NCBI GenBank assembly: GCA_947503005.1 | Contig: CANNCA010000002.1 | Location: forward strand, 434,001 to 498,000 | Origin: an uncultured Flavobacteriaceae bacterium | GTDB taxonomy: Bacteria; Bacteroidota; Bacteroidia; Flavobacteriales; Flavobacteriaceae | Direction of reading: 5' to 3' | DNA length: 64,000 nucleotides | Shown here: piece after piece, positions 1 through 64,000 of the stretch | Position numbering within the stretch: position 1 is the first letter of the stretch | Layout: each line of letters opens with the position of its first letter | Translations under genes and position numbers: made by a program | The notes under the pieces: model-generated | What the model saw: only the letters and a program-made list of their open reading frames with translations | What the model was told of the DNA's origin: nothing | Databases searched by the model: none

Positions 1-656
1 TTTGCCAGTAACTCTTGACTTTTTGGAAAGTGAATGTTCAGTAGCGCATCGCTCTTGTTCATTAACCGCAATTCATGGAGTAAAGCATCGGAAAGTGTTT
101 CTGAAAACTCGGCTTTGGTCTCAATGAATAGTTGTTGTATCAGCTTGCTAACCACCCGATTGGTAATTCCGCGATTACTCAACTTTTCTGTGGAAGGATA
201 AATGGGCTGCATGAAGACTTTGAGTCCTTTTTTATGGTCTTCAAGCAATTCCATTTCCGGATGGGGCATAGAGAATACCCCGTTGTACCAATTGCATTTT
301 CCGAAAATCACATAGGGTATGTTCAGTTTAAGGTTTTCGCGGATCCATTTTTGACCACGAAACCACACCAGCTCCATTTTGCCTGTGTCATCTAAAAAGG
401 TTGCTACCAAACGTTTCCCTTTCTTTTGTTCTATTGTTTTAATATTGACGATTTTTCCGATGAGCTGTACTTCAGAACTATTGCGTTGCAGTTCGGCAAC
501 CTTATAATATTTGGTTTTATCTAAATAGCGATTCGGAAAGAGATTTAAAAGGTCTTGATAGGTATGAATGCCCAGTTCTCCTTGTAAGGTCTCCGCTCGA
601 TTCGGGCCAACACCTTTCAGGTAGGTAATAGGAGTTTGCAAGTAATTGGCATTCAT
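1..656 (-). CDS. recG: ATP-dependent DNA helicase RecG, N-terminal part (cut by window edge)
   Basis: RecG remodels stalled forks and branch-migrates Holliday junctions. Only the first 218 codons are visible; the ATG is at 656-654 and the frame runs off the left edge without a stop. The translation starts MNANYLQTPITYLKGVGPNR, the helix-hairpin-helix-like opening typical of RecG, followed by an OB-fold wedge region (about residues 60-140, with VQLIGKIVNIKT and KMELVWFRGQKWI). The helicase motor lies outside the window. The gene stands alone on the minus strand; an inverted-repeat element sits just upstream. Family assignment rests on the N-terminal wedge only but is characteristic. Confidence 0.88.
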   Translation of the reverse strand, partial: MNANYLQTPITYLKGVGPNRAETLQGELGIHTYQDLLNLFPNRYLDKTKYYKVAELQRNSSEVQLIGKIVNIKTIEQKKGKRLVATFLDDTGKMELVWFRGQKWIRENLKLNIPYVIFGKCNWYNGVFSMPHPEMELLEDHKKGLKVFMQPIYPSTEKLSNRGITNRVVSKLIQQLFIETKAEFSETLSDALLHELRLMNKSDALLNIHFPKSQELLA

Positions 657-674
657 GAAACGAAATTAGGAATA

Positions 675-826
675 AGCCCCCTAACCCCCAAAGCGGGATT
701 CTTAGTTTAATGTGAAGTTATACTATAACTTCCATAAGGGCATATAATTTGTCTTCTGGTATATTCCTGAAAGGAGCTGTTTTTAGAAAGAATATCGCTC
801 CCATCAGGGGAGGGTTAGGGTGGGGA
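675..826. repeat. Inverted pair of C-rich/G-rich repeats upstream of the M1 peptidase gene
   Basis: A C-rich block at 675-699 (contains ccctaaccc) is answered by a G-rich block at 797-826 (contains gggttaggg), about 100 bases apart in opposite orientation. This looks like a REP/MITE-like intergenic element or a remnant of one. The arms are imperfect and no coding potential is seen between them. The rest of the gap up to 871 holds only a possible promoter. Confidence 0.5.
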
Positions 827-838
827 CAATGAAAATAG

Positions 839-846
839 TAAATTTG
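839..846 (+). promoter_or_regulatory. Possible -7 box (TAAATTTG) for the M1 peptidase-patatin pair
   Basis: TAAATTTG fits the Bacteroidota -7 consensus TAnnTTTG and lies 25 bases before the ATG at 872. No convincing TTTG -33 element is seen at the usual 19-21 base spacing, so this is tentative. Confidence 0.35.
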
Positions 847-871
847 GTTCAGCTTTTGTAGTATCACAGCC

Positions 872-2995
872 ATGCACAGATTGTTAATTCTACTTGTTCT
901 TTTTTTCTTCGGATGGGTACTTCATGCCCAACATCAAGACAAGGTTGATTTCACCTACGCTGATGCCTATATTTCTGTAATGCCTAGTGAAAAAAAACTG
1001 GCGGGGACGGTGACCTATAGATTCAAGGTCTTGAATGATGTAGATTCTGTTTTTTTAGATGCCAAGAATATGAAATTCGGGTATGTTAGCCTTAACGATG
1101 AAGTAACCGATTTCGAACGTACGGATGAAAGAATCATTTTTCGTCGTGAATTCAAAGCGAACCAGTCCTACACTTTGGGTATTGGTTTTGAAGCACAACC
1201 CCAACAAACGGTTTATTTTGTGAGCACCAATGGAATTCCAAGTGCAGTCAAGGAGCTAGGCGACCCAAATCTTCAGCGTATTTTGGTTAACCAACAAATC
1301 TGGACGCAAGGTCAAGGCAAATATACCAGTCATTGGCTGCCCAGTTTTGATGCTATGGAAGAAAAGGTGGAGTTCGATTTAACGATTAATACGGATATCA
1401 AATTCGAGGTCATTGCGAACGGCAAACTGCTCGAAAAAGATTTGGACGGAAAAGGAAAGTTAAATTGGAACTTTGATATGGAAAAACCCATGAGTAGTTA
1501 TCTCTTGGCCTTCGTTATCGGAAATTACGAAAAGGAAACTTTGAAATCGAAAAGCGGCATCACCATAGAAAACTATTTTTATCCAAAAGATAGTTTAAAG
1601 GTTGAGCCCACGTATCGGTACACAAAAGAAATATTCGATTTTCTAGAAGCGGAAATCGATTTTGCCTATCCGTGGCAGAATTACAAGCAAATTCCCGTAC
1701 ACGATTTTCTCTATGCCGGTATGGAAAATACAACTGCTACCGTTTTTTCTGACGGTTATGTTATCGATTCCACAGCCTTCGTTGACAAAAATTATGTCAA
1801 TGTTAACGCCCATGAAATGGCGCATCAATGGTTTGGTAATTTGGTAACCGAGACAGATGGCAACCATCATTGGCTACACGAAGGTTTTGCCACCTATTAC
1901 GCCTATTTGGCAGAGCAGCATCTTTTCGGCGATGACCATTTTTACTGGAAACTATATGAATCTTTGCGACTGTTAGAAGATCAAACGAAAAAAGGTGAGG
2001 GGCAAAGTCTATTAGATCCCAAGGCCAGTAGTTTGACTTTTTACGAAAAAGGGGCTTGGGCACTGTTCATGCTTCGGAATGAAGTGGGGGACAAAGCTTT
2101 TAAAAAGGGTATAAAAAAGTACTTGAAAAAATTTCAGTTTAAAAATGTGACTGTCGATGATTTTCTGGAAGAAATGGAAGCTGCAAGTAAACTGAATCTT
2201 TCCCAATTTAAAAAAGATTGGTTGGAAAATAAAGACTTCCCATTAGAAAGGGCAAAAAAGCTATTGAATGAAAAATCGCCTTCTATCAAACTTTTGTCGG
2301 ATTTGGAAGCGGAACTAGCTGCTTCCCAAAGTGACGATATCGATTATCAAAAGTATTGGGATTTGACGAACTCCATCCACTTAAAAAAACATATACTGCT
2401 CAATTATGAGCGTTCACTTTTATTCGACAGTATGCGAAAGGCAATGGAATCTGATACCATCCCCATTCATCAAGCACTGCTAAAAGCTGCCCCATCCAGT
2501 GATTTCCTACCTAAAGAATATCTGATAAATTTTCTGCTGGAAGATAGCTATGTCTCAAATGAATTGGCTTTGATCCAGTTATGGCAAGGATACCCGGAAG
2601 AAAGAGCCAAATATTTGACACTAACAAAGGATATTACAGGACTCCCAAATAAGAACGTACGACTATTGTGGTTGCTTCTAGCTATCGTTACGGAAGATTA
2701 TGAAGCTATGAATACACAAGCTTACTTCAAAGAATTGAGTGGTTACACTTCTGCGGGATACGGTTGGGAGATACGCATGGGTGCATTTCAATATTTGAGG
2801 GAAATCGGATTCACTGATGAAAGCTTAAAAAACATGATCAATGCTGCGGTTCACCACAGTTGGCAATTCAAAAAATTTGCCCGTAATTTAATTGATGAAC
2901 TTGTGGAAGATGCTGATTACAAAAACCGTATCAACAACTTGTTAGATGAACTTCAAGATAACGAATTACGTTATATAAAAACAAAACTGAACTAA
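872..2995 (+). CDS. M1 family zinc aminopeptidase, exported
   Basis: A gluzincin aminopeptidase of the M1 family, expected to remove N-terminal residues from peptides in the periplasm or at the cell surface. An N-terminal signal peptide (about residues 1-19, ending near LHAQ) is visible. The exopeptidase motif GMEN is at 283-286 and the zinc site HEMAH at 314-318, with the third ligand E337 in WLHEGFATYY, so the active site is complete. The protein has 707 residues, shorter than pepN-type enzymes (about 870), with the C-terminal helical part reduced. Its stop codon is immediately followed by the ATG of the patatin-like gene, implying co-transcription. Confidence 0.9.
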   Translation: MHRLLILLVLFFFGWVLHAQHQDKVDFTYADAYISVMPSEKKLAGTVTYRFKVLNDVDSVFLDAKNMKFGYVSLNDEVTDFERTDERIIFRREFKANQSYTLGIGFEAQPQQTVYFVSTNGIPSAVKELGDPNLQRILVNQQIWTQGQGKYTSHWLPSFDAMEEKVEFDLTINTDIKFEVIANGKLLEKDLDGKGKLNWNFDMEKPMSSYLLAFVIGNYEKETLKSKSGITIENYFYPKDSLKVEPTYRYTKEIFDFLEAEIDFAYPWQNYKQIPVHDFLYAGMENTTATVFSDGYVIDSTAFVDKNYVNVNAHEMAHQWFGNLVTETDGNHHWLHEGFATYYAYLAEQHLFGDDHFYWKLYESLRLLEDQTKKGEGQSLLDPKASSLTFYEKGAWALFMLRNEVGDKAFKKGIKKYLKKFQFKNVTVDDFLEEMEAASKLNLSQFKKDWLENKDFPLERAKKLLNEKSPSIKLLSDLEAELAASQSDDIDYQKYWDLTNSIHLKKHILLNYERSLLFDSMRKAMESDTIPIHQALLKAAPSSDFLPKEYLINFLLEDSYVSNELALIQLWQGYPEERAKYLTLTKDITGLPNKNVRLLWLLLAIVTEDYEAMNTQAYFKELSGYTSAGYGWEIRMGAFQYLREIGFTDESLKNMINAAVHHSWQFKKFARNLIDELVEDADYKNRINNLLDELQDNELRYIKTKLN

Positions 2996-3910
2996 ATGCG
3001 AGCATTAGTGATATCAGGAGGGGGAAGCAAAGGTGCATTTGCCGGTGGTGTTGCACAGTTCTTAATTCAAGAATCTGGCAATAAATACGATTTGTTCGTG
3101 GGTACCTCAACCGGTAGTTTGCTCATATCACATTTGGCACTAGGGAAGTTGGACAAAATAAAAGAGATTTATTCCAACGTAAACCAACAAAGTATTTTTA
3201 GCAATTGTCCCTTTGTAGTCAAGAAAAAGCACGGTATTGACGAAATATCAATAAACCATTGGAACGTAGTTAAGAATTTTATCAATGGGAAGAAAACTTT
3301 TGGAGAAAGTGAAAATTTGAGAGAACTGATTCGAAACAGTCTAACCGTTGCCGAGTTCGAAGAATTAAAAAATGGACCAAATGACGTTGTTGTGACCGTT
3401 TCCAACCTGTCGCTGAACCAGGTCGAGTACAAATCGATCAACGATTATACCTATGACGAGTATTGTGATTGGATATGGATTTCAGCCAACTATACACCAT
3501 TTATGAGTTTAGTTCGAAAAAACGGATGTGAGTATGCGGATGGAGGTTTAGGAAGTATAGTACCCATAGAGGAAGCAATAAAAAGAGGAGCTACAGAGGT
3601 AGATGTGGTAGTATTGCATACAGAGGTTAGCTATATGAACAGGATGCCTTCACGTAATCCCTTCGAATTGCTAACAACAATGCTAAGTTTCATTTTAGAC
3701 CGTATTGAATATCAAAATATACGCATCGGAAAATTCGTTGCCAATCAGAGAAACGCGATTATCAACTTATATTATACACCAACAATATTGACGACGAATT
3801 CCTTGATATTCGACAAGGTTAAAATGACGTTGTGGTGGAAGCGTGGGTATTTATACGCTAAGAACAAGAACGAAGAAACAAACCCTATTGAACCTAACGA
3901 GTTTGAATAA
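2996..3910 (+). CDS. Patatin-like phospholipase
   Basis: Predicted acyl hydrolase with a Ser-Asp dyad. The oxyanion glycine motif GGGSKGAFAGG is at residues 8-18, the nucleophile elbow GTSTG at 36-40 (Ser38), and the catalytic Asp in DGG at 182-184. No signal peptide is seen, so it is probably cytoplasmic or translocated by another route. The start codon follows the stop of the M1 peptidase with no spacing, which suggests translational coupling. Length (304 residues) is normal for compact bacterial patatins. Substrate is unknown. Confidence 0.85.
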   Translation: MRALVISGGGSKGAFAGGVAQFLIQESGNKYDLFVGTSTGSLLISHLALGKLDKIKEIYSNVNQQSIFSNCPFVVKKKHGIDEISINHWNVVKNFINGKKTFGESENLRELIRNSLTVAEFEELKNGPNDVVVTVSNLSLNQVEYKSINDYTYDEYCDWIWISANYTPFMSLVRKNGCEYADGGLGSIVPIEEAIKRGATEVDVVVLHTEVSYMNRMPSRNPFELLTTMLSFILDRIEYQNIRIGKFVANQRNAIINLYYTPTILTTNSLIFDKVKMTLWWKRGYLYAKNKNEETNPIEPNEFE

Positions 3911-4020
3911 GTGATATTGGTAGCGTGCGGTTTCAGAAAGCATTATCACTTCTAAATATTGAATTTACTCCGGAAGTTTGAAATTGAATTTTTACTCGAT
4001 AATCGAGATTTAAAATGCTC

Positions 4021-4082
4021 CGAGGCTTGCCTCGAAATCAATGTTAATATTCTTTCTAATGCCTCGTGGGCTTGCCCCGAGG
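4021..4082. repeat. Two short related hairpins downstream of the patatin gene
   Basis: A perfect hairpin, cgaggc-tt-gcctcg, lies at 4021-4034, and a second related one at 4062-4082 (cctcgtgggc-tt-gccccgagg, with one mismatch). Both share the cgaggcttgcc-like core, so they appear to be two copies of one palindromic unit. A further small hairpin (ctcgat-a-atcgag) is at 3995-4007. They lie between convergent genes and may act as terminators or be REP-like elements. Confidence 0.5.
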
Positions 4083-4086
4083 TTAT

Positions 4087-4605
4087 TTACCAGAGACCAC
4101 TGATTTCCTTCTTAACAAAAGCTAAAGCAGTTGCAGAAGGATTTTGCTTGTCCATCGTTTCCGTTAAAACATCTTCACGAAGCTTATCGGCCGAATCGGT
4201 TTCACTCATTGCGGCTTTTCGAATCATTTGGACCGTTGCACTTTTAGCGGCCTTGATGATATTCCAACATTCATCGGTTAAATAAATCTGTTGTGAAAGA
4301 TTATGCTCGAATTCGTTTTCAATGTTCTTGATCAACAACTTTTCATAAGCATCCTTATCAGCCGATTTCGGAGCTACTCGAACCACTAAGCTAGGAATCG
4401 AAATTCGTTCTAGAAATAGCGCCATACGCTCGTATGCCTGAAGTCTAATGGGTAACGTAGTTGCTTGAGTATCTTTATGTAATAGATATCTACGTCTGCC
4501 TTCTTCATTGTTGGTGTGCATTCTAAAAAAGTAAAAAGCAATGGCACCTGTGACTACAGAAGGTAATAAATATGCAAATAGCTGAAAAATTTGATCGCCC
4601 GTCAT
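4087..4605 (-). CDS. Hypothetical protein with one N-terminal membrane segment
   Basis: I do not recognise a named family. The preferred start is the ATG at 4605 (172 residues, beginning MTGDQIFQLFAYLLPSV), because it puts a single hydrophobic segment (about residues 6-27) at the N terminus; an upstream in-frame ATG at 4683 would add 26 poorly hydrophobic residues. The remainder is charged and mostly helical, with RLQAYERMALFLERI near residues 55-70. The layout suggests a membrane-anchored cytoplasmic protein. I believe similar proteins recur in Flavobacteriaceae, but cannot verify this. It stands alone and is convergent with the patatin gene. Confidence 0.6.
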   Translation of the reverse strand: MTGDQIFQLFAYLLPSVVTGAIAFYFFRMHTNNEEGRRRYLLHKDTQATTLPIRLQAYERMALFLERISIPSLVVRVAPKSADKDAYEKLLIKNIENEFEHNLSQQIYLTDECWNIIKAAKSATVQMIRKAAMSETDSADKLREDVLTETMDKQNPSATALAFVKKEISGLW

Positions 4606-4798
4606 GTTTGGTTTTTTGGTCCCGATAAGTTCGGGTTGGTTACTGCAAATAGAACGCCTTTTTTTTTGAAAAAGTATACCCATTTCTCTTCATTATGTAA
4701 ATGTTTAGTTTCAATGTCTTTTACAATAAAACACCTACAAAGTTTTAACACTATCTAAAATAAACGGGACTTCTCCTCGTTATGGATGGACACCAATC

Positions 4799-4818
4799 AA
4801 AACGAATCATTTCGTTTT
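4799..4818 (+). promoter_or_regulatory. Perfect 8-bp hairpin in the leader of the Ig-like lipoprotein gene
   Basis: aaaacgaa at 4799-4806 and ttcgtttt at 4811-4818 form a perfect stem with a four-base loop, ending 27 bases before the lipoprotein ATG at 4846. A pyrimidine-rich stretch follows. It could be a leader hairpin or weak attenuator; function is inference only. Confidence 0.3.
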
Positions 4819-4845
4819 CTTTATCCAACCAAAACCACTACAACC

Positions 4846-6579
4846 ATGAGAATTAAGTTCCCAATATTAGCCTTATTACTTGTTATCTTCTTTTCCTGTG
4901 ATAAGAAAGAAGATGAAATAGCCAAAACACCAATTGCGGAAGACCCCAAAGAGGATCCTGTGGTAGTAGATGAACAAGCCCCGGAATTAACCGTGAACGG
5001 ATTCACCGATATTATCGAAACTAAAACCGATATCTCAATAAGTATCGTTGACGACTCTACGGTAGAAACCAAAGTAATGCTGGGCGAGGAAGAAATAGCT
5101 ACTAGTACGGACAAACAGTTTGATGTAACGATAAATCCTTATACTATACCCGTGGGTACTACCGAATACACGGTGTATTCAAAAGATGCAAAAGGCAATG
5201 AGACGTCTGAAGTCTATACCATTGAGATCAAACATTTGCTTTTTACGTATGAAGCCGTCCATCAAGAAGTAACTTTTGACTTGACAAGATGGATTTTCCT
5301 CAACGATCTTCTAGGAGAAGAACTTGGAGTCGTTGAATTGGTAGCGGGAGTTCATAAAATTTATTCGGAAAGCATATTGGAAGATGACAATATACTTTTG
5401 TCGTTTGCTAACTATGTAAAATTTAATGAAGGAGCCTTTGAAGACTTGAATATGTCCACGTATAAAATTCCATTAGGACATGATAGAGTTGAGCAGGTAT
5501 GGACCTATCAAGATCAAGCCTCGAGTACCTTAAATCTAAAACTAAACGGCGTGCCTTTTGAAAATGGTTTGATTCAATACAATGCTAACGGTTATCATTA
5601 TTACGTGAAAAATTATAACGGAGAAGCGGAGTTTACGAATCTGGAAATTGCCCATGTTCCTGGTCAAAATCTGTACGTGAAAACTAATTCATGGGGTTCT
5701 TCTCCATATTTTGATGGCAAGAAAGAGAATTATAAATATTTACGTTTAAATCCGGCAGAAGCTGATTTATCAATGGAAGTAGAATCTGATGTACTAGTTG
5801 CCGCAGAAGAAAATATTCGTTGGGATATACCTGACCATGATTCGGGAACATTCTATTGGAACAGACAGGGATTCGAAAGCCAGTCAGATGCAGATATTAA
5901 CAGAGGCCATAATATTTATGATGTGTCTGAAGAATTTGAGGCCACCAATGACTATGTTGATGTACCAAAAATTTCCGGGCTGAACCACTATGTCAATTAT
6001 ATTTCCTTTACGCGAGAAGGAAAGCGTTTCAATTCCAACGGCTTTGATGATAAGCTAGATATTACTATGCCAGACTGGCTAGCAGAGGCAAGTATTTCGG
6101 ATGACCTCGTTGAGCTACATTCCTCGGAGGAGGACGTAGATTATCATTATATAATCATGAATAAAAGGGAGAATTCAGAAGACTTCAGTAGTTCATGGAA
6201 CATGTCTTGGGGGTATTATATTTTCAACGACATCTCAGACTCAAAAAAAAGAGTTAGACTTGATCTGCCTGAAGTTATAACAAACAGCATAGAGAATTCT
6301 TTTTTTAGTGAAACAAATGATTTACAATTGAGTGGTTTAAATGCGTATGATTTTACACAAATAGATTCTTATGAGCAACTTCTTGACTGGTTTGCATTCA
6401 ATAAAAATGTGCCAGAAACACAGGAAAGGGCTAGTAAGTCTATATCTTTTCCTATCGGTTTGTCCAATAAGGTGATGAATCACGATAACTCAAATAAGGG
6501 TATACCTAATGAGTATCGGAATTTACATTATATGTTTAAACGCGGTTTAGGAGAAAATTATCAGGTAATGAAAAGATAA
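4846..6579 (+). CDS. Lipoprotein with an Ig-like domain and a large uncharacterised C-terminal region
   Basis: Starting at the ATG at 4846, the protein opens with a lipoprotein signal (MRIKFPILALLLVIFFSCDK, predicted lipidated Cys18). An acidic linker follows (about 20-45), then an Ig-like or bacterial cohesion-like beta domain (about 48-127, with APELTVNGF and a terminal YTVYSKDAKGNETSE strand pattern). The remaining 450 residues are not recognised; they are rich in aromatic and acidic residues and look beta-structured. It is probably exposed on the outer membrane. An in-frame ATG at 4786 would bury the signal peptide 20 residues in, so it was rejected. It stands alone and ends before a bidirectional terminator. 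Confidence 0.72.
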   Translation: MRIKFPILALLLVIFFSCDKKEDEIAKTPIAEDPKEDPVVVDEQAPELTVNGFTDIIETKTDISISIVDDSTVETKVMLGEEEIATSTDKQFDVTINPYTIPVGTTEYTVYSKDAKGNETSEVYTIEIKHLLFTYEAVHQEVTFDLTRWIFLNDLLGEELGVVELVAGVHKIYSESILEDDNILLSFANYVKFNEGAFEDLNMSTYKIPLGHDRVEQVWTYQDQASSTLNLKLNGVPFENGLIQYNANGYHYYVKNYNGEAEFTNLEIAHVPGQNLYVKTNSWGSSPYFDGKKENYKYLRLNPAEADLSMEVESDVLVAAEENIRWDIPDHDSGTFYWNRQGFESQSDADINRGHNIYDVSEEFEATNDYVDVPKISGLNHYVNYISFTREGKRFNSNGFDDKLDITMPDWLAEASISDDLVELHSSEEDVDYHYIIMNKRENSEDFSSSWNMSWGYYIFNDISDSKKRVRLDLPEVITNSIENSFFSETNDLQLSGLNAYDFTQIDSYEQLLDWFAFNKNVPETQERASKSISFPIGLSNKVMNHDNSNKGIPNEYRNLHYMFKRGLGENYQVMKR

Positions 6580-6616
6580 TGAGTTACGTTATTGGCGTTC
6601 TTAAAGCATAGTAAAA

Positions 6617-6647
6617 AAAAAAGCTGCTTATTTAGGGCAGCTTTTTT
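6617..6647. terminator. Bidirectional intrinsic terminator
   Basis: aaaaaagctgc (6617-6627) pairs with gcagctttttt (6637-6647) around a nine-base loop. A-rich and T-rich flanks make it functional in both directions, serving the convergent lipoprotein gene and the OmpA-like gene. Confidence 0.85.
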
Positions 6648-6670
6648 AATTTCAACAATGTACTTAGCAA

Positions 6671-7444
6671 TCAATTCCCATTCTTCATGTTATCCTTGAC
6701 CATCAAATAAAATTCATCAAACTTTGGATGAATTTTAATTATTATACCTTCCTTTAAATTTCCATCTCTGCCTAAAGCCGTTAAACGTTCTGGAGCAATT
6801 TCAAGCCGCTGCAATGCACTACTTACTGCTGATGCTTGTTGGGCAGGCAAACTTAAATCACCCGTCATGCTCAAACCTTCAATTGTTACTGCCATATCTG
6901 GGTTTGCGGTCAATATTTGCCCTATTTTCTGAACCCAAGGTTCAGCTTCTGGAGCGATTGTAGCTTCGGTATCACTTCCAAAAAGAGAAGTTAAATCCGA
7001 TGAAATGAGAACCATGCCATTTGAAACACCGATTCTGGCATTTTCTCCTAAAGTCTGTTTGGCATTCGTTAATACTACCAGAGCAGTCGAATCATTACGG
7101 GCGATAGCATCATTTATTGCCTTCAGTTGTTGTTCTTTTTCGCTCAGCTGTTCCATGGCTTTCGTAAAATTACTCGAGTTTTTTGAAGAAACCTCAGTGA
7201 AACTGGTGAGGCTTTTTAACAAGGTTGCGTTGGCGTCTTGCAACTCGGTTACCTGGGTTTTATAGGATTCTGATTCGGTTTGGGCTATTTTTTCATTTTT
7301 ACGGGCATTCGTAACTTCTGAACTTACAGAGTCCAATTGTGTTTTGAGGGTGGCGATTTCAGCAATCAGTTCACTCTTTTTTTGGGCATTCATCGTTACA
7401 CTAAAGAGGAGCAATGTAACTAGAGACAGTAAAATTCGCTTCAT
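6671..7444 (-). CDS. OmpA-like envelope protein with a degenerate peptidoglycan-binding domain
   Basis: Signal peptide (residues 1-20, ending NAQ), a long coiled coil (about 22-115, heptad-like KSELIAEIATLKTQLDSV), then an OmpA-like C-terminal domain (about 135-245). The architecture matches the OmpA protein encoded at 19904-20758, including the closing KFDEFYLMVKDNMK which parallels KIDQFYSMIEEGMK there. The canonical meso-DAP-binding residues are missing: the paralogue's GHTDD and NRRTRI motifs are replaced by GLSMTGD and KEGIIIKI. It probably has the fold without normal peptidoglycan binding. It is monocistronic, ending at the bidirectional terminator. Confidence 0.75.
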   Translation of the reverse strand: MKRILLSLVTLLLFSVTMNAQKKSELIAEIATLKTQLDSVSSEVTNARKNEKIAQTESESYKTQVTELQDANATLLKSLTSFTEVSSKNSSNFTKAMEQLSEKEQQLKAINDAIARNDSTALVVLTNAKQTLGENARIGVSNGMVLISSDLTSLFGSDTEATIAPEAEPWVQKIGQILTANPDMAVTIEGLSMTGDLSLPAQQASAVSSALQRLEIAPERLTALGRDGNLKEGIIIKIHPKFDEFYLMVKDNMKNGN

Positions 7445-7496
7445 ATATAAAATATTTGGGAATGATAATTAAATTCAAATTCGCAACAAAAGTATA

Positions 7497-9071
7497 TCAT
7501 TTCGCCGATTCGGTGAAATCCTTTCCGCCAAGGTACTCGCAATCGTATAGAACTTTGGTTCCTTTGAAAGGCACTTCCGTTTTATTATAACCATAAGTGG
7601 TCCTTAAATTACGGGTCAAATCAATATCGTCAACATTCACTTGAATATCGTGCATTGTAAACTGGCACGGATGCTCGTAACCTGCTGCATGGGTAATTTC
7701 CACGAGCTCTTTACGGAAGGTTTTAAAGTACTGTGCCAATCGGTCGGATTTTAAGGGAATGCTGATACCTGCTTGACGCCACTTACTTTGTGTGGCAATT
7801 CCAGCGGGACACCTATTAGTATGGCACACTTGTGCTTGAATACAGCCAATACTCATCATGGCTTCACGAGCCACGTTGATACAATCGACACCCATGGCAA
7901 AAGCCATCGCCCCTTTGGCCGGAAAACCTAATTTCCCACTGCCAATGAATACGATTCTATTTGTAAGATTTCGGGTCTGAAAGACCTGATAAAGCGTCGA
8001 AAACCCATAGACCCAAGGCAGTGAAACATGGTCAGCAAAAGATGGGGGAGCGGCACCAGTACCACCTTCACCACCATCTACAGTGATAAAATCGGGACCT
8101 TTTCCGGTATCTGCCATTATATCTGCTAATTCTTCCCATTGGTCAATTTTACCAATGGCACCCTTGATGCCCACTGGCAGTCCAGTGATTTCAGCTATTT
8201 TTTCTATCAGTTCCATCAATTCCGGAACATTGTTAAACGCTTTGTGCGTAGCGGGGGAGAGAACATCCTTTCCAACTTCCACTCCACGAATCGCGGCAAT
8301 TTCCCTTGTGATTTTCGCTCCAGGTAGCACGCCGCCTTTACCCGGTTTCGCTCCCTGTGAAAGTTTAATTTCTATTGCTTTTATACAAGGATTGTCCTTA
8401 ACGAGTTTTTCAAGTTTCTCTAAAGAAAGGCTACCGTCCGAAGAACGTACACCAAAATAGCCCGTTCCAAAATGAAAGACAACGTCGCCACCTTGCTTGT
8501 GATAGGGGGAAAGACCTCCTTCGCCTGTATTATGGTATGCATTCGCCTTGGCCACGCCTTTGTTCATGGCTTCAACGGCAGCAGCGGATAACGAACCAAA
8601 ACTCATAGCTGAAACGTTGATAATAGAGGCGGGGCGATACGGTTTTTTTCGTTGATTGTATTCTCCCATCACCTTGGCGCAGGGCAAAAAATCAGTATAT
8701 GTTGCATTCGGATGATTTTCAGGGGTTTTGAAAGCCAGCATCTGATTTTTTACGAAAATATGTTGATGTTGATAAATGTCCCTGTCGGTGCCGAAACCTT
8801 CGTAGTTGTTCTCTTTTTTGGCAGACGCATAAATCCAACCCCTTTCGATACGATTGAATGGGAGTTCTTCGCGATTGTTTGCGACAAAGTACTGTCGCAT
8901 TTCAGGACCTACACTTTCCAACCAATATCGCAAATGCCCAACAACCGGATAATTATGGGAAATGGTATGCGCCTTTTGGATGAAGATATCTCGAAAAGCA
9001 ACGATTCCTAGAAACCCTAGAACATAGCCCCACCAAGGGACTGCTGAAAGTGTGTTTAAAAGCGTATCCAT
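7497..9071 (-). CDS. FMN-binding glutamate synthase family protein, membrane-tethered
   Basis: Corresponds to the FMN/Fe-S synthase domain of glutamate synthase (GltB2-like) without the amidotransferase domain. A hydrophobic N-terminal segment (about residues 10-28, WWGYVLGFLGIVAF) predicts membrane anchoring. The glycine-rich FMN barrel region includes GGLSPYHKQGGD, TVDGGEGGTGAAP and GSGKLGFPAKGAMAFAMG. The 3Fe-4S cysteine set is C410, C416, C421 (CIQAQVCHTNRC). Family members without the amidotransferase have unproven substrates and electron partners, so the reaction is not assigned. 524 residues is the usual length. No operon partner is apparent. Confidence 0.87.
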   Translation of the reverse strand: MDTLLNTLSAVPWWGYVLGFLGIVAFRDIFIQKAHTISHNYPVVGHLRYWLESVGPEMRQYFVANNREELPFNRIERGWIYASAKKENNYEGFGTDRDIYQHQHIFVKNQMLAFKTPENHPNATYTDFLPCAKVMGEYNQRKKPYRPASIINVSAMSFGSLSAAAVEAMNKGVAKANAYHNTGEGGLSPYHKQGGDVVFHFGTGYFGVRSSDGSLSLEKLEKLVKDNPCIKAIEIKLSQGAKPGKGGVLPGAKITREIAAIRGVEVGKDVLSPATHKAFNNVPELMELIEKIAEITGLPVGIKGAIGKIDQWEELADIMADTGKGPDFITVDGGEGGTGAAPPSFADHVSLPWVYGFSTLYQVFQTRNLTNRIVFIGSGKLGFPAKGAMAFAMGVDCINVAREAMMSIGCIQAQVCHTNRCPAGIATQSKWRQAGISIPLKSDRLAQYFKTFRKELVEITHAAGYEHPCQFTMHDIQVNVDDIDLTRNLRTTYGYNKTEVPFKGTKVLYDCEYLGGKDFTESAK

Positions 9072-9080
9072 ATTTTAAAG

Positions 9081-9098
9081 TGCAAGTGCAAGCGCAAG
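9081..9098. repeat. Short tandem hexamer repeat
   Basis: tgcaag, tgcaag, cgcaag occur in tandem, followed by a degenerate fourth unit. It lies just upstream of the FMN glutamate-synthase-like gene, 10-27 bases before its ATG, within a 138-base gap that otherwise holds only a TAACTTTG box (near 9160) with no downstream plus-strand gene. Confidence 0.4.
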
Positions 9099-9209
9099 TT
9101 CAAATTTAAATGCTGCCTTGATTCAGGTAAAAGGTTTAAAGTACTTCTGAGTATCGTATAACTTTGAACCTAGTACCGAAACGTAAATATTGCGTTACTT
9201 CCAATTGAA

Positions 9210-10523
9210 TTATTTCCCCTTTATCGGAGTTTCAAGCATTGGAGTTTTATCACTGTTCAAATAATCCAAACTCATTTCGGTCAACGTTCTGACCCCAAGA
9301 ATCAACCCACTATCATCTATTAAAAAATCAGGTGTATGATGAGGAAAAGACTCTGTGTTTCCAGGGGTCATTCCTCCTAAGAAAAAGAAAAATCCCGGTG
9401 CCTCTCTTTGAAAATAAGAGAAATCTTCCGCTCCGGTAATCGCTTTTTGGGTTTGAACATTTTCAGCACCTGCCGTCCGCTGCATAGTTGGTAACATTTG
9501 CTGTACCAATTCTGGATGATTGTAAGTGATATCGGTTGCATCCTTAATTTCGCAGGTAGCAGTTCCACCATATGCCTTTGCAATGGTCTCAACCATTTCG
9601 ACCATACGTTTGTTAAGCTTGTCCTTCATGTCATAATCCAGTGTACGTATCGTTCCAATCATCTCGGCATCTTCAGGAATAATGTTGAAGCGAACACCAC
9701 TCGTAATTTTGCCAACAGTTATTACGGCAGCTTCGTTGGTCAAATTGGTTTCTCTACTGATAATTGTTTGAAGTCCGTCTATAATCTTGGCACTGATCAA
9801 AATTGGATCCACACCAGACCATGGTTGCGAGCCGTGACTTTGCTTTCCTTCTACTTTGATGGTAAAACTTTGTGCTGCTGCCATTGTTCCTCCCGATTTA
9901 TAACGTATCACACCTACAGGAGTCTGAGAATTAATATGTAATCCGAATATGGCATCCACTTTTGGGTTTTCCATGACCCCTTCTTTTACCATTAAAAGTG
10001 CGCCACCTTCTTCACCGGGTGGTGGTCCTTCTTCAGAGGGTTGAAAAATAAATTTGACGGTGCCTTTGATCTTATCTTTGTTTTTTGAAAGCACTTCAGC
10101 GACGCCCATTAAAATAGCGGTGTGCGTATCATGTCCACAAGCGTGCATCACGGGTACTTCATTGCCCATAAATTCTCCCATGGCGGTAGACTTATATGGC
10201 AAGTCATTTCGTTCAGGTACTGGTAGTGCGTCGATATCTGCTCGTAGTGCGACAACCTTACCGGGTTGATCACCTTTGAGCAGGCCTACAACGCCGGTAT
10301 GTGCCACACCGGTTTGCACTTCGATTCCTAACGATTCCAAGTGCTCTGCAATTTTCGCTGCGGTTTTGAATTCACGGTTGCCCAATTCTGGATTTTGATG
10401 GATATCCCTTCGCCATTCAATGACTTTACTCTCTATGGCAGCATAGTCTTTTTGCAGTTTGTCACCTTGCGCTATTATAAAGAACCCTGAAAATAGTATT
10501 GAGGCTAGTAGTAATTTTTTCAT
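9210..10523 (-). CDS. Exported M20 family amidohydrolase (N-acyl amino acid/peptide hydrolase)
   Basis: A di-zinc metallohydrolase of the M20D (hippuricase/IAA-amino-acid hydrolase) type that cleaves N-acyl or aminoacyl amides. A signal peptide (about 1-19, ending IIAQ) implies a periplasmic location. Motifs include LRADIDALPV, the metal-binding MHACGHDTHTA, the catalytic/metal EEGPPPGEEGG loop, HINSQTPVG, and the late GAEDFSYF. An insertion domain for dimerisation lies around 215-330. 437 residues is typical. The gene follows the DsrE-like gene by 10 bases and probably shares its transcript. Confidence 0.88.
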   Translation of the reverse strand: MKKLLLASILFSGFFIIAQGDKLQKDYAAIESKVIEWRRDIHQNPELGNREFKTAAKIAEHLESLGIEVQTGVAHTGVVGLLKGDQPGKVVALRADIDALPVPERNDLPYKSTAMGEFMGNEVPVMHACGHDTHTAILMGVAEVLSKNKDKIKGTVKFIFQPSEEGPPPGEEGGALLMVKEGVMENPKVDAIFGLHINSQTPVGVIRYKSGGTMAAAQSFTIKVEGKQSHGSQPWSGVDPILISAKIIDGLQTIISRETNLTNEAAVITVGKITSGVRFNIIPEDAEMIGTIRTLDYDMKDKLNKRMVEMVETIAKAYGGTATCEIKDATDITYNHPELVQQMLPTMQRTAGAENVQTQKAITGAEDFSYFQREAPGFFFFLGGMTPGNTESFPHHTPDFLIDDSGLILGVRTLTEMSLDYLNSDKTPMLETPIKGK

Positions 10524-10533
10524 GTATATATAT

Positions 10534-11076
10534 TTAAAATTTAATTAGTCTGTAACCATCGTCTTGTAATTGTATTAAGGCTGTCATCGCTGAAAGCGAA
10601 AATTGCACCCCTTCTAAAAGCTCATCACGAGGAAAATCACGCGCAACCGAAGATTGTCCGCAGAAAATAATCTCTCCACCAGCTTCCTGTAACGCTTTGA
10701 TTAATTCACTGTTGGGGTTTTTTGTCCCATATCTCTTTTCATAGGCCTCATCTGTAATTACATCTTTCGAAGCTTTGTTGTGTACCACCAGAGCGACCTT
10801 CAAGTTTTCCACTGGAACGCCACTTTGGGCATGCATGTTTAGAAATCGTGCAGCAGTTTCAATACTCGCATTGATGGCATCATGACTTTCGGGACTGTTC
10901 ATGATATCGAAAACGGCCTTGTAGGTTTTGTTGGTATCAACTTTGAAATCAGGATTTTCAATTGCCCATACCTTACCAAAGTCTTTAATAATGGGACCTG
11001 TAGATTTATCTTGAGCGGTGATTGAAATCGGAAGTAGAGATAAAATTAAGAGTATCGGAAAGTACTTAGTTTTCAT
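10534..11076 (-). CDS. Exported DsrE-like protein
   Basis: Signal peptide (about 1-21, ending ITAQ) followed by a DsrE/DsrF-like alpha/beta domain, recognisable from YKAVFDIMNSPESHDAINAS, the strand LKVALVVHN and the FCGQSS segment with a single conserved-position cysteine. DsrE family members handle persulfide sulfur or serve as small-molecule-binding domains; here the export signal points to a periplasmic role. It is the first gene of a probable two-gene operon with the M20 amidohydrolase (10-base gap). The functional link between them is unknown. Confidence 0.78.
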   Translation of the reverse strand: MKTKYFPILLILSLLPISITAQDKSTGPIIKDFGKVWAIENPDFKVDTNKTYKAVFDIMNSPESHDAINASIETAARFLNMHAQSGVPVENLKVALVVHNKASKDVITDEAYEKRYGTKNPNSELIKALQEAGGEIIFCGQSSVARDFPRDELLEGVQFSLSAMTALIQLQDDGYRLIKF

Positions 11077-11208
11077 TCTATAAATGTTCTAACGCTAAAT
11101 ATATTCAAATTCGGTAAAACCCATGTCCATTGTTCATAATTATTGAAACCATGTTTTTCTGATAACCGTTATTATGGCTAAATTCACCTTCCCATAAAAT
11201 CGCAAAGA

Positions 11209-13536
11209 TTGAAGAATTTTATTGATGACTTGAATGACGCCCAAAAGGCACCTGTTTTGCACAAGGACGGACCTTTGATGGTGATTGCTGGAGCAGGTTC
11301 GGGTAAGACCCGTGTTTTGACCTATCGCATAGCACACTTGATGGGGCAAGGAGTTGATGCTTTCAACATATTGGCATTGACCTTTACCAATAAGGCGGCA
11401 CGCGAAATGAAAAAACGTATTGCCGATATTGTTGGTACATCAGAGGCGAAAAATCTTTGGATGGGAACTTTTCATTCCGTTTTTGCGAAACTGTTACGTT
11501 TCGACGGGGACAAGTTAGGCTTTCCAAGTAATTTTACCATTTACGATACCCAAGATTCTCAACGTTTGATTGCATCCATTATAAAAGAAATGGGCCTCGA
11601 CAAGGATATATATAAATACAAGCAAGTACAAAATCGTATTTCCTCCTATAAAAATAGTTTGATTACGGTCAAGGCTTATTTTAATGATCCTGAGCTAATG
11701 GAAGCTGATGCCATGTCGAAACGGCCTAGAATGGGTGACATCTACCAAAATTACGTAGATCGCTGTTTTAAGGCAGGCGCGATGGATTTTGATGATCTGT
11801 TACTAAGAACGAATGAACTATTAAACCGCTTTCCCGACGTGTTGGCCAAATACCAAGACCGCTTTCGTTATATTTTGGTCGATGAGTATCAAGATACCAA
11901 CCATTCGCAGTACTTAATTGTAAAAGCTTTATCTGACAGATACCAGAATATATGTGTGGTAGGCGATGATGCGCAGAGTATTTATTCCTTTCGAGGGGCG
12001 AACATTAGCAACATCCTGAATTTTCAAAAAGACTATGATGATGTTGGCATGTATCGTCTAGAACAGAATTACCGTTCGACCAAGAACATTGTAAACGCTG
12101 CAAATTCAATTATTGCAAAGAACAAGAACCAATTGGAAAAGGTTGTTTGGACCGCCAATGATGAAGGGGCGGCGATCAAAATACATCGTAGCCCTACAGA
12201 TGCCGAAGAAGGGCGCTATGTGGCAGGTTCCATTTGGGACAACCGTATGAACCACCAAATGCCCAACGGGCATTTTGCAGTGCTTTATCGAACCAATTCA
12301 CAATCTCGGGCAATTGAAGACGCACTTCGGAAACGTGATATTCCCTACCGGATTTATGGTGGATTGTCCTTTTATCAACGAAAGGAAATTAAGGATGTAC
12401 TCTCCTATCTTCGACTGGTCATCAACCCTAAAGATGAGGAGGCCTTAAAACGGGTTATCAATTTTCCAGCAAGGGGAATTGGAAATACCACCGTGGATAA
12501 ACTCGTAGTAGCTGCGAATCACTATGGAAGATCCATTTTTGAAGTTATTGAGAATCTCGACAAAATTGAATTGAAGATCAATGCAGGCACTAAACGAAAA
12601 TTGCAAGATTTCGTCACCATGATTAAGAGCTTTCAGATCATGAGTGAAAGTGTGGATGCTTTTACCTTATCCGAACATGTTGCAAAAAAAACTGGTATTC
12701 TTTTGGAATTTAAGAAAGATGGTACTCCCGAAGGAATTGCCCGCATGGAGAACATTGAGGAGTTACTCAACGGTATTCAAGATTTTGTTGAAGGGCAAAG
12801 AGAAATCGATGAGGCCACCGGAAGTATTTCAGAATTTCTAGAGGACGTTGCCTTAGCAACCGATTTGGACAAAGATACCGGAGATGATGACCGTGTGGCC
12901 CTTATGACCATTCACTTGGCAAAAGGATTGGAATTTCCCTATGTATATATCGTGGGAATGGAAGAAGACCTTTTTCCATCGGCTATGAGTATGAATACGC
13001 GTAGTGAACTAGAGGAGGAGCGAAGGTTGTTTTATGTTGCCTTGACAAGAGCGGAAAAACAGGCGTATTTAACCTATACCCAAAACCGTTATCGTTGGGG
13101 AAAACTGATTGATGCGGAGCCCAGTCGTTTTTTGGAAGAGATTGACGAGCAATATGTAGAGAATCTCACCCCAATTGACAATGCCGCCTATCGCTACAAA
13201 CCGCTAATTGATGCCGATATTTTTGGAGAAGTAGATAAAAGTAGACTTCGACAAGCAAAACCTAAAAACGGTACACCGCCCTTGGTTGGAAAACCTAATG
13301 AAAAACAATTGCGCAAACTTCGCAAATTAAAACCGGAACTAGCTTCGCCTGTTGGAAATACCAATAAGATCGACCCTAATTTAGCGGAAGGTGCATTAGT
13401 CAATCATACACGATTTGGTCGCGGAAAGGTCTTGAAAATAGAAGGCATGGGGAACGACAAGAAAGCTGAAATTCAATTTGAGAAAGGTGATATTAAAAAG
13501 TTGTTGTTACGCTTTGCCAAGCTTGAGGTACTTTAA
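11209..13536 (+). CDS. pcrA: UvrD/PcrA-family ATP-dependent DNA helicase
   Basis: SF1A 3'-5' helicase acting in repair and in clearing replication obstacles. Motif I AGAGSGKT is at residues 27-34. Motif II appears as VDEYQDTN, motif III as GDDAQSIYSFRGA, motif IV as QNYRST, motif V/VI as TIHLAKGLEF and VALTRAE. The C-terminal Tudor-like domain characteristic of PcrA is present (from about 720, VNHTRFGRGKVLKIEG). The start is TTG at 11209: no in-frame ATG precedes it and the next in-frame ATG (11278) would remove the N-terminal Q-motif. It converges with the next lipoprotein gene, overlapping by four bases. Confidence 0.93.
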   Translation: MKNFIDDLNDAQKAPVLHKDGPLMVIAGAGSGKTRVLTYRIAHLMGQGVDAFNILALTFTNKAAREMKKRIADIVGTSEAKNLWMGTFHSVFAKLLRFDGDKLGFPSNFTIYDTQDSQRLIASIIKEMGLDKDIYKYKQVQNRISSYKNSLITVKAYFNDPELMEADAMSKRPRMGDIYQNYVDRCFKAGAMDFDDLLLRTNELLNRFPDVLAKYQDRFRYILVDEYQDTNHSQYLIVKALSDRYQNICVVGDDAQSIYSFRGANISNILNFQKDYDDVGMYRLEQNYRSTKNIVNAANSIIAKNKNQLEKVVWTANDEGAAIKIHRSPTDAEEGRYVAGSIWDNRMNHQMPNGHFAVLYRTNSQSRAIEDALRKRDIPYRIYGGLSFYQRKEIKDVLSYLRLVINPKDEEALKRVINFPARGIGNTTVDKLVVAANHYGRSIFEVIENLDKIELKINAGTKRKLQDFVTMIKSFQIMSESVDAFTLSEHVAKKTGILLEFKKDGTPEGIARMENIEELLNGIQDFVEGQREIDEATGSISEFLEDVALATDLDKDTGDDDRVALMTIHLAKGLEFPYVYIVGMEEDLFPSAMSMNTRSELEEERRLFYVALTRAEKQAYLTYTQNRYRWGKLIDAEPSRFLEEIDEQYVENLTPIDNAAYRYKPLIDADIFGEVDKSRLRQAKPKNGTPPLVGKPNEKQLRKLRKLKPELASPVGNTNKIDPNLAEGALVNHTRFGRGKVLKIEGMGNDKKAEIQFEKGDIKKLLLRFAKLEVL

Positions 13537-13994
13537 TTTTTGGGTCTACTGCGATACAAAATTGGTGCTTTTTCTTTGATGTCGCTGACTTTGGTATATT
13601 TTAATTTGCTATCCAGGGTTTTGAAGGCTACAATTGCTTCATCCGGCTGCAATTGAAACATTTCTTGCATTTTTATACCCTCTTTCTCATCGGGCATTTC
13701 AGTTGTTCCTTTTTTCGTATAGGCAGCTACAAGGGTTGATAAGCCATTTTCGGTTTTAATTTCACATTGCAAGGCACGCCCTCTAAAGTAGATTTTTTCA
13801 AAAGACATGTCGTTCATAGCTTCTGCAATGCTAATCTTAAGTTCTGCCCCCGAGCCGCTTTCTTCTCGTCCTCCCGACCACGGTTGAAAACTACTTTGGC
13901 CAATTTCAAATGGAATACCACTTGTTTCAAGCTTTTTTTGCGATGTACAACCTATCAGACTTAGAATAAAAGTAGCTATTAAAATATTTTTCAT
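13533..13994 (-). CDS. Small hypothetical lipoprotein
   Basis: 153 residues starting at the ATG at 13994 (MKNILIATFILSLIGCTSQK), which gives a clean lipoprotein signal with predicted lipidated Cys16; an upstream in-frame ATG at 14030 would spoil it. The mature part has a short beta-rich body with SFQPWSGGREESGSGAEL near residues 30-47. No family recognised. Its stop overlaps the pcrA stop by four bases in convergent orientation, and its gene lies 44 bases downstream of the FN3-like lipoprotein gene, so read-through transcription is possible. Confidence 0.65.
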   Translation of the reverse strand: MKNILIATFILSLIGCTSQKKLETSGIPFEIGQSSFQPWSGGREESGSGAELKISIAEAMNDMSFEKIYFRGRALQCEIKTENGLSTLVAAYTKKGTTEMPDEKEGIKMQEMFQLQPDEAIVAFKTLDSKLKYTKVSDIKEKAPILYRSRPKN

Positions 13995-14038
13995 TGTAAT
14001 GCTTTTAGAGGTCATACCTAATTGGGACAAATAACTTT

Positions 14039-14755
14039 TTAACTACTTACTTTAAATTCGAAAACTTCAGACTGGGAGGTGTTTCCTTGTGAATCTGTAC
14101 TGATAACCGTCCAATAATAGATGTTTCCAATCGTCACAGAAGTATCAAGATTATCTTCCGTTGTTGTACCCAAGCTTTCGGTAGGAGACTCAGTTGTTCC
14201 AAAAAACACTTCGTATGTTGTGATATCGTCATCAATATCGGTTCCTTTCCATTGTAGGTTTACCGTACCTCCGCTGTTTGCTACATCAGCGCCTCTTGTT
14301 GGGTTGATAGCTTCAGCGGGGAATGGAGCATAATTCTCAATTCCTGGGCCCTGATTGTAAAACTTGAACTTGGGACTTTCAGCAGTTACGCTCGTACCAG
14401 TTGCTTTTGAAATTACGAACCACTCGTAAGGAGTACCCCTGTCAATAGTAACTTCCGTCTGTTCTGCATTTACGGCGGTTGTACTAGTCTGATTGGTACT
14501 CAAGTTTCTGATACTAATGACATAACTGTCCGTATCTTCTGAAGCGTTCCATTGAAAAGTTACGCGACTTTTTAATTCATCGATAATAACCCCTTCATTA
14601 CATTCCGTATTATCTCCCGGAAATATGAGGGTAGTTGCCTTTGGATCCGGAACCATCTGTTGGGGTGGAGTAGGGGTCGGCGAATCATCACCTCCGCCTC
14701 CGCAGGATAGCATGAAAAGCGAAGAAACTATCGCTATTTTATATAGGATTCTCAT
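14039..14755 (-). CDS. Lipoprotein with two fibronectin-type-III-like domains
   Basis: A lipoprotein signal with predicted lipidated Cys18 (FMLSCGGGGDD) is followed by a Gly/Asp then Thr/Pro linker. Two beta-sandwich repeats of FN3-like pattern follow, about residues 38-130 (VTFQWNASEDTDSYVISI) and 145-238 (VNLQWKGTDIDDDITTYEVFFG, ending YYWTVISTDSQGN). It is probably surface exposed. The ATG overlaps the stop of the 1419-residue T9SS cargo gene (ATGA, four bases), so the two are translationally coupled and may act together at the surface. Confidence 0.78.
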   Translation of the reverse strand: MRILYKIAIVSSLFMLSCGGGGDDSPTPTPPQQMVPDPKATTLIFPGDNTECNEGVIIDELKSRVTFQWNASEDTDSYVISIRNLSTNQTSTTAVNAEQTEVTIDRGTPYEWFVISKATGTSVTAESPKFKFYNQGPGIENYAPFPAEAINPTRGADVANSGGTVNLQWKGTDIDDDITTYEVFFGTTESPTESLGTTTEDNLDTSVTIGNIYYWTVISTDSQGNTSQSEVFEFKVSS

Positions 14756-17700
14756 TTTCGTATGATTTTATAGGTTAACAACTGGGCATCAGCCTTAACG
14801 TTTACGATGTAAATTCCCTTAGCAAGCCTGTCGACATTGAATCGCACGCTATTATTAGTTATTGGAATGGTTTTATTGAACACGACCGATTTTCCACTCG
14901 TACTGAACAGACTCAACGTTACTTCATTCAAATTTAAATTCCCCAAAAAAATGGTCAAATCACCTCCTTCGATAGGGTTAGGATAAATTATCACATCATT
15001 GCTCAAAACAATAGTTTCTTCATGTTTACCTTGACAAAATTTATTGGTATGAATGGATAATTTATTTTCCACCGAATTTAAAGGCAAGGTTATTTTACTT
15101 TCACTAGTGACGAATACTTCATCGTTTAAAGTGATGAAATATTCGCTTCCACCGGATAAATCAAGTGAAACTTCGTTATCTAAACTACTCACCTTCGACG
15201 ATACCGATAATGCCTCCGGCTGCGGAATGTTAATGTTGAAACAATTTTCGTAATCCGGGTTTTCAGCCAAAGTGATGCAGATGGTATAATCCCCGGCTTG
15301 CAAATCATTGAAAGCTGTCATATCGGTAAATTCATTTGCGATGGGTGCGCTTCCTCCCGTTAACGTAGCTGTATAGCTGAAATTCTCCGTGGCATTAATT
15401 GTGACACTGCCATCATCACTAGCAATACATGATTCACCCTTTGTCAATACACTGAAATTGTTGAATGGCAATGAGAAAACCTCACAGCCCGTAACATCAA
15501 TAGCTGCTCCGGGCGGGGTAGTAGGGCAGGTGTCTAATGCATTGGCCAAACCGTCATTATCAACATCATTATCGCAAACATCACCGATACCATCACCATC
15601 AAAATCCGCTTGGTCTGCATTTGGCGTAAAGGGACAATTATCTTCTAGGTCTAAAATACCGTCATTATCATCATCTGGGTCGCAAAGATCACCTTCTCCA
15701 TCGCCATCATTATTGGCCTGATCCGCATTAGCTACTAATGGGCAATTGTCATCTACGTCTAAAATACCATCGTTATCATCATCTTCATCGTCTTCGAAGC
15801 CTGAGACTACAAAGTCATCTATGATAACTCCTTCTTCATTAGTGAATGGATCTGACTCAAAAACAATTCTAAACAATATATTATTTTCAGTGGTGAGATT
15901 TGCTTCACCTAAGGCAGCATTGGCAACAAAATCATAACTATATTCCTTCATTTCAGCATCCGTACCCGTCCATTGACCGCCAGGACAGACCTGACAGTCA
16001 TCGTCATCTCCTGAACTTATATTGGTTCTATCACTTGTGAACCAATTGGGTTGGCTGTTAGTTGTACCTAAAAGATTCCAGTTGGCTCCAGAATTAATGG
16101 AATATTCAACATATACAACATCCCAATTGAACTCTAAATCATAGGCCATATTAAATTTGAGCTTAGGAGCTAAAATTGTAGTAAGGTCGTAACATTTACT
16201 TAAAAGTATAGATTTTGTACCATCGGGATGATTGCCATCCAAGTTTGTGCCATATACCTGTGTTCCAGAACTTGCAGTGTTGAGCAGGGTACCATTGGGA
16301 ACCCCAAGTTCCCACAATACTTCATCAGAGCCTACATTATAAGGAATAAGATCTAGATCGGAATCATCTTCGAAGGTGTAAATGTCATTAACTTGAGTAG
16401 GTTCATTTAAAAAGAAATTACTTTTAGCGGAATTATTGTCATCAAAGGCATCATTTTCAATGGTAACGGAAGCCTCCAATGCGATTCTTCCAATAGTGGG
16501 AATGTTGAACGAAGGAAATGGAATAGTAATGACATCTTCTGGGGCAAGATTTCCCGTCCAATCAAAGTTTACTGGTGCTTCTCCATTTATAGTGTAAGTG
16601 ATATCAATTGCCGTTATTGGATTAACCCCCATATTCTGAACAGTAATTTCAGGAAGGGTTCCTGCACAAAAAACAGCGTTTTCTTCAGGAAACATACTTA
16701 CAATACGAATGTCATTGTCAGGAATTTGAATAGGAATTGGAGATTGCCATATTCCCCGCCCGTAAGTAGCTGCGGTAATCAATCCGGCATCCAAGGAGAT
16801 GTCCAAATCACTTACTGCAGTATTAGGGAAACCCGTAAAATAGTCTTCCCACTCAGTCAAGGTATCATCAATTCGGTAGACGCCCAAACTAGTCCCTACG
16901 TATACAGGATTATCAGCGTCTCTTCCTTGATGGACAATGGAAAGATACGCTTGATCTGTAGGGAGATTACCCGTAATTTCTTCAACAATTTCATTATTAC
17001 CATCAATGGTCAACTTAAATACACCTCTTTCATTTGGCTGAAATCTTTGCGGAATTCCGACCCGGTTAGAAGTAGTGACGTATAAAATATTTCCATTCGA
17101 ACTGTTGACGGTCATATCAGCAATATTGGAATCAAATCGATGTAATAAAGAAAACGTGTCCCCGCCGTTTTGACTTCTAAAAATAGTTCCGTTTTCCACA
17201 GCGTAAATAATATCAGGATTGTTAGGGTCAATTTCAAGGTCATCAAGATTAGTTGTGCCTACACCAGAAAGCTTTTCCCAGGCATTACCCGCTAACCGAT
17301 ATACCCCATCAAAACCAGAATACACTTCACCATTACTACTTACGGCCAATGGGGTAATCCAATTTCCTTGTACCCCTGGATTTCCGACCAGCCCGGTAGA
17401 TTGACCTGAGCTATTTGAAAAGAAAAGGGTACTGCCAAATTGAGAGAATCCGTAAATGAGGTTACTATTAGAAGGGTCTATTTCATAATCCATACCATCA
17501 CCACCAGTATATACATTCCAATTTCCGGCATCTCGAACGAAACCAGAATTATCTTGAAGTCCGCCTGCCATTTTTCCAGCGTCATTCTTAGCTACCGAAA
17601 TGCGATAGAACTGGCTAATCGCAATACCGGCGGTCAAATCAGTAAATGAGACACCTTCGTCCGTAGATACATAAATGCCACCGTCGCTACCACAAAATAG

Positions 17701-19011
17701 ATTGCCGTTAAAAAACTTCAAGGTATGTATGTCAGCATGAGTATAGGAAGGAGAATTATCGAACCATTGATTGAGTTGGTTGAAACTATCACCACCGTCG
17801 GTACTTTTCCAGATATTTAGACATCCTATGTAGATTTCATTGGCATTGGTTGGGTTTACTTCAATAGCTAAATCAAACCAGGCTTGATTTGATTCAAAAA
17901 TATCTACGGAATTTGTTGTTTCTGTAAAAGTCGCCCCACTATCTAAGGATTTGAACAGCCCTTGATATGCAAAATCATCTGCCCCGGTCAGCGCACTTAT
18001 CAAATAAACTACTTCTGCATTGGCAGGTGAAACACCCAAGGCCAATCGCCCTGAAGTACTAGGAAGATTAGCTGAAATTTGATCAAAAGTAGTTCCACCA
18101 TTTCTGGACACATAGAAATTACTTGCGTTAACTGCATATATGGTCTGTGGGTCTCCTGGTTTCAATTTAAAATCACTTATGTTTCCGACTTGTTTCGTAT
18201 CCCAGGTAACACCCCCATCTTCTGATTTTTGAAGCCCCGAACTGGTACCTGCCCATATAACGTTAGAATTTGTAGGGTCGATTACAATTTCATTCATTAA
18301 AAAACCGATATTTCCAGGGTCTGGTACTAAACCGGTTGCATTCCACGAGGCACCACCATCTATAGACTTAAAAGCCCCTATGCTGAAAGAATCAGCGGCA
18401 TCATCATCACCTGTTGAAATATATATAGTATTCGAGTCATTAGGGTCAATCGCGATGCCCGAAACTCCTATTTGTAGAAAATTATCAAAGAGATTAGTCC
18501 ATGTATTTCCGGAATTGGTCGTTTTCCAAATTCCTCCAGCTGGAGCTCCTACATACCAGATATTTGGATTGTTAGGGTCAACAGCGATTGCGTTGACACG
18601 GCCTTGACCTGGCAAGGCTCGTGATAAAGAACCATGCGAAAATGGCCCTATGGAGGTCCAATTACTAGTTGGGTTTACGGCCTTACCCGATTGATTCTGT
18701 TTGTTTTTAAAACTCTGCCATAACTCTGATGAAGAAGGCAATCGACCGTCGGAATGGGCCAGTTGCTCCCAATAGGTTTTCCATCGCATAAAAGGTTTAT
18801 AACCGCTTCCTTTCTTATTTGGATCACGTGTTTTCCAATAGGCATCAAAAGAGGCGCTAATCTCATCTATGGTATAGGACTGGTCTTGTGTTTTGGCAGA
18901 GGTTGAGGCTTCCTTTTTAGCTAATTCTTGCATCCAAGGTGCGTTTTGATTGTATTGGGCGCTTGTAAAGGCCAAAAACAAAAATGCAATGGGGAGTAGT
19001 AGTTTTTTCAT
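14752..19011 (-). CDS. Large secreted multidomain protein with BNR/sortilin-type propeller, TSP3 repeats and T9SS sorting domain
   Basis: 1419 residues with a signal peptide (about 1-18). From about 115 to 780 there are many WxS/T-dG repeats (GGIWKTTNSGNTW, LFKSLDSGATF, IFRSQNGGDTF), the pattern of BNR/VPS10-type propellers. A CARDB-like segment (about 790-880) and a jelly-roll/MAM-like region (about 895-1070) follow. From about 1075 to 1180 there are calcium-binding thrombospondin type 3 repeats (DDDNDGILDVDDNCP and copies). The last 80 residues (YPNPIEGGDL to the end IIRK) form a type A T9SS C-terminal sorting domain, so it should be exported by type IX secretion. No catalytic residues are recognised; a binding or adhesion role is inferred. 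Confidence 0.85.
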   Translation of the reverse strand: MKKLLLPIAFLFLAFTSAQYNQNAPWMQELAKKEASTSAKTQDQSYTIDEISASFDAYWKTRDPNKKGSGYKPFMRWKTYWEQLAHSDGRLPSSSELWQSFKNKQNQSGKAVNPTSNWTSIGPFSHGSLSRALPGQGRVNAIAVDPNNPNIWYVGAPAGGIWKTTNSGNTWTNLFDNFLQIGVSGIAIDPNDSNTIYISTGDDDAADSFSIGAFKSIDGGASWNATGLVPDPGNIGFLMNEIVIDPTNSNVIWAGTSSGLQKSEDGGVTWDTKQVGNISDFKLKPGDPQTIYAVNASNFYVSRNGGTTFDQISANLPSTSGRLALGVSPANAEVVYLISALTGADDFAYQGLFKSLDSGATFTETTNSVDIFESNQAWFDLAIEVNPTNANEIYIGCLNIWKSTDGGDSFNQLNQWFDNSPSYTHADIHTLKFFNGNLFCGSDGGIYVSTDEGVSFTDLTAGIAISQFYRISVAKNDAGKMAGGLQDNSGFVRDAGNWNVYTGGDGMDYEIDPSNSNLIYGFSQFGSTLFFSNSSGQSTGLVGNPGVQGNWITPLAVSSNGEVYSGFDGVYRLAGNAWEKLSGVGTTNLDDLEIDPNNPDIIYAVENGTIFRSQNGGDTFSLLHRFDSNIADMTVNSSNGNILYVTTSNRVGIPQRFQPNERGVFKLTIDGNNEIVEEITGNLPTDQAYLSIVHQGRDADNPVYVGTSLGVYRIDDTLTEWEDYFTGFPNTAVSDLDISLDAGLITAATYGRGIWQSPIPIQIPDNDIRIVSMFPEENAVFCAGTLPEITVQNMGVNPITAIDITYTINGEAPVNFDWTGNLAPEDVITIPFPSFNIPTIGRIALEASVTIENDAFDDNNSAKSNFFLNEPTQVNDIYTFEDDSDLDLIPYNVGSDEVLWELGVPNGTLLNTASSGTQVYGTNLDGNHPDGTKSILLSKCYDLTTILAPKLKFNMAYDLEFNWDVVYVEYSINSGANWNLLGTTNSQPNWFTSDRTNISSGDDDDCQVCPGGQWTGTDAEMKEYSYDFVANAALGEANLTTENNILFRIVFESDPFTNEEGVIIDDFVVSGFEDDEDDDNDGILDVDDNCPLVANADQANNDGDGEGDLCDPDDDNDGILDLEDNCPFTPNADQADFDGDGIGDVCDNDVDNDGLANALDTCPTTPPGAAIDVTGCEVFSLPFNNFSVLTKGESCIASDDGSVTINATENFSYTATLTGGSAPIANEFTDMTAFNDLQAGDYTICITLAENPDYENCFNINIPQPEALSVSSKVSSLDNEVSLDLSGGSEYFITLNDEVFVTSESKITLPLNSVENKLSIHTNKFCQGKHEETIVLSNDVIIYPNPIEGGDLTIFLGNLNLNEVTLSLFSTSGKSVVFNKTIPITNNSVRFNVDRLAKGIYIVNVKADAQLLTYKIIRK

Positions 19012-19230
19012 ATTTATTTAATCAGGAAATAAAAATTCCGCCGATAACTAACTAATTAGCCGAGAATTGGAAGGAAGTTTTTAGTTCTTTTTTCATAGCG
19101 AGTCTATCTAACTAAGATGGTCCTAAGACATGTTTTTAATCATAGGGTTTCACCAAAGCTTTTTTTGGGGCGCTACAATGGTGGTGGTTATGAAAGTATT
19201 TATAAATTGCAGCAATTCTTTTTTTCTTAT

Positions 19231-19851
19231 ATGGCTCAATATATAAAAATATATGAAGAAAATCCCCATCCAAAGGAAATCAAAAGGGTAGTGGATGTTC
19301 TTAGAAAAGGAGGCTTGGTCATTTATCCAACGGACACGGTGTATGGCTTGGGGTGTGACATTACCAATACTAGAGCCTTAGAGCGTATCGCCAGGATTAA
19401 AGGTGTTAAGTTGGAAAAAGCCAATTGGTCCTTCATTTGCGCAGATTTAAGCAACTTTTCCGATTATGTGCGCCAAATTGACACCGCAACATTTAAAATC
19501 CTCAAACGTGCTTTACCTGGCCCTTACACTTTTATTCTGCCTGGGAACAATAATCTCCCTAAAGCCTTTAAGAAAAAGAAGACCGTTGGTATTCGTGTTC
19601 CTGATAACAGAATTGCAAATGCTTTGGTCGTTGAATTGGGGAACCCGATAGTGTCCACCTCTATTCGTGATGAAGATGAATTATTAGAATATACAACGGA
19701 TCCCGAGTTGATTTTTGAGAAGTGGCAAAACCTAGTTGACATTGTAATTGACGGAGGTTATGGTGGTAATATGGCTTCGACCATTATCGATTTGTCCCAA
19801 GATGAACCGAAAGTGATTCGCGAGGGTAAAGGCGATTTGGATATCCTATAA
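19231..19851 (+). CDS. L-threonylcarbamoyladenylate synthase (Sua5/YciO/YrdC family)
   Basis: Predicted to make threonylcarbamoyl-AMP from threonine, bicarbonate and ATP for the t6A37 modification of ANN-decoding tRNAs. The YrdC fold is recognised from VVDVLRKGGLVIYPTDTVYG, followed by LPGPYTFIL and VGIRVPDN. 206 residues with the chosen ATG at 19231 (MAQYIKIYEENPHPKEI); upstream in-frame ATGs add low-complexity residues and are not preferred. The sequence resembles the YciO branch (KLEKANWSFIC rather than KPR...), so exact equivalence to TsaC is not certain. The gene converges with the OmpA gene. Confidence 0.82.
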   Translation: MAQYIKIYEENPHPKEIKRVVDVLRKGGLVIYPTDTVYGLGCDITNTRALERIARIKGVKLEKANWSFICADLSNFSDYVRQIDTATFKILKRALPGPYTFILPGNNNLPKAFKKKKTVGIRVPDNRIANALVVELGNPIVSTSIRDEDELLEYTTDPELIFEKWQNLVDIVIDGGYGGNMASTIIDLSQDEPKVIREGKGDLDIL

Positions 19852-19853
19852 AC

Positions 19854-19880
19854 AAAAAAAGTGCGCCGTAAAGCGCACTT
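19854..19880 (-). terminator. Intrinsic terminator for the OmpA gene
   Basis: aagtgcgc (19859-19866) pairs with gcgcactt (19873-19880) around a six-base loop. On the minus strand the hairpin is followed by a T run (complement of 19854-19860), which gives a standard terminator for the OmpA gene. The plus-strand side has no strong T tract. Confidence 0.8.
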
Positions 19881-19903
19881 TGAGATTTCTATGTGATAAA
19901 TTC

Positions 19904-20758
19904 TTACTCGTTGATCGCTGGATCTTTCATTCCCTCTTCAATCATGCTATAGAACTGATCGATTTTTGGAAGTACCACAATTCTGGTTCTTCTATTTTTT
20001 GATTTCTCCGTAGTAGAAACAGGTACATATTCCGCTCTACCAGCAGCAGTCATACGTTTAGGATCTACGTTATAATCATTTTGTAAAATACGTACTACCG
20101 CTGTGGCACGTTTTACACTTAAATCCCAGTTATCTAATATGTTACCCTTACTTCTATAAGGAACATCATCCGTATGGCCTTCGACCATGAATTCAAAATC
20201 TGGTTTGTTATTCACAACTTGTGCGACTTTGCCGAGAACTTCTTTTGCTCTACTTGTGATGTTATAGCTTCCACTACTGAATAATAATTTATCCGAGATC
20301 GAAACGAATACAACTCCTTTTTCTACGCTTATTTCGATATCCTCATCATCTAAATTACCGAGAACACCTTTCAGGCTTTGTACCAAGGAAAGGTTAACTG
20401 AATCCCTGCGGGTGATGGCATCGTTCAATTTTCGTATGGTCAAATCTTTTTCTTGAAGGCTTTCCAATGATTTCTCCAAGTTTTCAGCACCTTTAGTGGT
20501 AAGTGTCGTCAAATTGCCCATATTATTGATGAGCTCTTGATTGTTTGCCTTAAGAAAAGCATTTTGGTCTTCTAAAGTCTGCAATCTTGAAGTGGCAGTC
20601 GCTTTTTCTTCTAAACAACTGTTCAATTTAACCGTTGCCGAATTCAATAAATCTTGCGCCTCTTTGTGTTTTGCCTCTAAATCCTTAAATTTTTTCTGAG
20701 ACACACATGACCCTAGTAACAGCGTCAATCCTAAACAGCCTAAAATGATTTTTTTCAT
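19904..20758 (-). CDS. OmpA family protein, peptidoglycan-binding
   Basis: Lipoprotein-type signal (LLLGSCVSQK, predicted lipidated Cys18), a long coiled coil (about 25-125), then a full OmpA C-terminal domain (about 140-265). The peptidoglycan-binding motifs are intact: VEGHTDDVPY, NWDLSVKRATAVVRIL, AAGRAEYVPV and NRRTRIVV. It should tether the outer membrane to the cell wall. It is the intact counterpart of the degenerate copy at 6671-7444, sharing the coiled-coil layout and C-terminal tail. Monocistronic. Confidence 0.9.
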   Translation of the reverse strand: MKKIILGCLGLTLLLGSCVSQKKFKDLEAKHKEAQDLLNSATVKLNSCLEEKATATSRLQTLEDQNAFLKANNQELINNMGNLTTLTTKGAENLEKSLESLQEKDLTIRKLNDAITRRDSVNLSLVQSLKGVLGNLDDEDIEISVEKGVVFVSISDKLLFSSGSYNITSRAKEVLGKVAQVVNNKPDFEFMVEGHTDDVPYRSKGNILDNWDLSVKRATAVVRILQNDYNVDPKRMTAAGRAEYVPVSTTEKSKNRRTRIVVLPKIDQFYSMIEEGMKDPAINE

Positions 20759-20854
20759 AATGATGTGATAAATATTAATTGTGTTATTTGTTCCGATTTT
20801 TTGAAATAAGCCACAAAACTATAGAATCGCGGACTTCTTGGTAATCAAAATTAG

Positions 20855-21856
20855 TTAATCTTTTACTAATACGTTAAATTTCTTTACATGATGTACGAAG
20901 TGAGACCAAACAATGGATTTCGTAGCGTAGTACTTTAGTATAAAATTGGCTTTTTCCCTTTTCTTGTTCATTTTCCTGAATTGCCTGTAAAAGCTAAGGT
21001 GAGCACGCAAAATTGCCCAACAATGGTTGAATTTTAATTGAGAAATAAAACGCAGGGCAGCAACGCCATCTAGTAGCAAACGAGCTAAAATAATAGATAA
21101 TGCTTTTCCCCTTGGCAGGTTTTTAGTAATCGAAAACAATGAGTTTCGGAAATTTAGATAAGTTTTCTTCGGGTTCATATTGCTCAGCGTCGAGCCACCT
21201 AAATGATATACCGTTGAGGCTCCAACATAGTATACCTTATGGCCATTGTTTTTGGCACGCCAACAAAGATCCACTTCTTCTTGATGTGCAAAGTAATCTT
21301 CATCAAAACCTCCTAAACTATCAAAAAGTGCTTTTTTGATAAACATACAGGCTCCAGTTGCCCAGAAGATTTCACGAATATCATTGTACTGACCTTCATC
21401 TTTCTCCAGAGCCTGAAAGATTCGACCTCTACAAAAAGGGTAACCCAACTTATCAATGAACCCACCAGCGGCCCCGGCGTACTCAAAATGATCTCTGCGT
21501 TTAAGATCTAAAATTTTGGGCTGTATTATAGAAGCCTCTGGTAAGTTTTGAAAAGCTTCTCTTATCGGGTTCAACCAATTTTCGGTCACCTCTACATCTG
21601 AATTCAACAAACAAAAGACATCGGCGTCTACGTGTTTAAGGGCATCATTGTAACCCTTCGTAAATCCGCCATTTGTACTATTTTGAATGATTTTAACTGA
21701 TGGATAGTTCGCTTTTATAAAACCAACCGAACCATCGGTAGAGGCATTGTCAGCGACATAAATTTCTGCATCTTCAGAATATTGGGTAACCGAAGGCAGG
21801 AAGCATTCCAAGAGTTCCTCCCCGTTCCAATTTAATATGACAATTGCTATTCGCAA
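20855..21856 (-). CDS. Glycosyltransferase family 2
   Basis: GT-A-fold enzyme expected to transfer a sugar from a nucleotide donor to a cell-envelope polysaccharide acceptor; similar to rhamnosyltransferase-type GT2 proteins. Motifs are VILNWNGEELL at the N terminus, ADNASTDGSV, the DXD-equivalent LLNSDVEV, FWATGACMFIKK and FDEDYFAHQEEVDLCWR. There is a C-terminal helical tail. The start is TTG at 21856, the only initiator between the upstream gene's stop (21869, in the same frame) and the conserved N-terminal strand. It probably follows the HSDR_N gene in one transcript (12-base gap). Confidence 0.87.
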   Translation of the reverse strand: MRIAIVILNWNGEELLECFLPSVTQYSEDAEIYVADNASTDGSVGFIKANYPSVKIIQNSTNGGFTKGYNDALKHVDADVFCLLNSDVEVTENWLNPIREAFQNLPEASIIQPKILDLKRRDHFEYAGAAGGFIDKLGYPFCRGRIFQALEKDEGQYNDIREIFWATGACMFIKKALFDSLGGFDEDYFAHQEEVDLCWRAKNNGHKVYYVGASTVYHLGGSTLSNMNPKKTYLNFRNSLFSITKNLPRGKALSIILARLLLDGVAALRFISQLKFNHCWAILRAHLSFYRQFRKMNKKREKANFILKYYATKSIVWSHFVHHVKKFNVLVKD

Positions 21857-21868
21857 AACGATGGCAAA

Positions 21869-22315
21869 TTAACGGCTAAATTCAGGAATATCCCTTAGAA
21901 ACGAGTATTTTTCTTGGTCAAAATCCATTTTACAATAATAATGCTCCAACCCGTTGGTAACCAGTAAATAATTCGCTTTAAGATTCATATTGTAACGGGC
22001 AATTTGGTCGAAAGTTGTTTGGTCGATTTTAATTTCAGGCGCCTTACATTCTACCAATATTTCAATTGACCCATCTGAATTAAAAACAACCACATCGTAT
22101 CGCTTTTTCAAGGAATTGATCCTTAACTGTTTCTCTACATTGATGTGACTTTTCGGATATTGCTTGTTTTTAATTAAATAGTGAACTACATGTTGACGTA
22201 CCCATTCCTCTGCTTGTAAAACCACGAATTTTTTGCGAATAACATCAAAAATATGGGTTTTATTTTCGCTATTTTTGAGCCTAAAGCGGTACGTTGGAAA
22301 GTTTAGCAGAATCAC
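21869..22315 (-). CDS. HSDR_N (type I restriction R N-terminal) domain protein, stand-alone
   Basis: 148 residues matching the PD-(D/E)xK-like N-terminal domain of type I restriction R subunits but with no helicase or partner subunits nearby. Visible elements are EKQLRINSLKKRYDVVVF (metal-binding Asp) and ILVECKAPEIKID (ExK). It is therefore probably not a restriction enzyme; a housekeeping nuclease role is inferred from its position opposite holA. The initiator is GTG at 22315-22313. Only 26 bases separate it from the divergent holA ATG. Confidence 0.82.
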   Translation of the reverse strand: MILLNFPTYRFRLKNSENKTHIFDVIRKKFVVLQAEEWVRQHVVHYLIKNKQYPKSHINVEKQLRINSLKKRYDVVVFNSDGSIEILVECKAPEIKIDQTTFDQIARYNMNLKANYLLVTNGLEHYYCKMDFDQEKYSFLRDIPEFSR

Positions 22316-22341
22316 AATACAAATTTGATGATTTTATTTGA

Positions 22342-23343
22342 ATGGAGGAAGTAAAGCAAATTGTAAAGGACATAGCCAATGGGAATATAAAACCCATTTA
22401 CCTGCTTACTGGCGAGGAGCCGTATTATATTGATAAAGTAGCTGAATACATTGAGAAAAATGTGCTTTCAGAAGAAGAACGGGGATTCAATCAAATGGTG
22501 CTTTACGGAAAAGAGGTTTCAGTCGAGGACATCGTTGGCAACGCCAAAAGATTTCCTATGATGGCCGATAGACAAGTGGTCATTGTGAAAGAAGCACAAC
22601 ATCTGTCTCGTACAATCGATAATTTAAACGCCTATGCTGAGAACCCACAACCTACTACTGTTTTAGTTTTGTGCTACAAATACAACAAATTTGATAAGCG
22701 GAAAAAGGTCTATAAAAGCATCAAGAAAAACGGACTCTGTTTTGAAAGCAAAAAACTTTATGAGAATCAAGTTTCGGATTGGATACGAAAAATGCTTCAA
22801 GGAAAAGGGTATCAAATTTCACACAAAGCCGCTATTCTTTTGACCGAGTTTTTAGGTACTGATTTAAGCAAAATCAATAACGAGCTTGAAAAGTTGCAAT
22901 TGGTACTTCCGAAGGAAAAGGAAATTACTCCAATTGATATTGAAGAGAATATAGGTATTAGCAAAGACTTCAATAATTTTGAACTTAAGAAAGCGATTGG
23001 GGAACGCAATGTGTTGAAGGCCACGCGAATTCTCAACTATTTTGCCAATAATCCCAAAGACAATCCCTTCGTGGTAACGATTACACTTTTGAATACTTTT
23101 TTCACGCAATTATTGAAATACCATGGCATGAAAGACCATAACCCCAAAAGCGTGGCGAGTGTTTTAGGGATTAACCCGTATTTCGTAAATGAATACCAAA
23201 TTGCAGCAAAAAACTATCCGATGAAAAAGGTCAGTGAAATAGTTTCACATCTAAGAGAACTTGACCTAAAAGGGAAAGGTGTAGGAGCTAACAACATATC
23301 GCAAGGTGATTTGCTCAAAGAACTCCTCGTAAAGTTTATTTAA
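22342..23343 (+). CDS. holA: DNA polymerase III delta subunit
   Basis: Clamp-loader delta subunit that opens the sliding clamp. The N-terminal AAA+-like region starts IYLLTGEEPYYIDKV and continues with GFNQMVLYGKEV and FPMMADRQVVIVKEAQ, typical of HolA. A lid region (WIRKMLQGKGYQISHKAAILLTEFLGTDLSKINNELEKL, split here as read) and a C-terminal helical collar follow. 333 residues is the usual length. Divergent from the HSDR_N gene; its stop directly abuts the stop of the convergent DoxX gene. Confidence 0.93.
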   Translation: MEEVKQIVKDIANGNIKPIYLLTGEEPYYIDKVAEYIEKNVLSEEERGFNQMVLYGKEVSVEDIVGNAKRFPMMADRQVVIVKEAQHLSRTIDNLNAYAENPQPTTVLVLCYKYNKFDKRKKVYKSIKKNGLCFESKKLYENQVSDWIRKMLQGKGYQISHKAAILLTEFLGTDLSKINNELEKLQLVLPKEKEITPIDIEENIGISKDFNNFELKKAIGERNVLKATRILNYFANNPKDNPFVVTITLLNTFFTQLLKYHGMKDHNPKSVASVLGINPYFVNEYQIAAKNYPMKKVSEIVSHLRELDLKGKGVGANNISQGDLLKELLVKFI

Positions 23344-23721
23344 CTACTTCTTGTCAATACTAAACTTGCCTGGCCCTAAAAGCGCTATTACGACGAAAAA
23401 GGCTAAAAACAAAAAGGCTTTTTCTTTAGTGCCGAAAGGATCTTCGGCATGTACTATAAAGCCAGCTACAGCCATTGTAATTGCCGCTGGAATGGCGGCC
23501 CACCTTGTTTTGAATCCAATAATCAACAAAATAGGACACACAAATTCCCCAATGACGGCGAGGAAGAGTGAAGGTGTAGCTCCGATACCAATCGGATCTC
23601 CAAATTCAAAATTGCCACTTATCAGTTTTTGAAATTTGGGAATACCATGGGTCAACAACATTATCGAAGGAAGTATTCGAAGTAAAGCGAGCCCGATATC
23701 TTTTAGTAGGGAATTATTCAT
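23344..23721 (-). CDS. DoxX family membrane protein
   Basis: 125 residues with four predicted membrane helices (about 8-28, 48-68, 72-90, 100-118). The N-terminal LLRILPSIMLLTHGIPKF and the central GEFVCPILLIIGFKTRWAA match the DoxX/DoxD-like family of small integral membrane proteins, whose biochemical role is poorly defined. Its stop abuts the holA stop. Confidence 0.82.
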   Translation of the reverse strand: MNNSLLKDIGLALLRILPSIMLLTHGIPKFQKLISGNFEFGDPIGIGATPSLFLAVIGEFVCPILLIIGFKTRWAAIPAAITMAVAGFIVHAEDPFGTKEKAFLFLAFFVVIALLGPGKFSIDKK

Positions 23722-23767
23722 AGGTCTTGCGATTTAACGTTGCCAAATGTATTTATTTTTTTTGAAT

Positions 23768-26011
23768 TTAAGTTAAAACTTGTCGAAGGGCCCTGACCAA
23801 CGTGTCCGCATCGTTCTTGGAAAAACTCAGGGGAGGCTTGATTTTTAGAACACTATCAAAGGGCCCATCAGTACTTATCAAAATAAACTGTTCACGAAGT
23901 TCATTTTTAATTTTAGAGGCTAATTTTGTATTTGGTCCACCATCTGAATCTATAATTTCAACCCCAAGGAATAGTCCACTTCCACGAACATCGGCTATTT
24001 CAGCGTGTTGGTTTTGTATTGTTCTAAGCTCGTTTATCAAATAATCACCGACTTCTTTCGCATGCTCTTGTAAAGATTCTTGGTCTACAACCTCTAGCAC
24101 TGCTTGACCGATAGCACATGAGACGGGATTTCCCCCAAATGAGCTAAAAAATTCAGGTCCATTGTCAAAAGATGCTGCAATTTCATCTGTAGTCACAACT
24201 GCTCCAACTGGGTGGCCGTTGCCCATTGGTTTCCCGATGATGACCATATCGGGAACTACGTTGTGCATTTCAAATCCCCAGAAAAAATCACCTAAGCGCC
24301 CAAAACCAACTTGAACTTCATCACTAATGCAAATTCCACCTTGCTTGCGTATCGACTTGTATACTTTCTCTAAATAACCATTTGCCAATGGCACTTGACC
24401 ACCACAACCTACAATGGGCTCTGCAATGAAGGCCGCAATTTGATTCTTATCGGTATCAATTTGTGAGTTGGTGATATCAGCGAAATGATTACCGGCTTCG
24501 TCCTCATCATTAAAACCGGAACCGAAGGCATTAGGCATCGGTGTTTGAATTATGTTTTCTTTTCTACCGCTTCCTCCTTTATGGCTATACTTGTAGTGGC
24601 TGATGTCGATACCCATTCTTGTGTTACCATGATAACCATGCTCCAATACCATCACTTTAGATTTTCCGGTGTGTGCGATGGCTATTCGAATGGCCAAATC
24701 ACTTGCAGCACTGCCTGAATTCACGAGAAAGACTTTGTTCAATTTTGCAGGAAACTTACTTAAGAGTTTCTCGCTATAGGCAAGTAACTCTTCATAAACA
24801 TATCGGGTGTTGGTGTTGAGTCGGGCCATTGTAGTGCTACCAGCTCGAACTACATTTGGGTGGCAATGACCTGCCAACATAATATTGTTGTATGCGTCGA
24901 GAAAAGTATTTCCATCGGTATCATACATATATTGAAATGCCGATTGGTGCATTTGGATCGGTTTGGTATAGCTTAATGAAAGTGCCTCACTAAAATGGTT
25001 TTTTCGGCGTTCCAGTTGTTTACGCAAAGATTGCTTTGCGCTAGGAGTGAAGCCTGCTGCTTTTCTAAATTCGTCTTTCGCTTTTATGGGATTTATGGTG
25101 AGCCATTTCCTTAGTAAATCCCAAGCGGGTTTTTCGCTTACTGTGATATACTCCGAATCTGGTTTTTGTTTTTTAGTATATGCTGAATTACAGACACTGG
25201 TGCACAATCTTGCTGCCACTAAATAATATAGAATATCGAGTTCTTGTTCTTTTAGAGAATTTACTTTATGATAGCCTTGAATGAGCGGAGCGGCAGTCAC
25301 AAGTGGATCATCTTTGCACATCATTACATAAGTCAGCGCGACTGCAATCTCATTTATCAGCCAAGTGCTGCACATATCGCCAAAATCGATTATTCCGGTG
25401 ACTTTTCCGTTTTTGGTCAGTACATTCCAATCGTTGCCATCATTATGGATGATTCCTTTTCTAAGTTGATGTTCAATGGGCGAAACGTGCTGTTCAAACT
25501 GTAAAAAGAAATAGTCAACTAAACTTCGGTCTTTCGGATTGGGAATGTAATCTAGATACTTGTAGTTTGATTTGAAATGTCTTAAGTCCCATTGGGTTTC
25601 CTTGCCTACAACTGCAGCTTCATACAGCGGTACTGTAATAACATCCATTTCGGCTAGAAATTCACCGAAAGAATAAAGTAAATCAGCTGTATGGTCAATA
25701 TCTCCAACAAAGTCTCCCTCGACAAATGAAAGCAATCTAAAAATCGAGCCATTATTTGTTATTAATTTCTCCTTCGTATTGCTGCTAATTACAACAGGAA
25801 AATTATATTCTTTTAAAGCAACAAGCTCTTTCAAAACTCGATTCTCTGCTTGCAAAAGAGCTTTGGTTTCTTCGGAAGAAATATATTGTTTCAATACGAA
25901 AATCGACTTTTTGTGTACTACTTTGTAGTTTGTACTGTCGTATCCTTCCAGTTTTGAGATGGTACAGTTTTCTAAACCGTAGAAATTCTTTAAAACATTC
26001 ACTATCTCCAT
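23768..26011 (-). CDS. Fusion of an APH-type small-molecule kinase and a class III PLP aminotransferase/phospho-lyase
   Basis: The N-terminal half (about 1-310) is an APH/choline-kinase-like domain: HNDGNDWN catalytic loop (His near 189) and IIDFGD metal motif. The C-terminal half (about 340-747) is a class III aminotransferase with [21 protein letters not shown] and PLP lysine about 594 in [11 protein letters not shown]. Human ethanolamine-phosphate and phosphohydroxylysine phospho-lyases and hydroxylysine kinase belong to these two families, so the fusion plausibly phosphorylates an amino alcohol and then eliminates phosphate and ammonia. The substrate is not readable. The start is ATG at 26011; the longer frame would need TTG at 26029. 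It lies 78 bases downstream of the E1 fusion gene. Confidence 0.87.
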
Positions 26012-26089
26012 TTTGAGGTATTTTCGCAATATTCAAACTTACTTCAAATTCGAGATAATGGAAAAACCTTTTATGGAGAAAAAGCAGAA

Positions 26090-28501
26090 TTAGCGCAAAT
26101 TGGGATAATCTTCGGGATTTGATTCGTGCATAATAGCATAGACTTTTTCAAAAATGTCCTCAGCATTTGGTTTAGAGAAATAGTCCCCATCAGAACCATA
26201 TGCTGGTCTATGGGCTTTGGCGGTAAGGGTTTGTGGAGCACTATCCAAGTATTTGTAAGCCTCTTGTTTCTCTATTATTTCATTGAGTAAATATGCGGAG
26301 CAGCCACCAGGAACATCCTCATCAACAACCAATAATCGATTTGTTTTTTGCACACTTTTTACGACATCATGATTAAGATCAAAAGGCAGCAAAGACTGTG
26401 CATCTATTACTTCGGCATCAATACCCACTTCTTGAAGTTCTTTGGCTGCCTGCAGTACGATCCTTAGTGTAGAACCGTAAGAAACCAAAGTGATGTCAGA
26501 CCCTGACCTCAAGGTTTCTACTACTCCAATGGGAGTGCAAAATTCCCCTAAATTAGTGGGAATACGTTCTTTTAAACGATAGCCGTTCAAACTTTCGATT
26601 ACAAGTGCAGGTTCATCACTTTTCATTAGCGTATTGTAAAAGCCTGCGGCTTGAGTCATGTTTCGTGGTGAAAGAATATACATGCCACGAAGAACGTGAA
26701 TTAAACCTCCCATTGGTGAACCGGAATGCCATATTCCTTCTAGGCGATGGCCTCTAGTTCTAACAATTAAAGGGGCTTTTTGCCTTCCCACAGAGCGATA
26801 TCTCATCGTGGCTACGTCATCTGTCAATGTTGGCATTGCATAGAAAATATAATCAAGGTATTGAATCTCGGCAATAGGGCGCAAACCTCTTAATGCCATG
26901 CCTAGGCCTTGACCAATAATTGTCGTTTCTCGAATGCCGGTATCGGCAACCCGCAACTTGCCATGTTTTTCCTGCAGTCCTTCCAACCCTTGGTTGACAT
27001 CGCCGATTGCTCCACTATCTTCTCCAAAAACCAAGGCTTCCGGGTATTTTTCGAACAATGCGTCAAAATTATCCCGCAAGATTACGCGACCATCTACACT
27101 TTTGGCATTTGAATCAAATTGGGGCTTTATCTCAGGGATATTCGTAGCCTTAGTTGGGTTTTCGCTGTACAAGTGGCTACTATACTTGGGCTGTTCGCTT
27201 TCTAAAAATCGATTTGTCCAGTCCAATAGTGCTTTTTTCTCCGTTGAATTTTCACCTAAAAGATATCTCAATGCCTTTCTTGCTTTTGAAGCCAAATCTC
27301 TTTTTATAGGCTCCTCATTGGCAACAAGGTCATTTTTCAATTTCGTAATGAAGGTTCTGTTTTGACTGGTCTTTGCAACTTGCTCTAATAACAGAACCAG
27401 TGATTTCTTTTGGGCCAAATGAGTTTCCAAGTATTCTGCCCAAGCTTCTTTTTTTGCTGTACGTACGCTTTTTTTGATAGCCAGTTCCAACTCATTAAGC
27501 TCTTTGTCGGTAGAAATACCCGATTCGATTATCCATTCTTTAAAGCGCTTGTTGCAATCGTTTTCTCGTTCCCATACTAAACGTTCCTCGGTTTTATAAC
27601 GTTCGTGAGAACCAGATGTAGAATGGCCTTGAGGTTGTGTGAGCTCAGTGACGTGAATAATAACGGGCACATGTTCATCACGGGCGATATCCGATGCATT
27701 TTCATAGGCATGCATTAAACCTGTATAGTCCCAACCTTTGACTTTTAATATTTCATATCCAAGGTTTTCTTCATCGCGTCGAAAGCCTTCAAGTACCATT
27801 GATATATCTTCTTTGGTCGTATGATATTTCTGTGGAACTGAGATTCCATACTCGTCGTCCCAAATGCTTATGACCATTGGAACTTGGAGTACACCACCTG
27901 CGTTAATGGTTTCAAAAAACATACCTTCACTGGTACTGGCATTTCCAATTGTTCCCCATGCGACTTCATTTCCATTGACAGAAAACCTAGTTGAATCTAT
28001 ATTCTTTTGATTACGGTATACTTTTGATGCTTGTGCTAAGCCAAGCAATCGTGGCATTTGCCCAGCAGTGCACGAAATATCCGGAGTAGTATTCTTTTGT
28101 TTTGTCAAGTCTTTCCAACTACCGTCTTCGTTTAGGCTGTAGGTCAGGTAATGACCTATCATTTGCCTTCCCGCACTCATTGGCTCTTTCTCAATATCCG
28201 TGGTGGCGTAAAGTGCATGAAACATCGCTTTGGGTGTCAATAGGCCCAATGCCATCATAAAAGTCTGATCACGGTAGTAGCCACTTCTAAAATCTCCATT
28301 TCTAAAAGATCTTGCCATCGCTAATTGAGGTAATTCTTTGCCATCGCCGAAAATGCCGAATTTGGCTTTTCCGTTCAAAACCTCTTTTCGTCCGATCAAA
28401 CTACAAGTACGACTCAAAAAAGCAATTTCATAATCCTTCAGGATTTGTGCTCTAAAATCATCAAAAGAAATGTCATTACTGGTCCGTGGCGATATATTCA
28501 T
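26090..28501 (-). CDS. 2-oxoacid dehydrogenase E1, alpha and beta subunits fused
   Basis: Thiamine-diphosphate-dependent decarboxylating E1 of a branched-chain or related 2-oxoacid dehydrogenase complex. The alpha part spans about 1-460 (ThDP-binding region GNASTSEGMFFETINAGG near 184-201, and IWDDEYGISVP). The beta part starts about 470 (LRDNFDALFEKYPEALVFGED, IRETTIIGQGLGMALRG, VVDEDVPGGCSAYL). The first residue of the usual GDG ThDP motif is read as GNA. The ATG at 28501 (MNISPRTSND) is preferred to the ATG at 28555. No E2 or E3 genes are nearby, so the partner must be elsewhere. It precedes the kinase-aminotransferase fusion on the same strand. Confidence 0.88.
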   Translation of the reverse strand: MNISPRTSNDISFDDFRAQILKDYEIAFLSRTCSLIGRKEVLNGKAKFGIFGDGKELPQLAMARSFRNGDFRSGYYRDQTFMMALGLLTPKAMFHALYATTDIEKEPMSAGRQMIGHYLTYSLNEDGSWKDLTKQKNTTPDISCTAGQMPRLLGLAQASKVYRNQKNIDSTRFSVNGNEVAWGTIGNASTSEGMFFETINAGGVLQVPMVISIWDDEYGISVPQKYHTTKEDISMVLEGFRRDEENLGYEILKVKGWDYTGLMHAYENASDIARDEHVPVIIHVTELTQPQGHSTSGSHERYKTEERLVWERENDCNKRFKEWIIESGISTDKELNELELAIKKSVRTAKKEAWAEYLETHLAQKKSLVLLLEQVAKTSQNRTFITKLKNDLVANEEPIKRDLASKARKALRYLLGENSTEKKALLDWTNRFLESEQPKYSSHLYSENPTKATNIPEIKPQFDSNAKSVDGRVILRDNFDALFEKYPEALVFGEDSGAIGDVNQGLEGLQEKHGKLRVADTGIRETTIIGQGLGMALRGLRPIAEIQYLDYIFYAMPTLTDDVATMRYRSVGRQKAPLIVRTRGHRLEGIWHSGSPMGGLIHVLRGMYILSPRNMTQAAGFYNTLMKSDEPALVIESLNGYRLKERIPTNLGEFCTPIGVVETLRSGSDITLVSYGSTLRIVLQAAKELQEVGIDAEVIDAQSLLPFDLNHDVVKSVQKTNRLLVVDEDVPGGCSAYLLNEIIEKQEAYKYLDSAPQTLTAKAHRPAYGSDGDYFSKPNAEDIFEKVYAIMHESNPEDYPNLR

Positions 28502-28661
28502 GAAGTGCCTAAAGTTTTCACAAAAATACAGAACGACTTTGTTTTTTGCAACCAAGAAAAGAGGATATTCCTTAGATATTTGCTAATAAATACCTTCTAA
28601 AAATCTGTTTTATTAAGGATAAAACAAAATAACCAGTATTTCTTGAGAATATTTCAATACT

Positions 28662-31514
28662 CTAGAACCACTTTCTGTTGAAAAGCCCAAGGAGTGTTTT
28701 TGGGCTTACTGTAATGATAAAACGAATTCTCTCGCCGTAGTTTGGCTCTGAGACTTCCCAACCATTATTGGAGTATAAGGGAAAGTATAATTCAAAATAA
28801 TCGGTTACAAGGTTCAGCCGAATACCTGAGTCGTAAACAAATTTTTCTTTCAACCCTCGATTTTTGACCATGCCTATGTCACCATAAAGTTCAATCCAAC
28901 GCCATAGATTTACACTTGCATTCGCGGTCGCAATCCAATCATCGGCAAAGCGGTAGCGTTCATCAAGAAAAGATTTGAAACCACCTTCAGCAATAATGAT
29001 TTGTTGGCTGTAGATACCGGAGTCTTCCGATCTACCCAAATACCCATAGTCAAATAAATAGTCAGTGGGGCGGTCCAAGGCAAAACTGAAAAAATCAGAA
29101 TTGGTCTTATTCCTTATAAATTTTCCGCCGTAGAAACGTAGATTCAGTTGGCGGTTACTTTGAAAAAGCCATCGGTATTCTAACTGTGCGGAGAGTTTTG
29201 TAAAGTTTCCTCCATATTGAAAATCCAGCAACGTATACTTGAAATTGATAATGTTGTTGTCAATATTGGCATACCGCACATTGAATACACTATAATCGGG
29301 ATTGTCAGGATCATTTCTCAAATCTGTCAGACTTGGGTCGATGTCCCTAAAAATATTAAGATATCTGAATGAAAGTAATTGCCTTTTGTTCGAAATCAAA
29401 TCAGGTCTCCAACCAAAACTAACCGAGGGGGTGAAGGTCGAATAACGAGAGTTGACATTGAAATGAGAAGTACCACCTCCCAAACGATAATTTGCTACAT
29501 ACAAGCCCGTTTTACTCAGATATTTTCTGTACGAAACACTTCCCCCGCCTACGAATGCCTTTTCTCTAAAAGAATAGGAGGGAGAAACATCAAATACAAA
29601 TGGTCGCTGTAATAGCGTTTTGTTATGCAATCTCATTCCGGGCGTCCATCCATCATAGATATTAAACTCAAGAACAGGTGTATAAAAGATTTGATTTAAA
29701 TAGGGGTTCTCAGAATCTTGTAAGAATGTAAATTTCAGTTTCTTGTTACCCGATAGAAATCCGCCCAAAGACTTCCAGTTATCACGCTGATTGAATTCTG
29801 GAATTTTTTGATCGTAGTTCAATACCAGTCGATCTTCATCGTTCCTAGGAATGGTAAACTTCTTTTCCTTGATGATATCGGAAAACCAATATTTAGATAC
29901 TACAGTGTCATTTCTCAGTCCAAAAAGCGAAATAGGAACCACAGTGCCTTCCTTGTTCTTTATGGTTAGGGTTAACGAATCTGGTGTTTTTTCTAATTTC
30001 TTAATCTTAAAATCAATGCGCCTATCCGAATAGACATAATTACTAAAAAACCAATCGATATTTTGGTCGGCAGACCGCTTTAAGATCGATTCGAAATCTA
30101 AAACCTTTACGCGATTTAATTGGTAGAATTTATAAAAGGTTTTGATGCTTTCATCAACTTTTTCTTTGCCAACATAACTCGCCAAATAGGAAAGGCCCAA
30201 TCCTGCCTTGTATTTATTTGAAATTTTTTGATTGAATTTTATCAAAGAATCGTTGGAAGTCACTAATGGCTGATCCTGGTTTTTCCGTGCAGTTAACATG
30301 TACAGAAAAGGATATTGCTCATTGAAACCCATTTTCGCCAGGTTAAAGCTGCGTATGCCCCATATCTTCGACAATTTTCCAAGCAGTTTCTGGTCCGGAT
30401 AATGCGCCTCAACGTAGGCAATCATTAAATAATTGGCAATTGCATCAGTAAGCCATTGTTCTTTACGTGGGTTGAGATAAACGGTTTCTTCCAATATATT
30501 GATCAGTGCCGTTTTCAAGAATTTCATCTCGAACTGAAACTGTGGTTCATACGGTCTTATGAAAGATGGCAATTGATTGATACCGTATAGTGGATTTTTA
30601 TTATAGTCGATCTCGCTTACAAGCAGTCTAGGGTGCGGATATTTCCCAAGATTTTCATGAATAAATTTTACTACATTATTGATGGAAACACCCTGTAGTA
30701 TCGGATTGTACCTATTCACATTAATATCGGTAACTATAGTTGCATAAGGGGTGACGTGTGTGGTAAAACGTTTGGTACGGGATAGTATGATTTCACAGTT
30801 TTTTTGTTGATCTGCGCTTAGCTGTGCCTGTTGTCCGTTCGGAAATTTTGTGTTACCTAATGTTTTGAAATTCGAAGACAAAAAGAGCTCGTCTGGATAA
30901 ATCAAGTTAATACTGGTATCCGTAGGGTCCGTAAAAAGATCTTCCAAGTTTTTATTAGAATATAAATGCCATTTACCATCAAAAACGGCTGGCGTCATGT
31001 ACCAGTCTTTTAGGTAGTATTCCCCAATATTATTATACCCATAGGGTGTAAATTTATTGGGGGGTAACTTTACTGTATAGGTAAGGAATAGATGCGTAGA
31101 CTCGTTAGGAGCCAAAGGTTTGTTTAGTTTGATTTTAATGAGGTCTTCCCCAGAAGATCTTTCCCATTGTATTCCCCGATAATCATAGTCGACCATACTT
31201 TGAATATCTGTATAGCCTCTTTCTTCTTCCTTAGCCAAGTGAAGGCTCTTTTTAAATTGCTCCGCGAAACTTTTGGCAAGAGCCGTGTTCTTGTTCGAAT
31301 AGGCGTTAGCCCAATCATTAAAGTAGAGCGTCTCTAAAGTTTTGTTGGAAGTATTTACATAGGTGAATTCTTGTTGGACGGCAATTTCATGGTTGTCGTC
31401 ATCGAGCCTTGCGGTTACCAAATTAATATGCTGACCCCATGTTTTTTCGCAGGGTAAGAATAAAAAAATGGCACAAAGACCAAATAGGGATATTATTTTT
31501 TTTTGACTTTTCAT
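28662..31514 (-). CDS. M1-peptidase-like domain lacking the zinc motif, fused to an outer-membrane beta-barrel
   Basis: 950 residues with a signal peptide (about 1-28, ending TWGQ). The N-terminal region (about 30-500) follows the M1 aminopeptidase layout: beta domain, then a helical region with EETVYLNPRKEQWLTDAIAN near 339-358. In place of HExxH there is ILEET, so zinc cannot bind in the usual way. A linker beta domain (about 500-600) follows. From about 610 to 950 the sequence has alternating aromatic/polar strands (FDVSPSYSFREKAFVGGGSV, ending LLGLFNRKWF with a terminal Phe), typical of a barrel. A catalytically inactive, barrel-anchored peptide-binding protein is inferred. It directly abuts the LOG gene upstream. 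Confidence 0.77.
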   Translation of the reverse strand: MKSQKKIISLFGLCAIFLFLPCEKTWGQHINLVTARLDDDNHEIAVQQEFTYVNTSNKTLETLYFNDWANAYSNKNTALAKSFAEQFKKSLHLAKEEERGYTDIQSMVDYDYRGIQWERSSGEDLIKIKLNKPLAPNESTHLFLTYTVKLPPNKFTPYGYNNIGEYYLKDWYMTPAVFDGKWHLYSNKNLEDLFTDPTDTSINLIYPDELFLSSNFKTLGNTKFPNGQQAQLSADQQKNCEIILSRTKRFTTHVTPYATIVTDINVNRYNPILQGVSINNVVKFIHENLGKYPHPRLLVSEIDYNKNPLYGINQLPSFIRPYEPQFQFEMKFLKTALINILEETVYLNPRKEQWLTDAIANYLMIAYVEAHYPDQKLLGKLSKIWGIRSFNLAKMGFNEQYPFLYMLTARKNQDQPLVTSNDSLIKFNQKISNKYKAGLGLSYLASYVGKEKVDESIKTFYKFYQLNRVKVLDFESILKRSADQNIDWFFSNYVYSDRRIDFKIKKLEKTPDSLTLTIKNKEGTVVPISLFGLRNDTVVSKYWFSDIIKEKKFTIPRNDEDRLVLNYDQKIPEFNQRDNWKSLGGFLSGNKKLKFTFLQDSENPYLNQIFYTPVLEFNIYDGWTPGMRLHNKTLLQRPFVFDVSPSYSFREKAFVGGGSVSYRKYLSKTGLYVANYRLGGGTSHFNVNSRYSTFTPSVSFGWRPDLISNKRQLLSFRYLNIFRDIDPSLTDLRNDPDNPDYSVFNVRYANIDNNIINFKYTLLDFQYGGNFTKLSAQLEYRWLFQSNRQLNLRFYGGKFIRNKTNSDFFSFALDRPTDYLFDYGYLGRSEDSGIYSQQIIIAEGGFKSFLDERYRFADDWIATANASVNLWRWIELYGDIGMVKNRGLKEKFVYDSGIRLNLVTDYFELYFPLYSNNGWEVSEPNYGERIRFIITVSPKTLLGLFNRKWF

Positions 31515-32201
31515 TTAGAAGTTTGGACTAAGGGCATGCCCTCTGTAGAATGCATCTATAATCGATACTACCTCCTCTTTTGTATCCACTAATTGAATAA
31601 GATCAAGATCCTCAGGACTAATATTGCCGGCATTTAGCATCGTATTTTTCACCCACTCGAACAAGCCTTTCCAGAATTCCGTCCCGACCAGGATTATTGG
31701 AAATTTTTCGATTTTATGAGTTTGAATGAGCGTAATCGCTTCGAAAAGTTCATCCAAGGTTCCAAAGCCACCCGGCATCACTACAAACCCTTGTGAATAT
31801 TTTACGAACATTACTTTACGAACAAAGAAATAATCGAAGTCTAAACTTTTATCAGAATCGATATAAGGGTTATCGTGTTGTTCGAATGGAAGATCGATAT
31901 TGAGACCTACAGAAGTACCTCCGGCCAAATTAGCGCCTCGGTTACCGGCCTCCATGATTCCCGGTCCGCCACCTGTAATAACTCCGTAACCCGCTTCCGA
32001 TATACTTTGGGCTACATCGACTGCCAATTGGTAGAAGGGATCGTCTTCCTTCGTACGCGCTGAGCCAAAAATTGAAACGCAAGGACCGATCACGCTCATC
32101 CGCTCAAAGCCATTTACAAATTCGCCCATTATCTTGAACAAAGCCCAAGAGTCATTGGTTTTAATCTCGTTCCAACCTTTGTGATGTTGTTCTTTTCTCA
32201 T
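31515..32201 (-). CDS. LOG family protein (putative nucleotide 5'-monophosphate phosphoribohydrolase)
   Basis: Rossmann-fold protein of the TIGR00730/LOG family, often misannotated as lysine decarboxylase. The signature motifs are VITGGGPGIMEAGNRGA and VVMPGGFGTLDELFEA, which in plant and bacterial LOG enzymes bind the ribose-5-phosphate of cytokinin nucleotides or of purine monophosphates. 228 residues is normal. Its stop codon directly abuts the start of the M1-like/barrel gene, and uvrA lies 53 bases upstream on the same strand, so a transcript uvrA-LOG-barrel is possible. Confidence 0.87.
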   Translation of the reverse strand: MRKEQHHKGWNEIKTNDSWALFKIMGEFVNGFERMSVIGPCVSIFGSARTKEDDPFYQLAVDVAQSISEAGYGVITGGGPGIMEAGNRGANLAGGTSVGLNIDLPFEQHDNPYIDSDKSLDFDYFFVRKVMFVKYSQGFVVMPGGFGTLDELFEAITLIQTHKIEKFPIILVGTEFWKGLFEWVKNTMLNAGNISPEDLDLIQLVDTKEEVVSIIDAFYRGHALSPNF

Positions 32202-32217
32202 GAATAAGAATCTTTAT

Positions 32218-32242
32218 TGTCATTCCCGCGCAGGCAGGATTC
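32218..32242. repeat. REP-like palindromic repeat, copy A
   Basis: tgtcattcccgcgcaggca followed by ggattc, an imperfect palindrome between uvrA and the LOG gene. A second copy in inverted orientation lies at 59230-59252. It contains a CCCGC-GCAGG core able to fold as a small hairpin. Confidence 0.6.
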
Positions 32243-32254
32243 TATTTGTTTAAT

Positions 32255-35089
32255 TCAAGAAGTTAATTCTTTAATCAAAAACTTTGCCGTGTAACTCTTT
32301 TTATCTTTGGCTACTTCTTCAGGAGTGCCCTTTGCGACTATCATTCCTCCTCCGCGCCCACCTTCATAGCCGATATCGATTATGTAGTCCGTCATCTTTA
32401 TGACATCCATATTATGTTCAATGACGACAATGGTATTCCCTTTGTCTACCAAACGATTCAGAACTTCCATTAGTACACGGATATCCTCAAAATGAAGCCC
32501 TGTCGTCGGTTCATCCAGAATATAAAACGTATTGCCCGTATCACGTTTTGACAGTTCTGTAGCCAATTTAATGCGCTGTGCCTCGCCACCTGATAAAGTT
32601 GTTGATTGCTGTCCCAAAGAAATATAACCCAAACCTACATCTTGTATTGTCTTCAACTTACGATGAATTTTCGGAATTAGTTCAAAAAAATCAACGGCCT
32701 CGTTGATGGTCATTTCTAGAACATCTGCAATGGATTTACCCTTATATCGGATTTCCAGCGTCTCTCTATTAAAGCGTTTGCCGTTGCAGGTTTCGCATTC
32801 GACGTATACATCGGGTAAAAAGTTCATCTCAATAACACGCAGCCCGCCGCCTTGACAAGTTTCACATCTACCACCTTGCACATTAAAACTAAACCGACCT
32901 GGTTTGTAACCTCGAATCGCAGCTTCAGGAGTTTTGGCAAAGAGCGACCGAATTTCACTAAATGTACCGGTATAGGTAGCCGGATTGGAGCGCGGGGTTC
33001 TGCCGATAGGACTTTGATTGATATCAATAACCTTGTCAATATGTTCCAAGCCATTTATCTTTTTATAGGGCATCGGTTTTTTTACTCCATTAAAATAGTG
33101 AGCATTCATAATAGGGTAGAGGGTCTCGTTTATCAAGGTGGATTTGCCACTACCCGAAACGCCGGTAACGCCGATCATTTGACCTAACGGAAGTTCAATA
33201 GTTACGTTTTTTAGATTATTTCCGGCACATCCGGATAACACGATTTTCTTACCATTTCCCTTTCGCCGATTTTTGGGTACCGGAATTTCTCTTTTGCCCG
33301 TAATGTAATCGGCCGTAAGTGTATTTTCCTTTATCAACTCCGAAGGAAGTCCTTGTGAAATAATCTCTCCGCCGTGTCGGCCCGCTCTTGGCCCAATATC
33401 AATGACGTGATCCGCCCGTTCGATCATATCACGATCGTGTTCAACCACAATGACCGAATTGCCAATATCTCTTAAAGACTCCAAAGATTTTATGAGACGC
33501 CCGTTATCACGTTGATGTAAGCCGATACTTGGTTCATCTAAAATATAAAGTACGCCGACTAGTTGTGATCCAATTTGGGTAGCAAGTCGAATGCGTTGGG
33601 CTTCACCACCCGATAGCGATTTCGAACTTCGGTTCAGTGAAAGATAATCGAGACCGACATCTAAAAGAAATTGAATGCGGGTTTTGATTTCTTTTATGAT
33701 TTCCTCTGCAATTTTTAATTGATTTCCTTTTAATATTTGCTCTAAATCGGCAAAGAATCCTGCCAGTTCGGCAATGTCTAAATGCGCTAGTTGAGCAATG
33801 TTCTTTTCGTTGATTTTAAAATTCAAAGATTCCTTACGAAGTCTTGAGCCTTCACAAGTGGGGCAAGAAACCTTATCCATATATTCTTTGGCCCATCTTT
33901 TAATAGAAGTGGAAGCTGCTTCGTCAAATTGATTTTTAATGAAATTCGAAATCCCCTCATAGTCAATTTTATACGTCCGCTTTACGCCCAATGTTTTCGA
34001 ATCTACCTCAAAATTTTCGACACCTCCATTTAAGAGAACGTTCATTGCTTCTTCCGGTATTTTTGAAATCGGATCGGTCAATTCGAAGTTATAGCGTTGG
34101 GCGATTGTTTCAATTTGTTTGAAGGCCCATGATTTTTTGTATTCCCCCAAAGGAGCAATGCCACCACCTTTTATAGATTTCTTTTTATCGGGAAATATTT
34201 TCTTTTCGTTCACTTGGTAAACGTGCCCAAGTCCATTACAATGGGAACACATGCCTTTGGGAGAATTAAAAGAAAAGGTATTGGGTTCTGGCGTGGGATA
34301 TGAAATTCCTGTTGAGGGACACATTAAATCCCTGCTAAAATAGCGTGCTACTTTTTCGCCCTCTTCCAATATCATTAAAACGTTATCACCGCTGTACATG
34401 GCCGTGTTTATGGATTCTGCCAGACGTTTGTCCATGTCTTCGGTATTGGCCACTTTTAAACGGTCAATTACAATCTCGATATCATGGGTTTTGTAGCGGT
34501 CCACTTTCATTCCCTTGGTGATGTCTACAACTTCACCGTCGACCCGTACTTTTACAAAACCTTGCTTGGCGATTTGCTCAAACAGTTCACGGTAATGTCC
34601 TTTTCTTGATTTGATGATCGGGGCGAGCACATTTATCTTTTTACCCTCATAATCGGATTTAATCAATTCTTTGATTTGCTCATCGCTATAGCTTACCATT
34701 TTCTCGCCTGTATTGTAACTGTAGGCATCGCCTGCCCTAGCGAATAAGAGGCGTAAAAAATCGTAGATTTCGGTAATAGTTCCGACTGTTGAGCGAGGAG
34801 ATTTCGAAGTGGTCTTTTGTTCGATGGCGATTACAGGAGAAAGTCCGTCGATTTTATCAACATCTGGTCTTTCCAAACCACCCAAGAACTGCCTTGCGTA
34901 AGCGGAAAAAGTCTCGATGTACCTGCGTTGGCCCTCTGCATAAATTGTATCAAAGGCCAAGGAAGATTTACCACTACCCGAAAGCCCCGTAATAACAACC
35001 AGTTTTTCTCGGGGAATGGTCACATCGATGTTCTTCAGATTATGAACCCGAGCACCTTTAACCTCTATATTTTCTTCGTATTTGACCAT
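32255..35089 (-). CDS. uvrA: UvrABC excinuclease subunit A
   Basis: ABC-type DNA damage sensor of nucleotide excision repair. Two ATPase modules are seen: Walker [14 protein letters not shown] near residue 34 and [13 protein letters not shown] near 640, with signature motifs [12 protein letters not shown] and [12 protein letters not shown]. Zinc-binding cysteines appear in CPSTGISYP...CSHCNGLG, in CPTCEGSRL and in CETCQGGG...CETCNGKRF. 944 residues is the normal length. Its ATG is followed on the upstream side by a CAAAAGTA sequence (a -7 box TACTTTTG on the minus strand at 35107-35114). Confidence 0.97.
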
Positions 35090-35106
35090 CTTTCACAGCA
35101 AAGTTG

Positions 35107-35114
35107 CAAAAGTA
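35107..35114 (-). promoter_or_regulatory. Possible -7 box (TACTTTTG) for uvrA
   Basis: On the minus strand this reads TACTTTTG, matching TAnnTTTG, 17 bases before the uvrA ATG. No clear -33 TTTG at the expected distance. Confidence 0.4.
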
Positions 35115-35154
35115 CGGTTTTGACGTCTAAAACGATAATTGGTTTCAATTCCTT

Positions 35155-35185
35155 TTTGTTATTTAAGTGTTAGATTCTAACTTTG
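35155..35185 (+). promoter_or_regulatory. Bacteroidota sigma-type promoter (TTTG-N19-TAACTTTG)
   Basis: TTTG at 35155-35158 and TAACTTTG at 35178-35185 are separated by 19 bases, exactly the spacing expected for the major flavobacterial sigma factor. It precedes the 175-residue protein gene by 25 bases and is the best promoter match in the window. Confidence 0.75.
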
Positions 35186-35210
35186 AACATTAAACAGAAA
35201 AATACTACAA

Positions 35211-35738
35211 ATGCAAATCTTAGGAATAGGTTCTCGTATTAATCACGGCGAATATGGGAAAGGTGTTGTGACCAATGTCACCTCAAAACATTATTGGGTC
35301 ACTTTTATGGAAAACGGATTGGAAACTATTGAACTTGATGCTGATTTCGAGGTTATCGAGGCTGTAGAGGATGAAGTGGATACCATCAGTTTTTCGGAAG
35401 TGGAACAATCGTTGATTTCCATTTTAAGACGTTGGAGCGATGCGTCCTCACTTACACCTATGGCAGATAAATGGAAAGGAGGAAATCTGGTTCTTGAACC
35501 AAAGGATTCTAATTTGTCGAACAAAGAAATACCAATAGAAACCTTCTTTCATAAAATTGTGATGGTTCGCGACCGAATTCGAGTAATGGAACAGAAAATA
35601 AACGCTAGTAAAAATTTGGATGATCAAGAAAAAGTTGACTTGCAACAATACATCACAAGAATTTACGGGAGCTTAACCACTTTTAACGTACTTTTCAAAA
35701 GTCAACGGGACAATTTTATTGGTGAAAGAACTAAATAG
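35211..35738 (+). CDS. Conserved-looking hypothetical protein with an N-terminal SH3/Tudor-like segment
   Basis: 175 residues. The N-terminal part (about 1-45, LGIGSRINHGEYGKGVVTNV then YWVTFMENGLETIELDADF) resembles the small beta-barrel used at the C terminus of PcrA and in other DNA- or RNA-associated proteins. The rest (about 60-170) is helical with LISILRRWSD and FFHKIVMVRDRIRVMEQKI. I do not recognise a named family; it may be a cytoplasmic nucleic-acid-associated protein. It has a clear own promoter and lies between uvrA (divergent) and the DUF4130 gene (convergent), in a DNA-repair neighbourhood. Confidence 0.68.
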   Translation: MQILGIGSRINHGEYGKGVVTNVTSKHYWVTFMENGLETIELDADFEVIEAVEDEVDTISFSEVEQSLISILRRWSDASSLTPMADKWKGGNLVLEPKDSNLSNKEIPIETFFHKIVMVRDRIRVMEQKINASKNLDDQEKVDLQQYITRIYGSLTTFNVLFKSQRDNFIGERTK

Positions 35739-35796
35739 GGTTAGGTCACTAGTTTTTGAATATCCTTTGTTTTCTATTTTATTTTTGATTGAATTC

Positions 35797-36573
35797 CTAA
35801 CCCGCTTGCTTTTTCTCACTCAAATACTTCCAATAACGCTTGGGTACATGTTGCGTGTGCAATTTCATATTGATACGAGATTTGATATTGGTACTTTTAA
35901 AGTAATTGTTCCACAGGTCTTGGAAATCGTATTCCTGGCTGGTGAAAACACTGCTTTTTTGAATGCTGTTCGCGTGAATATCTTGTAAATCCAAAGAAAT
36001 AATTTCAACGGAATGCAAGTCATAGAAAATTCCATACTTCCGCTTCACATCATAGATTAACCATTGTTGGTCCGCATAACGTGAACGAAAATGTTTTGTA
36101 ATTAGGGGCAATACATCGAAATCAGGCTCTATGTTCGCAAAGTATACACCGTCTTGGGTCAACTGAAAACGAACGAAAGCCTCCATACGATGTTTTTCCC
36201 TTCCAACGGATTTGGCGAGTTGACTGATTTTTAAAATGGTATCATCTGAAAAATTCAAGTGTACCATGTCAATAGGGGAGAACAGTTTCCTAATATACCT
36301 ATATAATAAAAGCTCGATTCCTTTGGATTCACTCAAAAAAGCGAAGTATATATTTTTAATGGCAGAGTTACTTTTTTTCTGAATTCCGTTCCATACACGC
36401 TTGGCCTTATCCATTTGTGTAAAAACGGTTTCAGTATCGGAAAACAATCCGCGTTGTGCTACGGAATTCTTTTGAATGTCCGCTATTTCGATACGTTCAT
36501 CGAATGCTTTAAATACCGTGGTCAAGAAGCCGTTGAAACTTCCATCATAAATTAAAATTTTTGCTTCTTTCAT
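35797..36573 (-). CDS. DUF4130 family putative DNA repair/metabolism protein (TIGR03915 type)
   Basis: The TIGR03915/DUF4130 family is regularly paired with a radical-SAM protein of the TIGR03916 type, as here; in some bacteria the domain is fused to a uracil-DNA-glycosylase domain. Recognisable features are the opening IYDGSFNGFLTTVFKAFDER, SVGREKHRMEAFVRFQ near 130-145, and the C-terminal LWNNYFKSTNIKSRINMKLH followed by HVPKRYWKYLSE. The start at 36573 (MKEAKILIYDG) matches the family; an ATG at 36594 adds seven residues. The biochemical activity is unknown. It lies downstream of the radical-SAM gene and the tiny ORF on the same strand. Confidence 0.87.
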   Translation of the reverse strand: MKEAKILIYDGSFNGFLTTVFKAFDERIEIADIQKNSVAQRGLFSDTETVFTQMDKAKRVWNGIQKKSNSAIKNIYFAFLSESKGIELLLYRYIRKLFSPIDMVHLNFSDDTILKISQLAKSVGREKHRMEAFVRFQLTQDGVYFANIEPDFDVLPLITKHFRSRYADQQWLIYDVKRKYGIFYDLHSVEIISLDLQDIHANSIQKSSVFTSQEYDFQDLWNNYFKSTNIKSRINMKLHTQHVPKRYWKYLSEKKQAG

Positions 36574-36663
36574 AGTAAAACTTTTTAGTGTCACTCCGCT
36601 TTAAACTAGAATTTCTAATCACAATCACCCCCTTAGCAGTCAGAAAGACTTTTTGCCCCGTTG

Positions 36664-36687
36664 CCCTTCGACTGCGCTCAGGGTGAT
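36664..36687. repeat. Short intergenic palindromic repeat
   Basis: cccttcgactgcgctcaggg followed by tgat. CCCT and AGGG arms and the ttcgactgcgctcag core resemble a dispersed intergenic repeat common in many bacterial genomes. Only one copy is in this window. It lies in the 282-base gap between the DUF4130 and radical-SAM genes; the rest of that gap holds the small ORF. Confidence 0.45.
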
Positions 36688-36734
36688 ATTTTAATATTTT
36701 TCAGGTTCTTCTACAAACTGATATGAACCGCTCA

Positions 36735-36866
36735 TCATTTTTTTAACCGACTTTTCAGCTCAATAAGATGGTAACCTGTATTTAGAACAACTGTACGACC
36801 TTGCTCTATCCAATTTCTTAGATTAACCGAATAATTAATCTTGCCTTTGTTTTTTGACATATCCAT
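36735..36866 (-). CDS. Tiny ORF (43 residues) between the radical-SAM and DUF4130 genes
   Basis: ATG at 36866-36864, stop TGA at 36737-36735. The product begins MDMSKNKGKINYSVNLRNWI and ends ELKSRLKK: basic, with an amphipathic C-terminal helix. It starts 10 bases after the radical-SAM stop, so co-transcription is likely. The frame ends in an A7 run, and a second short frame (36738-36691, 15 codons, opening MMSGSYQFVEEP) overlaps its stop as ATGA. A one-base slip in the A run would join both into about 58 residues. It may be a small partner protein, a programmed frameshift, or the decayed end of a gene. No family recognised. Confidence 0.45.
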   Translation of the reverse strand: MDMSKNKGKINYSVNLRNWIEQGRTVVLNTGYHLIELKSRLKK

Positions 36867-36876
36867 TTTCAAAATA

Positions 36877-38139
36877 TTAATTGAACAATGATAATTGACT
36901 GCTGTAGTTGCCTCTAAACTTGCCTTGGCTATTTTGTAAAATCAACCCTTTGATTTGTGTCGCGTGTAAATCACGACGTTCCCAATGACGTGATTCACAT
37001 ACTATAAAGTACTTTGCCCTATTTAAGGCGACACCAATTTTTTTAAGATGGTCCCAATTCAGTTTTCTGAATTTTCGAGCATTGAGAATCTTTCCAACGG
37101 ATTTCATACCCAGGCCAGGAACGCGGGCCAACATATGTTTGTCCGCCGTATTCACATCTATTGGAAATTGGTTCAAATTGCGAAGTGCCCAACTCAATTT
37201 TGGATCAACTTCTACATCTAGATTCGGGTGGTTATCGTTCAAAATCTCATTGACACTAAAGCCATAGAATCGTAGCAGCCAATCGGTTTGATACAACCGA
37301 TTCTCACGCAGCATGGGCACTTGTGAGCCGATGGCGGGTAAACGGCTATCGTTCGCTACGGGCACATAACCGGAATAATAGACCCGCTTCATATTATAAT
37401 TTTTATAATAGTGCGTTGCTGAATACATGATGTCTTTATCTGACTCCCCCGTGGCACCGATAATCATTTGTGTACTTTGCCCCGCTGGCGCATACTTCGG
37501 AGTGCTTTTGATTATCTTTTTCTCCTCTTTATATTGAATAATTTCGTTCTTTACCTTCAACATGGGTTTGGTAAAATCTTCATGTTTTTTGTCGGGAGCC
37601 AAAAGCTTCAACCCTGATATGGTAGGGACTTCAATATTTACCGACAGTCGGTCGGCCCAAAGTCCTGCCTCGCGCATTAGTTCATCGCTTGCACCAGGAA
37701 TAGATTTTAAATGAATGTAGCCGTTAAAATTTTCCTCTAATCGTAACTTTTTGGCCACCATGATCAAACGCTCCATAGTATAATCAGGGTTTTTGAAAAT
37801 TCCAGAACTTAAAAAAAGACCTTCGATATAATTCCTTCTGTAAAAATTGATGGTCAAATCAACGACCTCTTGAATCTTGAAAGCAGCTCTTTTGATGTCA
37901 TTGCTCTTTCGCGTTACACAATAGGCGCAGTCGAAAATGCAGTGATTGGTCAATAAAATCTTTAATAAAGAAACACAGCGCCCATCTTCGGTATAGCTAT
38001 GACAAATACCCATGCCAGAGCTATCTCCTAATCCTTTGTTGTTATTGGTGCGCTTACTGCCGCTACTAGAGCAGGAAACATCATACTTGGCAGCATCGGC
38101 CAATATGTTCAATTTTTCTTTTATTCTTTCGAAGGACAT
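36877..38139 (-). CDS. Putative DNA modification/repair radical SAM protein (TIGR03916 type)
   Basis: Radical SAM enzyme with the CxxxCxxC cluster motif in NHCIFDCAYCVTR (near residues 66-74), preceded by several extra cysteines/serines (YDVSCSSSGSKR, MGICHSYTEDGRC). A C-terminal helix-hairpin-helix segment (about 325-355, DVNTADKHMLARVPGLGMKS) suggests DNA binding. The family is named for its linkage to DUF4130/uracil-DNA-glycosylase-like proteins. Length (420) is normal. The substrate is unknown. The gene reads away from the XRE-S24 regulator, whose intergenic operator-like repeats lie directly upstream of this ATG. Confidence 0.9.
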   Translation of the reverse strand: MSFERIKEKLNILADAAKYDVSCSSSGSKRTNNNKGLGDSSGMGICHSYTEDGRCVSLLKILLTNHCIFDCAYCVTRKSNDIKRAAFKIQEVVDLTINFYRRNYIEGLFLSSGIFKNPDYTMERLIMVAKKLRLEENFNGYIHLKSIPGASDELMREAGLWADRLSVNIEVPTISGLKLLAPDKKHEDFTKPMLKVKNEIIQYKEEKKIIKSTPKYAPAGQSTQMIIGATGESDKDIMYSATHYYKNYNMKRVYYSGYVPVANDSRLPAIGSQVPMLRENRLYQTDWLLRFYGFSVNEILNDNHPNLDVEVDPKLSWALRNLNQFPIDVNTADKHMLARVPGLGMKSVGKILNARKFRKLNWDHLKKIGVALNRAKYFIVCESRHWERRDLHATQIKGLILQNSQGKFRGNYSSQLSLFN

Positions 38140-38161
38140 TTACCGTATTTTGTAATAATTC

Positions 38162-38169
38162 CAAAAATA
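38162..38169 (-). promoter_or_regulatory. Possible -7 box (TATTTTTG) of the radical-SAM gene
   Basis: The minus strand reads TATTTTTG (TAnnTTTG) 23 bases before the radical-SAM ATG. The operator-like repeats begin at the next base, so a bound repressor would cover the -33 region. Confidence 0.5.
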
Positions 38170-38223
38170 TGGAAATATTCCTAATTATGGAAATAATCCA
38201 TAAATATTTATGGATTTATTCCA
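38170..38223. promoter_or_regulatory. Triple operator-like inverted repeat between the radical-SAM and XRE-S24 genes
   Basis: Three copies of TGGA-N5-TCC(A/T) at 38170-38182, 38188-38200 and 38211-38223; the middle one is extended to the perfect palindrome TATGGA-AATAA-TCCATA (38186-38202). Centres are 18 and 23 bases apart. The cluster is bracketed by a minus-strand -7 box (38162-38169) and a plus-strand -7 box (38231-38238), so it sits over both -33 regions. Most likely bound by the adjacent XRE-S24 regulator; this is inference. Confidence 0.65.
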
Positions 38224-38230
38224 AATTACG

Positions 38231-38238
38231 TATATTTG
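38231..38238 (+). promoter_or_regulatory. Possible -7 box (TATATTTG) of the XRE-S24 regulator gene
   Basis: TATATTTG matches TAnnTTTG, directly after the operator-like cluster. It would give a leader of roughly 140 bases before the ATG at 38386; the leader holds no recognised element. Confidence 0.45.
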
Positions 38239-38385
38239 AGAGTGTTGAATCGGTGTTTTCTGAAGAAATTAAAAGGTCAAACAGTTGATTTTAAATTGAT
38301 TTGAATAGCTCGTTTAAACTGAAATGGTGAATTTAACTTAAGAAAGATTCCAACCTTCTTGGGAATAATATTAAAAATCCTATTT

Positions 38386-39150
38386 ATGGAAAATGAACTG
38401 ACATTAAAGCGTTTTATTGAAATTAGGAGAGAATTGGGCTACACCCAAGCTGAATTTGCGAAGTTATTGGGTGTTTCAAATACTACCGCTGATATAGAAC
38501 GTGGGCGTACCAAGCTTTCGGGTAAGGTTGTTGTAGAGTTATTTAAGCAATTCAAAATCAATCCACTGTGGTTGTTCGGAGAAAGTGAGAACAAGAACTT
38601 GGCAACCTCTAATACCAGCGTGATTCCCAAGGTGGTCACGGTCGATTCTGCCGATAGGGATAATATGGTTTTAGTAAACGCAAAGGCGGCTGCCGGATAC
38701 CCTCAGAATATTCAAGATACTTCTTGGTATAAAGAATTACCTGCATTTGACTTGCCCTTGCCAGAATTCAGAAATGCGACCTATCGAGGTTTTCAAGTAG
38801 AAGGGGACAGTATGTTGCCGAATTTGAAACCGGGGGAATGGGTGCTCGCAAAAGCCATCGAACATATCGACCAAGTAAGTGCCAATAAAATGTACGTAGT
38901 GGTTTTAGAAGATGCCGTTCTAGTGAAGAAGGTGATTAGTAAACCTAATTCGAACAATGTTACTTTGGTCTCTTTAAATGAAGCCTATCCGCCCTATGAA
39001 ATTAAACCTTTTCAGATTCAGGAAATTTGGGAAGTTAGTAGTAAAATCACCTTTAGCGTTGATGCTACTACAGAAACAGGGCTCTTAAAACAACTTCAAG
39101 AATCGATGGAGGATTTAAAACGACAGTTCAACAAGCAACAGGCAAGCTAG
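38386..39150 (+). CDS. XRE-family regulator with S24 (LexA/CI-like) self-cleavage domain
   Basis: 254 residues. The N-terminal HTH (about 5-60) reads IRRELGYTQAEFAKLLGVSN, typical of XRE. The C-terminal S24 domain has the nucleophile Ser142 in EGDSM, a general-base Lys at about 181 (VLVKKV) and a candidate Ala103-Gly104 scissile bond (KAAAGYP), so RecA-stimulated autocleavage as in LexA/CI is plausible. A C-terminal coiled tail follows. The start is ATG at 38386 (MENELTLKRF). Divergent from the radical-SAM gene with shared operator-like repeats; its stop overlaps the convergent GNAT stop. Confidence 0.88.
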   Translation: MENELTLKRFIEIRRELGYTQAEFAKLLGVSNTTADIERGRTKLSGKVVVELFKQFKINPLWLFGESENKNLATSNTSVIPKVVTVDSADRDNMVLVNAKAAAGYPQNIQDTSWYKELPAFDLPLPEFRNATYRGFQVEGDSMLPNLKPGEWVLAKAIEHIDQVSANKMYVVVLEDAVLVKKVISKPNSNNVTLVSLNEAYPPYEIKPFQIQEIWEVSSKITFSVDATTETGLLKQLQESMEDLKRQFNKQQAS

Positions 39151-39575
39151 GTCAGTTTCATATTGTAGATTCCGCTTTGCCTCAATTCAAAGCCCAAACT
39201 GGTATACAAGCCAATTGCGGGCTTTCGATGATGCCCGGTAAAAAGTAAAATTTCATCTAAACCGAGTTTTTTGCCTTCTTCTAAAAGCCGTTCCATAAGT
39301 TTCCTTCCGATACCCTTGCCACGCTGCGCGGCATCTACTACAACATCGTCTACCATGCCCCGATAACCTGAAATCACTTTGTAGGTTGATAAAAGGGCTG
39401 TGCCAACCACCTTATTGTCAATCAGACAGATAATGACGTGTACATTATTATCTGATTTTAGTATTTCATATAAAGTCCGTTGATTGTTGTCCGCATTTAA
39501 TTGTCTGTACAAATCAGCTACTTGATTCTGAATGTCGTCGGTGAGTGCCTCCGCTGTTAATGTTTCTAGGGTCAT
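39147..39575 (-). CDS. GNAT family N-acetyltransferase
   Basis: 142 residues with the acetyl-CoA pyrophosphate-binding motif A QRGKGIGRKLMERLLEEG and the preceding strand MVDDVVVDAA; the C-terminal GLYTSLGFELRQSGIY is also typical. The family transfers acetyl from acetyl-CoA to an amine; the substrate cannot be read. The gene converges with the XRE-S24 regulator and overlaps its end by four bases. Confidence 0.85.
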   Translation of the reverse strand: MTLETLTAEALTDDIQNQVADLYRQLNADNNQRTLYEILKSDNNVHVIICLIDNKVVGTALLSTYKVISGYRGMVDDVVVDAAQRGKGIGRKLMERLLEEGKKLGLDEILLFTGHHRKPAIGLYTSLGFELRQSGIYNMKLT

Positions 39576-39671
39576 TTTTGACTTTTAGATATCTTATAAA
39601 GTTATGAAACTTTGATTAAGTTGGGAGCAGTTGTTTTATTGTATATTTAGAACTTTGAACTAGCCTTGAAC

Positions 39672-40754
39672 ATGAGAAAGAGACTACTCCTTTGTTTTTT
39701 CGGTTTCCTGATTTCTACTATTTCCGCACAAGATATACTAGACACAAAAGACACGTTAATAGTTGGTTACACTACGGCACCTCCATTCATTGTTCAAAAT
39801 GGTGAAACTCTGGAAGGAATTAATGTCTGGCTTTGGGAGCGGGTCTCGAAGGACTTGGAATTAACGTACGAATTGAAACAAATGCCCTTTTCTGATATCC
39901 TAGATTCATTGGGAAACGGTACGATTGATGTCAGTATCAATCCACTTACCATAACCAGCGAACGAAGCAAGCTGATGGAGTTTACCCACTCTTTCTATGC
40001 ATCGAATTCTACTATTATTGTAGCAGAAGTTTCTGCGCTTCAAAAATTTTTACAGTTTATTAATAGCTTCTTCAACCAGAATTTTCTGAAAGGACTTTTA
40101 CTTTTATTATTTATAATTTTTTTATTCGGTCTGGCGGGCTGGTATTTTGAACGAAAGGAGAACAACGAGCATTTTCGTCCTAACTATCGAGGAATTTGGG
40201 ACGGTGTTTGGTGGTCAGCAGTCACTTTGACCACAGTTGGATACGGTGACAAGGCTCCGAAAACAAGAATGGGAAAAATAGCCGCCCTGGTTTTGATGTT
40301 CGGAGGATTGTTATTTATTTCAGGCCTTACCGCAAGTATCGCTTCAAATTTAACGGTGACTCAATTGAATAGTAATCCAGATGGATTTAATGAATTCAAG
40401 GAAAGGTCTGTCGGTACTATCGAAAATTCAGGGGCGAATCAATTTTTAAAGGAGCATTTTTTCAAACAAATACGTACTTACGATGGCGTTGTTCCAGGAT
40501 TGAAAGGATTGATGAACGGTGATGTTGAGGCTTTTATGTACGATGAGCCAATATTGAAATACCGAATTCAAGAAGATTCTACTTTTAGCAAATTACAATT
40601 ACTTCCTGTTAAGTTCGATGTGCAATTCTATGCATTCGGCATCGCAAAACAGCGAACCGAATTGGAGCAGCGTATTTCACAGCGCATTCTAGAAATTATG
40701 GAAACCCAAGAATGGGAAGTAGTTTTAAACGAGTATGGATTGACGGAGCTTTAA
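39672..40754 (+). CDS. Ionotropic-glutamate-receptor-like potassium channel with split periplasmic ligand-binding domain
   Basis: Signal peptide (about 1-20, ending ISAQ), first half of a family 3 solute-binding domain (about 28-125, LIVGYTTAPPFIVQN), membrane helix (about 137-158), pore loop with the potassium filter TVGYGD at 188-193, second helix (about 202-225), then the other half of the binding domain (about 240-355). This S1-TM-pore-TM-S2 order is that of GluR0-like prokaryotic receptors. A ligand-gated potassium channel is inferred; ligand unknown. The ATG at 39672 is used; the frame also contains TTG two codons upstream. Convergent with, and overlapping by four bases, the next gene. 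Confidence 0.88.
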   Translation: MRKRLLLCFFGFLISTISAQDILDTKDTLIVGYTTAPPFIVQNGETLEGINVWLWERVSKDLELTYELKQMPFSDILDSLGNGTIDVSINPLTITSERSKLMEFTHSFYASNSTIIVAEVSALQKFLQFINSFFNQNFLKGLLLLLFIIFLFGLAGWYFERKENNEHFRPNYRGIWDGVWWSAVTLTTVGYGDKAPKTRMGKIAALVLMFGGLLFISGLTASIASNLTVTQLNSNPDGFNEFKERSVGTIENSGANQFLKEHFFKQIRTYDGVVPGLKGLMNGDVEAFMYDEPILKYRIQEDSTFSKLQLLPVKFDVQFYAFGIAKQRTELEQRISQRILEIMETQEWEVVLNEYGLTEL

Positions 40755-41461
40755 TTATAAGCCCTTACCTTTCCCATATCCAGATTTAAAGGGCCAAGTT
40801 TATGTGCAGTTGGTAAAAAGACACCACTTTCCATCACTTGCCAGTCCTCCCAAGTAGCTTCAATTCCGCCTATGGGTATGATTTTAACCCACATTTGATA
40901 ACTTTCAGGAAATCCGTTTTCATTTAATTTCCATAGATAGGTATCTCCTGGAGTCGTACCTCCTTTACTATAGCTTACCAGTAACCCTTGCGAGCCGTTC
41001 TCCATTATTATGATACTTCTTTCAACACCTTTGTCGAACACTTTGAACGGAGCGACTAGCCAGAAAGAATCATTGTTAAAAAAATCCTGTGCCTTTGCGA
41101 CGATATCTTTATTTTCAGTGGAAGGTATTAATTCACCGTTTTTATAAACGGAACTTTTTGATGAGTCCCCAAGGTTAAGCATTACAGTACGATTGTTCCA
41201 ATTAACTTCGACTTTCCCATTTGCTTTATCCCATTTGTAGCGATGTGAACCCCCGGCAAAGGACCACTCTAAAAATCGTGTGTTTTGGTAGGCCTCATAA
41301 TTTATCGCGTTTAGCATCTTTTGGGCCAAAGCTTCCGCCCGTGGACCCGACTTTCCTTCAGGAAGTGGCTCATTATAAATGACATAGAGAATACCAAAAG
41401 CCAAAACACCTAGTACTAGTAGACCTGCCAGTATTTTTAAAATCTTCTTGAAAAACTTCAT
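40751..41461 (-). CDS. Hypothetical membrane-anchored protein
   Basis: 236 residues with an N-terminal membrane helix (about 8-28, ILAGLLVLGVLAFGILYV) and a beta-rich extracytoplasmic part with SFAGGSHRYKWDKANGKVEVNW near 67-88, YSKGGTTPGDTYLW and a closing PTAHKLGPLNLDMGKVRAYN. No family recognised with certainty; the body resembles outer-membrane lipid or lipoprotein-handling beta folds only in general strand pattern. It follows the gamma-glutamyltransferase gene by six bases on the same strand, so the two are probably co-transcribed. Confidence 0.68.
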   Translation of the reverse strand: MKFFKKILKILAGLLVLGVLAFGILYVIYNEPLPEGKSGPRAEALAQKMLNAINYEAYQNTRFLEWSFAGGSHRYKWDKANGKVEVNWNNRTVMLNLGDSSKSSVYKNGELIPSTENKDIVAKAQDFFNNDSFWLVAPFKVFDKGVERSIIIMENGSQGLLVSYSKGGTTPGDTYLWKLNENGFPESYQMWVKIIPIGGIEATWEDWQVMESGVFLPTAHKLGPLNLDMGKVRAYN

Positions 41462-41467
41462 AAGGTC

Positions 41468-43168
41468 TTAATATCCTGCTGCTTTGTCATCACCTCGCTT
41501 ATCGGCACCGCCCTCTAATCTGCCATCGGACAATACACGAATCGCATCTACCTTCCCGATAATTGGGGTACGTTCCTCGTTTATAATATAGCCTTTGCTT
41601 TTCAATTCATCTTTGAGGGTTTCAGGGAATCCGTCTGGCTCGAAAATCACCATATCCGGTAACCATTGGTGGTGGAATCGTGGTGCGTTCACTGCTTCTT
41701 GCATGCTCATATTGAACTCGTAAGTATTCAAAATTGTTTGTGCAACGGCCGTTATGATGGTTGATCCGCCCGGAGTTCCGACCACCATCCATAGTTTTCC
41801 GTCCTTTTCCACAATAGTTGGGGTCATACTGCTTAACATGCGTTTTTCGGGGGCAATACTATTTGCTTCCGCGCCGATAAGCCCAAACATATTGGGCACA
41901 CCGGGTTTAGAACTGAAATCGTCCATTTCGTTGTTTAGGAAAAAGCCCAATTCGTCAACGTACAATTTAGATCCATACGCCCCATTCAGTGTCGTTGTCA
42001 CAGAAACCGCATTGCCTTCATCATCGACGATGGAGTAGTGGGTAGTTTCCATACTTTCTACGACTTCCACGTTCCCTCGTTCTACTTCCGATGATTTAGT
42101 GGCTTTGTCCCAAGTGAAGTTCGCCATTCTATCTTTTAAGTAGGATTCACTCAATAAAACATCTAATGGAATACTTACAAAATCTGGATCTCCTAAATAA
42201 TAATTTCTATCCGCATAGGCCCGACGTGACGCCTCAGTGAACAATTGTACCGTTTTAGTTGAATTATGCCCATACGAAGCCAAATCATGTGACTCCATCA
42301 TCTTGAAGATTTGATTGATAGTAACGCCACCACTACTGGGCGGACTCATTGAAACAATGCGTAAATCTTTATAGTTGAAAATGATGGGTTGCCGCCATTT
42401 GGCTTGGTACCTTTCTAAATCTTCCTCGGTAACGAAGCCACCTTTTGATTGAATGAATGCTGCCAGTTTTTGAGCGACCGCTCCCTTGTAGAATCCGTCG
42501 CGTCCATTTTTGGCAATGCTTCGGAAAGTATTTGCCAAGGCGGGATACTTAATGATATCTCCTTTTTTGAATTCTTGTGCAAAAAAGGTGCTATCTCCGT
42601 TTACTTCAATAAATGCTTCCCTGGTTCGCGCTAATCTTCCCTCTTGATTATCGGTGACTACGACTCCGTTTTCAGCTAGTGCAATAACTGGTTCGAAAAT
42701 TTCTTCCAATGAAAGCTTCCCGAATTTTTTATGCACTTCTATAACACCTGCCACGGTTCCGGGGACCCCAACAGCGGTCGCTCCCTTCGTACTCATTTCA
42801 GGAATCACATTTCCTAATGAATCCAAATACATGTCTTTGTGTGCTGATAATGGAGCTTTCTCCCTATAGTCCAATCCACCAACATCTCCATCCGCCTTGC
42901 GGTACACCATGAAACCGCCACCTCCAAGATTACCGGCGAAAGGGTACGCGACAACTAATGCCATCTCCGTAGCGACCATCGCGTCAAAGGCATTACCCCC
43001 TTTTTTCATGATTTCCACACCTATTTTTGAAGCTTCCTCGCGTGCGGAAACGACCATTGCTTTTTCGGTAACTAATCCGGTCGGGGTGGCAAGTTGTTTT
43101 CTACAATTGACAAAGAGGAGTAAGACAACGGAGAGTAGGAGGTTTTTTTTCGAGGAATAGGTTTTCAT
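41468..43168 (-). CDS. ggt: Gamma-glutamyltransferase, predicted lipoprotein
   Basis: Ntn hydrolase that cleaves the gamma-glutamyl bond of glutathione and related peptides. The autoprocessing nucleophile is predicted as Thr375 in TTHYSIVDDEGNAVSVTTT. Other motifs are GGGGFMVYR-like GGGGFMV near 85 and LSSMTPTIV in the small subunit. The N-terminal signal ends LLLFVNCRKQ, so lipidation at Cys22 is predicted and the enzyme should be attached to an envelope membrane. 566 residues is normal. It is first in a probable two-gene operon with the downstream membrane-anchored protein. Confidence 0.92.
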   Translation of the reverse strand: MKTYSSKKNLLLSVVLLLFVNCRKQLATPTGLVTEKAMVVSAREEASKIGVEIMKKGGNAFDAMVATEMALVVAYPFAGNLGGGGFMVYRKADGDVGGLDYREKAPLSAHKDMYLDSLGNVIPEMSTKGATAVGVPGTVAGVIEVHKKFGKLSLEEIFEPVIALAENGVVVTDNQEGRLARTREAFIEVNGDSTFFAQEFKKGDIIKYPALANTFRSIAKNGRDGFYKGAVAQKLAAFIQSKGGFVTEEDLERYQAKWRQPIIFNYKDLRIVSMSPPSSGGVTINQIFKMMESHDLASYGHNSTKTVQLFTEASRRAYADRNYYLGDPDFVSIPLDVLLSESYLKDRMANFTWDKATKSSEVERGNVEVVESMETTHYSIVDDEGNAVSVTTTLNGAYGSKLYVDELGFFLNNEMDDFSSKPGVPNMFGLIGAEANSIAPEKRMLSSMTPTIVEKDGKLWMVVGTPGGSTIITAVAQTILNTYEFNMSMQEAVNAPRFHHQWLPDMVIFEPDGFPETLKDELKSKGYIINEERTPIIGKVDAIRVLSDGRLEGGADKRGDDKAAGY

Positions 43169-43250
43169 TGAGCTATGTTGAGTTTTGGTTTGTCGATGTG
43201 TTGATTCGTTTATGTATCTATTAGTAAGGTAGTTGTCGCTATTTTATTTT

Positions 43251-43835
43251 TTAAAGTGCAATGAATTTTTGTTTTGAAAAGGTAATCAATTCTTCAAAAA
43301 AGGCCGTGAATTCCTTTTCAAAAGCATCGTAATGTTCTTCTAAGTCTAGAATGGCGAAATTCATTTTTGATTTGTTTTCAGTCCTACGGTTCATTCCGTT
43401 CAAGACCTTGGCAATGCCTTCCATCTTGGAATAATTATAGATCCAATTTTCCGACATCATATAGGGCATCATCCGTTTTACGCCGACCGGTAAAATGCTA
43501 TAATTAGCCTCCAGTAAATCGTAAAAGTGCTCTACAAAAACATCCAAAGGTATATCTGAATACCGACCCCAGTTTTTTGCCAAGAAATGGTCGTAGAAGA
43601 TATCAACGATTACCCGACTATAGTGGCTATAGTTTTTATGTAATCTTTTGCTACTTATTTTGGGTATAGCATGCGCATCAGTAAACGTGTCGATTTCAAG
43701 ATGTAAAAAGATGCCTTTTTGAATACGTTCGGGCAGATGGTCATATTTATTACCTCTAATACTGTCCGCTATGAAATTGCCGACCGTAATTTCATCATCA
43801 CCAAAAGACAAGTAGATGTGTGCCAAAAAGTTCAT
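43251..43835 (-). CDS. Acyl carrier protein phosphodiesterase (AcpH family)
   Basis: Predicted to remove 4'-phosphopantetheine from holo-ACP. The HD-like fold with NFLAHIYLSFG, VGNFIADSIRG and LHLEIDTFTDAH (metal-binding His/Asp) followed by YSRVIVDIFYDHFLA matches AcpH. 194 residues from the ATG at 43835 (MNFLAHIYLS); the longer frame from 43880 has no family support. Lies opposite glmM. Confidence 0.85.
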   Translation of the reverse strand: MNFLAHIYLSFGDDEITVGNFIADSIRGNKYDHLPERIQKGIFLHLEIDTFTDAHAIPKISSKRLHKNYSHYSRVIVDIFYDHFLAKNWGRYSDIPLDVFVEHFYDLLEANYSILPVGVKRMMPYMMSENWIYNYSKMEGIAKVLNGMNRRTENKSKMNFAILDLEEHYDAFEKEFTAFFEELITFSKQKFIAL

Positions 43836-43911
43836 AGATAGTTTGTCAAAACTTGATGCCGAATTTACGAAGAAGCGCAATAGGTTTAAAAGTGATCCGT
43901 TTATATTTGCA

Positions 43912-43919
43912 AAAACTTA
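43912..43919 (+). promoter_or_regulatory. Possible -7 box (TATATTTG) of glmM
   Basis: TATATTTG matches TAnnTTTG and lies only nine bases before the glmM ATG, implying a very short leader. No -33 TTTG at standard spacing. Confidence 0.45.
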
Positions 43920-43928
43920 TAAAGACGC

Positions 43929-45317
43929 ATGACTCTAATCAAATCAATTTCGGGAATACGAGGAACCATTGGCGGACAGCCAGGGGATAACTTAACACCA
44001 ATAGATGCTGTGAAATTTGCTGCCGCATACGGTATTTGGCTCAAAGGATATTCCAAAAAAGACGATTTGAAAGTTGTCATTGGTCGTGACGCCCGTTTGT
44101 CGGGAGAAATGATCCAAAATTTGGTCGTTTCAACGCTGGTTGGCTTAGGAATCGATGTAATCGACTTGGACCTTTCGACCACACCGACCGTTGAAATAGC
44201 CGTGCCGTTGGAAAAAGCTGATGGAGGTATTATTTTAACGGCGAGCCACAACCCCAAACAATGGAACGCGCTGAAATTATTGAACCAAAAAGGAGAGTTT
44301 TTAAATGCAGAAGAAGGAGCTCTGATTTTGGAGATTGCAGAAAAAGAGGATTTCACCTTCGCTGAAGTAGATGATTTAGGAAGCATCACCAAAAACGATT
44401 CCTATATCGATATTCATATTGACGAAGTTTTGAATTTGTCTTTGGTCGATGCCGAAACTATTCGCAAAGCCAAATTCAAAGTCGTAGTCGATGGTGTGAA
44501 TTCTACCGGTGGAATCGCTATTCCAAAACTATTAAAAGAGCTCGGCGTGGAAGTAGTAGAACTGTATTGTGACCCAACGGGACATTTCCCTCACAATCCT
44601 GAACCTTTGAAAGAACATTTGGGAGATATCTGCGCTTTGGTACTGAAAGAAGAAGCTGATTTTGGAATCGTTGTTGATCCTGATGTGGATCGTCTAGCTT
44701 TTATCAGCAATGATGGAGAAATGTTCGGTGAAGAGTATACGTTGGTGGCTTGTGCGGATTATGTTTTGGGGAAGACCAAAGGTAGTACCGTATCAAATTT
44801 ATCATCTTCAAGAGCCTTGAGCGATGTTACCGAAAAGCATGGAGGCACTTATGAAGCTGCTGCTGTGGGCGAGGTAAACGTTGTGACAAAAATGAAAGCA
44901 ACCAACGCCGTAATTGGCGGAGAAGGTAATGGTGGAATTATTTACCCAGAAAGCCACTATGGTCGCGATTCTTTGGTGGGTACAGCTTTGTTCTTAATGT
45001 TGATGGCAGAAAAAGGAGGTACCGTAGCCGAACTTCGAGCGAGTTATCCTTCTTATTATATGAGCAAAAAGAAAATTCAATTGACGCCGGGCTTGGATGT
45101 CGATGGAATTCTAAAAGCTATGGCGGATAAGTATCAAAGTGAAGATATTTCCACCATTGACGGTGTGAAAATCGATTTCCCTGAAAACTGGGTTCACCTT
45201 CGCAAGTCGAATACCGAACCTATTATTCGCATTTATACCGAAGCAAAAAGCCAATCGGAAGCAGATGAACTTGCGGACCGAATTATTGATGAAATTAAGG
45301 CTGTGGCAGGGATTTAA
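43929..45317 (+). CDS. glmM: Phosphoglucosamine mutase / phosphohexomutase
   Basis: Interconverts glucosamine-6- and -1-phosphate for UDP-GlcNAc and peptidoglycan synthesis. The active-site serine motif is TASHNPKQWNALK; the metal loop is DPDVDRLAF; the sugar-binding loop is GEGNGGIIYP; the phosphate-binding loop is RKSNTEPIIRIY. 462 residues is normal. Some Bacteroidota phosphomannomutases are close relatives, so substrate specificity is inferred. Monocistronic. Confidence 0.88.
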   Translation: MTLIKSISGIRGTIGGQPGDNLTPIDAVKFAAAYGIWLKGYSKKDDLKVVIGRDARLSGEMIQNLVVSTLVGLGIDVIDLDLSTTPTVEIAVPLEKADGGIILTASHNPKQWNALKLLNQKGEFLNAEEGALILEIAEKEDFTFAEVDDLGSITKNDSYIDIHIDEVLNLSLVDAETIRKAKFKVVVDGVNSTGGIAIPKLLKELGVEVVELYCDPTGHFPHNPEPLKEHLGDICALVLKEEADFGIVVDPDVDRLAFISNDGEMFGEEYTLVACADYVLGKTKGSTVSNLSSSRALSDVTEKHGGTYEAAAVGEVNVVTKMKATNAVIGGEGNGGIIYPESHYGRDSLVGTALFLMLMAEKGGTVAELRASYPSYYMSKKKIQLTPGLDVDGILKAMADKYQSEDISTIDGVKIDFPENWVHLRKSNTEPIIRIYTEAKSQSEADELADRIIDEIKAVAGI

Positions 45318-45474
45318 AGGTAAGTACGAGTATAAATTTCAATCCGACTTCCGGCAAGTTAAAACTCAAATATCAAATTCAAGCATTTTAGCGTCCATTT
45401 GTTCCGCGTTTATTGTTTGACATTTAAAGAACTGGACGAAGGCTTTTCATAGGATACATTGTTGGCGGTAGTAA

Positions 45475-46584
45475 TTATTTTCCCAGTATTTCATTAATAT
45501 ATATGGAACGATATTTTTCTGGAAATTCTACTTGTAGTCCGTGAGTTCCATTTTTAAATAGAATCCACTTTTTAGACGGTGCAACAAGAGAATCAAAATA
45601 AGCTTTAGCTACTGATGTTTCGGTAATATGGTCATTATCCCCATGTAATATATAAACGGGTACGTTTAACTCTGGAATATCCCTCATTAAATTTATATCC
45701 ATAGCGGTTGGTTCTAAAATTTTAGAAGCAGGATAATATTCACTAGGGTCGTTTATCATATCCGTAAATTTTTCTTCAAAAGTCAAGCCGTTATCCAAGA
45801 ACATTTGCAATAGAAATGTATAATTGGCATCTAGTTTTAAAGGTGCATACTTCATTATTACTCCTTGAACTGTTTTATAGGCTTCAGAAGTTGAATGGTT
45901 TAGATTATTAGAATAAGGTGGTCTTCCTATTTGTTTTAATTGATTTACAGAAAGAGTGTCATTATTTTTTTCAGCTTCAGCCATTGCAAAATCAAACGCT
46001 AATTCGTCAGAAAGGTATTGGTTCCCTATTTGGCCACTACCAATGTAGGCGTGATATAATTCAGGTTTTTTTTGTACCATATAAGTAGCTACAACGGTAC
46101 CCCAAGATGTTCCTTCTATGTAAATTTTATCTTTATTGAACGTCTTTTTTAAGTGATTTGATAGTTCTAAACCATCATCTACAATATTGTTTAAGGTAAT
46201 GGAAGAATCAGGTATGCTGTCATTATAGGCAAGTCCAGAGCCTCTCTGGTCCCAATAACAAACCGTAAATATATCTTCTAAGTCAGCATCGGTAAGTTTG
46301 TAAAATACAGGTAAAAGCGGATAGCCTGGTCCACCGTGTACAATTAATAGCACAGGATTATCCTTATCTTTTCCTCTAATGGTAACTCTTTGTGCGACTC
46401 CATTTATTATCATATCCTCGTGCATAGCAATACTATTTGCAAGCACATTACCATTTTCGTCTAAGAAAGGTTCTTCGTTTCCAGAACTATTGACTCGGAT
46501 TATTAGCAGTAGAATTAATATAATTCCGACGATTGTTCCTAGCAGAAACAGAAACCATTTTCCTATTTTCTTTAATATTTTCAT
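45475..46584 (-). CDS. Membrane-anchored alpha/beta hydrolase of the S33 prolyl-iminopeptidase type
   Basis: N-terminal membrane helix (about 10-30, WFLFLLGTIVGIILILLLI) and an extracytoplasmic alpha/beta hydrolase. Motifs are VHGGPGYPL (oxyanion), WDQRGSGLA, the nucleophile elbow GTSWGT, and late Asp/His in HGDNDH and NGTHGL. These are typical of proline iminopeptidases and related S33 enzymes; the peptide or ester substrate is unknown. An 11-base-arm palindrome lies 46 bases upstream. Codon use appears AT-richer than the neighbours. Confidence 0.83.
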   Translation of the reverse strand: MKILKKIGKWFLFLLGTIVGIILILLLIIRVNSSGNEEPFLDENGNVLANSIAMHEDMIINGVAQRVTIRGKDKDNPVLLIVHGGPGYPLLPVFYKLTDADLEDIFTVCYWDQRGSGLAYNDSIPDSSITLNNIVDDGLELSNHLKKTFNKDKIYIEGTSWGTVVATYMVQKKPELYHAYIGSGQIGNQYLSDELAFDFAMAEAEKNNDTLSVNQLKQIGRPPYSNNLNHSTSEAYKTVQGVIMKYAPLKLDANYTFLLQMFLDNGLTFEEKFTDMINDPSEYYPASKILEPTAMDINLMRDIPELNVPVYILHGDNDHITETSVAKAYFDSLVAPSKKWILFKNGTHGLQVEFPEKYRSIYINEILGK

Positions 46585-46629
46585 ATGTTCTTAATTAGTA
46601 CGGTGGTTTTTTTATTAAAGCCAACAATT

Positions 46630-46652
46630 GGATAGCATCAATGATGCTATCC
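46630..46652. repeat. Perfect palindrome between the S33 hydrolase and fhs
   Basis: GGATAGCATCA at 46630-46640 and TGATGCTATCC at 46642-46652 form 11-bp perfect arms around a single base. It has no T run, so a terminator is unlikely; an operator upstream of the hydrolase gene or a REP-like hairpin are the alternatives. Confidence 0.5.
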
Positions 46653-46701
46653 TACTTATAAGAACTAAGATAACATAAGGATTTCAAAATGGCGATTAGC
46701 A

Positions 46702-48369
46702 TTAAAACAACCCCGTAATATTTCCTTGTTGATCGATATCGATGTTCTCCGATGCTGGTTTAGGTGGCAGTCCGGGCATACGCATAATATTTCCGGTAAT
46801 CGGGATTAAGAATCCTGCTCCAGCTGCAATCTCAATATTCCGAACCGTAATGATAAAGTTTTTGGGCCTACCCAAAAGTTTCGGGTTGTCGGATAATGAC
46901 TTTTGAGTTTTTGCGATACATATGGGCAATTCATCCAACCTTAAATCATGAATGGTCTTTAAATCACGTAATGCCTGACCGGCATAATCTACATGTTCCG
47001 CGCCGTATATTTTTGTGGCTATGGTTTTGATTTTATCCTTTACAGGAGATTCCCATTTATACAAGGGAGAAAATGGCTCTTTGGAGGCTTCAGCGATTTC
47101 AACTACTTTTTGAGCGAGCTCCAAAGCACCTTCACCACCTTTTGCCCAAACTTCTGCTAAGGCCACAGCTACGCCAAGTTTGTTGGCCGTTTCTCGTATC
47201 AATTCAATTTCAGCGTCGAAGTCGGAGACAAATCGGTTAATGGCAATAATCGGTTTGACATTGAACTGTTTGATATTCTCAATATGTTTTTCAAGATTGG
47301 GAATTCCCTTTTTCAAGGCTTCCATGTTTTCAACTGTCAGTTCATCGAGCTTAGCACCTCCATGGTATTTTAATGCTCGTATGGTAGTCGTCAGAACAAC
47401 TGCTTTGGGAGACAGTCCGGCACTTTGGCATTTGATATCGAAAAACTTTTCTGCACCTAGGTCGAAACCGAATCCCGCTTCCGTGACGGTATAATCAGAA
47501 AAGGTCATCCCCATTCGGGTCGCAATGACCGAATTGGTGCCCTGTGCAATATTCGCAAAAGGTCCGCCATGAATAATTGCCGGATTTCCTTCAATGGTCT
47601 GCACCAAATTGGGTTGAATCGCATCTTTTAACAAAGCCGTCATCGCACCTTCGGCTTTTAAATCGCGAGCATAGATGGGAGTTTTGTCAAAAGAGTATCC
47701 AATGAAAATGTTACCTAGGCGTTTTTTCAAATCCATTAAATCATCGGCTAAACAGAGAATTGCCATGATTTCAGAAGCTGCAGTGATATCGAACCCCGTT
47801 TCCCTTGGAATACCAGAAGCTGTGCCGCCAAGACCAACAATGACCTGACGTAGCGAACGATCGTTCATGTCAATGACCCTTTTCCATGAAATGGTTCTGG
47901 GATCAAGATTTAAAGAGGTGGTTTTGCTCTGGATGTTATTATCGATAATTGCCGATAACAAATTGTGGGCTTTCTCGATAGCTGCGAAATCACCGGTAAA
48001 ATGAAGGTTGATGTCCTCCATGGGAAGAACTTGCGAATGGCCTCCGCCTGTGGCGCCACCTTTTATACCAAAAACAGGCCCTAGTGAAGGTTCTCTTAGG
48101 ACCACGGTTGCTTTTTTGCCTAAACGGTTCAATCCCTCGGTCAATCCAATTGACATCGTAGTTTTGCCCTCACCAGCTGGAGTAGGCGAAATTGCGGAAA
48201 CAAGAATAAGGTTTGATTTTGCTACCTTGGAAGTATCTATAAATTTTAAAGGAATCTTTGCCTTGTACCTTCCATATGGCTCTATAGTATCTTCGGGAAG
48301 TCCTAGTTTTTGTGCAATTTGCGCGATGGGTCGAAGTGCGACTTTACGGGCGATTTCAATATCGGTCAT
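46702..48369 (-). CDS. fhs: Formate--tetrahydrofolate ligase
   Basis: Activates formate with ATP to 10-formyl-THF for one-carbon metabolism. The P-loop PTPAGEGKTTMSIGL lies near residues 62-76; EPSLGPVFGIKGGATGGG and HGGPFANIAQGTNS follow; the closing region IPITGNIMRMPGLP is family-typical. 555 residues is full length. Monocistronic on the minus strand. Confidence 0.96.
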   Translation of the reverse strand: MTDIEIARKVALRPIAQIAQKLGLPEDTIEPYGRYKAKIPLKFIDTSKVAKSNLILVSAISPTPAGEGKTTMSIGLTEGLNRLGKKATVVLREPSLGPVFGIKGGATGGGHSQVLPMEDINLHFTGDFAAIEKAHNLLSAIIDNNIQSKTTSLNLDPRTISWKRVIDMNDRSLRQVIVGLGGTASGIPRETGFDITAASEIMAILCLADDLMDLKKRLGNIFIGYSFDKTPIYARDLKAEGAMTALLKDAIQPNLVQTIEGNPAIIHGGPFANIAQGTNSVIATRMGMTFSDYTVTEAGFGFDLGAEKFFDIKCQSAGLSPKAVVLTTTIRALKYHGGAKLDELTVENMEALKKGIPNLEKHIENIKQFNVKPIIAINRFVSDFDAEIELIRETANKLGVAVALAEVWAKGGEGALELAQKVVEIAEASKEPFSPLYKWESPVKDKIKTIATKIYGAEHVDYAGQALRDLKTIHDLRLDELPICIAKTQKSLSDNPKLLGRPKNFIITVRNIEIAAGAGFLIPITGNIMRMPGLPPKPASENIDIDQQGNITGLF

Positions 48370-48459
48370 AGGTAAATTAGGGTTGGTTAATTTGACTTTG
48401 TAACCTGAAAACTACCAAAAAAAACGTACCGTACACATTCAAAAAAAGCGCATTGACGG

Positions 48460-49353
48460 CTAATCGGTTTGAAACTCCGCAGGAACTTTGTCACGGTGCT
48501 TCCATCTTTTATGGCTCCAAAGATAGTGTTCGGGTCGTTCCCTGATTTGTTGTTCGGTTAACTCGATAAATCTTTTTGTGATTTCGTTGGGCTTTGTGTT
48601 TTTTCCAGACAAGGTAATCGGTATAAATTCGGCTTGATAATAGCCACGTTTTACTTTGGAAACTTTAAGAAAGACTACTGCAAGGTCCAATTTACGCGCT
48701 AAAACTTCCGTACCATTGTAAATGGGTACCGTAATCCCCATAAATTTATCCCAATAATGCGCATGAACGACCATGGGCGATTGGTCGCTGACCATTCCGT
48801 AAATCGACGTCACGTCATTCTTCACATTTTTCATTACTGTTTTTACCGTTTCATGCGTGGTAATCAGTTCGGTATTCCATCGTGACCGAAAGTCCTTTAC
48901 CATTTTATCAAAGTACTTGTTCGCAACCTTTTGATATACTGCATAACCTTTCGATTTGACATATAAGTTGAGGCTTACGTTCCATTCCCAGTTCGCATAA
49001 TGCGAACAAGGAACTAAAATACTTTTCTCTTTCTCGATTTCTTGAATGAGTTCTACATTGGTGATATGATATCTTTTTTTGATGTCCTCTTTGGAAAGGT
49101 TCATGGTTTTCACCATTTCAAGAAACATATCGCACATGTGCTTGAAAAACTCCTTTTGGATACGGTGAATTTCTACTTTAGATTTCTCAGGGAATACCAA
49201 TTCCAAATTTTCACGCACTACTTTTTTTCGATATCCAACTACGTGATACACCAAGAAAAAAACAAAATCTGAAAACAAGTAGAACAAGCGATACGGAAGT
49301 ATGGATATCAACCACAAAAAGGGGTAGGCAAGAATAAAAACTAGTAGCTGCAT
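48460..49353 (-). CDS. Lysophospholipid acyltransferase of the LpxL/LpxM (HtrB) family
   Basis: Membrane-bound acyltransferase expected to add a secondary acyl chain to lipid A or a related lipid. The N-terminal helix (LLVFILAYPFLWLIS) anchors the protein. The HX4(D/E) catalytic motif is His118-Glu123 in CSHYANWEW; SDQSPM follows. 297 residues from the ATG at 49353; the longer frame to 49395 overlaps the promoter palindrome and is not preferred. Divergent from the rhomboid gene with facing -7 boxes. Confidence 0.88.
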   Translation of the reverse strand: MQLLVFILAYPFLWLISILPYRLFYLFSDFVFFLVYHVVGYRKKVVRENLELVFPEKSKVEIHRIQKEFFKHMCDMFLEMVKTMNLSKEDIKKRYHITNVELIQEIEKEKSILVPCSHYANWEWNVSLNLYVKSKGYAVYQKVANKYFDKMVKDFRSRWNTELITTHETVKTVMKNVKNDVTSIYGMVSDQSPMVVHAHYWDKFMGITVPIYNGTEVLARKLDLAVVFLKVSKVKRGYYQAEFIPITLSGKNTKPNEITKRFIELTEQQIRERPEHYLWSHKRWKHRDKVPAEFQTD

Positions 49354-49370
49354 GTGAAATCGTAATCCTG

Positions 49371-49388
49371 CAAATATAGTTATATTTG
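49371..49388. promoter_or_regulatory. Symmetric divergent promoter (two facing -7 boxes)
   Basis: CAAATATA-GT-TATATTTG is a perfect palindrome: TATATTTG at 49381-49388 reads toward the rhomboid gene and its mirror at 49378-49371 reads toward the acyltransferase gene. Both fit TAnnTTTG. A single polymerase site would serve either gene but not both at once. Confidence 0.55.
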
Positions 49389-49408
49389 ACACCAAATTAG
49401 ATGACCCT

Positions 49409-50059
49409 ATGTACGGTATTCACTATGCGACCTTGGCCATTATGGCTGCGAATGTTCTGGTTTCTTTAAAAGGTTTTAACGATATTGTTTTCTTTGAAAG
49501 ATATAAGTTTGGGGTAGGTGCGATCAATGCCGGACAAAAGGACAGAATGCTTACTTCAGGTTTTCTACATGTTGATCTGGCGCATCTTTTTTTCAACATG
49601 TTCACCCTTTATTTTTTTGCCGATGTGGTCATTACCTGGTTCGGACCTGCGAAGTTTGTAATTATCTACTTTATTAGTTTAGTTGCCGGAAGCTTGCTGG
49701 CACTGTTTTTTCATAAAAACGAGCCACACTATAGTGCAGTTGGGGCAAGCGGAGCGGTAACCGGAATTTTGTATGCAGCTATTCTTTTACAACCTGATAT
49801 GCAATTGGGGCTCATGTTTATTCCCATTCCAGTACCTGCATATGTAGTTGGTATTGCATATTTACTCTATTCTATTTACGGAATGAAAAAACGCTTGGGC
49901 AATATTGGCCACACCGCTCATTTTGGAGGCGCTATTGGTGGGTATGTCACGGCGCTTATTTTCAAACCGGATCTTTTGGTAACGGATACTGTCATGGTGA
50001 TCCTTTTGGCGGTACCTATAATCATTCTTTTTGCAATGGAAAAGATGGGTAAGATATAG
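49409..50059 (+). CDS. Rhomboid family intramembrane serine protease
   Basis: Six predicted membrane helices. The catalytic Ser114 is in the GASGAVTG motif and the His171 in TAHFGGAIGG; the L1-loop motif HVDLAHLFFNMF is also typical. It should cut transmembrane segments of client proteins. 216 residues is the compact bacterial size. Shares a divergent promoter with the acyltransferase gene. Confidence 0.92.
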   Translation: MYGIHYATLAIMAANVLVSLKGFNDIVFFERYKFGVGAINAGQKDRMLTSGFLHVDLAHLFFNMFTLYFFADVVITWFGPAKFVIIYFISLVAGSLLALFFHKNEPHYSAVGASGAVTGILYAAILLQPDMQLGLMFIPIPVPAYVVGIAYLLYSIYGMKKRLGNIGHTAHFGGAIGGYVTALIFKPDLLVTDTVMVILLAVPIIILFAMEKMGKI

Positions 50060-50202
50060 TCGAACCTTTAATAAAAGACAGGATTAAGGATGATTTCTCT
50101 GAAAAATGGGTAGTTTAACGAAAAAGAAGTAGGTAGATATACATTTTTAGTAATTTCGACGTTAAAATTAGAACCCAAATCTAATTAGTAAACCTACTTA
50201 TA

Positions 50203-51840
50203 ATGAACAAAATGTCCCTAGGAGCCCTACTGGCTCTATTTTTTGTAGCTGCGTGTAGTGATCAAACAACGGTATACAAAGACCAATTACAAGATGATGT
50301 TTCGATAGAAGAGAATGAAGCCAAGTTAGAGGGCAGTATTTCATTTGATGATGCAGGTGTGCTCGATATCTTCGACGAGCAAGCGCTGTCAGGAAAATCA
50401 TCTAAAGCCGATGAGCAGGCGGGTGACTATCCGTTAACCCTTGTTGCCCAAATTTCAGGTCCTTCGTATTCCGGTGCCGAAAATTTAGGGGCCACTCACA
50501 TAGATATAGACGGCGACTATGCATATGTGTCCTACAATACGGTAGAAGATGGTTACGCCGGCGGTATCGATATTATCAATGTTAGCGATCCCAACAATCC
50601 AAGATTGACAGGAAGACTCTATTATACCAATGCGGATATTAATTCGATTGCATACGACAATGGTTTTGTATATGCTGCGGGCGGATTCGATTCTGAGAAG
50701 AGCACACGATCTGACAGTAATTCATTCATAGCCAAAATAGCAGTTAGTAGCGGAAGGTTCAATCTAGGAGCAGGAATTGAATATGGCTTCCAGGAAGGTT
50801 TCAATGCAACAGATGTGAAGATTTCCGGCGATAAAGTTCTGGTCACTAGTGGCGGCGACGGTTTTCTTACTGCTTACGATAAGAGTAGTCTAGAAACTCT
50901 TGATGATGTGCCTTTTCAAGATTTGCGTTCTGTGGCTATTCAAGACGATAAAATTGCAGTTCTTGATGCCAGTTCGGGAATCAAAATATTGAATAGTGAT
51001 TTTGGAATCACCAAAGAAATCAGTATCACTTCCGATTTTGGAAACTTCTCCAAGCGTACCATTGACTACGCTAAAGATATGATTGTCGTTTCCGAAGGTT
51101 CTAAGGGTGCTGGCATATATGACGCCAATTCTGGAAATCTAATGGAATATCTTCCTATTTTGATTAACCCGGAAGGAGTTGCCGAACAGGATGTTGTGAC
51201 CAATGCGGTCGCGTCAAACGAAGGAATTATATTAATGGCGAACGGAGGAGCAGGATTGTGCCTTTCAGAGGAGCAAGGAAATAATCCTGATCTCGTAGGT
51301 ATTATTGAATTAACCGGATCAATCAATTATGTGGCTTCCAAGGGAGATTATATTTTTGCCGCTTCGGGAAAAAAAGGAGTACAAGTCATCAAATTAAACA
51401 GACCTAGCACTAGTCTTGTACAAGAATGTGCCTCAAGTCCAATTTATTCTGGGAGTTCAAATCTAAATGTAAATACTGGTCAAGACCTTGCATATCGAGG
51501 TTCTAAACGATTCAATAGCATCAACAACAATGGTGAATTGTTGCTTTGTGGTAGTTGGACGGTTAGAAACGACATAAATATTAACGACAATGCCTTATTC
51601 GAAATGAATGGCACACTGGTAGTTGGGCGTAATAATCGTAGAAGGAATATAACGGTGAACAGCGGAGCTACACTACGTATCGAAGGAAACCTCATAATTT
51701 ATGGTGACCTGGTGCTAAACGAGGGCGCGACCATTGAGTTTTTAGGAAATACTTCTTCCGCTAATATTTTTGGATCCGTAAAACGGGGTGCTAACACAAC
51801 GGTAACCGGCACTTTCAATGACGTAAGAAACAAGTTCTAA
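50203..51840 (+). CDS. Lipoprotein with LVIVD-like beta-propeller and C-terminal beta-helix-like region
   Basis: Lipoprotein signal with predicted lipidated Cys18 (FFVAACSDQ). From about 70 to 400 repeated strands of the form GIDIINVSDPNNPRL, AYVSYN, VLVTSGGDGFLTAYD suggest an LVIVD/WD-like propeller. From about 425 to 545 the pattern ININDNALFEMNGTLVVG, TVNSGATLRIEGNLIIYGDL, VLNEGATIEFLG resembles a right-handed beta-helix/polymer-forming repeat. It is probably surface located; substrate unknown. No in-operon partner. Followed by a strong bidirectional terminator. Confidence 0.77.
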   Translation: MNKMSLGALLALFFVAACSDQTTVYKDQLQDDVSIEENEAKLEGSISFDDAGVLDIFDEQALSGKSSKADEQAGDYPLTLVAQISGPSYSGAENLGATHIDIDGDYAYVSYNTVEDGYAGGIDIINVSDPNNPRLTGRLYYTNADINSIAYDNGFVYAAGGFDSEKSTRSDSNSFIAKIAVSSGRFNLGAGIEYGFQEGFNATDVKISGDKVLVTSGGDGFLTAYDKSSLETLDDVPFQDLRSVAIQDDKIAVLDASSGIKILNSDFGITKEISITSDFGNFSKRTIDYAKDMIVVSEGSKGAGIYDANSGNLMEYLPILINPEGVAEQDVVTNAVASNEGIILMANGGAGLCLSEEQGNNPDLVGIIELTGSINYVASKGDYIFAASGKKGVQVIKLNRPSTSLVQECASSPIYSGSSNLNVNTGQDLAYRGSKRFNSINNNGELLLCGSWTVRNDININDNALFEMNGTLVVGRNNRRRNITVNSGATLRIEGNLIIYGDLVLNEGATIEFLGNTSSANIFGSVKRGANTTVTGTFNDVRNKF

Positions 51841-51860
51841 TCAAATCTATAAAGCAATAA

Positions 51861-51891
51861 AAAACCCCGAAGTTTTTGACTTCGGGGTTTT
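51861..51891. terminator. Bidirectional intrinsic terminator
   Basis: aaaaccccgaag (51861-51872) pairs with cttcggggtttt (51880-51891) around a seven-base loop, with A and T runs on either side. It separates the propeller lipoprotein gene from the convergent TlpA-like gene. Confidence 0.9.
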
Positions 51892-51909
51892 TCTATTTAT
51901 ATAAACTGT

Positions 51910-53025
51910 TCAATTCAAAAGCTCGGCTACTTTTGCTTCAAGAGCAGGACCTCTTAGGTTTTTTGCCACAATCACTCCGTTTTCATCCAATAAGAATGCT
52001 GCAGGTATTGCATCTACGTTGTATAGTTTGGCCACGGGATCATTAAAATACTGTACGTGAGAAACGTGATTCCAATCTAAACCGTCATCAGCGATAGCTT
52101 TCTTCCAGTCCTCCGCTTTTCGATCTAAAGAAACCCCCAAGATATTCAGCCCCTTATCATGGTATTTTTTATATACCGCTACCACATTCGGGTTTTCTGC
52201 TCTGCAGGGTTTACACCAAGCTGCCCAAAAATCTACCAAAGTAACTTTTCCCAACACTTCGTTCAAGGTAATTTGCTCTCCGTTTGGCCCTGGAGCAGTA
52301 AAATCGGGAGCTTTGGCGCCAACTTCCGAACTCTTCCCTTTTTCTTCGCGTTCTTTCAATGCTTGCAACTGCTCAGCTATTCTTTTTGCAGCACTGGTTT
52401 CTTTCATAGCTGGAGTAAATGCGTCATACATACCCTGCAACTCTGAATAGGCCATTTGTCTCGAGGCTATCGCTCTATCCATAAGTAAAACGGAGATTAA
52501 CGCATCCGGATTACCTTTGATATAATCTACATCAAAGTTTTTATATTCTTCCTGTAGCTCTTTCATCTCGTCAGCTAAAGCAGCTCTGGTTGCCTCGTCG
52601 GCGGTTTGCATATCTTCGTTTACAGATCTTGCCTTGTCCGCAATTGCTTTAGATCCTTTCATATAATTTGCGAACAGTTTATTTTGAGGTGTTCCTTCAA
52701 TTTCTGCGAATCCAAGACTATCCTTTTGTGCGTTGAAGCTGATTTCGCCATTTTCCAAGATGACAGTGGTGTATCCTTGTAATTTATCCACAAAAATATA
52801 GTGCATTTCGGGTAAGTTCTGAACGCCTACGAAGGTGAACTTTCCATTTTCAACGGTGGTAGTATCAACATCGACCGGCTGATTATTAGGCCCTAATTTT
52901 TTGAGAAATACTTGGGTGCCATTCTCCAAATCGCCTCTAAGATTTCCAGTAAGTTCATAGCCTTCGGGAGTAGAATTACAAGCGAAAACACTAACTACAA
53001 GTAAGAATAAAAATACTTTTTTCAT
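51910..53025 (-). CDS. TlpA-like thiol-disulfide oxidoreductase lipoprotein with DUF4369-type N-terminal domain
   Basis: A lipoprotein signal with predicted lipidated Cys16 (VSVFACNSTP), a beta-sandwich DUF4369-like domain (about 22-125, with YELTGNLRGDLENGTQVFLKK), a helical linker (about 130-225) and a thioredoxin fold (about 235-371) with redox site WAAWCKPCRAEN. Typical of Bacteroidota periplasmic thioredoxins that reduce cytochrome c or other client disulfides. Convergent with the preceding propeller lipoprotein gene. Confidence 0.88.
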   Translation of the reverse strand: MKKVFLFLLVVSVFACNSTPEGYELTGNLRGDLENGTQVFLKKLGPNNQPVDVDTTTVENGKFTFVGVQNLPEMHYIFVDKLQGYTTVILENGEISFNAQKDSLGFAEIEGTPQNKLFANYMKGSKAIADKARSVNEDMQTADEATRAALADEMKELQEEYKNFDVDYIKGNPDALISVLLMDRAIASRQMAYSELQGMYDAFTPAMKETSAAKRIAEQLQALKEREEKGKSSEVGAKAPDFTAPGPNGEQITLNEVLGKVTLVDFWAAWCKPCRAENPNVVAVYKKYHDKGLNILGVSLDRKAEDWKKAIADDGLDWNHVSHVQYFNDPVAKLYNVDAIPAAFLLDENGVIVAKNLRGPALEAKVAELLN

Positions 53026-53126
53026 CGTTTAATTTTTAGATGGGGTAAATGTAGCAATATAAGACCTATAAAAAAAGCTCTTGCCTTTTACGATAAAAGG
53101 GCTGCGGCGCTTTTGTTAGGAATTAA

Positions 53127-53642
53127 TCAAAACTGATAGCGTATCCCCAATGCTACGTCAAATTCAAAAGAATTATCAAAATTTTCATAGCCAATAATAC
53201 CTATTTCGGGTCTAATGTCTAATGAAATGACTAGGGGTAGGTTCAGATTTGCTTCCACGCCAATATCTCCGGCAGCAAACACGAAAAGTCCACCATCTGG
53301 CTCTACTGCTATGTTTGGATTGTTCTGACTTGGAATTGGTTCGAATTTTACACTTCCGGCACCACCACCAAAACCATAGTACCAGTTAAAGATTCCGCTT
53401 AACTCGAACACATTCTGATATAAAAGAGTTGCTTTGAAGGCATCAAATTCGCGACTATCGCGATACCCTGCGTTCAACTCAATTCGACTATACCTTCCGA
53501 TGGATTTTTGGTACGAAAGTTCAGCTCCAAATCCGTCGCTTTCTCCAAGGCGAAGGCCGAAGGCATGATTAGCAATTTCTTGGGAACTCAAAGATGCAGT
53601 TATAAAAAAAAGTGCAATGGCAAATAATTTTGTGATTTTCAT
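53127..53642 (-). CDS. Small outer-membrane beta-barrel protein
   Basis: 171 residues with a signal peptide (about 1-21, LSSQ end) and alternating aromatic/polar strands (FGLRLGESDGFGAELSYQKS, RIELNAGYRDSREFDAFKA, WYYGFGGGAGSVKF), ending in a terminal Phe (GIRYQF), the signature for BAM-dependent insertion. A beta-barrel of about eight strands is inferred. No specific function. Confidence 0.75.
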   Translation of the reverse strand: MKITKLFAIALFFITASLSSQEIANHAFGLRLGESDGFGAELSYQKSIGRYSRIELNAGYRDSREFDAFKATLLYQNVFELSGIFNWYYGFGGGAGSVKFEPIPSQNNPNIAVEPDGGLFVFAAGDIGVEANLNLPLVISLDIRPEIGIIGYENFDNSFEFDVALGIRYQF

Positions 53643-53684
53643 AATATCTTACCTTAGTGTTGCTATTTACAATCGGGCACTTCA

Positions 53685-53692
53685 TATCTTTG
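53685..53692 (+). promoter_or_regulatory. Possible -7 box (TATCTTTG) of the FAD/Fe-S oxidase gene
   Basis: TATCTTTG fits TAnnTTTG. The TTG initiator of the gene lies 46 bases downstream. Confidence 0.4.
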
Positions 53693-53738
53693 CCCTATGC
53701 CTTGAAAACTAGGTTTTCTACCCAAAAATTGTTCCGAA

Positions 53739-56648
53739 TTGGATAAAAATTTACTTAAAGACCTGCAAAGCACACTTGAAGGAGAGTTGAAATGTGACGC
53801 ACTGAGCAAAACTTTATACGCCACGGACGCCTCAGTATATCGAAAAATTCCCTTGGCGGTGGCTTTTCCGCGTCACATTGCGGATTGTAAGAAACTGATC
53901 CACTTCGCAACTAAGTATCGTGTTGGTTTGATCCCAAGAACAGCAGGTACTTCATTAGCCGGGCAATGTGTTGGAGACGGAATTGTTGTAGATGTCAGCA
54001 AATACTTTACTAACATTGTTTCGCTAGATGAGAAGAAAAAGCAAGTTACGGTTCAGCCAGGTGTCATTCGCGACGAGCTAAACTTATTTTTAAAACCATA
54101 CGGCCTGTTCTTTGGCCCCAACACTTCGACCTCCAATCGTTGTATGATTGGGGGAATGGTGGGTAATAATTCCTCCGGTACTACGTCAATTCAATACGGA
54201 GTGACGAGAGATAAAGTAATATCCCTGAAAACCGTACTTTCCGATGGTAGCGAAGCAGAGTTTAAGGCCCTTTCAAAGAAACAATTTGAAGCGAATCAAC
54301 ATGGAAATACTGCTAAAGCGTCACTTTATCGAGAGATTCATAAAGAGCTATCTAATAGAGAAATACAGAATGAGGTTAGGTCAGAGTTTCCTAAAGAAAG
54401 TATACATCGAAGAAATACGGGCTATGCGGTTGATGAGCTTTTAAAAAACGAAGTTTATGGTGATGAAAACAGCGAGTTCAATTTCTGTAAATTATTGGCG
54501 GGGAGCGAAGGAACATTAGCATTTACTACGGAAATCACGCTGCAGTTAGATGATTTGCCACCGCCCTTATCGGCAATGGTGGTAACACACTATACAACGC
54601 TAGAGGATTGTCTTAGTGATGTTGCTCCTACCATGCAACACAGCTTGCACACTTGCGAAATGATGGACAAAGTCATTCTCGATTGTACAAAAAACAATCG
54701 CGAACAGTCGAAAAATCGGTTTTTCGTGAAGGGCGACCCCGCAGCGCTACTTATGTTGGAGGTGAAAGCGCATTCCAAAACGGATTTAGAAAAGCAATTG
54801 AAGGGACTTCAGCAAACCATTAAATCATCAGGTCTGAGCTATGCGAGTCCGGTTCTTTACGATAATGAGATTAATATGGCTCTGGAGCTCCGCAAAGCTG
54901 GCTTGGGACTATTGGGGAATATGGTGGGTGACCGAAAAGCTGTTGCATGCATCGAAGACACAGCGGTAGCTTTAGAAGATTTAAAGGATTTTATTGGAGA
55001 ATTCACTCAAATCATGAAACGCTATGGTCAAGATGCTGTGTATTATGCTCATGCCGGGGCAGGTGAACTTCATTTAAGACCTATTCTAAACTTGAAAAAG
55101 TCGGAAGATGTTTTGCTTTTCAGAAAGATTACAACTGATGTTGCCAAGCTTACCAAAAAATACAAAGGTTCTTTTAGCGGCGAACATGGCGATGGAATTG
55201 TCCGTGCAGAGTTTATTTCACTAATGATAGGGGATAAGAATTATGAACTCCTCAAACGGATTAAATCCTACTTTGATCCTTACAATATTTTCAATCCCGG
55301 TAAAATCGTGGATGCTTATCCGATGGATGAATCCCTTCGGTATGTGATCGACCGCAAGGAACCCGAGATTAATACATTAATGGACTTCTCTGACAGTGAG
55401 GGCATATTGAAAGCAGCTGAAAAATGCAACGGTAGTGGCGATTGCCGTAAGACTGAAAAAATGGCCGGAGCCATGTGTCCTAGCTATCATGTAACCCGAG
55501 AGGAAAAGCACACGACCCGCGGAAGGGCCAATGCACTTCGTGAATTCTTGACAACATCGGAGGAAACCAACAAATTTAATCAGAAGGAACTTAAAGAGGT
55601 TTTTGATTTGTGCTTAAGTTGTAAGGCCTGCGCCAGTGAGTGTCCGAGTAATGTTGATGTTGCAACTTTAAAAACGGAGTTCCTATACCAATATCAAGAA
55701 AAGAATGGTTATTCTTTTGGTAGCAAATTGTTTGCTTATAACACAAAATTGAATAAGATTGGAAGTTCGGTTCCAGGACTTACCAATCGTATATATGACT
55801 CTCGATTGTTAAGTGGTTTGTTGAAAAAATCTGCCGGAGTAGCTAAAGAAAGGACACTTCCTAAAGTTTATAATTTTAATTTCGATAAATACTTGCAAGG
55901 GATTAAAAAAGAGAATATTACAAATATGAATAAAGTGATTCTCTATATTGATGAATTCACAAATTATCTAGATATTGAATTAGGTAAAGATGCTATCGAA
56001 GTGTTGTCTGGTTTGGGCTATGAGATCGAACTATTTTATGCAGAAAGCGGAAGAACGTATTTGTCCAAAGGGTTTTTAAATCAAGCGAAAAAACTTGCTT
56101 TGAAGAATATTCCCGTGCTAAAGAAATTTGCAGACAAAAGGCTTCCCGTTATCGGGCTTGAGCCCTCGGCGATATTAACATTCCGTGATGAATATAAGCG
56201 TTTGTACGATGATATAGCAATTGTTGATTCCATTGCCAAGAATACATTTATAATTGAAGAATTTCTATCCCAAGAAATTGAAAAAGGTAACATCACCAAA
56301 GATCAATTTACTAAGGAGGCTAAAACCGTTAAGATACATGGTCATTGTCACCAGAAAGCCTTAAGCAATCAAAAGGTCACTTTTGACGTCTTGAATCTGC
56401 CTGAAAATTACAAAGTTTCGATTATAAGTTCAGGTTGTTGCGGAATGGCAGGTTCTTTTGGTTACGAAAAAGAGCATTACGAAGTCAGTATGCAAATTGG
56501 CGAACTCAAATTGTTTCCTTCCATACGTAAAACGGAGAACGATGTTATCATAGCTGCCAATGGAACGAGCTGCAGACATCAAATTTATGATGGAACGAAA
56601 AGAACGGCAAAACACCCAATAACAGTATTGAAAGAGGCTCTTTCTTAA
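53739..56648 (+). CDS. FAD-linked oxidase fused to an Fe-S/CCG dehydrogenase domain (D-lactate/2-hydroxyacid dehydrogenase type)
   Basis: 969 residues combining the FAD domain of vanillyl-alcohol-oxidase/glycolate-oxidase type (PRTAGTSLAGQCVGDG, MVGNNSSGTTSIQYG, GAGELHLRP, FSGEHGDGIV) with two Fe-S clusters: C563/C569/C580 and C625/C628/C631/C635, then a C-terminal CCG segment (GHCHQKA, SGCCGMAG). It resembles YdiJ-type D-2-hydroxyacid dehydrogenases feeding electrons to the respiratory chain. Exact substrate unknown. The start must be TTG at 53739: a stop precedes at 53703, and the first in-frame ATG lies deep inside the FAD domain. Confidence 0.88.
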   Translation: MDKNLLKDLQSTLEGELKCDALSKTLYATDASVYRKIPLAVAFPRHIADCKKLIHFATKYRVGLIPRTAGTSLAGQCVGDGIVVDVSKYFTNIVSLDEKKKQVTVQPGVIRDELNLFLKPYGLFFGPNTSTSNRCMIGGMVGNNSSGTTSIQYGVTRDKVISLKTVLSDGSEAEFKALSKKQFEANQHGNTAKASLYREIHKELSNREIQNEVRSEFPKESIHRRNTGYAVDELLKNEVYGDENSEFNFCKLLAGSEGTLAFTTEITLQLDDLPPPLSAMVVTHYTTLEDCLSDVAPTMQHSLHTCEMMDKVILDCTKNNREQSKNRFFVKGDPAALLMLEVKAHSKTDLEKQLKGLQQTIKSSGLSYASPVLYDNEINMALELRKAGLGLLGNMVGDRKAVACIEDTAVALEDLKDFIGEFTQIMKRYGQDAVYYAHAGAGELHLRPILNLKKSEDVLLFRKITTDVAKLTKKYKGSFSGEHGDGIVRAEFISLMIGDKNYELLKRIKSYFDPYNIFNPGKIVDAYPMDESLRYVIDRKEPEINTLMDFSDSEGILKAAEKCNGSGDCRKTEKMAGAMCPSYHVTREEKHTTRGRANALREFLTTSEETNKFNQKELKEVFDLCLSCKACASECPSNVDVATLKTEFLYQYQEKNGYSFGSKLFAYNTKLNKIGSSVPGLTNRIYDSRLLSGLLKKSAGVAKERTLPKVYNFNFDKYLQGIKKENITNMNKVILYIDEFTNYLDIELGKDAIEVLSGLGYEIELFYAESGRTYLSKGFLNQAKKLALKNIPVLKKFADKRLPVIGLEPSAILTFRDEYKRLYDDIAIVDSIAKNTFIIEEFLSQEIEKGNITKDQFTKEAKTVKIHGHCHQKALSNQKVTFDVLNLPENYKVSIISSGCCGMAGSFGYEKEHYEVSMQIGELKLFPSIRKTENDVIIAANGTSCRHQIYDGTKRTAKHPITVLKEALS

Positions 56649-56685
56649 GGCAAGCAGGGCCTTTCCTATTTTCAAATTTAAGATT

Positions 56686-56693
56686 TACCTTTG
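56686..56693 (+). promoter_or_regulatory. Possible -7 box (TACCTTTG) of aroC
   Basis: TACCTTTG fits TAnnTTTG, 22 bases before the aroC ATG. It lies in the 67-base gap after the FAD oxidase gene, so aroC may have its own promoter. Confidence 0.45.
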
Positions 56694-56715
56694 CAATCCA
56701 CTATTAAACTGACCA

Positions 56716-57780
56716 ATGGCAGGAAATACTTTCGGAAATTTATTTAAACTAACCACTTTTGGAGAATCGCATGGAGTTGCTATTGGCGGTGTTTTAGATG
56801 GATGTCCTTCTGGTATCGAATTGAATTTTAAAGCCATTCAAGAAGAATTGGACCGAAGAAAACCTGGGCAATCAGCTATTGTCACACAACGAAAAGAGCC
56901 AGATACCGTAGAATTCTACTCTGGAATTTTTGAAGGAAAGACCACTGGAACACCAATTGGGTTCGCTATTCACAATACGAATCAAAAATCAAAGGACTAC
57001 TCGCATATCAAAGATTCGTACCGACCGTCTCATGCAGATTATGTCTACGACCAGAAATATGGCTTTCGAGATTATCGCGGTGGTGGGCGTAGTTCTGCTC
57101 GCGAAACAGCAAGTAGAGTGGTAGCAGGTGCAATTGCCAAGCAAATGTTAACTGAAATCAGAATCAACGCTTTTGTTTCACAAGTAGGTGATATGAGATT
57201 GGAGAAGGACTATAGAGATTTAGACTTATCGCTAACGGAATCTAATGATGTACGTTGTCCTGACCCGGATATGGCGGCTCAAATGGAAAACTATATCAAG
57301 GCGGTCCGAAAAGAGGGCGATACTATTGGTGGAATAATCACTTGCGTAATCCAAAACGTTCCCGTCGGATTAGGAGAACCGGTTTTCGACAAGCTTCATG
57401 CCGAATTAGGGAAAGCAATGCTCTCCATCAATGCCGTAAAAGGTTTTGAATACGGCAGCGGTTTCGAAGGAGTAAAAATGAAAGGTAGTGTCCACAACGA
57501 TCAATTCAATTCTGATGGCACCACTAAAACCAATAATAGCGGAGGAGTTCAAGGCGGCATTAGCAATGGTATGGATATTTACTTCAATGTAGCCTTTAAA
57601 CCTGTAGCCACTGTAATTCAGGGTTATGAAACCATCGACAAAGAAGGTAACATGGTACAAGCCCAAGGAAAAGGTAGGCATGACCCCTGCGTAGTGCCTC
57701 GCGCGGTTCCCATTGTTGAGGCGATGGCTGCCCTTGTTTTGGCTGATTATACCTTATTGAATCGAACGATTCAATTATAG
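56716..57780 (+). CDS. aroC: Chorismate synthase
   Basis: Last step of the shikimate pathway, FMN-dependent elimination of phosphate from EPSP. Recognised from [23 protein letters not shown] (read in parts), [31 protein letters not shown] and [18 protein letters not shown]. The final ATG-to-stop frame of 354 residues is full length. It follows the FAD oxidase and precedes a symporter gene. Confidence 0.95.
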
Positions 57781-57843
57781 TTTTTCTTTTCTAGAAACTT
57801 TCCATTCAAAATAGTATCTTACTCCCTAAACCAACTTTGATTT

Positions 57844-59172
57844 ATGAAGAAGCTCGAATTGCATTGGAAAATAATGATTGGCATGCTACTGGGTCTTATT
57901 TTCGGATTCGGCATGACCTATCCAGATTGGGGGCGGGAATTTGTATCGGACTGGATTAATCCTTGGGGTACCATTTTTGTTAAATTGTTAAAACTTATTG
58001 CGATCCCTTTGATTCTTGCCTCCCTCATAAAAGGGATTTCAGATCTCAAGGATATATCGAAGTTTAAAAGAATTGGGCTTAGAACTATTGGAATTTATGT
58101 GTTCACAACAATAGTCGCCATTACCATTGGCCTCTTGCTAGTAAATGTACTCCAACCTGGTAATGGTATCTCCGAAGAAACCGTTGCGAAACTTTCTGAA
58201 ACATATGCAACGGACAGCGGCGTAACCTCTAAACTGGACGAGGCACTAAAACAAAAAGAAAGTGGACCCCTGCAGTTTATAGAAGATATGGTTCCTGATA
58301 ATGCTATCAATGCGATGAGTGAGAACGCATTGATGCTGCAAGTCATATTTTTTACAATTTTCATGGGGATAGCAATGCTGTTAATTGGTGAAGAAAAGGC
58401 TAAGCCGCTCAAAAATTTCTTTGACGCCCTCAATGACGTTGTTCTTAAAATGGTTGACCTAATCATGTTGACCGCTCCGTATGCCGTTTTTGCCCTTTTG
58501 GCAAATGTAGTAGCATCCTCTGGAGATCCTGATTTATTGGTGGCGCTCCTAAAGTATGCAGGTGTAGTTGTTTTGGGCCTCTTTTTGATGATCGTTTTTT
58601 ACACTATCGTAGTTTCAACCTACACAAAGAAAAATCCATTTTGGTTCTTAAAAGAAATAAGTCCTGCCCAATTGCTGGCATTTTCAACAAGTTCCAGTGC
58701 TGCAACCTTGCCCGTTACCATGGAAAGGGTAGAGGAGCATATCGGAGTCGATAAGGAGGTTTCAAGTTTTGTTTTGCCTGTAGGAGCGACAATAAATATG
58801 GACGGAACCAGTCTCTACCAAGGGGTGGCAGCCGTTTTCGCAATGCAGGTATTATGGCCGGAAGGTTTGCTTTTTAGCAATCAAATCATCATAGTTTTAA
58901 CCGCATTATTGGCATCAATAGGTTCAGCCGCGGTTCCAGGGGCGGGTATGGTGATGTTGGTTATTGTTTTAGAATCCATTGGTTTTCCTCCAGATTTATA
59001 CCCAATCGCCTTGGCTTTGATTTTTGCCGTCGACCGACCTTTGGATATGTGCCGTACGATCATCAATGTTACAGGAGACGCAACAGTGGCCATGGTAGTA
59101 GCTAAATCAGTTGGGAAATTAGGGAAACCCCGAATAAAGGAATGGGACGACCATTTGGACCAAGTGAAATAG
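57844..59172 (+). CDS. Dicarboxylate/amino acid:cation symporter (SLC1/DAACS family)
   Basis: Eight-helix transporter with two re-entrant hairpins, taking up glutamate, aspartate or C4-dicarboxylates with sodium or protons. Signature motifs are STSSSAATLPVT in hairpin 1 and NMDGTSLYQGVAAVF in the seventh helix; AVPGAGMVMLVIVLES and a late RPLDMCRTIINVTGD follow. 442 residues is normal. Ion and substrate specificity cannot be read. A 10-bp-arm inverted repeat starts at its stop codon. Confidence 0.92.
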   Translation: MKKLELHWKIMIGMLLGLIFGFGMTYPDWGREFVSDWINPWGTIFVKLLKLIAIPLILASLIKGISDLKDISKFKRIGLRTIGIYVFTTIVAITIGLLLVNVLQPGNGISEETVAKLSETYATDSGVTSKLDEALKQKESGPLQFIEDMVPDNAINAMSENALMLQVIFFTIFMGIAMLLIGEEKAKPLKNFFDALNDVVLKMVDLIMLTAPYAVFALLANVVASSGDPDLLVALLKYAGVVVLGLFLMIVFYTIVVSTYTKKNPFWFLKEISPAQLLAFSTSSSAATLPVTMERVEEHIGVDKEVSSFVLPVGATINMDGTSLYQGVAAVFAMQVLWPEGLLFSNQIIIVLTALLASIGSAAVPGAGMVMLVIVLESIGFPPDLYPIALALIFAVDRPLDMCRTIINVTGDATVAMVVAKSVGKLGKPRIKEWDDHLDQVK

Positions 59173-59215
59173 TTTGGTGTTAAGAGTTAATTGGAGCAAT
59201 CCTAAAACACCAAAC
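59172..59215. repeat. Inverted repeat after the symporter gene
   Basis: GTTTGGTGTT at 59172-59181 and AACACCAAAC at 59206-59215 form 10-bp perfect arms around a 24-base loop, starting at the last base of the stop codon. No T run follows, so it is a weak terminator at best or an mRNA-stabilising hairpin. Confidence 0.5.
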
Positions 59216-59229
59216 GTAAAGTAAATAGA

Positions 59230-59252
59230 TTTCCGCCTACGCGGGAATGACA
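59230..59252. repeat. REP-like palindromic repeat, copy B
   Basis: tttccgcctacgcgggaatg followed by aca; inverted copy of the element at 32218-32242. It lies 16 bases before the ATG of the ATP-grasp gene and may form a hairpin in the leader. Confidence 0.6.
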
Positions 59253-59268
59253 TAAAATAATGTTAGTT

Positions 59269-60300
59269 ATGAACATTTGTTTTTTAATGTACCCGTGGGA
59301 AGAAATAGACGCGGAAAATGATACTAGCTTGGCAATGATTCATGAATGTGTGAAGCGTAACCACGGCGTTGCCATTTGTTCTCCTGCTAATTTGACTATT
59401 CGGAATAGCGTAACCAACGCTTTTTGTACAGTAATCGGACGGATGGACAAGGTTCCCAGTAGCTTAAAATCTTTTTACAAACAAGCGAAGCTAAGGGAAG
59501 AGATGCTACCACTGGCAGGTTTTGATGTCATTTTTATGCGCGCAAATCCACCGCTGGATCCAATCATGCTGAATTTTTTAGATTCGGTTAAAGATGATGT
59601 GTTCATTATGAATTCGCTTCAGGGCATGCGCGAGGCCAATAATAAGTTGTATACTGCTGCTTTTGGTGATTCTCATAGCAACATTATTCCTGCAACCCAT
59701 GTATCTAAAAATAAGGACTATTTACTACGACAAATAAAAGAATCCGAAGCCGATAAGATGATATTAAAGCCCCTGAATGGTTTTGGGGGTTCAGGGGTAA
59801 TTCTCATAGAAAAATCAGCGATGAGCAATATTAAATCACTTCTTGATTTTTATGTAACTAACTCAGACGGAACATCTAATTATGTCATACTTCAAGAATA
59901 CATTAAAGGTGCTGACCAAGGAGATATACGAATTCTTTTATTAAATGGAGAACCTATAGGAGCTATGAAAAGGGTGCCTGGTTCTGACGATCATCGCTCT
60001 AATGTGTCGGCAGGAGGTTCGGTTGCGAAACACCAACTGACAAAAGAAGAAAAAGCGCTTTGCAAACAAATTGGTCCCAAACTGGTCAATGACGGACTCT
60101 ATTTTGTGGGTATTGATGTAATTGGCGGAAAGTTGGTAGAGGTCAACGTGATGTCTCCTGGAGGCGTAACTTATATGAACAAAGTATACAAGACAAAACT
60201 GCAATGCAAGGTCATTGATTTTGTGGAAAGCAGGGTAGTTGATAAGTTGAATGCCTTCCAAAGGCGTTCGCGATTGCGTGATGAGGTTGAAAATGCTTAG
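59269..60300 (+). CDS. Glutathione-synthetase-like ATP-grasp ligase
   Basis: 343 residues from the ATG at 59269 (MNICFLMYPWEEI). ATP-grasp enzymes of this type join a carboxylate to an amine via an acyl phosphate. The ATP-binding loop is KPLNGFGGSG (Lys167 onward) and the metal-binding E291/N293 is in EVNVMSPGGV, equivalent to EINVTSPTGI of GshB. The gene is not next to a gamma-glutamylcysteine synthetase and is fused by overlap to a peptide-hydrolase operon, so a glutathione role is not assumed; the ligated substrate is unknown. Its end overlaps the next start by eight bases. Confidence 0.85.
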   Translation: MNICFLMYPWEEIDAENDTSLAMIHECVKRNHGVAICSPANLTIRNSVTNAFCTVIGRMDKVPSSLKSFYKQAKLREEMLPLAGFDVIFMRANPPLDPIMLNFLDSVKDDVFIMNSLQGMREANNKLYTAAFGDSHSNIIPATHVSKNKDYLLRQIKESEADKMILKPLNGFGGSGVILIEKSAMSNIKSLLDFYVTNSDGTSNYVILQEYIKGADQGDIRILLLNGEPIGAMKRVPGSDDHRSNVSAGGSVAKHQLTKEEKALCKQIGPKLVNDGLYFVGIDVIGGKLVEVNVMSPGGVTYMNKVYKTKLQCKVIDFVESRVVDKLNAFQRRSRLRDEVENA

Positions 60301-61117
60301 GTTATCTGTATCTGATATCATTTCTAAAATAGCAGCTGAAATTCCTTTTGAGGCGGTTTCAGTAGATTATTCCTTTACTATTAAGATAGAAGACTATGCT
60401 CCCTACATCTGTGGCGCAGTTCACAATGGTCATCAATTTCGTAAATCACTTTGGGATAACTGCCTACATACCGAATACGAACGTTGGTATGAGGAAGACC
60501 CTTGCACCAAAGAGATGGTACAATCACACCCGATTGTTATTGCCGGGTGCGATAGTCGGTTCGAATATGACTTGAACCGGGCTCCTGAAACTGCTATCTA
60601 CACGGATGCATGGGGGAAAGAACTGTGGAAAAATCCTTTACCGGATCATGAAAAAGTAATGAGCCTTAAAAAGCACACCAATTTCTACAAAGTAGTTGAT
60701 GCTTTGATTAACAAAATTGAATCAAAATATGGGAAAGCCATAGTTTTTGATATGCACAGTTACAATTGGAAACGTTGGGATAGACCAGTGCCCACTTGGA
60801 ATCTGGGTACTGCTAACATTGATAACGGTCGCTTTGAAGCAATAGCTGACTCTTGGAGTAAAAAATTAGGCGCCATGAACTTGCCCAACGGAATCGAATC
60901 AAGTTCCAAAATTAACGACACATTTCAAGGCAATGGTTACTTTCTAAAATACATCACACAAAACTTTGCGAATACGCTGGTATTAGCTACCGAAATTGCA
61001 AAAGTCTACTGTGATGAGTATGAGGGCATAATTTATCCTGAAGTAGTTCGTTCTGTGGAAGAACACTTGAAAGAATTGATACCTTTGCAGCTAAGGGAAT
61101 TCCAAGAAAGTATATAA
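60293..61117 (+). CDS. N-formylglutamate amidohydrolase-like enzyme
   Basis: 274 residues from the ATG at 60293; an in-frame ATG at 60281 is also possible. The FGase-like metal and catalytic motifs are present: GAVHNGHQFRKS, GCDSRFEYDLNRAPE and FDMHSYNW. FGase removes a formyl group from formyl-glutamate; this subfamily, next to ATP-grasp and DUF1704 genes and without histidine-degradation neighbours, probably acts on another acyl or peptide amide. Overlaps the preceding stop by eight bases and the next start by one base (TAATG). Confidence 0.83.
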   Translation: MLRLSVSDIISKIAAEIPFEAVSVDYSFTIKIEDYAPYICGAVHNGHQFRKSLWDNCLHTEYERWYEEDPCTKEMVQSHPIVIAGCDSRFEYDLNRAPETAIYTDAWGKELWKNPLPDHEKVMSLKKHTNFYKVVDALINKIESKYGKAIVFDMHSYNWKRWDRPVPTWNLGTANIDNGRFEAIADSWSKKLGAMNLPNGIESSSKINDTFQGNGYFLKYITQNFANTLVLATEIAKVYCDEYEGIIYPEVVRSVEEHLKELIPLQLREFQESI

Positions 61118-62286
61118 TGCAGTCCACCGTACTTACCGAATTACAACATGAATATGCCGAGCTTTTCGATATTGACGGCAATTTAGACCGATTGATTAAA
61201 AAAATCGAGTTGCTAAGTTACGTGAACCCTCTGAACATTGAAAAAGAGAAACATCACTTCTTTGCATCCAAATATACCGAAGACCCTGATTTTAGGTATC
61301 CGAAACTCAAGTTCAATCCATATAAATTGCATCGGATGTTCTTTTCCCAACGTTTGGAAAGAATCGAAGATGAACATATCCGTACGCTGTACAAAGAGAT
61401 TATATATTATTACTCCAATATGGTGCAATGTATCGAATCAATAGGGGAGAAGAAGCGTTTTCACTATAATTCATTGCGGGTTTATGGTTCTCCCACGGAA
61501 AAAGATGTTGAGAATGCACGGTTTATACTTCATTTCGCTAGCGAACCGCTAACCAGCGAGATGGAAAAGCTTTTCAATGCTGAGGAGGCAAAAGCCTATT
61601 TTGAGGACTTTTCAAAAGAATATGACTTTCCTTTGAACATTCGGTTTTCTACCCATATCGCAGCGGATGCAATGGTGAGCAATGCCTCACAGGCCCTGTT
61701 GATCAAACGGAACGCCAAGTTCAGTAAAAATCAACTACTGACTTTAGCTAACCATGAGATAGGGGTGCATTTGGTTACGACCTATAATGCAATGGAACAA
61801 CCGTTAAAGATTTTTTCCAATGGTTTTCCAAAAAATGTAGAAACGCAAGAAGGCTTGGCCGTTTTTAGCGAATACATGAGTGGGGCATTGACCTTAAAAC
61901 GCCTAAAAGAGTTGGCGTACCGGGTTTTGGCTTCAGATAGTTTGATTAAGGGATACACTTTTTCAGATACTTTTGACTTGATTCACAATCAATACAAACT
62001 AAATCGAGATGATGCCTTTGGTATTACTTTAAGAGCGCATAGAGGAGGCGGTTTTACCAAAGACCGCTTGTACCTTAGCGGATTACGTAAAATATACAAG
62101 CGATACCGGAAAGAGGAATCCATGGAACCTTTACTTTCTGGTAAAGTGTCTTTGGATTCTGAAATGGCCATTAAACGCTTGTCCAAAATGGGCTTGGTTA
62201 GTAAAAATACCCACACCAATCTCGCCTATAGACAAAATAGGAACACCAACAAGACTTTAGATTTTATATTGAATAATCTGAAGTAA
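61117..62286 (+). CDS. DUF1704 family zinc metallopeptidase (QEGLA motif protein)
   Basis: 389 residues. The family is listed as flavohemoglobin-expression-modulating QEGLA protein (TIGR02421) and is related to the eukaryotic tubulin tyrosine carboxypeptidase MATCAP. A gluzincin-like zinc site is visible: HEIGVH at 213-218 and the QEGLA motif at 244-248 providing the third ligand Glu245. A C-terminal helical region follows (about 260-389). A peptide or protein C-terminal carboxypeptidase activity is inferred from the family. Its start overlaps the previous stop (TAATG), and the alpha/beta hydrolase gene follows by nine bases. Confidence 0.83.
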   Translation: MQSTVLTELQHEYAELFDIDGNLDRLIKKIELLSYVNPLNIEKEKHHFFASKYTEDPDFRYPKLKFNPYKLHRMFFSQRLERIEDEHIRTLYKEIIYYYSNMVQCIESIGEKKRFHYNSLRVYGSPTEKDVENARFILHFASEPLTSEMEKLFNAEEAKAYFEDFSKEYDFPLNIRFSTHIAADAMVSNASQALLIKRNAKFSKNQLLTLANHEIGVHLVTTYNAMEQPLKIFSNGFPKNVETQEGLAVFSEYMSGALTLKRLKELAYRVLASDSLIKGYTFSDTFDLIHNQYKLNRDDAFGITLRAHRGGGFTKDRLYLSGLRKIYKRYRKEESMEPLLSGKVSLDSEMAIKRLSKMGLVSKNTHTNLAYRQNRNTNKTLDFILNNLK

Positions 62287-62295
62287 AGCAAAAGA

Positions 62296-63099
62296 ATGAA
62301 AAAGGCAAGGCGTTTTTTCAAGGTTTTGCTCGTATTAATGGCGATAACTTTAGGTATGCTATATCTTTTTCAGGAAAAGTTAATTTTCTACAGCAGTAAA
62401 CTTCCAAAAGATTTTCAATATACGTTTGAAACGGAATTCGAAGAGTTGTTTCTGACCGCAAAAGACGGAGCTGTGCTTAACGGGCTTCACTTTAAAGCCA
62501 AAAACCCAAAAGGTGTCATTCTTTATAACCATGGAAATGCAGGAGAACTCGATTCTTGGGGGAAATGGGGCGAACTATTGGTGAATCGATATTCGTACGA
62601 TGTAGTTATTTGGGATTATCGCGGGTATGGAAAAAGTAAAGGAAAACGAAGACAGCAGCTCATGCTTGATGATGGATTACTCTTTTATAACTATTGCAAT
62701 GAATTGTTTTCCGAAGACTTGATTACCATTTACGGTCGTTCATTGGGAGGTTTTTTTGCTACCCATATTACAAAGAAGCACCAACCAAGGCAATTGGTTC
62801 TAGAATCTACCCCAACTAGCATTTTGAAAGTAGCAAACGAGTCATACCCATATTTACCTTCAAATTGGTTGTTGAAATTCAGATTCCAAAATGATGGCAA
62901 TATTTCACAAATAGTTGAGCCGACCTTTTTTATTCATGGCACAGAAGATGATTTAATTCCATTTGAACATGGCCGGCGGTTGTACGAACTTTCCAAGGCT
63001 AAATCTAAACAATTCTACCCTGTGGAAGGAGGCAATCACAATGACCTTTCCAATTTTGAGGATAAGTACTTTAAAGCTTTGGATGAAATCTTTAATTAA
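62296..63099 (+). CDS. Membrane-anchored alpha/beta hydrolase (Bem46-like)
   Basis: 267 residues with an N-terminal membrane helix (about 7-25, VLLVLMAITLGMLYLF). Catalytic residues are recognised in the nucleophile elbow YGRSLGG, Asp in IHGTEDD and His in GGNHND. The mature enzyme should face the periplasm or cytoplasmic face of the inner membrane. It is the last gene of the four-gene operon, nine bases after DUF1704, but its role there is unclear and it may only be carried along. Confidence 0.83.
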   Translation: MKKARRFFKVLLVLMAITLGMLYLFQEKLIFYSSKLPKDFQYTFETEFEELFLTAKDGAVLNGLHFKAKNPKGVILYNHGNAGELDSWGKWGELLVNRYSYDVVIWDYRGYGKSKGKRRQQLMLDDGLLFYNYCNELFSEDLITIYGRSLGGFFATHITKKHQPRQLVLESTPTSILKVANESYPYLPSNWLLKFRFQNDGNISQIVEPTFFIHGTEDDLIPFEHGRRLYELSKAKSKQFYPVEGGNHNDLSNFEDKYFKALDEIFN

Positions 63100-63104
63100 A
63101 TCGA

Positions 63105-63512
63105 TCAATCCAAAAACTTCGCTTGTAATTCGGGCGTAGGAATCATACAAGTTTCTTTTTGACCAAACCACTTATAACGGTTGCGCGCTATCAAATCGTA
63201 TACGATATCTCGTAAACCACTGGGAATCAAATTCAATAGCTTCGAAATAACACGATACCCTTTAAGATGCTGGCCAATCTTCAAAGCAGCTTCCGATTTG
63301 GTATAATATGCCACTCCCGGTTCAATAAAAATTACGGAATCCATCTTATCCGTATCAATGTTTCGCTCTGAGATGAGTTGCTGTCCGATTTCACTTTGCA
63401 GAGAAGCATAGCGGAAGATATCTTTTTTATCCCTCTTGATGACAAACTGAACAAAGCCATTGCAGAGATTGCAAACGCCATCGAAAAGGATTATTTTTTT
63501 TGTGTTAGCCAT
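63105..63512 (-). CDS. DCC-family thiol-disulfide oxidoreductase-like protein (DUF393)
   Basis: 135 residues with the opening ILFDGVCNLCNGFVQFVI, the DxxCxxC motif that defines this thioredoxin-like family. No signal peptide. Function of the family is poorly known; redox activity is assumed from the cysteines. It converges with the alpha/beta hydrolase gene (five-base gap). A 12-bp palindrome (atcgtatacgat, 63195-63206) inside it recurs at 63645-63656 in the following gap. Confidence 0.82.
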   Translation of the reverse strand: MANTKKIILFDGVCNLCNGFVQFVIKRDKKDIFRYASLQSEIGQQLISERNIDTDKMDSVIFIEPGVAYYTKSEAALKIGQHLKGYRVISKLLNLIPSGLRDIVYDLIARNRYKWFGQKETCMIPTPELQAKFLD

Positions 63513-63644
63513 TCCTTTGTCAATCAGAATAAAACATCAGAGTGTATCTTTAATTTGGTATCATGCAAAGGTACTAATTGCAACTGAACGGGAACTCAAA
63601 TCACAGGATATTCAATAACATAACATGCATTGATTCTTCATATA

Positions 63645-63656
63645 ATCGTATACGAT
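63645..63656. repeat. 12-bp palindrome repeated inside the DCC gene
   Basis: atcgtatacgat is a perfect palindrome in the 181-base gap before mutS2's stop. An identical copy is at 63195-63206 within the DCC coding region, with similar bases after both (tcgtaa, then atcaaatt about 10 bases later), suggesting a short partial duplication. The gap otherwise shows nothing I can recognise. Confidence 0.4.
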
Positions 63657-63693
63657 AAATCGTAAGAACCTGATTATCAAATTAAGTACAATT

Positions 63694-64000
63694 CTATTTC
63701 TTCCGTTCCACTAATTCCAGTTGATCAACACTTACATTCGTAGTAAACATCCCATAATTAACAACTGCCTTGCCTTTTTCAAGGGAATGGATACTACCAA
63801 CGGCCTTTCCATCTATCATCCGAACACGGTCCCCGATCTTAAAAACCGGCCTCGGTATGTTCTTTTCTTTTAGAACAGCTTTTTTCTTTTCGACTTTCTT
63901 TTTCTGACGAATGACCTTAACTTCTTTTTGTACTTCTTGAGCAACTTGTGCTTTTTTGCTTCTTTCGGCTTTATCTTCTTTCGCTGATTTCTTTTTTCGT
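63694..64000 (-). CDS. mutS2: Endonuclease MutS2, C-terminal part (cut by window edge)
   Basis: The last 102 codons are visible, with the TAG stop at 63696-63694. A Lys/Glu-rich linker is followed by a small beta domain, IGDRVRMIDGKAVGSI then VNYGMFTTNVSVDQLELVE, a pattern typical of flavobacterial MutS2 C termini, which lack or reduce the Smr endonuclease domain. MutS2 acts on recombination intermediates and ribosome collisions. The ATPase core lies outside the window. Assigned from the C-terminal pattern only. Confidence 0.72.
   Translation of the reverse strand, partial: RKKKSAKEDKAERSKKAQVAQEVQKEVKVIRQKKKVEKKKAVLKEKNIPRPVFKIGDRVRMIDGKAVGSIHSLEKGKAVVNYGMFTTNVSVDQLELVERKK

Follow-up and report, generated by a model that had tools for sequence, protein, structure and literature searches.

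A co-conserved ATP-grasp ligase, FGase-like amidohydrolase and MATCAP gene set in Flavobacteriaceae with a possible role in amino-acid ligation and removal

Three overlapping genes in a 64,000-nucleotide stretch of DNA from an uncultured marine Flavobacteriaceae bacterium (hereafter the window) encode an ATP-grasp carboxylate-amine ligase, an FGase-like zinc amidohydrolase and a member of the MATCAP family. We tentatively propose, at a little under even chances, that these genes form a dedicated amino-acid ligation-and-removal module. As inferred from the enzyme families, the module most likely attaches an acidic amino acid to a carboxylate, from which the same amino acid is later removed. In the literature searched, we found no described function for bacterial MATCAP relatives and no description of the ligase-FGase-MATCAP module, although an earlier description of the module may exist. 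Bacterial MATCAP is now linked with a single family of ligases and a single deacylase function, so that an “unknown function” becomes a testable three-enzyme reaction.

Results

Organization of the locus

The three core genes and the alpha/beta hydrolase gene that follows them are open frames throughout (Table 1). The 8-base and 1-base overlaps and the 9-base gap before the alpha/beta hydrolase gene, described in an earlier note on this DNA, agree with the coordinates of the segment 59269-63099. A further in-frame ATG for the ligase is present at 59260. The frame of the FGase-like gene opens further upstream, but the Met at 60293 is invariant in 26/26 relatives. The flavobacterial promoter pattern matched the + strand of the window at two positions (24829 and 35156), none of them near the operon.

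Table 1. Position, strand and profile matches of the genes at the operon
Gene product	Position	Length (aa)	Strand	Profile match
SDF-family symporter	57844..59172		+	PF00375, 420 bits
ATP-grasp carboxylate-amine ligase, PRK12458 subfamily	59269-60300	343	+	PF02955+PF02951; NF009110 468.8 bits, cut-off 408
FGase-like zinc amidohydrolase	60293-61117	274	+	PF05013 50.3 bits, cut-off 28.9
MATCAP (DUF1704/QEGLA) metallo-carboxypeptidase-like protein	61117-62286	389	+	PF08014 356.6 bits, cut-off 27
Alpha/beta hydrolase	62296-63099		+	PF12146/PF00561

The ligase and the glutathione question

The best NCBIfam match of the window ligase is the PRK12458 subfamily (NF009110). The ligase also exceeds the cut-off of the glutathione synthase equivalog NF003573 (281 vs 272), falls below that of TIGR01380 (233.7 vs 299.05) and lies far below that of the RimK equivalog PRK10446 (47.7 vs 331). 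The nearest solved structure by sequence is E. coli GshB (2.5e-39). This structure and the NF003573 score would suit a true glutathione synthase, fed by imported gamma-Glu-Cys and standing beside two unrelated hydrolases, but several results make such an enzyme very unlikely. The lack of a nearby gamma-glutamylcysteine synthetase gene, already noticed earlier, extends to the whole window genome, where neither PF04107 (GCS2, hence none in the operon) nor PF04262 has a match; as a control, both were detected in E. coli. Residue comparison with E. coli GshB showed that T288 is replaced by G, and T285 by M, L or F, in 100/100 distinct module ligases. The window ligase carries SPGG at 60154-60165, the E. 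coli GshB counterpart being SPTC. Both threonines, which we take to be a glutathione synthase signature of the GshB loop, are kept in E. coli GshB and in two GshB-like Bacteroidota rows (L075, L076). This alignment comprised 117 rows, 105 of them distinct, matches shorter than about 300 residues having been excluded beforehand. In a tree of 46 of the distinct rows, with A and B members drawn at random and a GshB group of four that counts E. coli GshB twice, ligase A, ligase B and GshB formed three separate groups; the program issued a long-branch warning, and this tree does not show which two of the three groups are sisters. Moreover, the ligase was never found without MATCAP in 299 genomes (see below).

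Given the absence of a glutamate-cysteine ligase from the genome and the replacement of T288 by G in every module ligase compared, glutathione synthesis is unlikely; with the altered T285 and the separate tree groups, this role was rejected. A GCS2-family gene was found in 3/12 MATCAP genomes tested, the window genome not being among those three. The “glutathione synthetase” label of PRK12458 proteins is a probable mis-annotation. PRK12458 proteins served as GshB markers when lactic acid bacteria were surveyed (PMC3462692), and a “GshB” among the top low-salt genes of Photobacterium damselae was interpreted as glutathione synthetase (PMC10308900).

MATCAP and its long variants

PF08014, formerly DUF1704, is named MATCAP, “Microtubule-associated tyrosine carboxypeptidase”, in the Pfam copy used. 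The window protein contains the motifs HEIGVH (61753-61770), QEGLA (61846-61860) and RAHRGGGFTKD (62032-62064). HExxxH is present in 69/70 MATCAP rows, the remaining row being cut by the locus end, and [QE]EG[LIM]A in 64/70, the other six comprising five cut rows and one QEGLS. The top match of the predicted structure (mean pLDDT 86.9) was human MATCAP 7z5g (E 1.7e-8, TM 0.56-0.60 on query), followed by M32 carboxypeptidases. Human and Tetrahymena relatives strip C-terminal tubulin residues and polyglutamylation (PMC10499314). The window protein is below the cut-off of TIGR02421 (QEGLA flavohemoglobin-modulating; 311 vs 338.65), and the flavohemoglobin-modulating name of bacterial MATCAP relatives is unsupported by gene context.

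In long MATCAPs there is an N-terminal domain whose alignment with A-type FGase runs from end to end (hhalign 94%), the values being 18.8% for B-type FGase and 0.2-1.6% for AstE, the ligase and short MATCAP. Both FGase motifs are missing from this domain in 35/35 long MATCAPs, and judging from its sequence it is a putative dead FGase domain. A divergent MATCAP with HEAYVH occurs in genome G186 (locus L004), with no ligase, FGase or AstE within the 11 kb opened.

The FGase-like enzyme and its replacement

The FGase-like protein contains the motifs AVHNGH (60416-60433), DSRFEYDLNR (60551-60580) and DMHSYN (60749-60766). Its predicted structure (mean pLDDT 89.5) matches 2q7s and 2odf; a PDB sequence search with the protein gave no match. 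A canonical HutG role was considered and rejected: no NCBIfam family matched the protein at E up to 0.001, and its gene is the only PF05013 match, and so the sole FGase-family gene, of the window genome.

Among 147 ligase-bearing Flavobacteriaceae genomes, 125 carry an A-type FGase. All 22 loci of the genomes without it were opened, and in each an AstE/AspA-type gene adjoins the ligase, with H30, E33, H125 and E181 near-invariant. The third enzyme of the module is swapped, not lost. FGase and AstE/AspA families both cleave N-acyl groups off acidic amino acids. The B loci L170-L172 have no deacylase alongside.

Co-occurrence and distribution

Of 299 Flavobacteriaceae genomes, the 147 that carry the ligase all carry MATCAP, and the ligase without MATCAP was not found in any. 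Absence was defined as no match at E 1e-50 for the ligase or 1e-10 for A-type FGase. The Fisher p of 1.5e-76 overstates the association, because these genomes, all from one family, are related. In a phylum sample of 198 genomes, MATCAP was present in 12, and 11 of those 12 had a high-scoring ligase, above the cut-off in 10 and at 396.5 bits in G002; no ligase score exceeded 214.8 bits in genomes without MATCAP. FGase::MATCAP fusions were seen at three loci (L007, L058, L059). Copies of the module were also found in rhizobia and Vibrionaceae, with Pseudomonadota sampled via plasmid records and six loci opened, so that the module is present in two phyla.

The genes can also occur apart. MATCAP without the ligase and without A-type FGase was found in 8/155 MATCAP genomes, where it adjoins the symporter, and further lone copies are present at L044, L046 and L173-L175; MATCAP can therefore be useful without its ligase. 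FGase without either partner was found in 2/127 FGase genomes (G208, G398), and on the Vibrio replicon of L058 the fusion is present with no ligase. Lone MATCAP and FGase genes would be expected of chance neighbours that share a promoter and serve separate pathways, but the co-occurrence, the fusions, the replacement of the deacylase and the presence in two phyla make this explanation barely credible.

Accompanying genes

The symporter is an operon member and usually comes first in subtype A operons; in 34/40 related loci holding the ligase, it lies upstream of that gene at a distance of no more than 400 bases. Its best NCBIfam match is GltP (256 bits, below the cut-off of 638), and it contains a D..R...N..GD pattern, starting in DRPLDMCR (59032-59055), that is presumably typical of Asp/Glu carriers. 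Inserted genes separate the symporter from the ligase in L052 and L054, and from the FGase gene in L135 and L136; among them, one LTD match and one Calx-beta match exceeded the cut-off, the rest being weak AIR9/Calx-beta matches or none.

The earlier reading had included the alpha/beta hydrolase as a fourth gene. It was found in only 8/43 related loci, although a few of the 43 stop too early to show it, and in three loci opened later (L120, L121, L130); it was rejected as a core member. The co-conservation of the ligase, FGase-like and DUF1704 genes, the point on which that reading had been staked beforehand, holds well beyond the genus. Its judgement that the default names (glutathione synthesis, formylglutamate removal, flavohemoglobin modulation) do not suit the genes is borne out. 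The renaming of DUF1704 as MATCAP, the symporter as an operon member and the sulfurtransferase and AstE/AspA variants had been overlooked.

The gap between the ligase and FGase genes is shorter than 60 bases in 67/122 cases and at least 700 bases in 49. Sixteen of these 49, chosen from coordinate lists in two batches, were examined, and all 16 hold a 3-mercaptopyruvate-type sulfurtransferase. The active loop CG[ST]G[IL]TA was present in 16/17 loci examined, and the one sulfurtransferase tested (L122) had 3-mercaptopyruvate sulfurtransferase as its best NCBIfam match (215 bits, cut-off 250). Together with the GshB-like ligase, these genes would be consistent with turnover of a thiol or persulfide peptide, in which the ligase would make a Cys-containing amide, the hydrolases would dismantle S-conjugates and the sulfurtransferase would load or unload sulfur. 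We consider this improbable, as the window operon has no sulfurtransferase gene and most gaps are short. BshC was present in 12/12 MATCAP genomes tested, making bacillithiol their likely thiol. Rhizobia and Vibrionaceae, which share the module, use glutathione. This distribution also argues against thiol turnover, and on the same grounds we rejected a function tied specifically to either bacillithiol or glutathione.

Discussion

Among the classes of explanation for these genes, a reversible tagging or small-peptide system is still in the lead. In the proposed ligation-and-removal module, the ATP-grasp ligase would activate an acceptor carboxylate with ATP and couple an amino acid to it, Glu or Asp being more likely than glycine; this preference for acidic amino acids rests on family knowledge and on the transporter pattern. 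MATCAP, as a zinc carboxypeptidase, would then take the C-terminal residue off the product, and the FGase-like enzyme, or elsewhere the AstE/AspA enzyme in its place, would cleave the remaining N-acyl amide and release the acidic amino acid. The symporter could supply or recover this amino acid, and the acceptor may be a small metabolite or a protein tail. The FGase::MATCAP fusions, the long MATCAPs with their putative dead FGase domain, and the rhizobial and Vibrionaceae copies point the same way.

Some observations run against this proposal. The eight genomes that retain MATCAP without ligase or FGase speak against a simple cycle, and a plain amino-acid cycle does not account for the inserted sulfurtransferase. 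The NF003573 score of the window ligase, the GCS2-family genes in some MATCAP genomes, the two lone FGases, the ligase-less fusion of L058 and the deacylase-less B loci also count against it.

One-way biosynthesis of a small peptide-like metabolite, such as a stress solute or signal, is a possible though less probable explanation. The zinc enzymes would then trim a protected precursor, and nothing would be reversed. The core genes travel together, and two ligases within one gene cluster (G103, G118, G397) are as expected for successive couplings. Stress-type genes (e.g., glgA with glgX, or Ku) lie near the module in 2/4 rhizobial plasmid loci opened. In P. damselae, “GshB” was up 38.4 fold and QEGLA up 27.5 fold in 1% vs 3% NaCl (PMC10308900), a low-salt induction that would fit such a metabolite. 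However, MATCAP retained without the ligase suits salvage or removal better, two hydrolases per ligase are many for a short pathway, and no recurrent exporter was seen among the loci opened.

The ligation-and-removal module can be compared with four known systems. The module ligase shares with GshB the fold, the nucleotide-site residues and the catalytic arginine residues, but its substrate-end signature is changed, it co-occurs with MATCAP, and the window genome has no glutamate-cysteine ligase. Amidoligase clusters likewise bring an ATP-grasp enzyme and an FGase together, as in L182 (RLAN/RimK ATP-grasp, GCS2, FGase and C39-type peptidase) and L184 (ATP-grasp and FGase); L183 and L185 appear similar by gene sizes and family matches. 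Unlike the module, these clusters contain GCS2, have no MATCAP alongside and use a ligase of another family (33.6 bits on PRK12458).

RimK/RimABK, the glutamate-tail system of ribosomal protein S6, also combines an ATP-grasp ligase with hydrolases. The window genome encodes a RimK (332.3 bits, cut-off 331) with an AstE/AspA-type gene directly 3' (L179), which is a second ligase-deacylase pair, and the same type of gene replaces FGase in 22 module operons. In contrast, the module ligase scores far below the RimK cut-off, and to our knowledge MATCAP is not part of RimABK.

The eukaryotic tubulin tail enzymes (TTL/TTLL ligases, CCP deglutamylases and MATCAP/TMCP carboxypeptidases) are of the same three broad kinds as those of the module: an ATP-grasp ligase, an M14-like zinc hydrolase and MATCAP itself, given the 7z5g match. 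They differ in that the module ligase is GshB-like and that the FGase-like enzyme only weakly resembles the metallo-carboxypeptidase 4a37, presumably CCP-like, which Foldseek listed after FGases (TM 0.37, rmsd about 11). A doubtful but conceivable extension would see in the module the bacterial equivalent of one part of the eukaryotic tubulin-tail code, and perhaps the origin of that part. The ligase would then add a tail of amino acids to the C-terminus of a single bacterial protein, or of a few such proteins, MATCAP would erase it residue by residue, and the M14-like FGase/AstE enzyme would remove the branch-point or last residue, the activity of the protein thereby being tuned with salinity or stress.

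Conservation of the module as a unit

The four genes of the operon and their spacing match the description in the earlier note, which had proposed a joint tagging or small-peptide function. The closest relatives retrieved came from Flavobacteriaceae, with Maribacter among the named ones.

Genes of the operon and its surroundings in the window
Gene	Position	Strand	Assignment and placement
Chorismate synthase-like	56716-57780		before the symporter; counterpart in locus L119 is PF01264
SDF symporter	57844-59172	+	directly before the ligase (Pfam)
ATP-grasp ligase	59269-60300	+	PRK12458-type, 468.8 bits against a cut-off of 408 (family profile search)
FGase-like	60293-61117	+	PF05013 (Pfam)
MATCAP	61117-62286	+	PF08014, current Pfam name MATCAP
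Alpha/beta hydrolase	62296-63099	+	
DCC1-like thiol-disulfide oxidoreductase	63105-63512	-	PF04134; convergent with the operon end

Of 198 genomes sampled across the phylum, 12 carry MATCAP. A ligase above the PRK12458 cut-off was found in 10, and one further genome (G002) scored 396.5 bits; all 11 carry MATCAP, and the best other genome reached 214.8. The sole MATCAP genome of this sample lacking such a ligase, G186, holds a divergent lone MATCAP (L004 / L189; HEAYVH, QEGIA) that adjoins no ligase, FGase or AstE gene.

Of 299 Flavobacteriaceae genomes, 155 have MATCAP, 147 the ligase (E-value of 1e-50 or lower) and 127 the FGase of the window's subtype (A-type). Within this family, a survey of the kind that the earlier note suggested for DUF1704, the former name of MATCAP, revealed co-conservation, with MATCAP in every one of the 147 ligase genomes. 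The eight MATCAP genomes without a ligase likewise lack the A-type FGase, and FGase occurred alone in two. Among the matches listed, a same-strand ligase lies at most 6 kb upstream in 122 of the 127 A-type FGase genomes. It is very likely that the module genes behave as one functional unit.

In all eight of these MATCAP genomes without ligase and FGase, MATCAP adjoins the symporter (L127-L134), as would be expected after deletion of the two genes in between. MATCAP alone beside the symporter, with ligase and FGase apparently lost, was also observed in L044, L046 and L173-L175.

Among 40 related loci that carry the ligase, 34 have the symporter no more than 400 bases upstream of it; four have other genes in between (L052, L054-L056) and two are short contigs. 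Many subtype A operons have a 3-mercaptopyruvate-type sulfurtransferase inserted between ligase and FGase (e.g., L122:5261-6106). It was found in all 17 loci examined (L119-L125, L149-L158), which were picked for their ligase-FGase gap (16 of the 49 gaps of at least 700 bases, and one of 329 bases). Five of these proteins were assigned by Pfam and the rest by similarity; a CG[ST]G[IL]TA loop is present in 16/17.

Subtypes and replacement of the deacylase

Subtype A has the order symporter, ligase, FGase and short MATCAP (~390 aa), with a variant in which FGase and MATCAP are fused (L007, L058, L059); in L058, no ligase lies beside the fusion or anywhere on the replicon. Subtype B, found in Bacteroidota and four rhizobial plasmids, has the order FGase, long MATCAP (~610-650 aa) and ligase. 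Two mosaics, G103 and G118, hold both ligases. The extra N-terminus of long MATCAPs aligned end to end with the A-type FGase (hhalign, 94%), against 18.8% for the B-type FGase and 0.2-1.6% for AstE, ligase and short MATCAP. The FGase motifs D.HSYN (78/79 A-type and 8/8 B-type FGases) and RFE.D.NR (77/79 and 6/8) occur in none of 35 such N-termini. Together, the FGase::MATCAP fusions and this FGase-like, motif-less N-terminus suggest that FGase and MATCAP were fused in both subtypes, with a predicted active FGase domain in one and a dead one in the other. Three further B loci (L170-L172), each a second locus in a genome also holding a subtype A set, carry long MATCAP and ligase with neither an FGase nor an AstE/AspA gene adjoining; the A set of these genomes has an FGase.

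The A-type FGase is absent from 22 of the 147 ligase genomes, and in all 22 an AstE/AspA-type gene adjoins the ligase (L137, L139-L148, L159-L169), as assigned by Pfam for two (PF24827) and by similarity to L137 for the rest. Near-invariant (at least 95%) across these 22 rows are H30-G-N-E33, D78-L-N-R81, D123-C-H125-T, E181, G183, Q184 and H185. Sequence profiles gave no link between FGase and AstE (0.3-1.4%); the FGase has therefore been replaced by a member of an unrelated family. Enzymes of either family cleave N-acyl groups off Glu or Asp, and this shared activity gives the strongest hint of the module's chemistry.

The ligase is probably distinct from glutathione synthase

In favour of a glutathione synthase, the window ligase does exceed one glutathione synthase equivalog cut-off (281 vs 272); the one B-type ligase tested falls below it (221). 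A comparison of E. coli GshB with 64 A and 36 B module ligases, 100 distinct sequences in all, showed R210, R225, R233, D273, E281 and N283 to be kept, but T288 is replaced by G and T285 by M, L or F in 100/100, in a loop that presumably touches the substrate; both threonines are present in E. coli GshB and in two GshB-like rows from Bacteroidota. In a tree with a long-branch warning, the A, B and GshB ligases are each set apart by a branch supported at 98 or more. Family searches, positive for the E. coli control in both cases, detected neither glutamate-cysteine ligase family in the window genome, extending genome-wide the earlier remark that no gamma-glutamylcysteine synthetase lies nearby. 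The missing glutamate-cysteine ligase and the changed T285/T288 make glutathione synthesis unlikely. Of the 12 genomes with MATCAP in the phylum-wide set, three have a GCS2-family gene, none has a PF04262 gene and all have BshC.

Predicted structures and published expression

The first structural matches of the FGase model (mean pLDDT 89.5, 26 rows) are 2q7s and 2odf. Weak matches to metallo-carboxypeptidases follow, among them 4a37 (E 5.6e-5, TM 0.37, rmsd ~11), which we take to be CCP-like. The MATCAP model (mean pLDDT 86.9, 28 rows) has human MATCAP as its first match (E 1.7e-8), followed by M32 carboxypeptidases. A profile of the window MATCAP relatives retrieved 7z5g at 6e-10, with the HEIGxH, EEG/QEG and F.KD..YL.G motifs aligned. 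Passages of PMC10499314 describe human TMCP1 and TMCP2 and a Tetrahymena homologue as acting on tubulin tails and removing polyglutamylation; bacterial homologues are not discussed in those passages, and the article's text holds no word in "prokaryot-".

Excerpts of PMC10308900 report that, in Photobacterium damselae at 1% vs 3% NaCl, A0J47_RS17020 ("GshB") was up 38.4 fold and the next locus tag, RS17025 (QEGLA), 27.5 fold, with rimK among the 20 top genes. Because the order in Photobacterium sp. DA100 is ligase then FGase::MATCAP, these two genes together probably hold all three module functions. An excerpt of PMC3091676 lists VV2_1203 (COG3930) and VV2_1204 ("glutathione synthetase") of Vibrio vulnificus next to each other.

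Proposed mechanism and related systems

In the most likely mechanism, the ligase would join an acidic amino acid to the carboxylate of a metabolite or protein tail, and the two zinc enzymes would reverse or process the product. Contig 3 of the window genome (L179:5065-6898) encodes a RimK that scores just over the S6-glutamate ligase cut-off, with an AstE/AspA-type deacylase gene directly after it; the two make a second ligase-deacylase pair. Clusters of RLAN/RimK ATP-grasp, GCS2 and FGase genes occur in other Bacteroidota (L182, also L183-L185). They are a sister arrangement with no MATCAP adjoining, and that of L182 includes a C39-type peptidase. Pairs of a ligase and a deacylase recur, and MATCAP is the module's addition to this theme.
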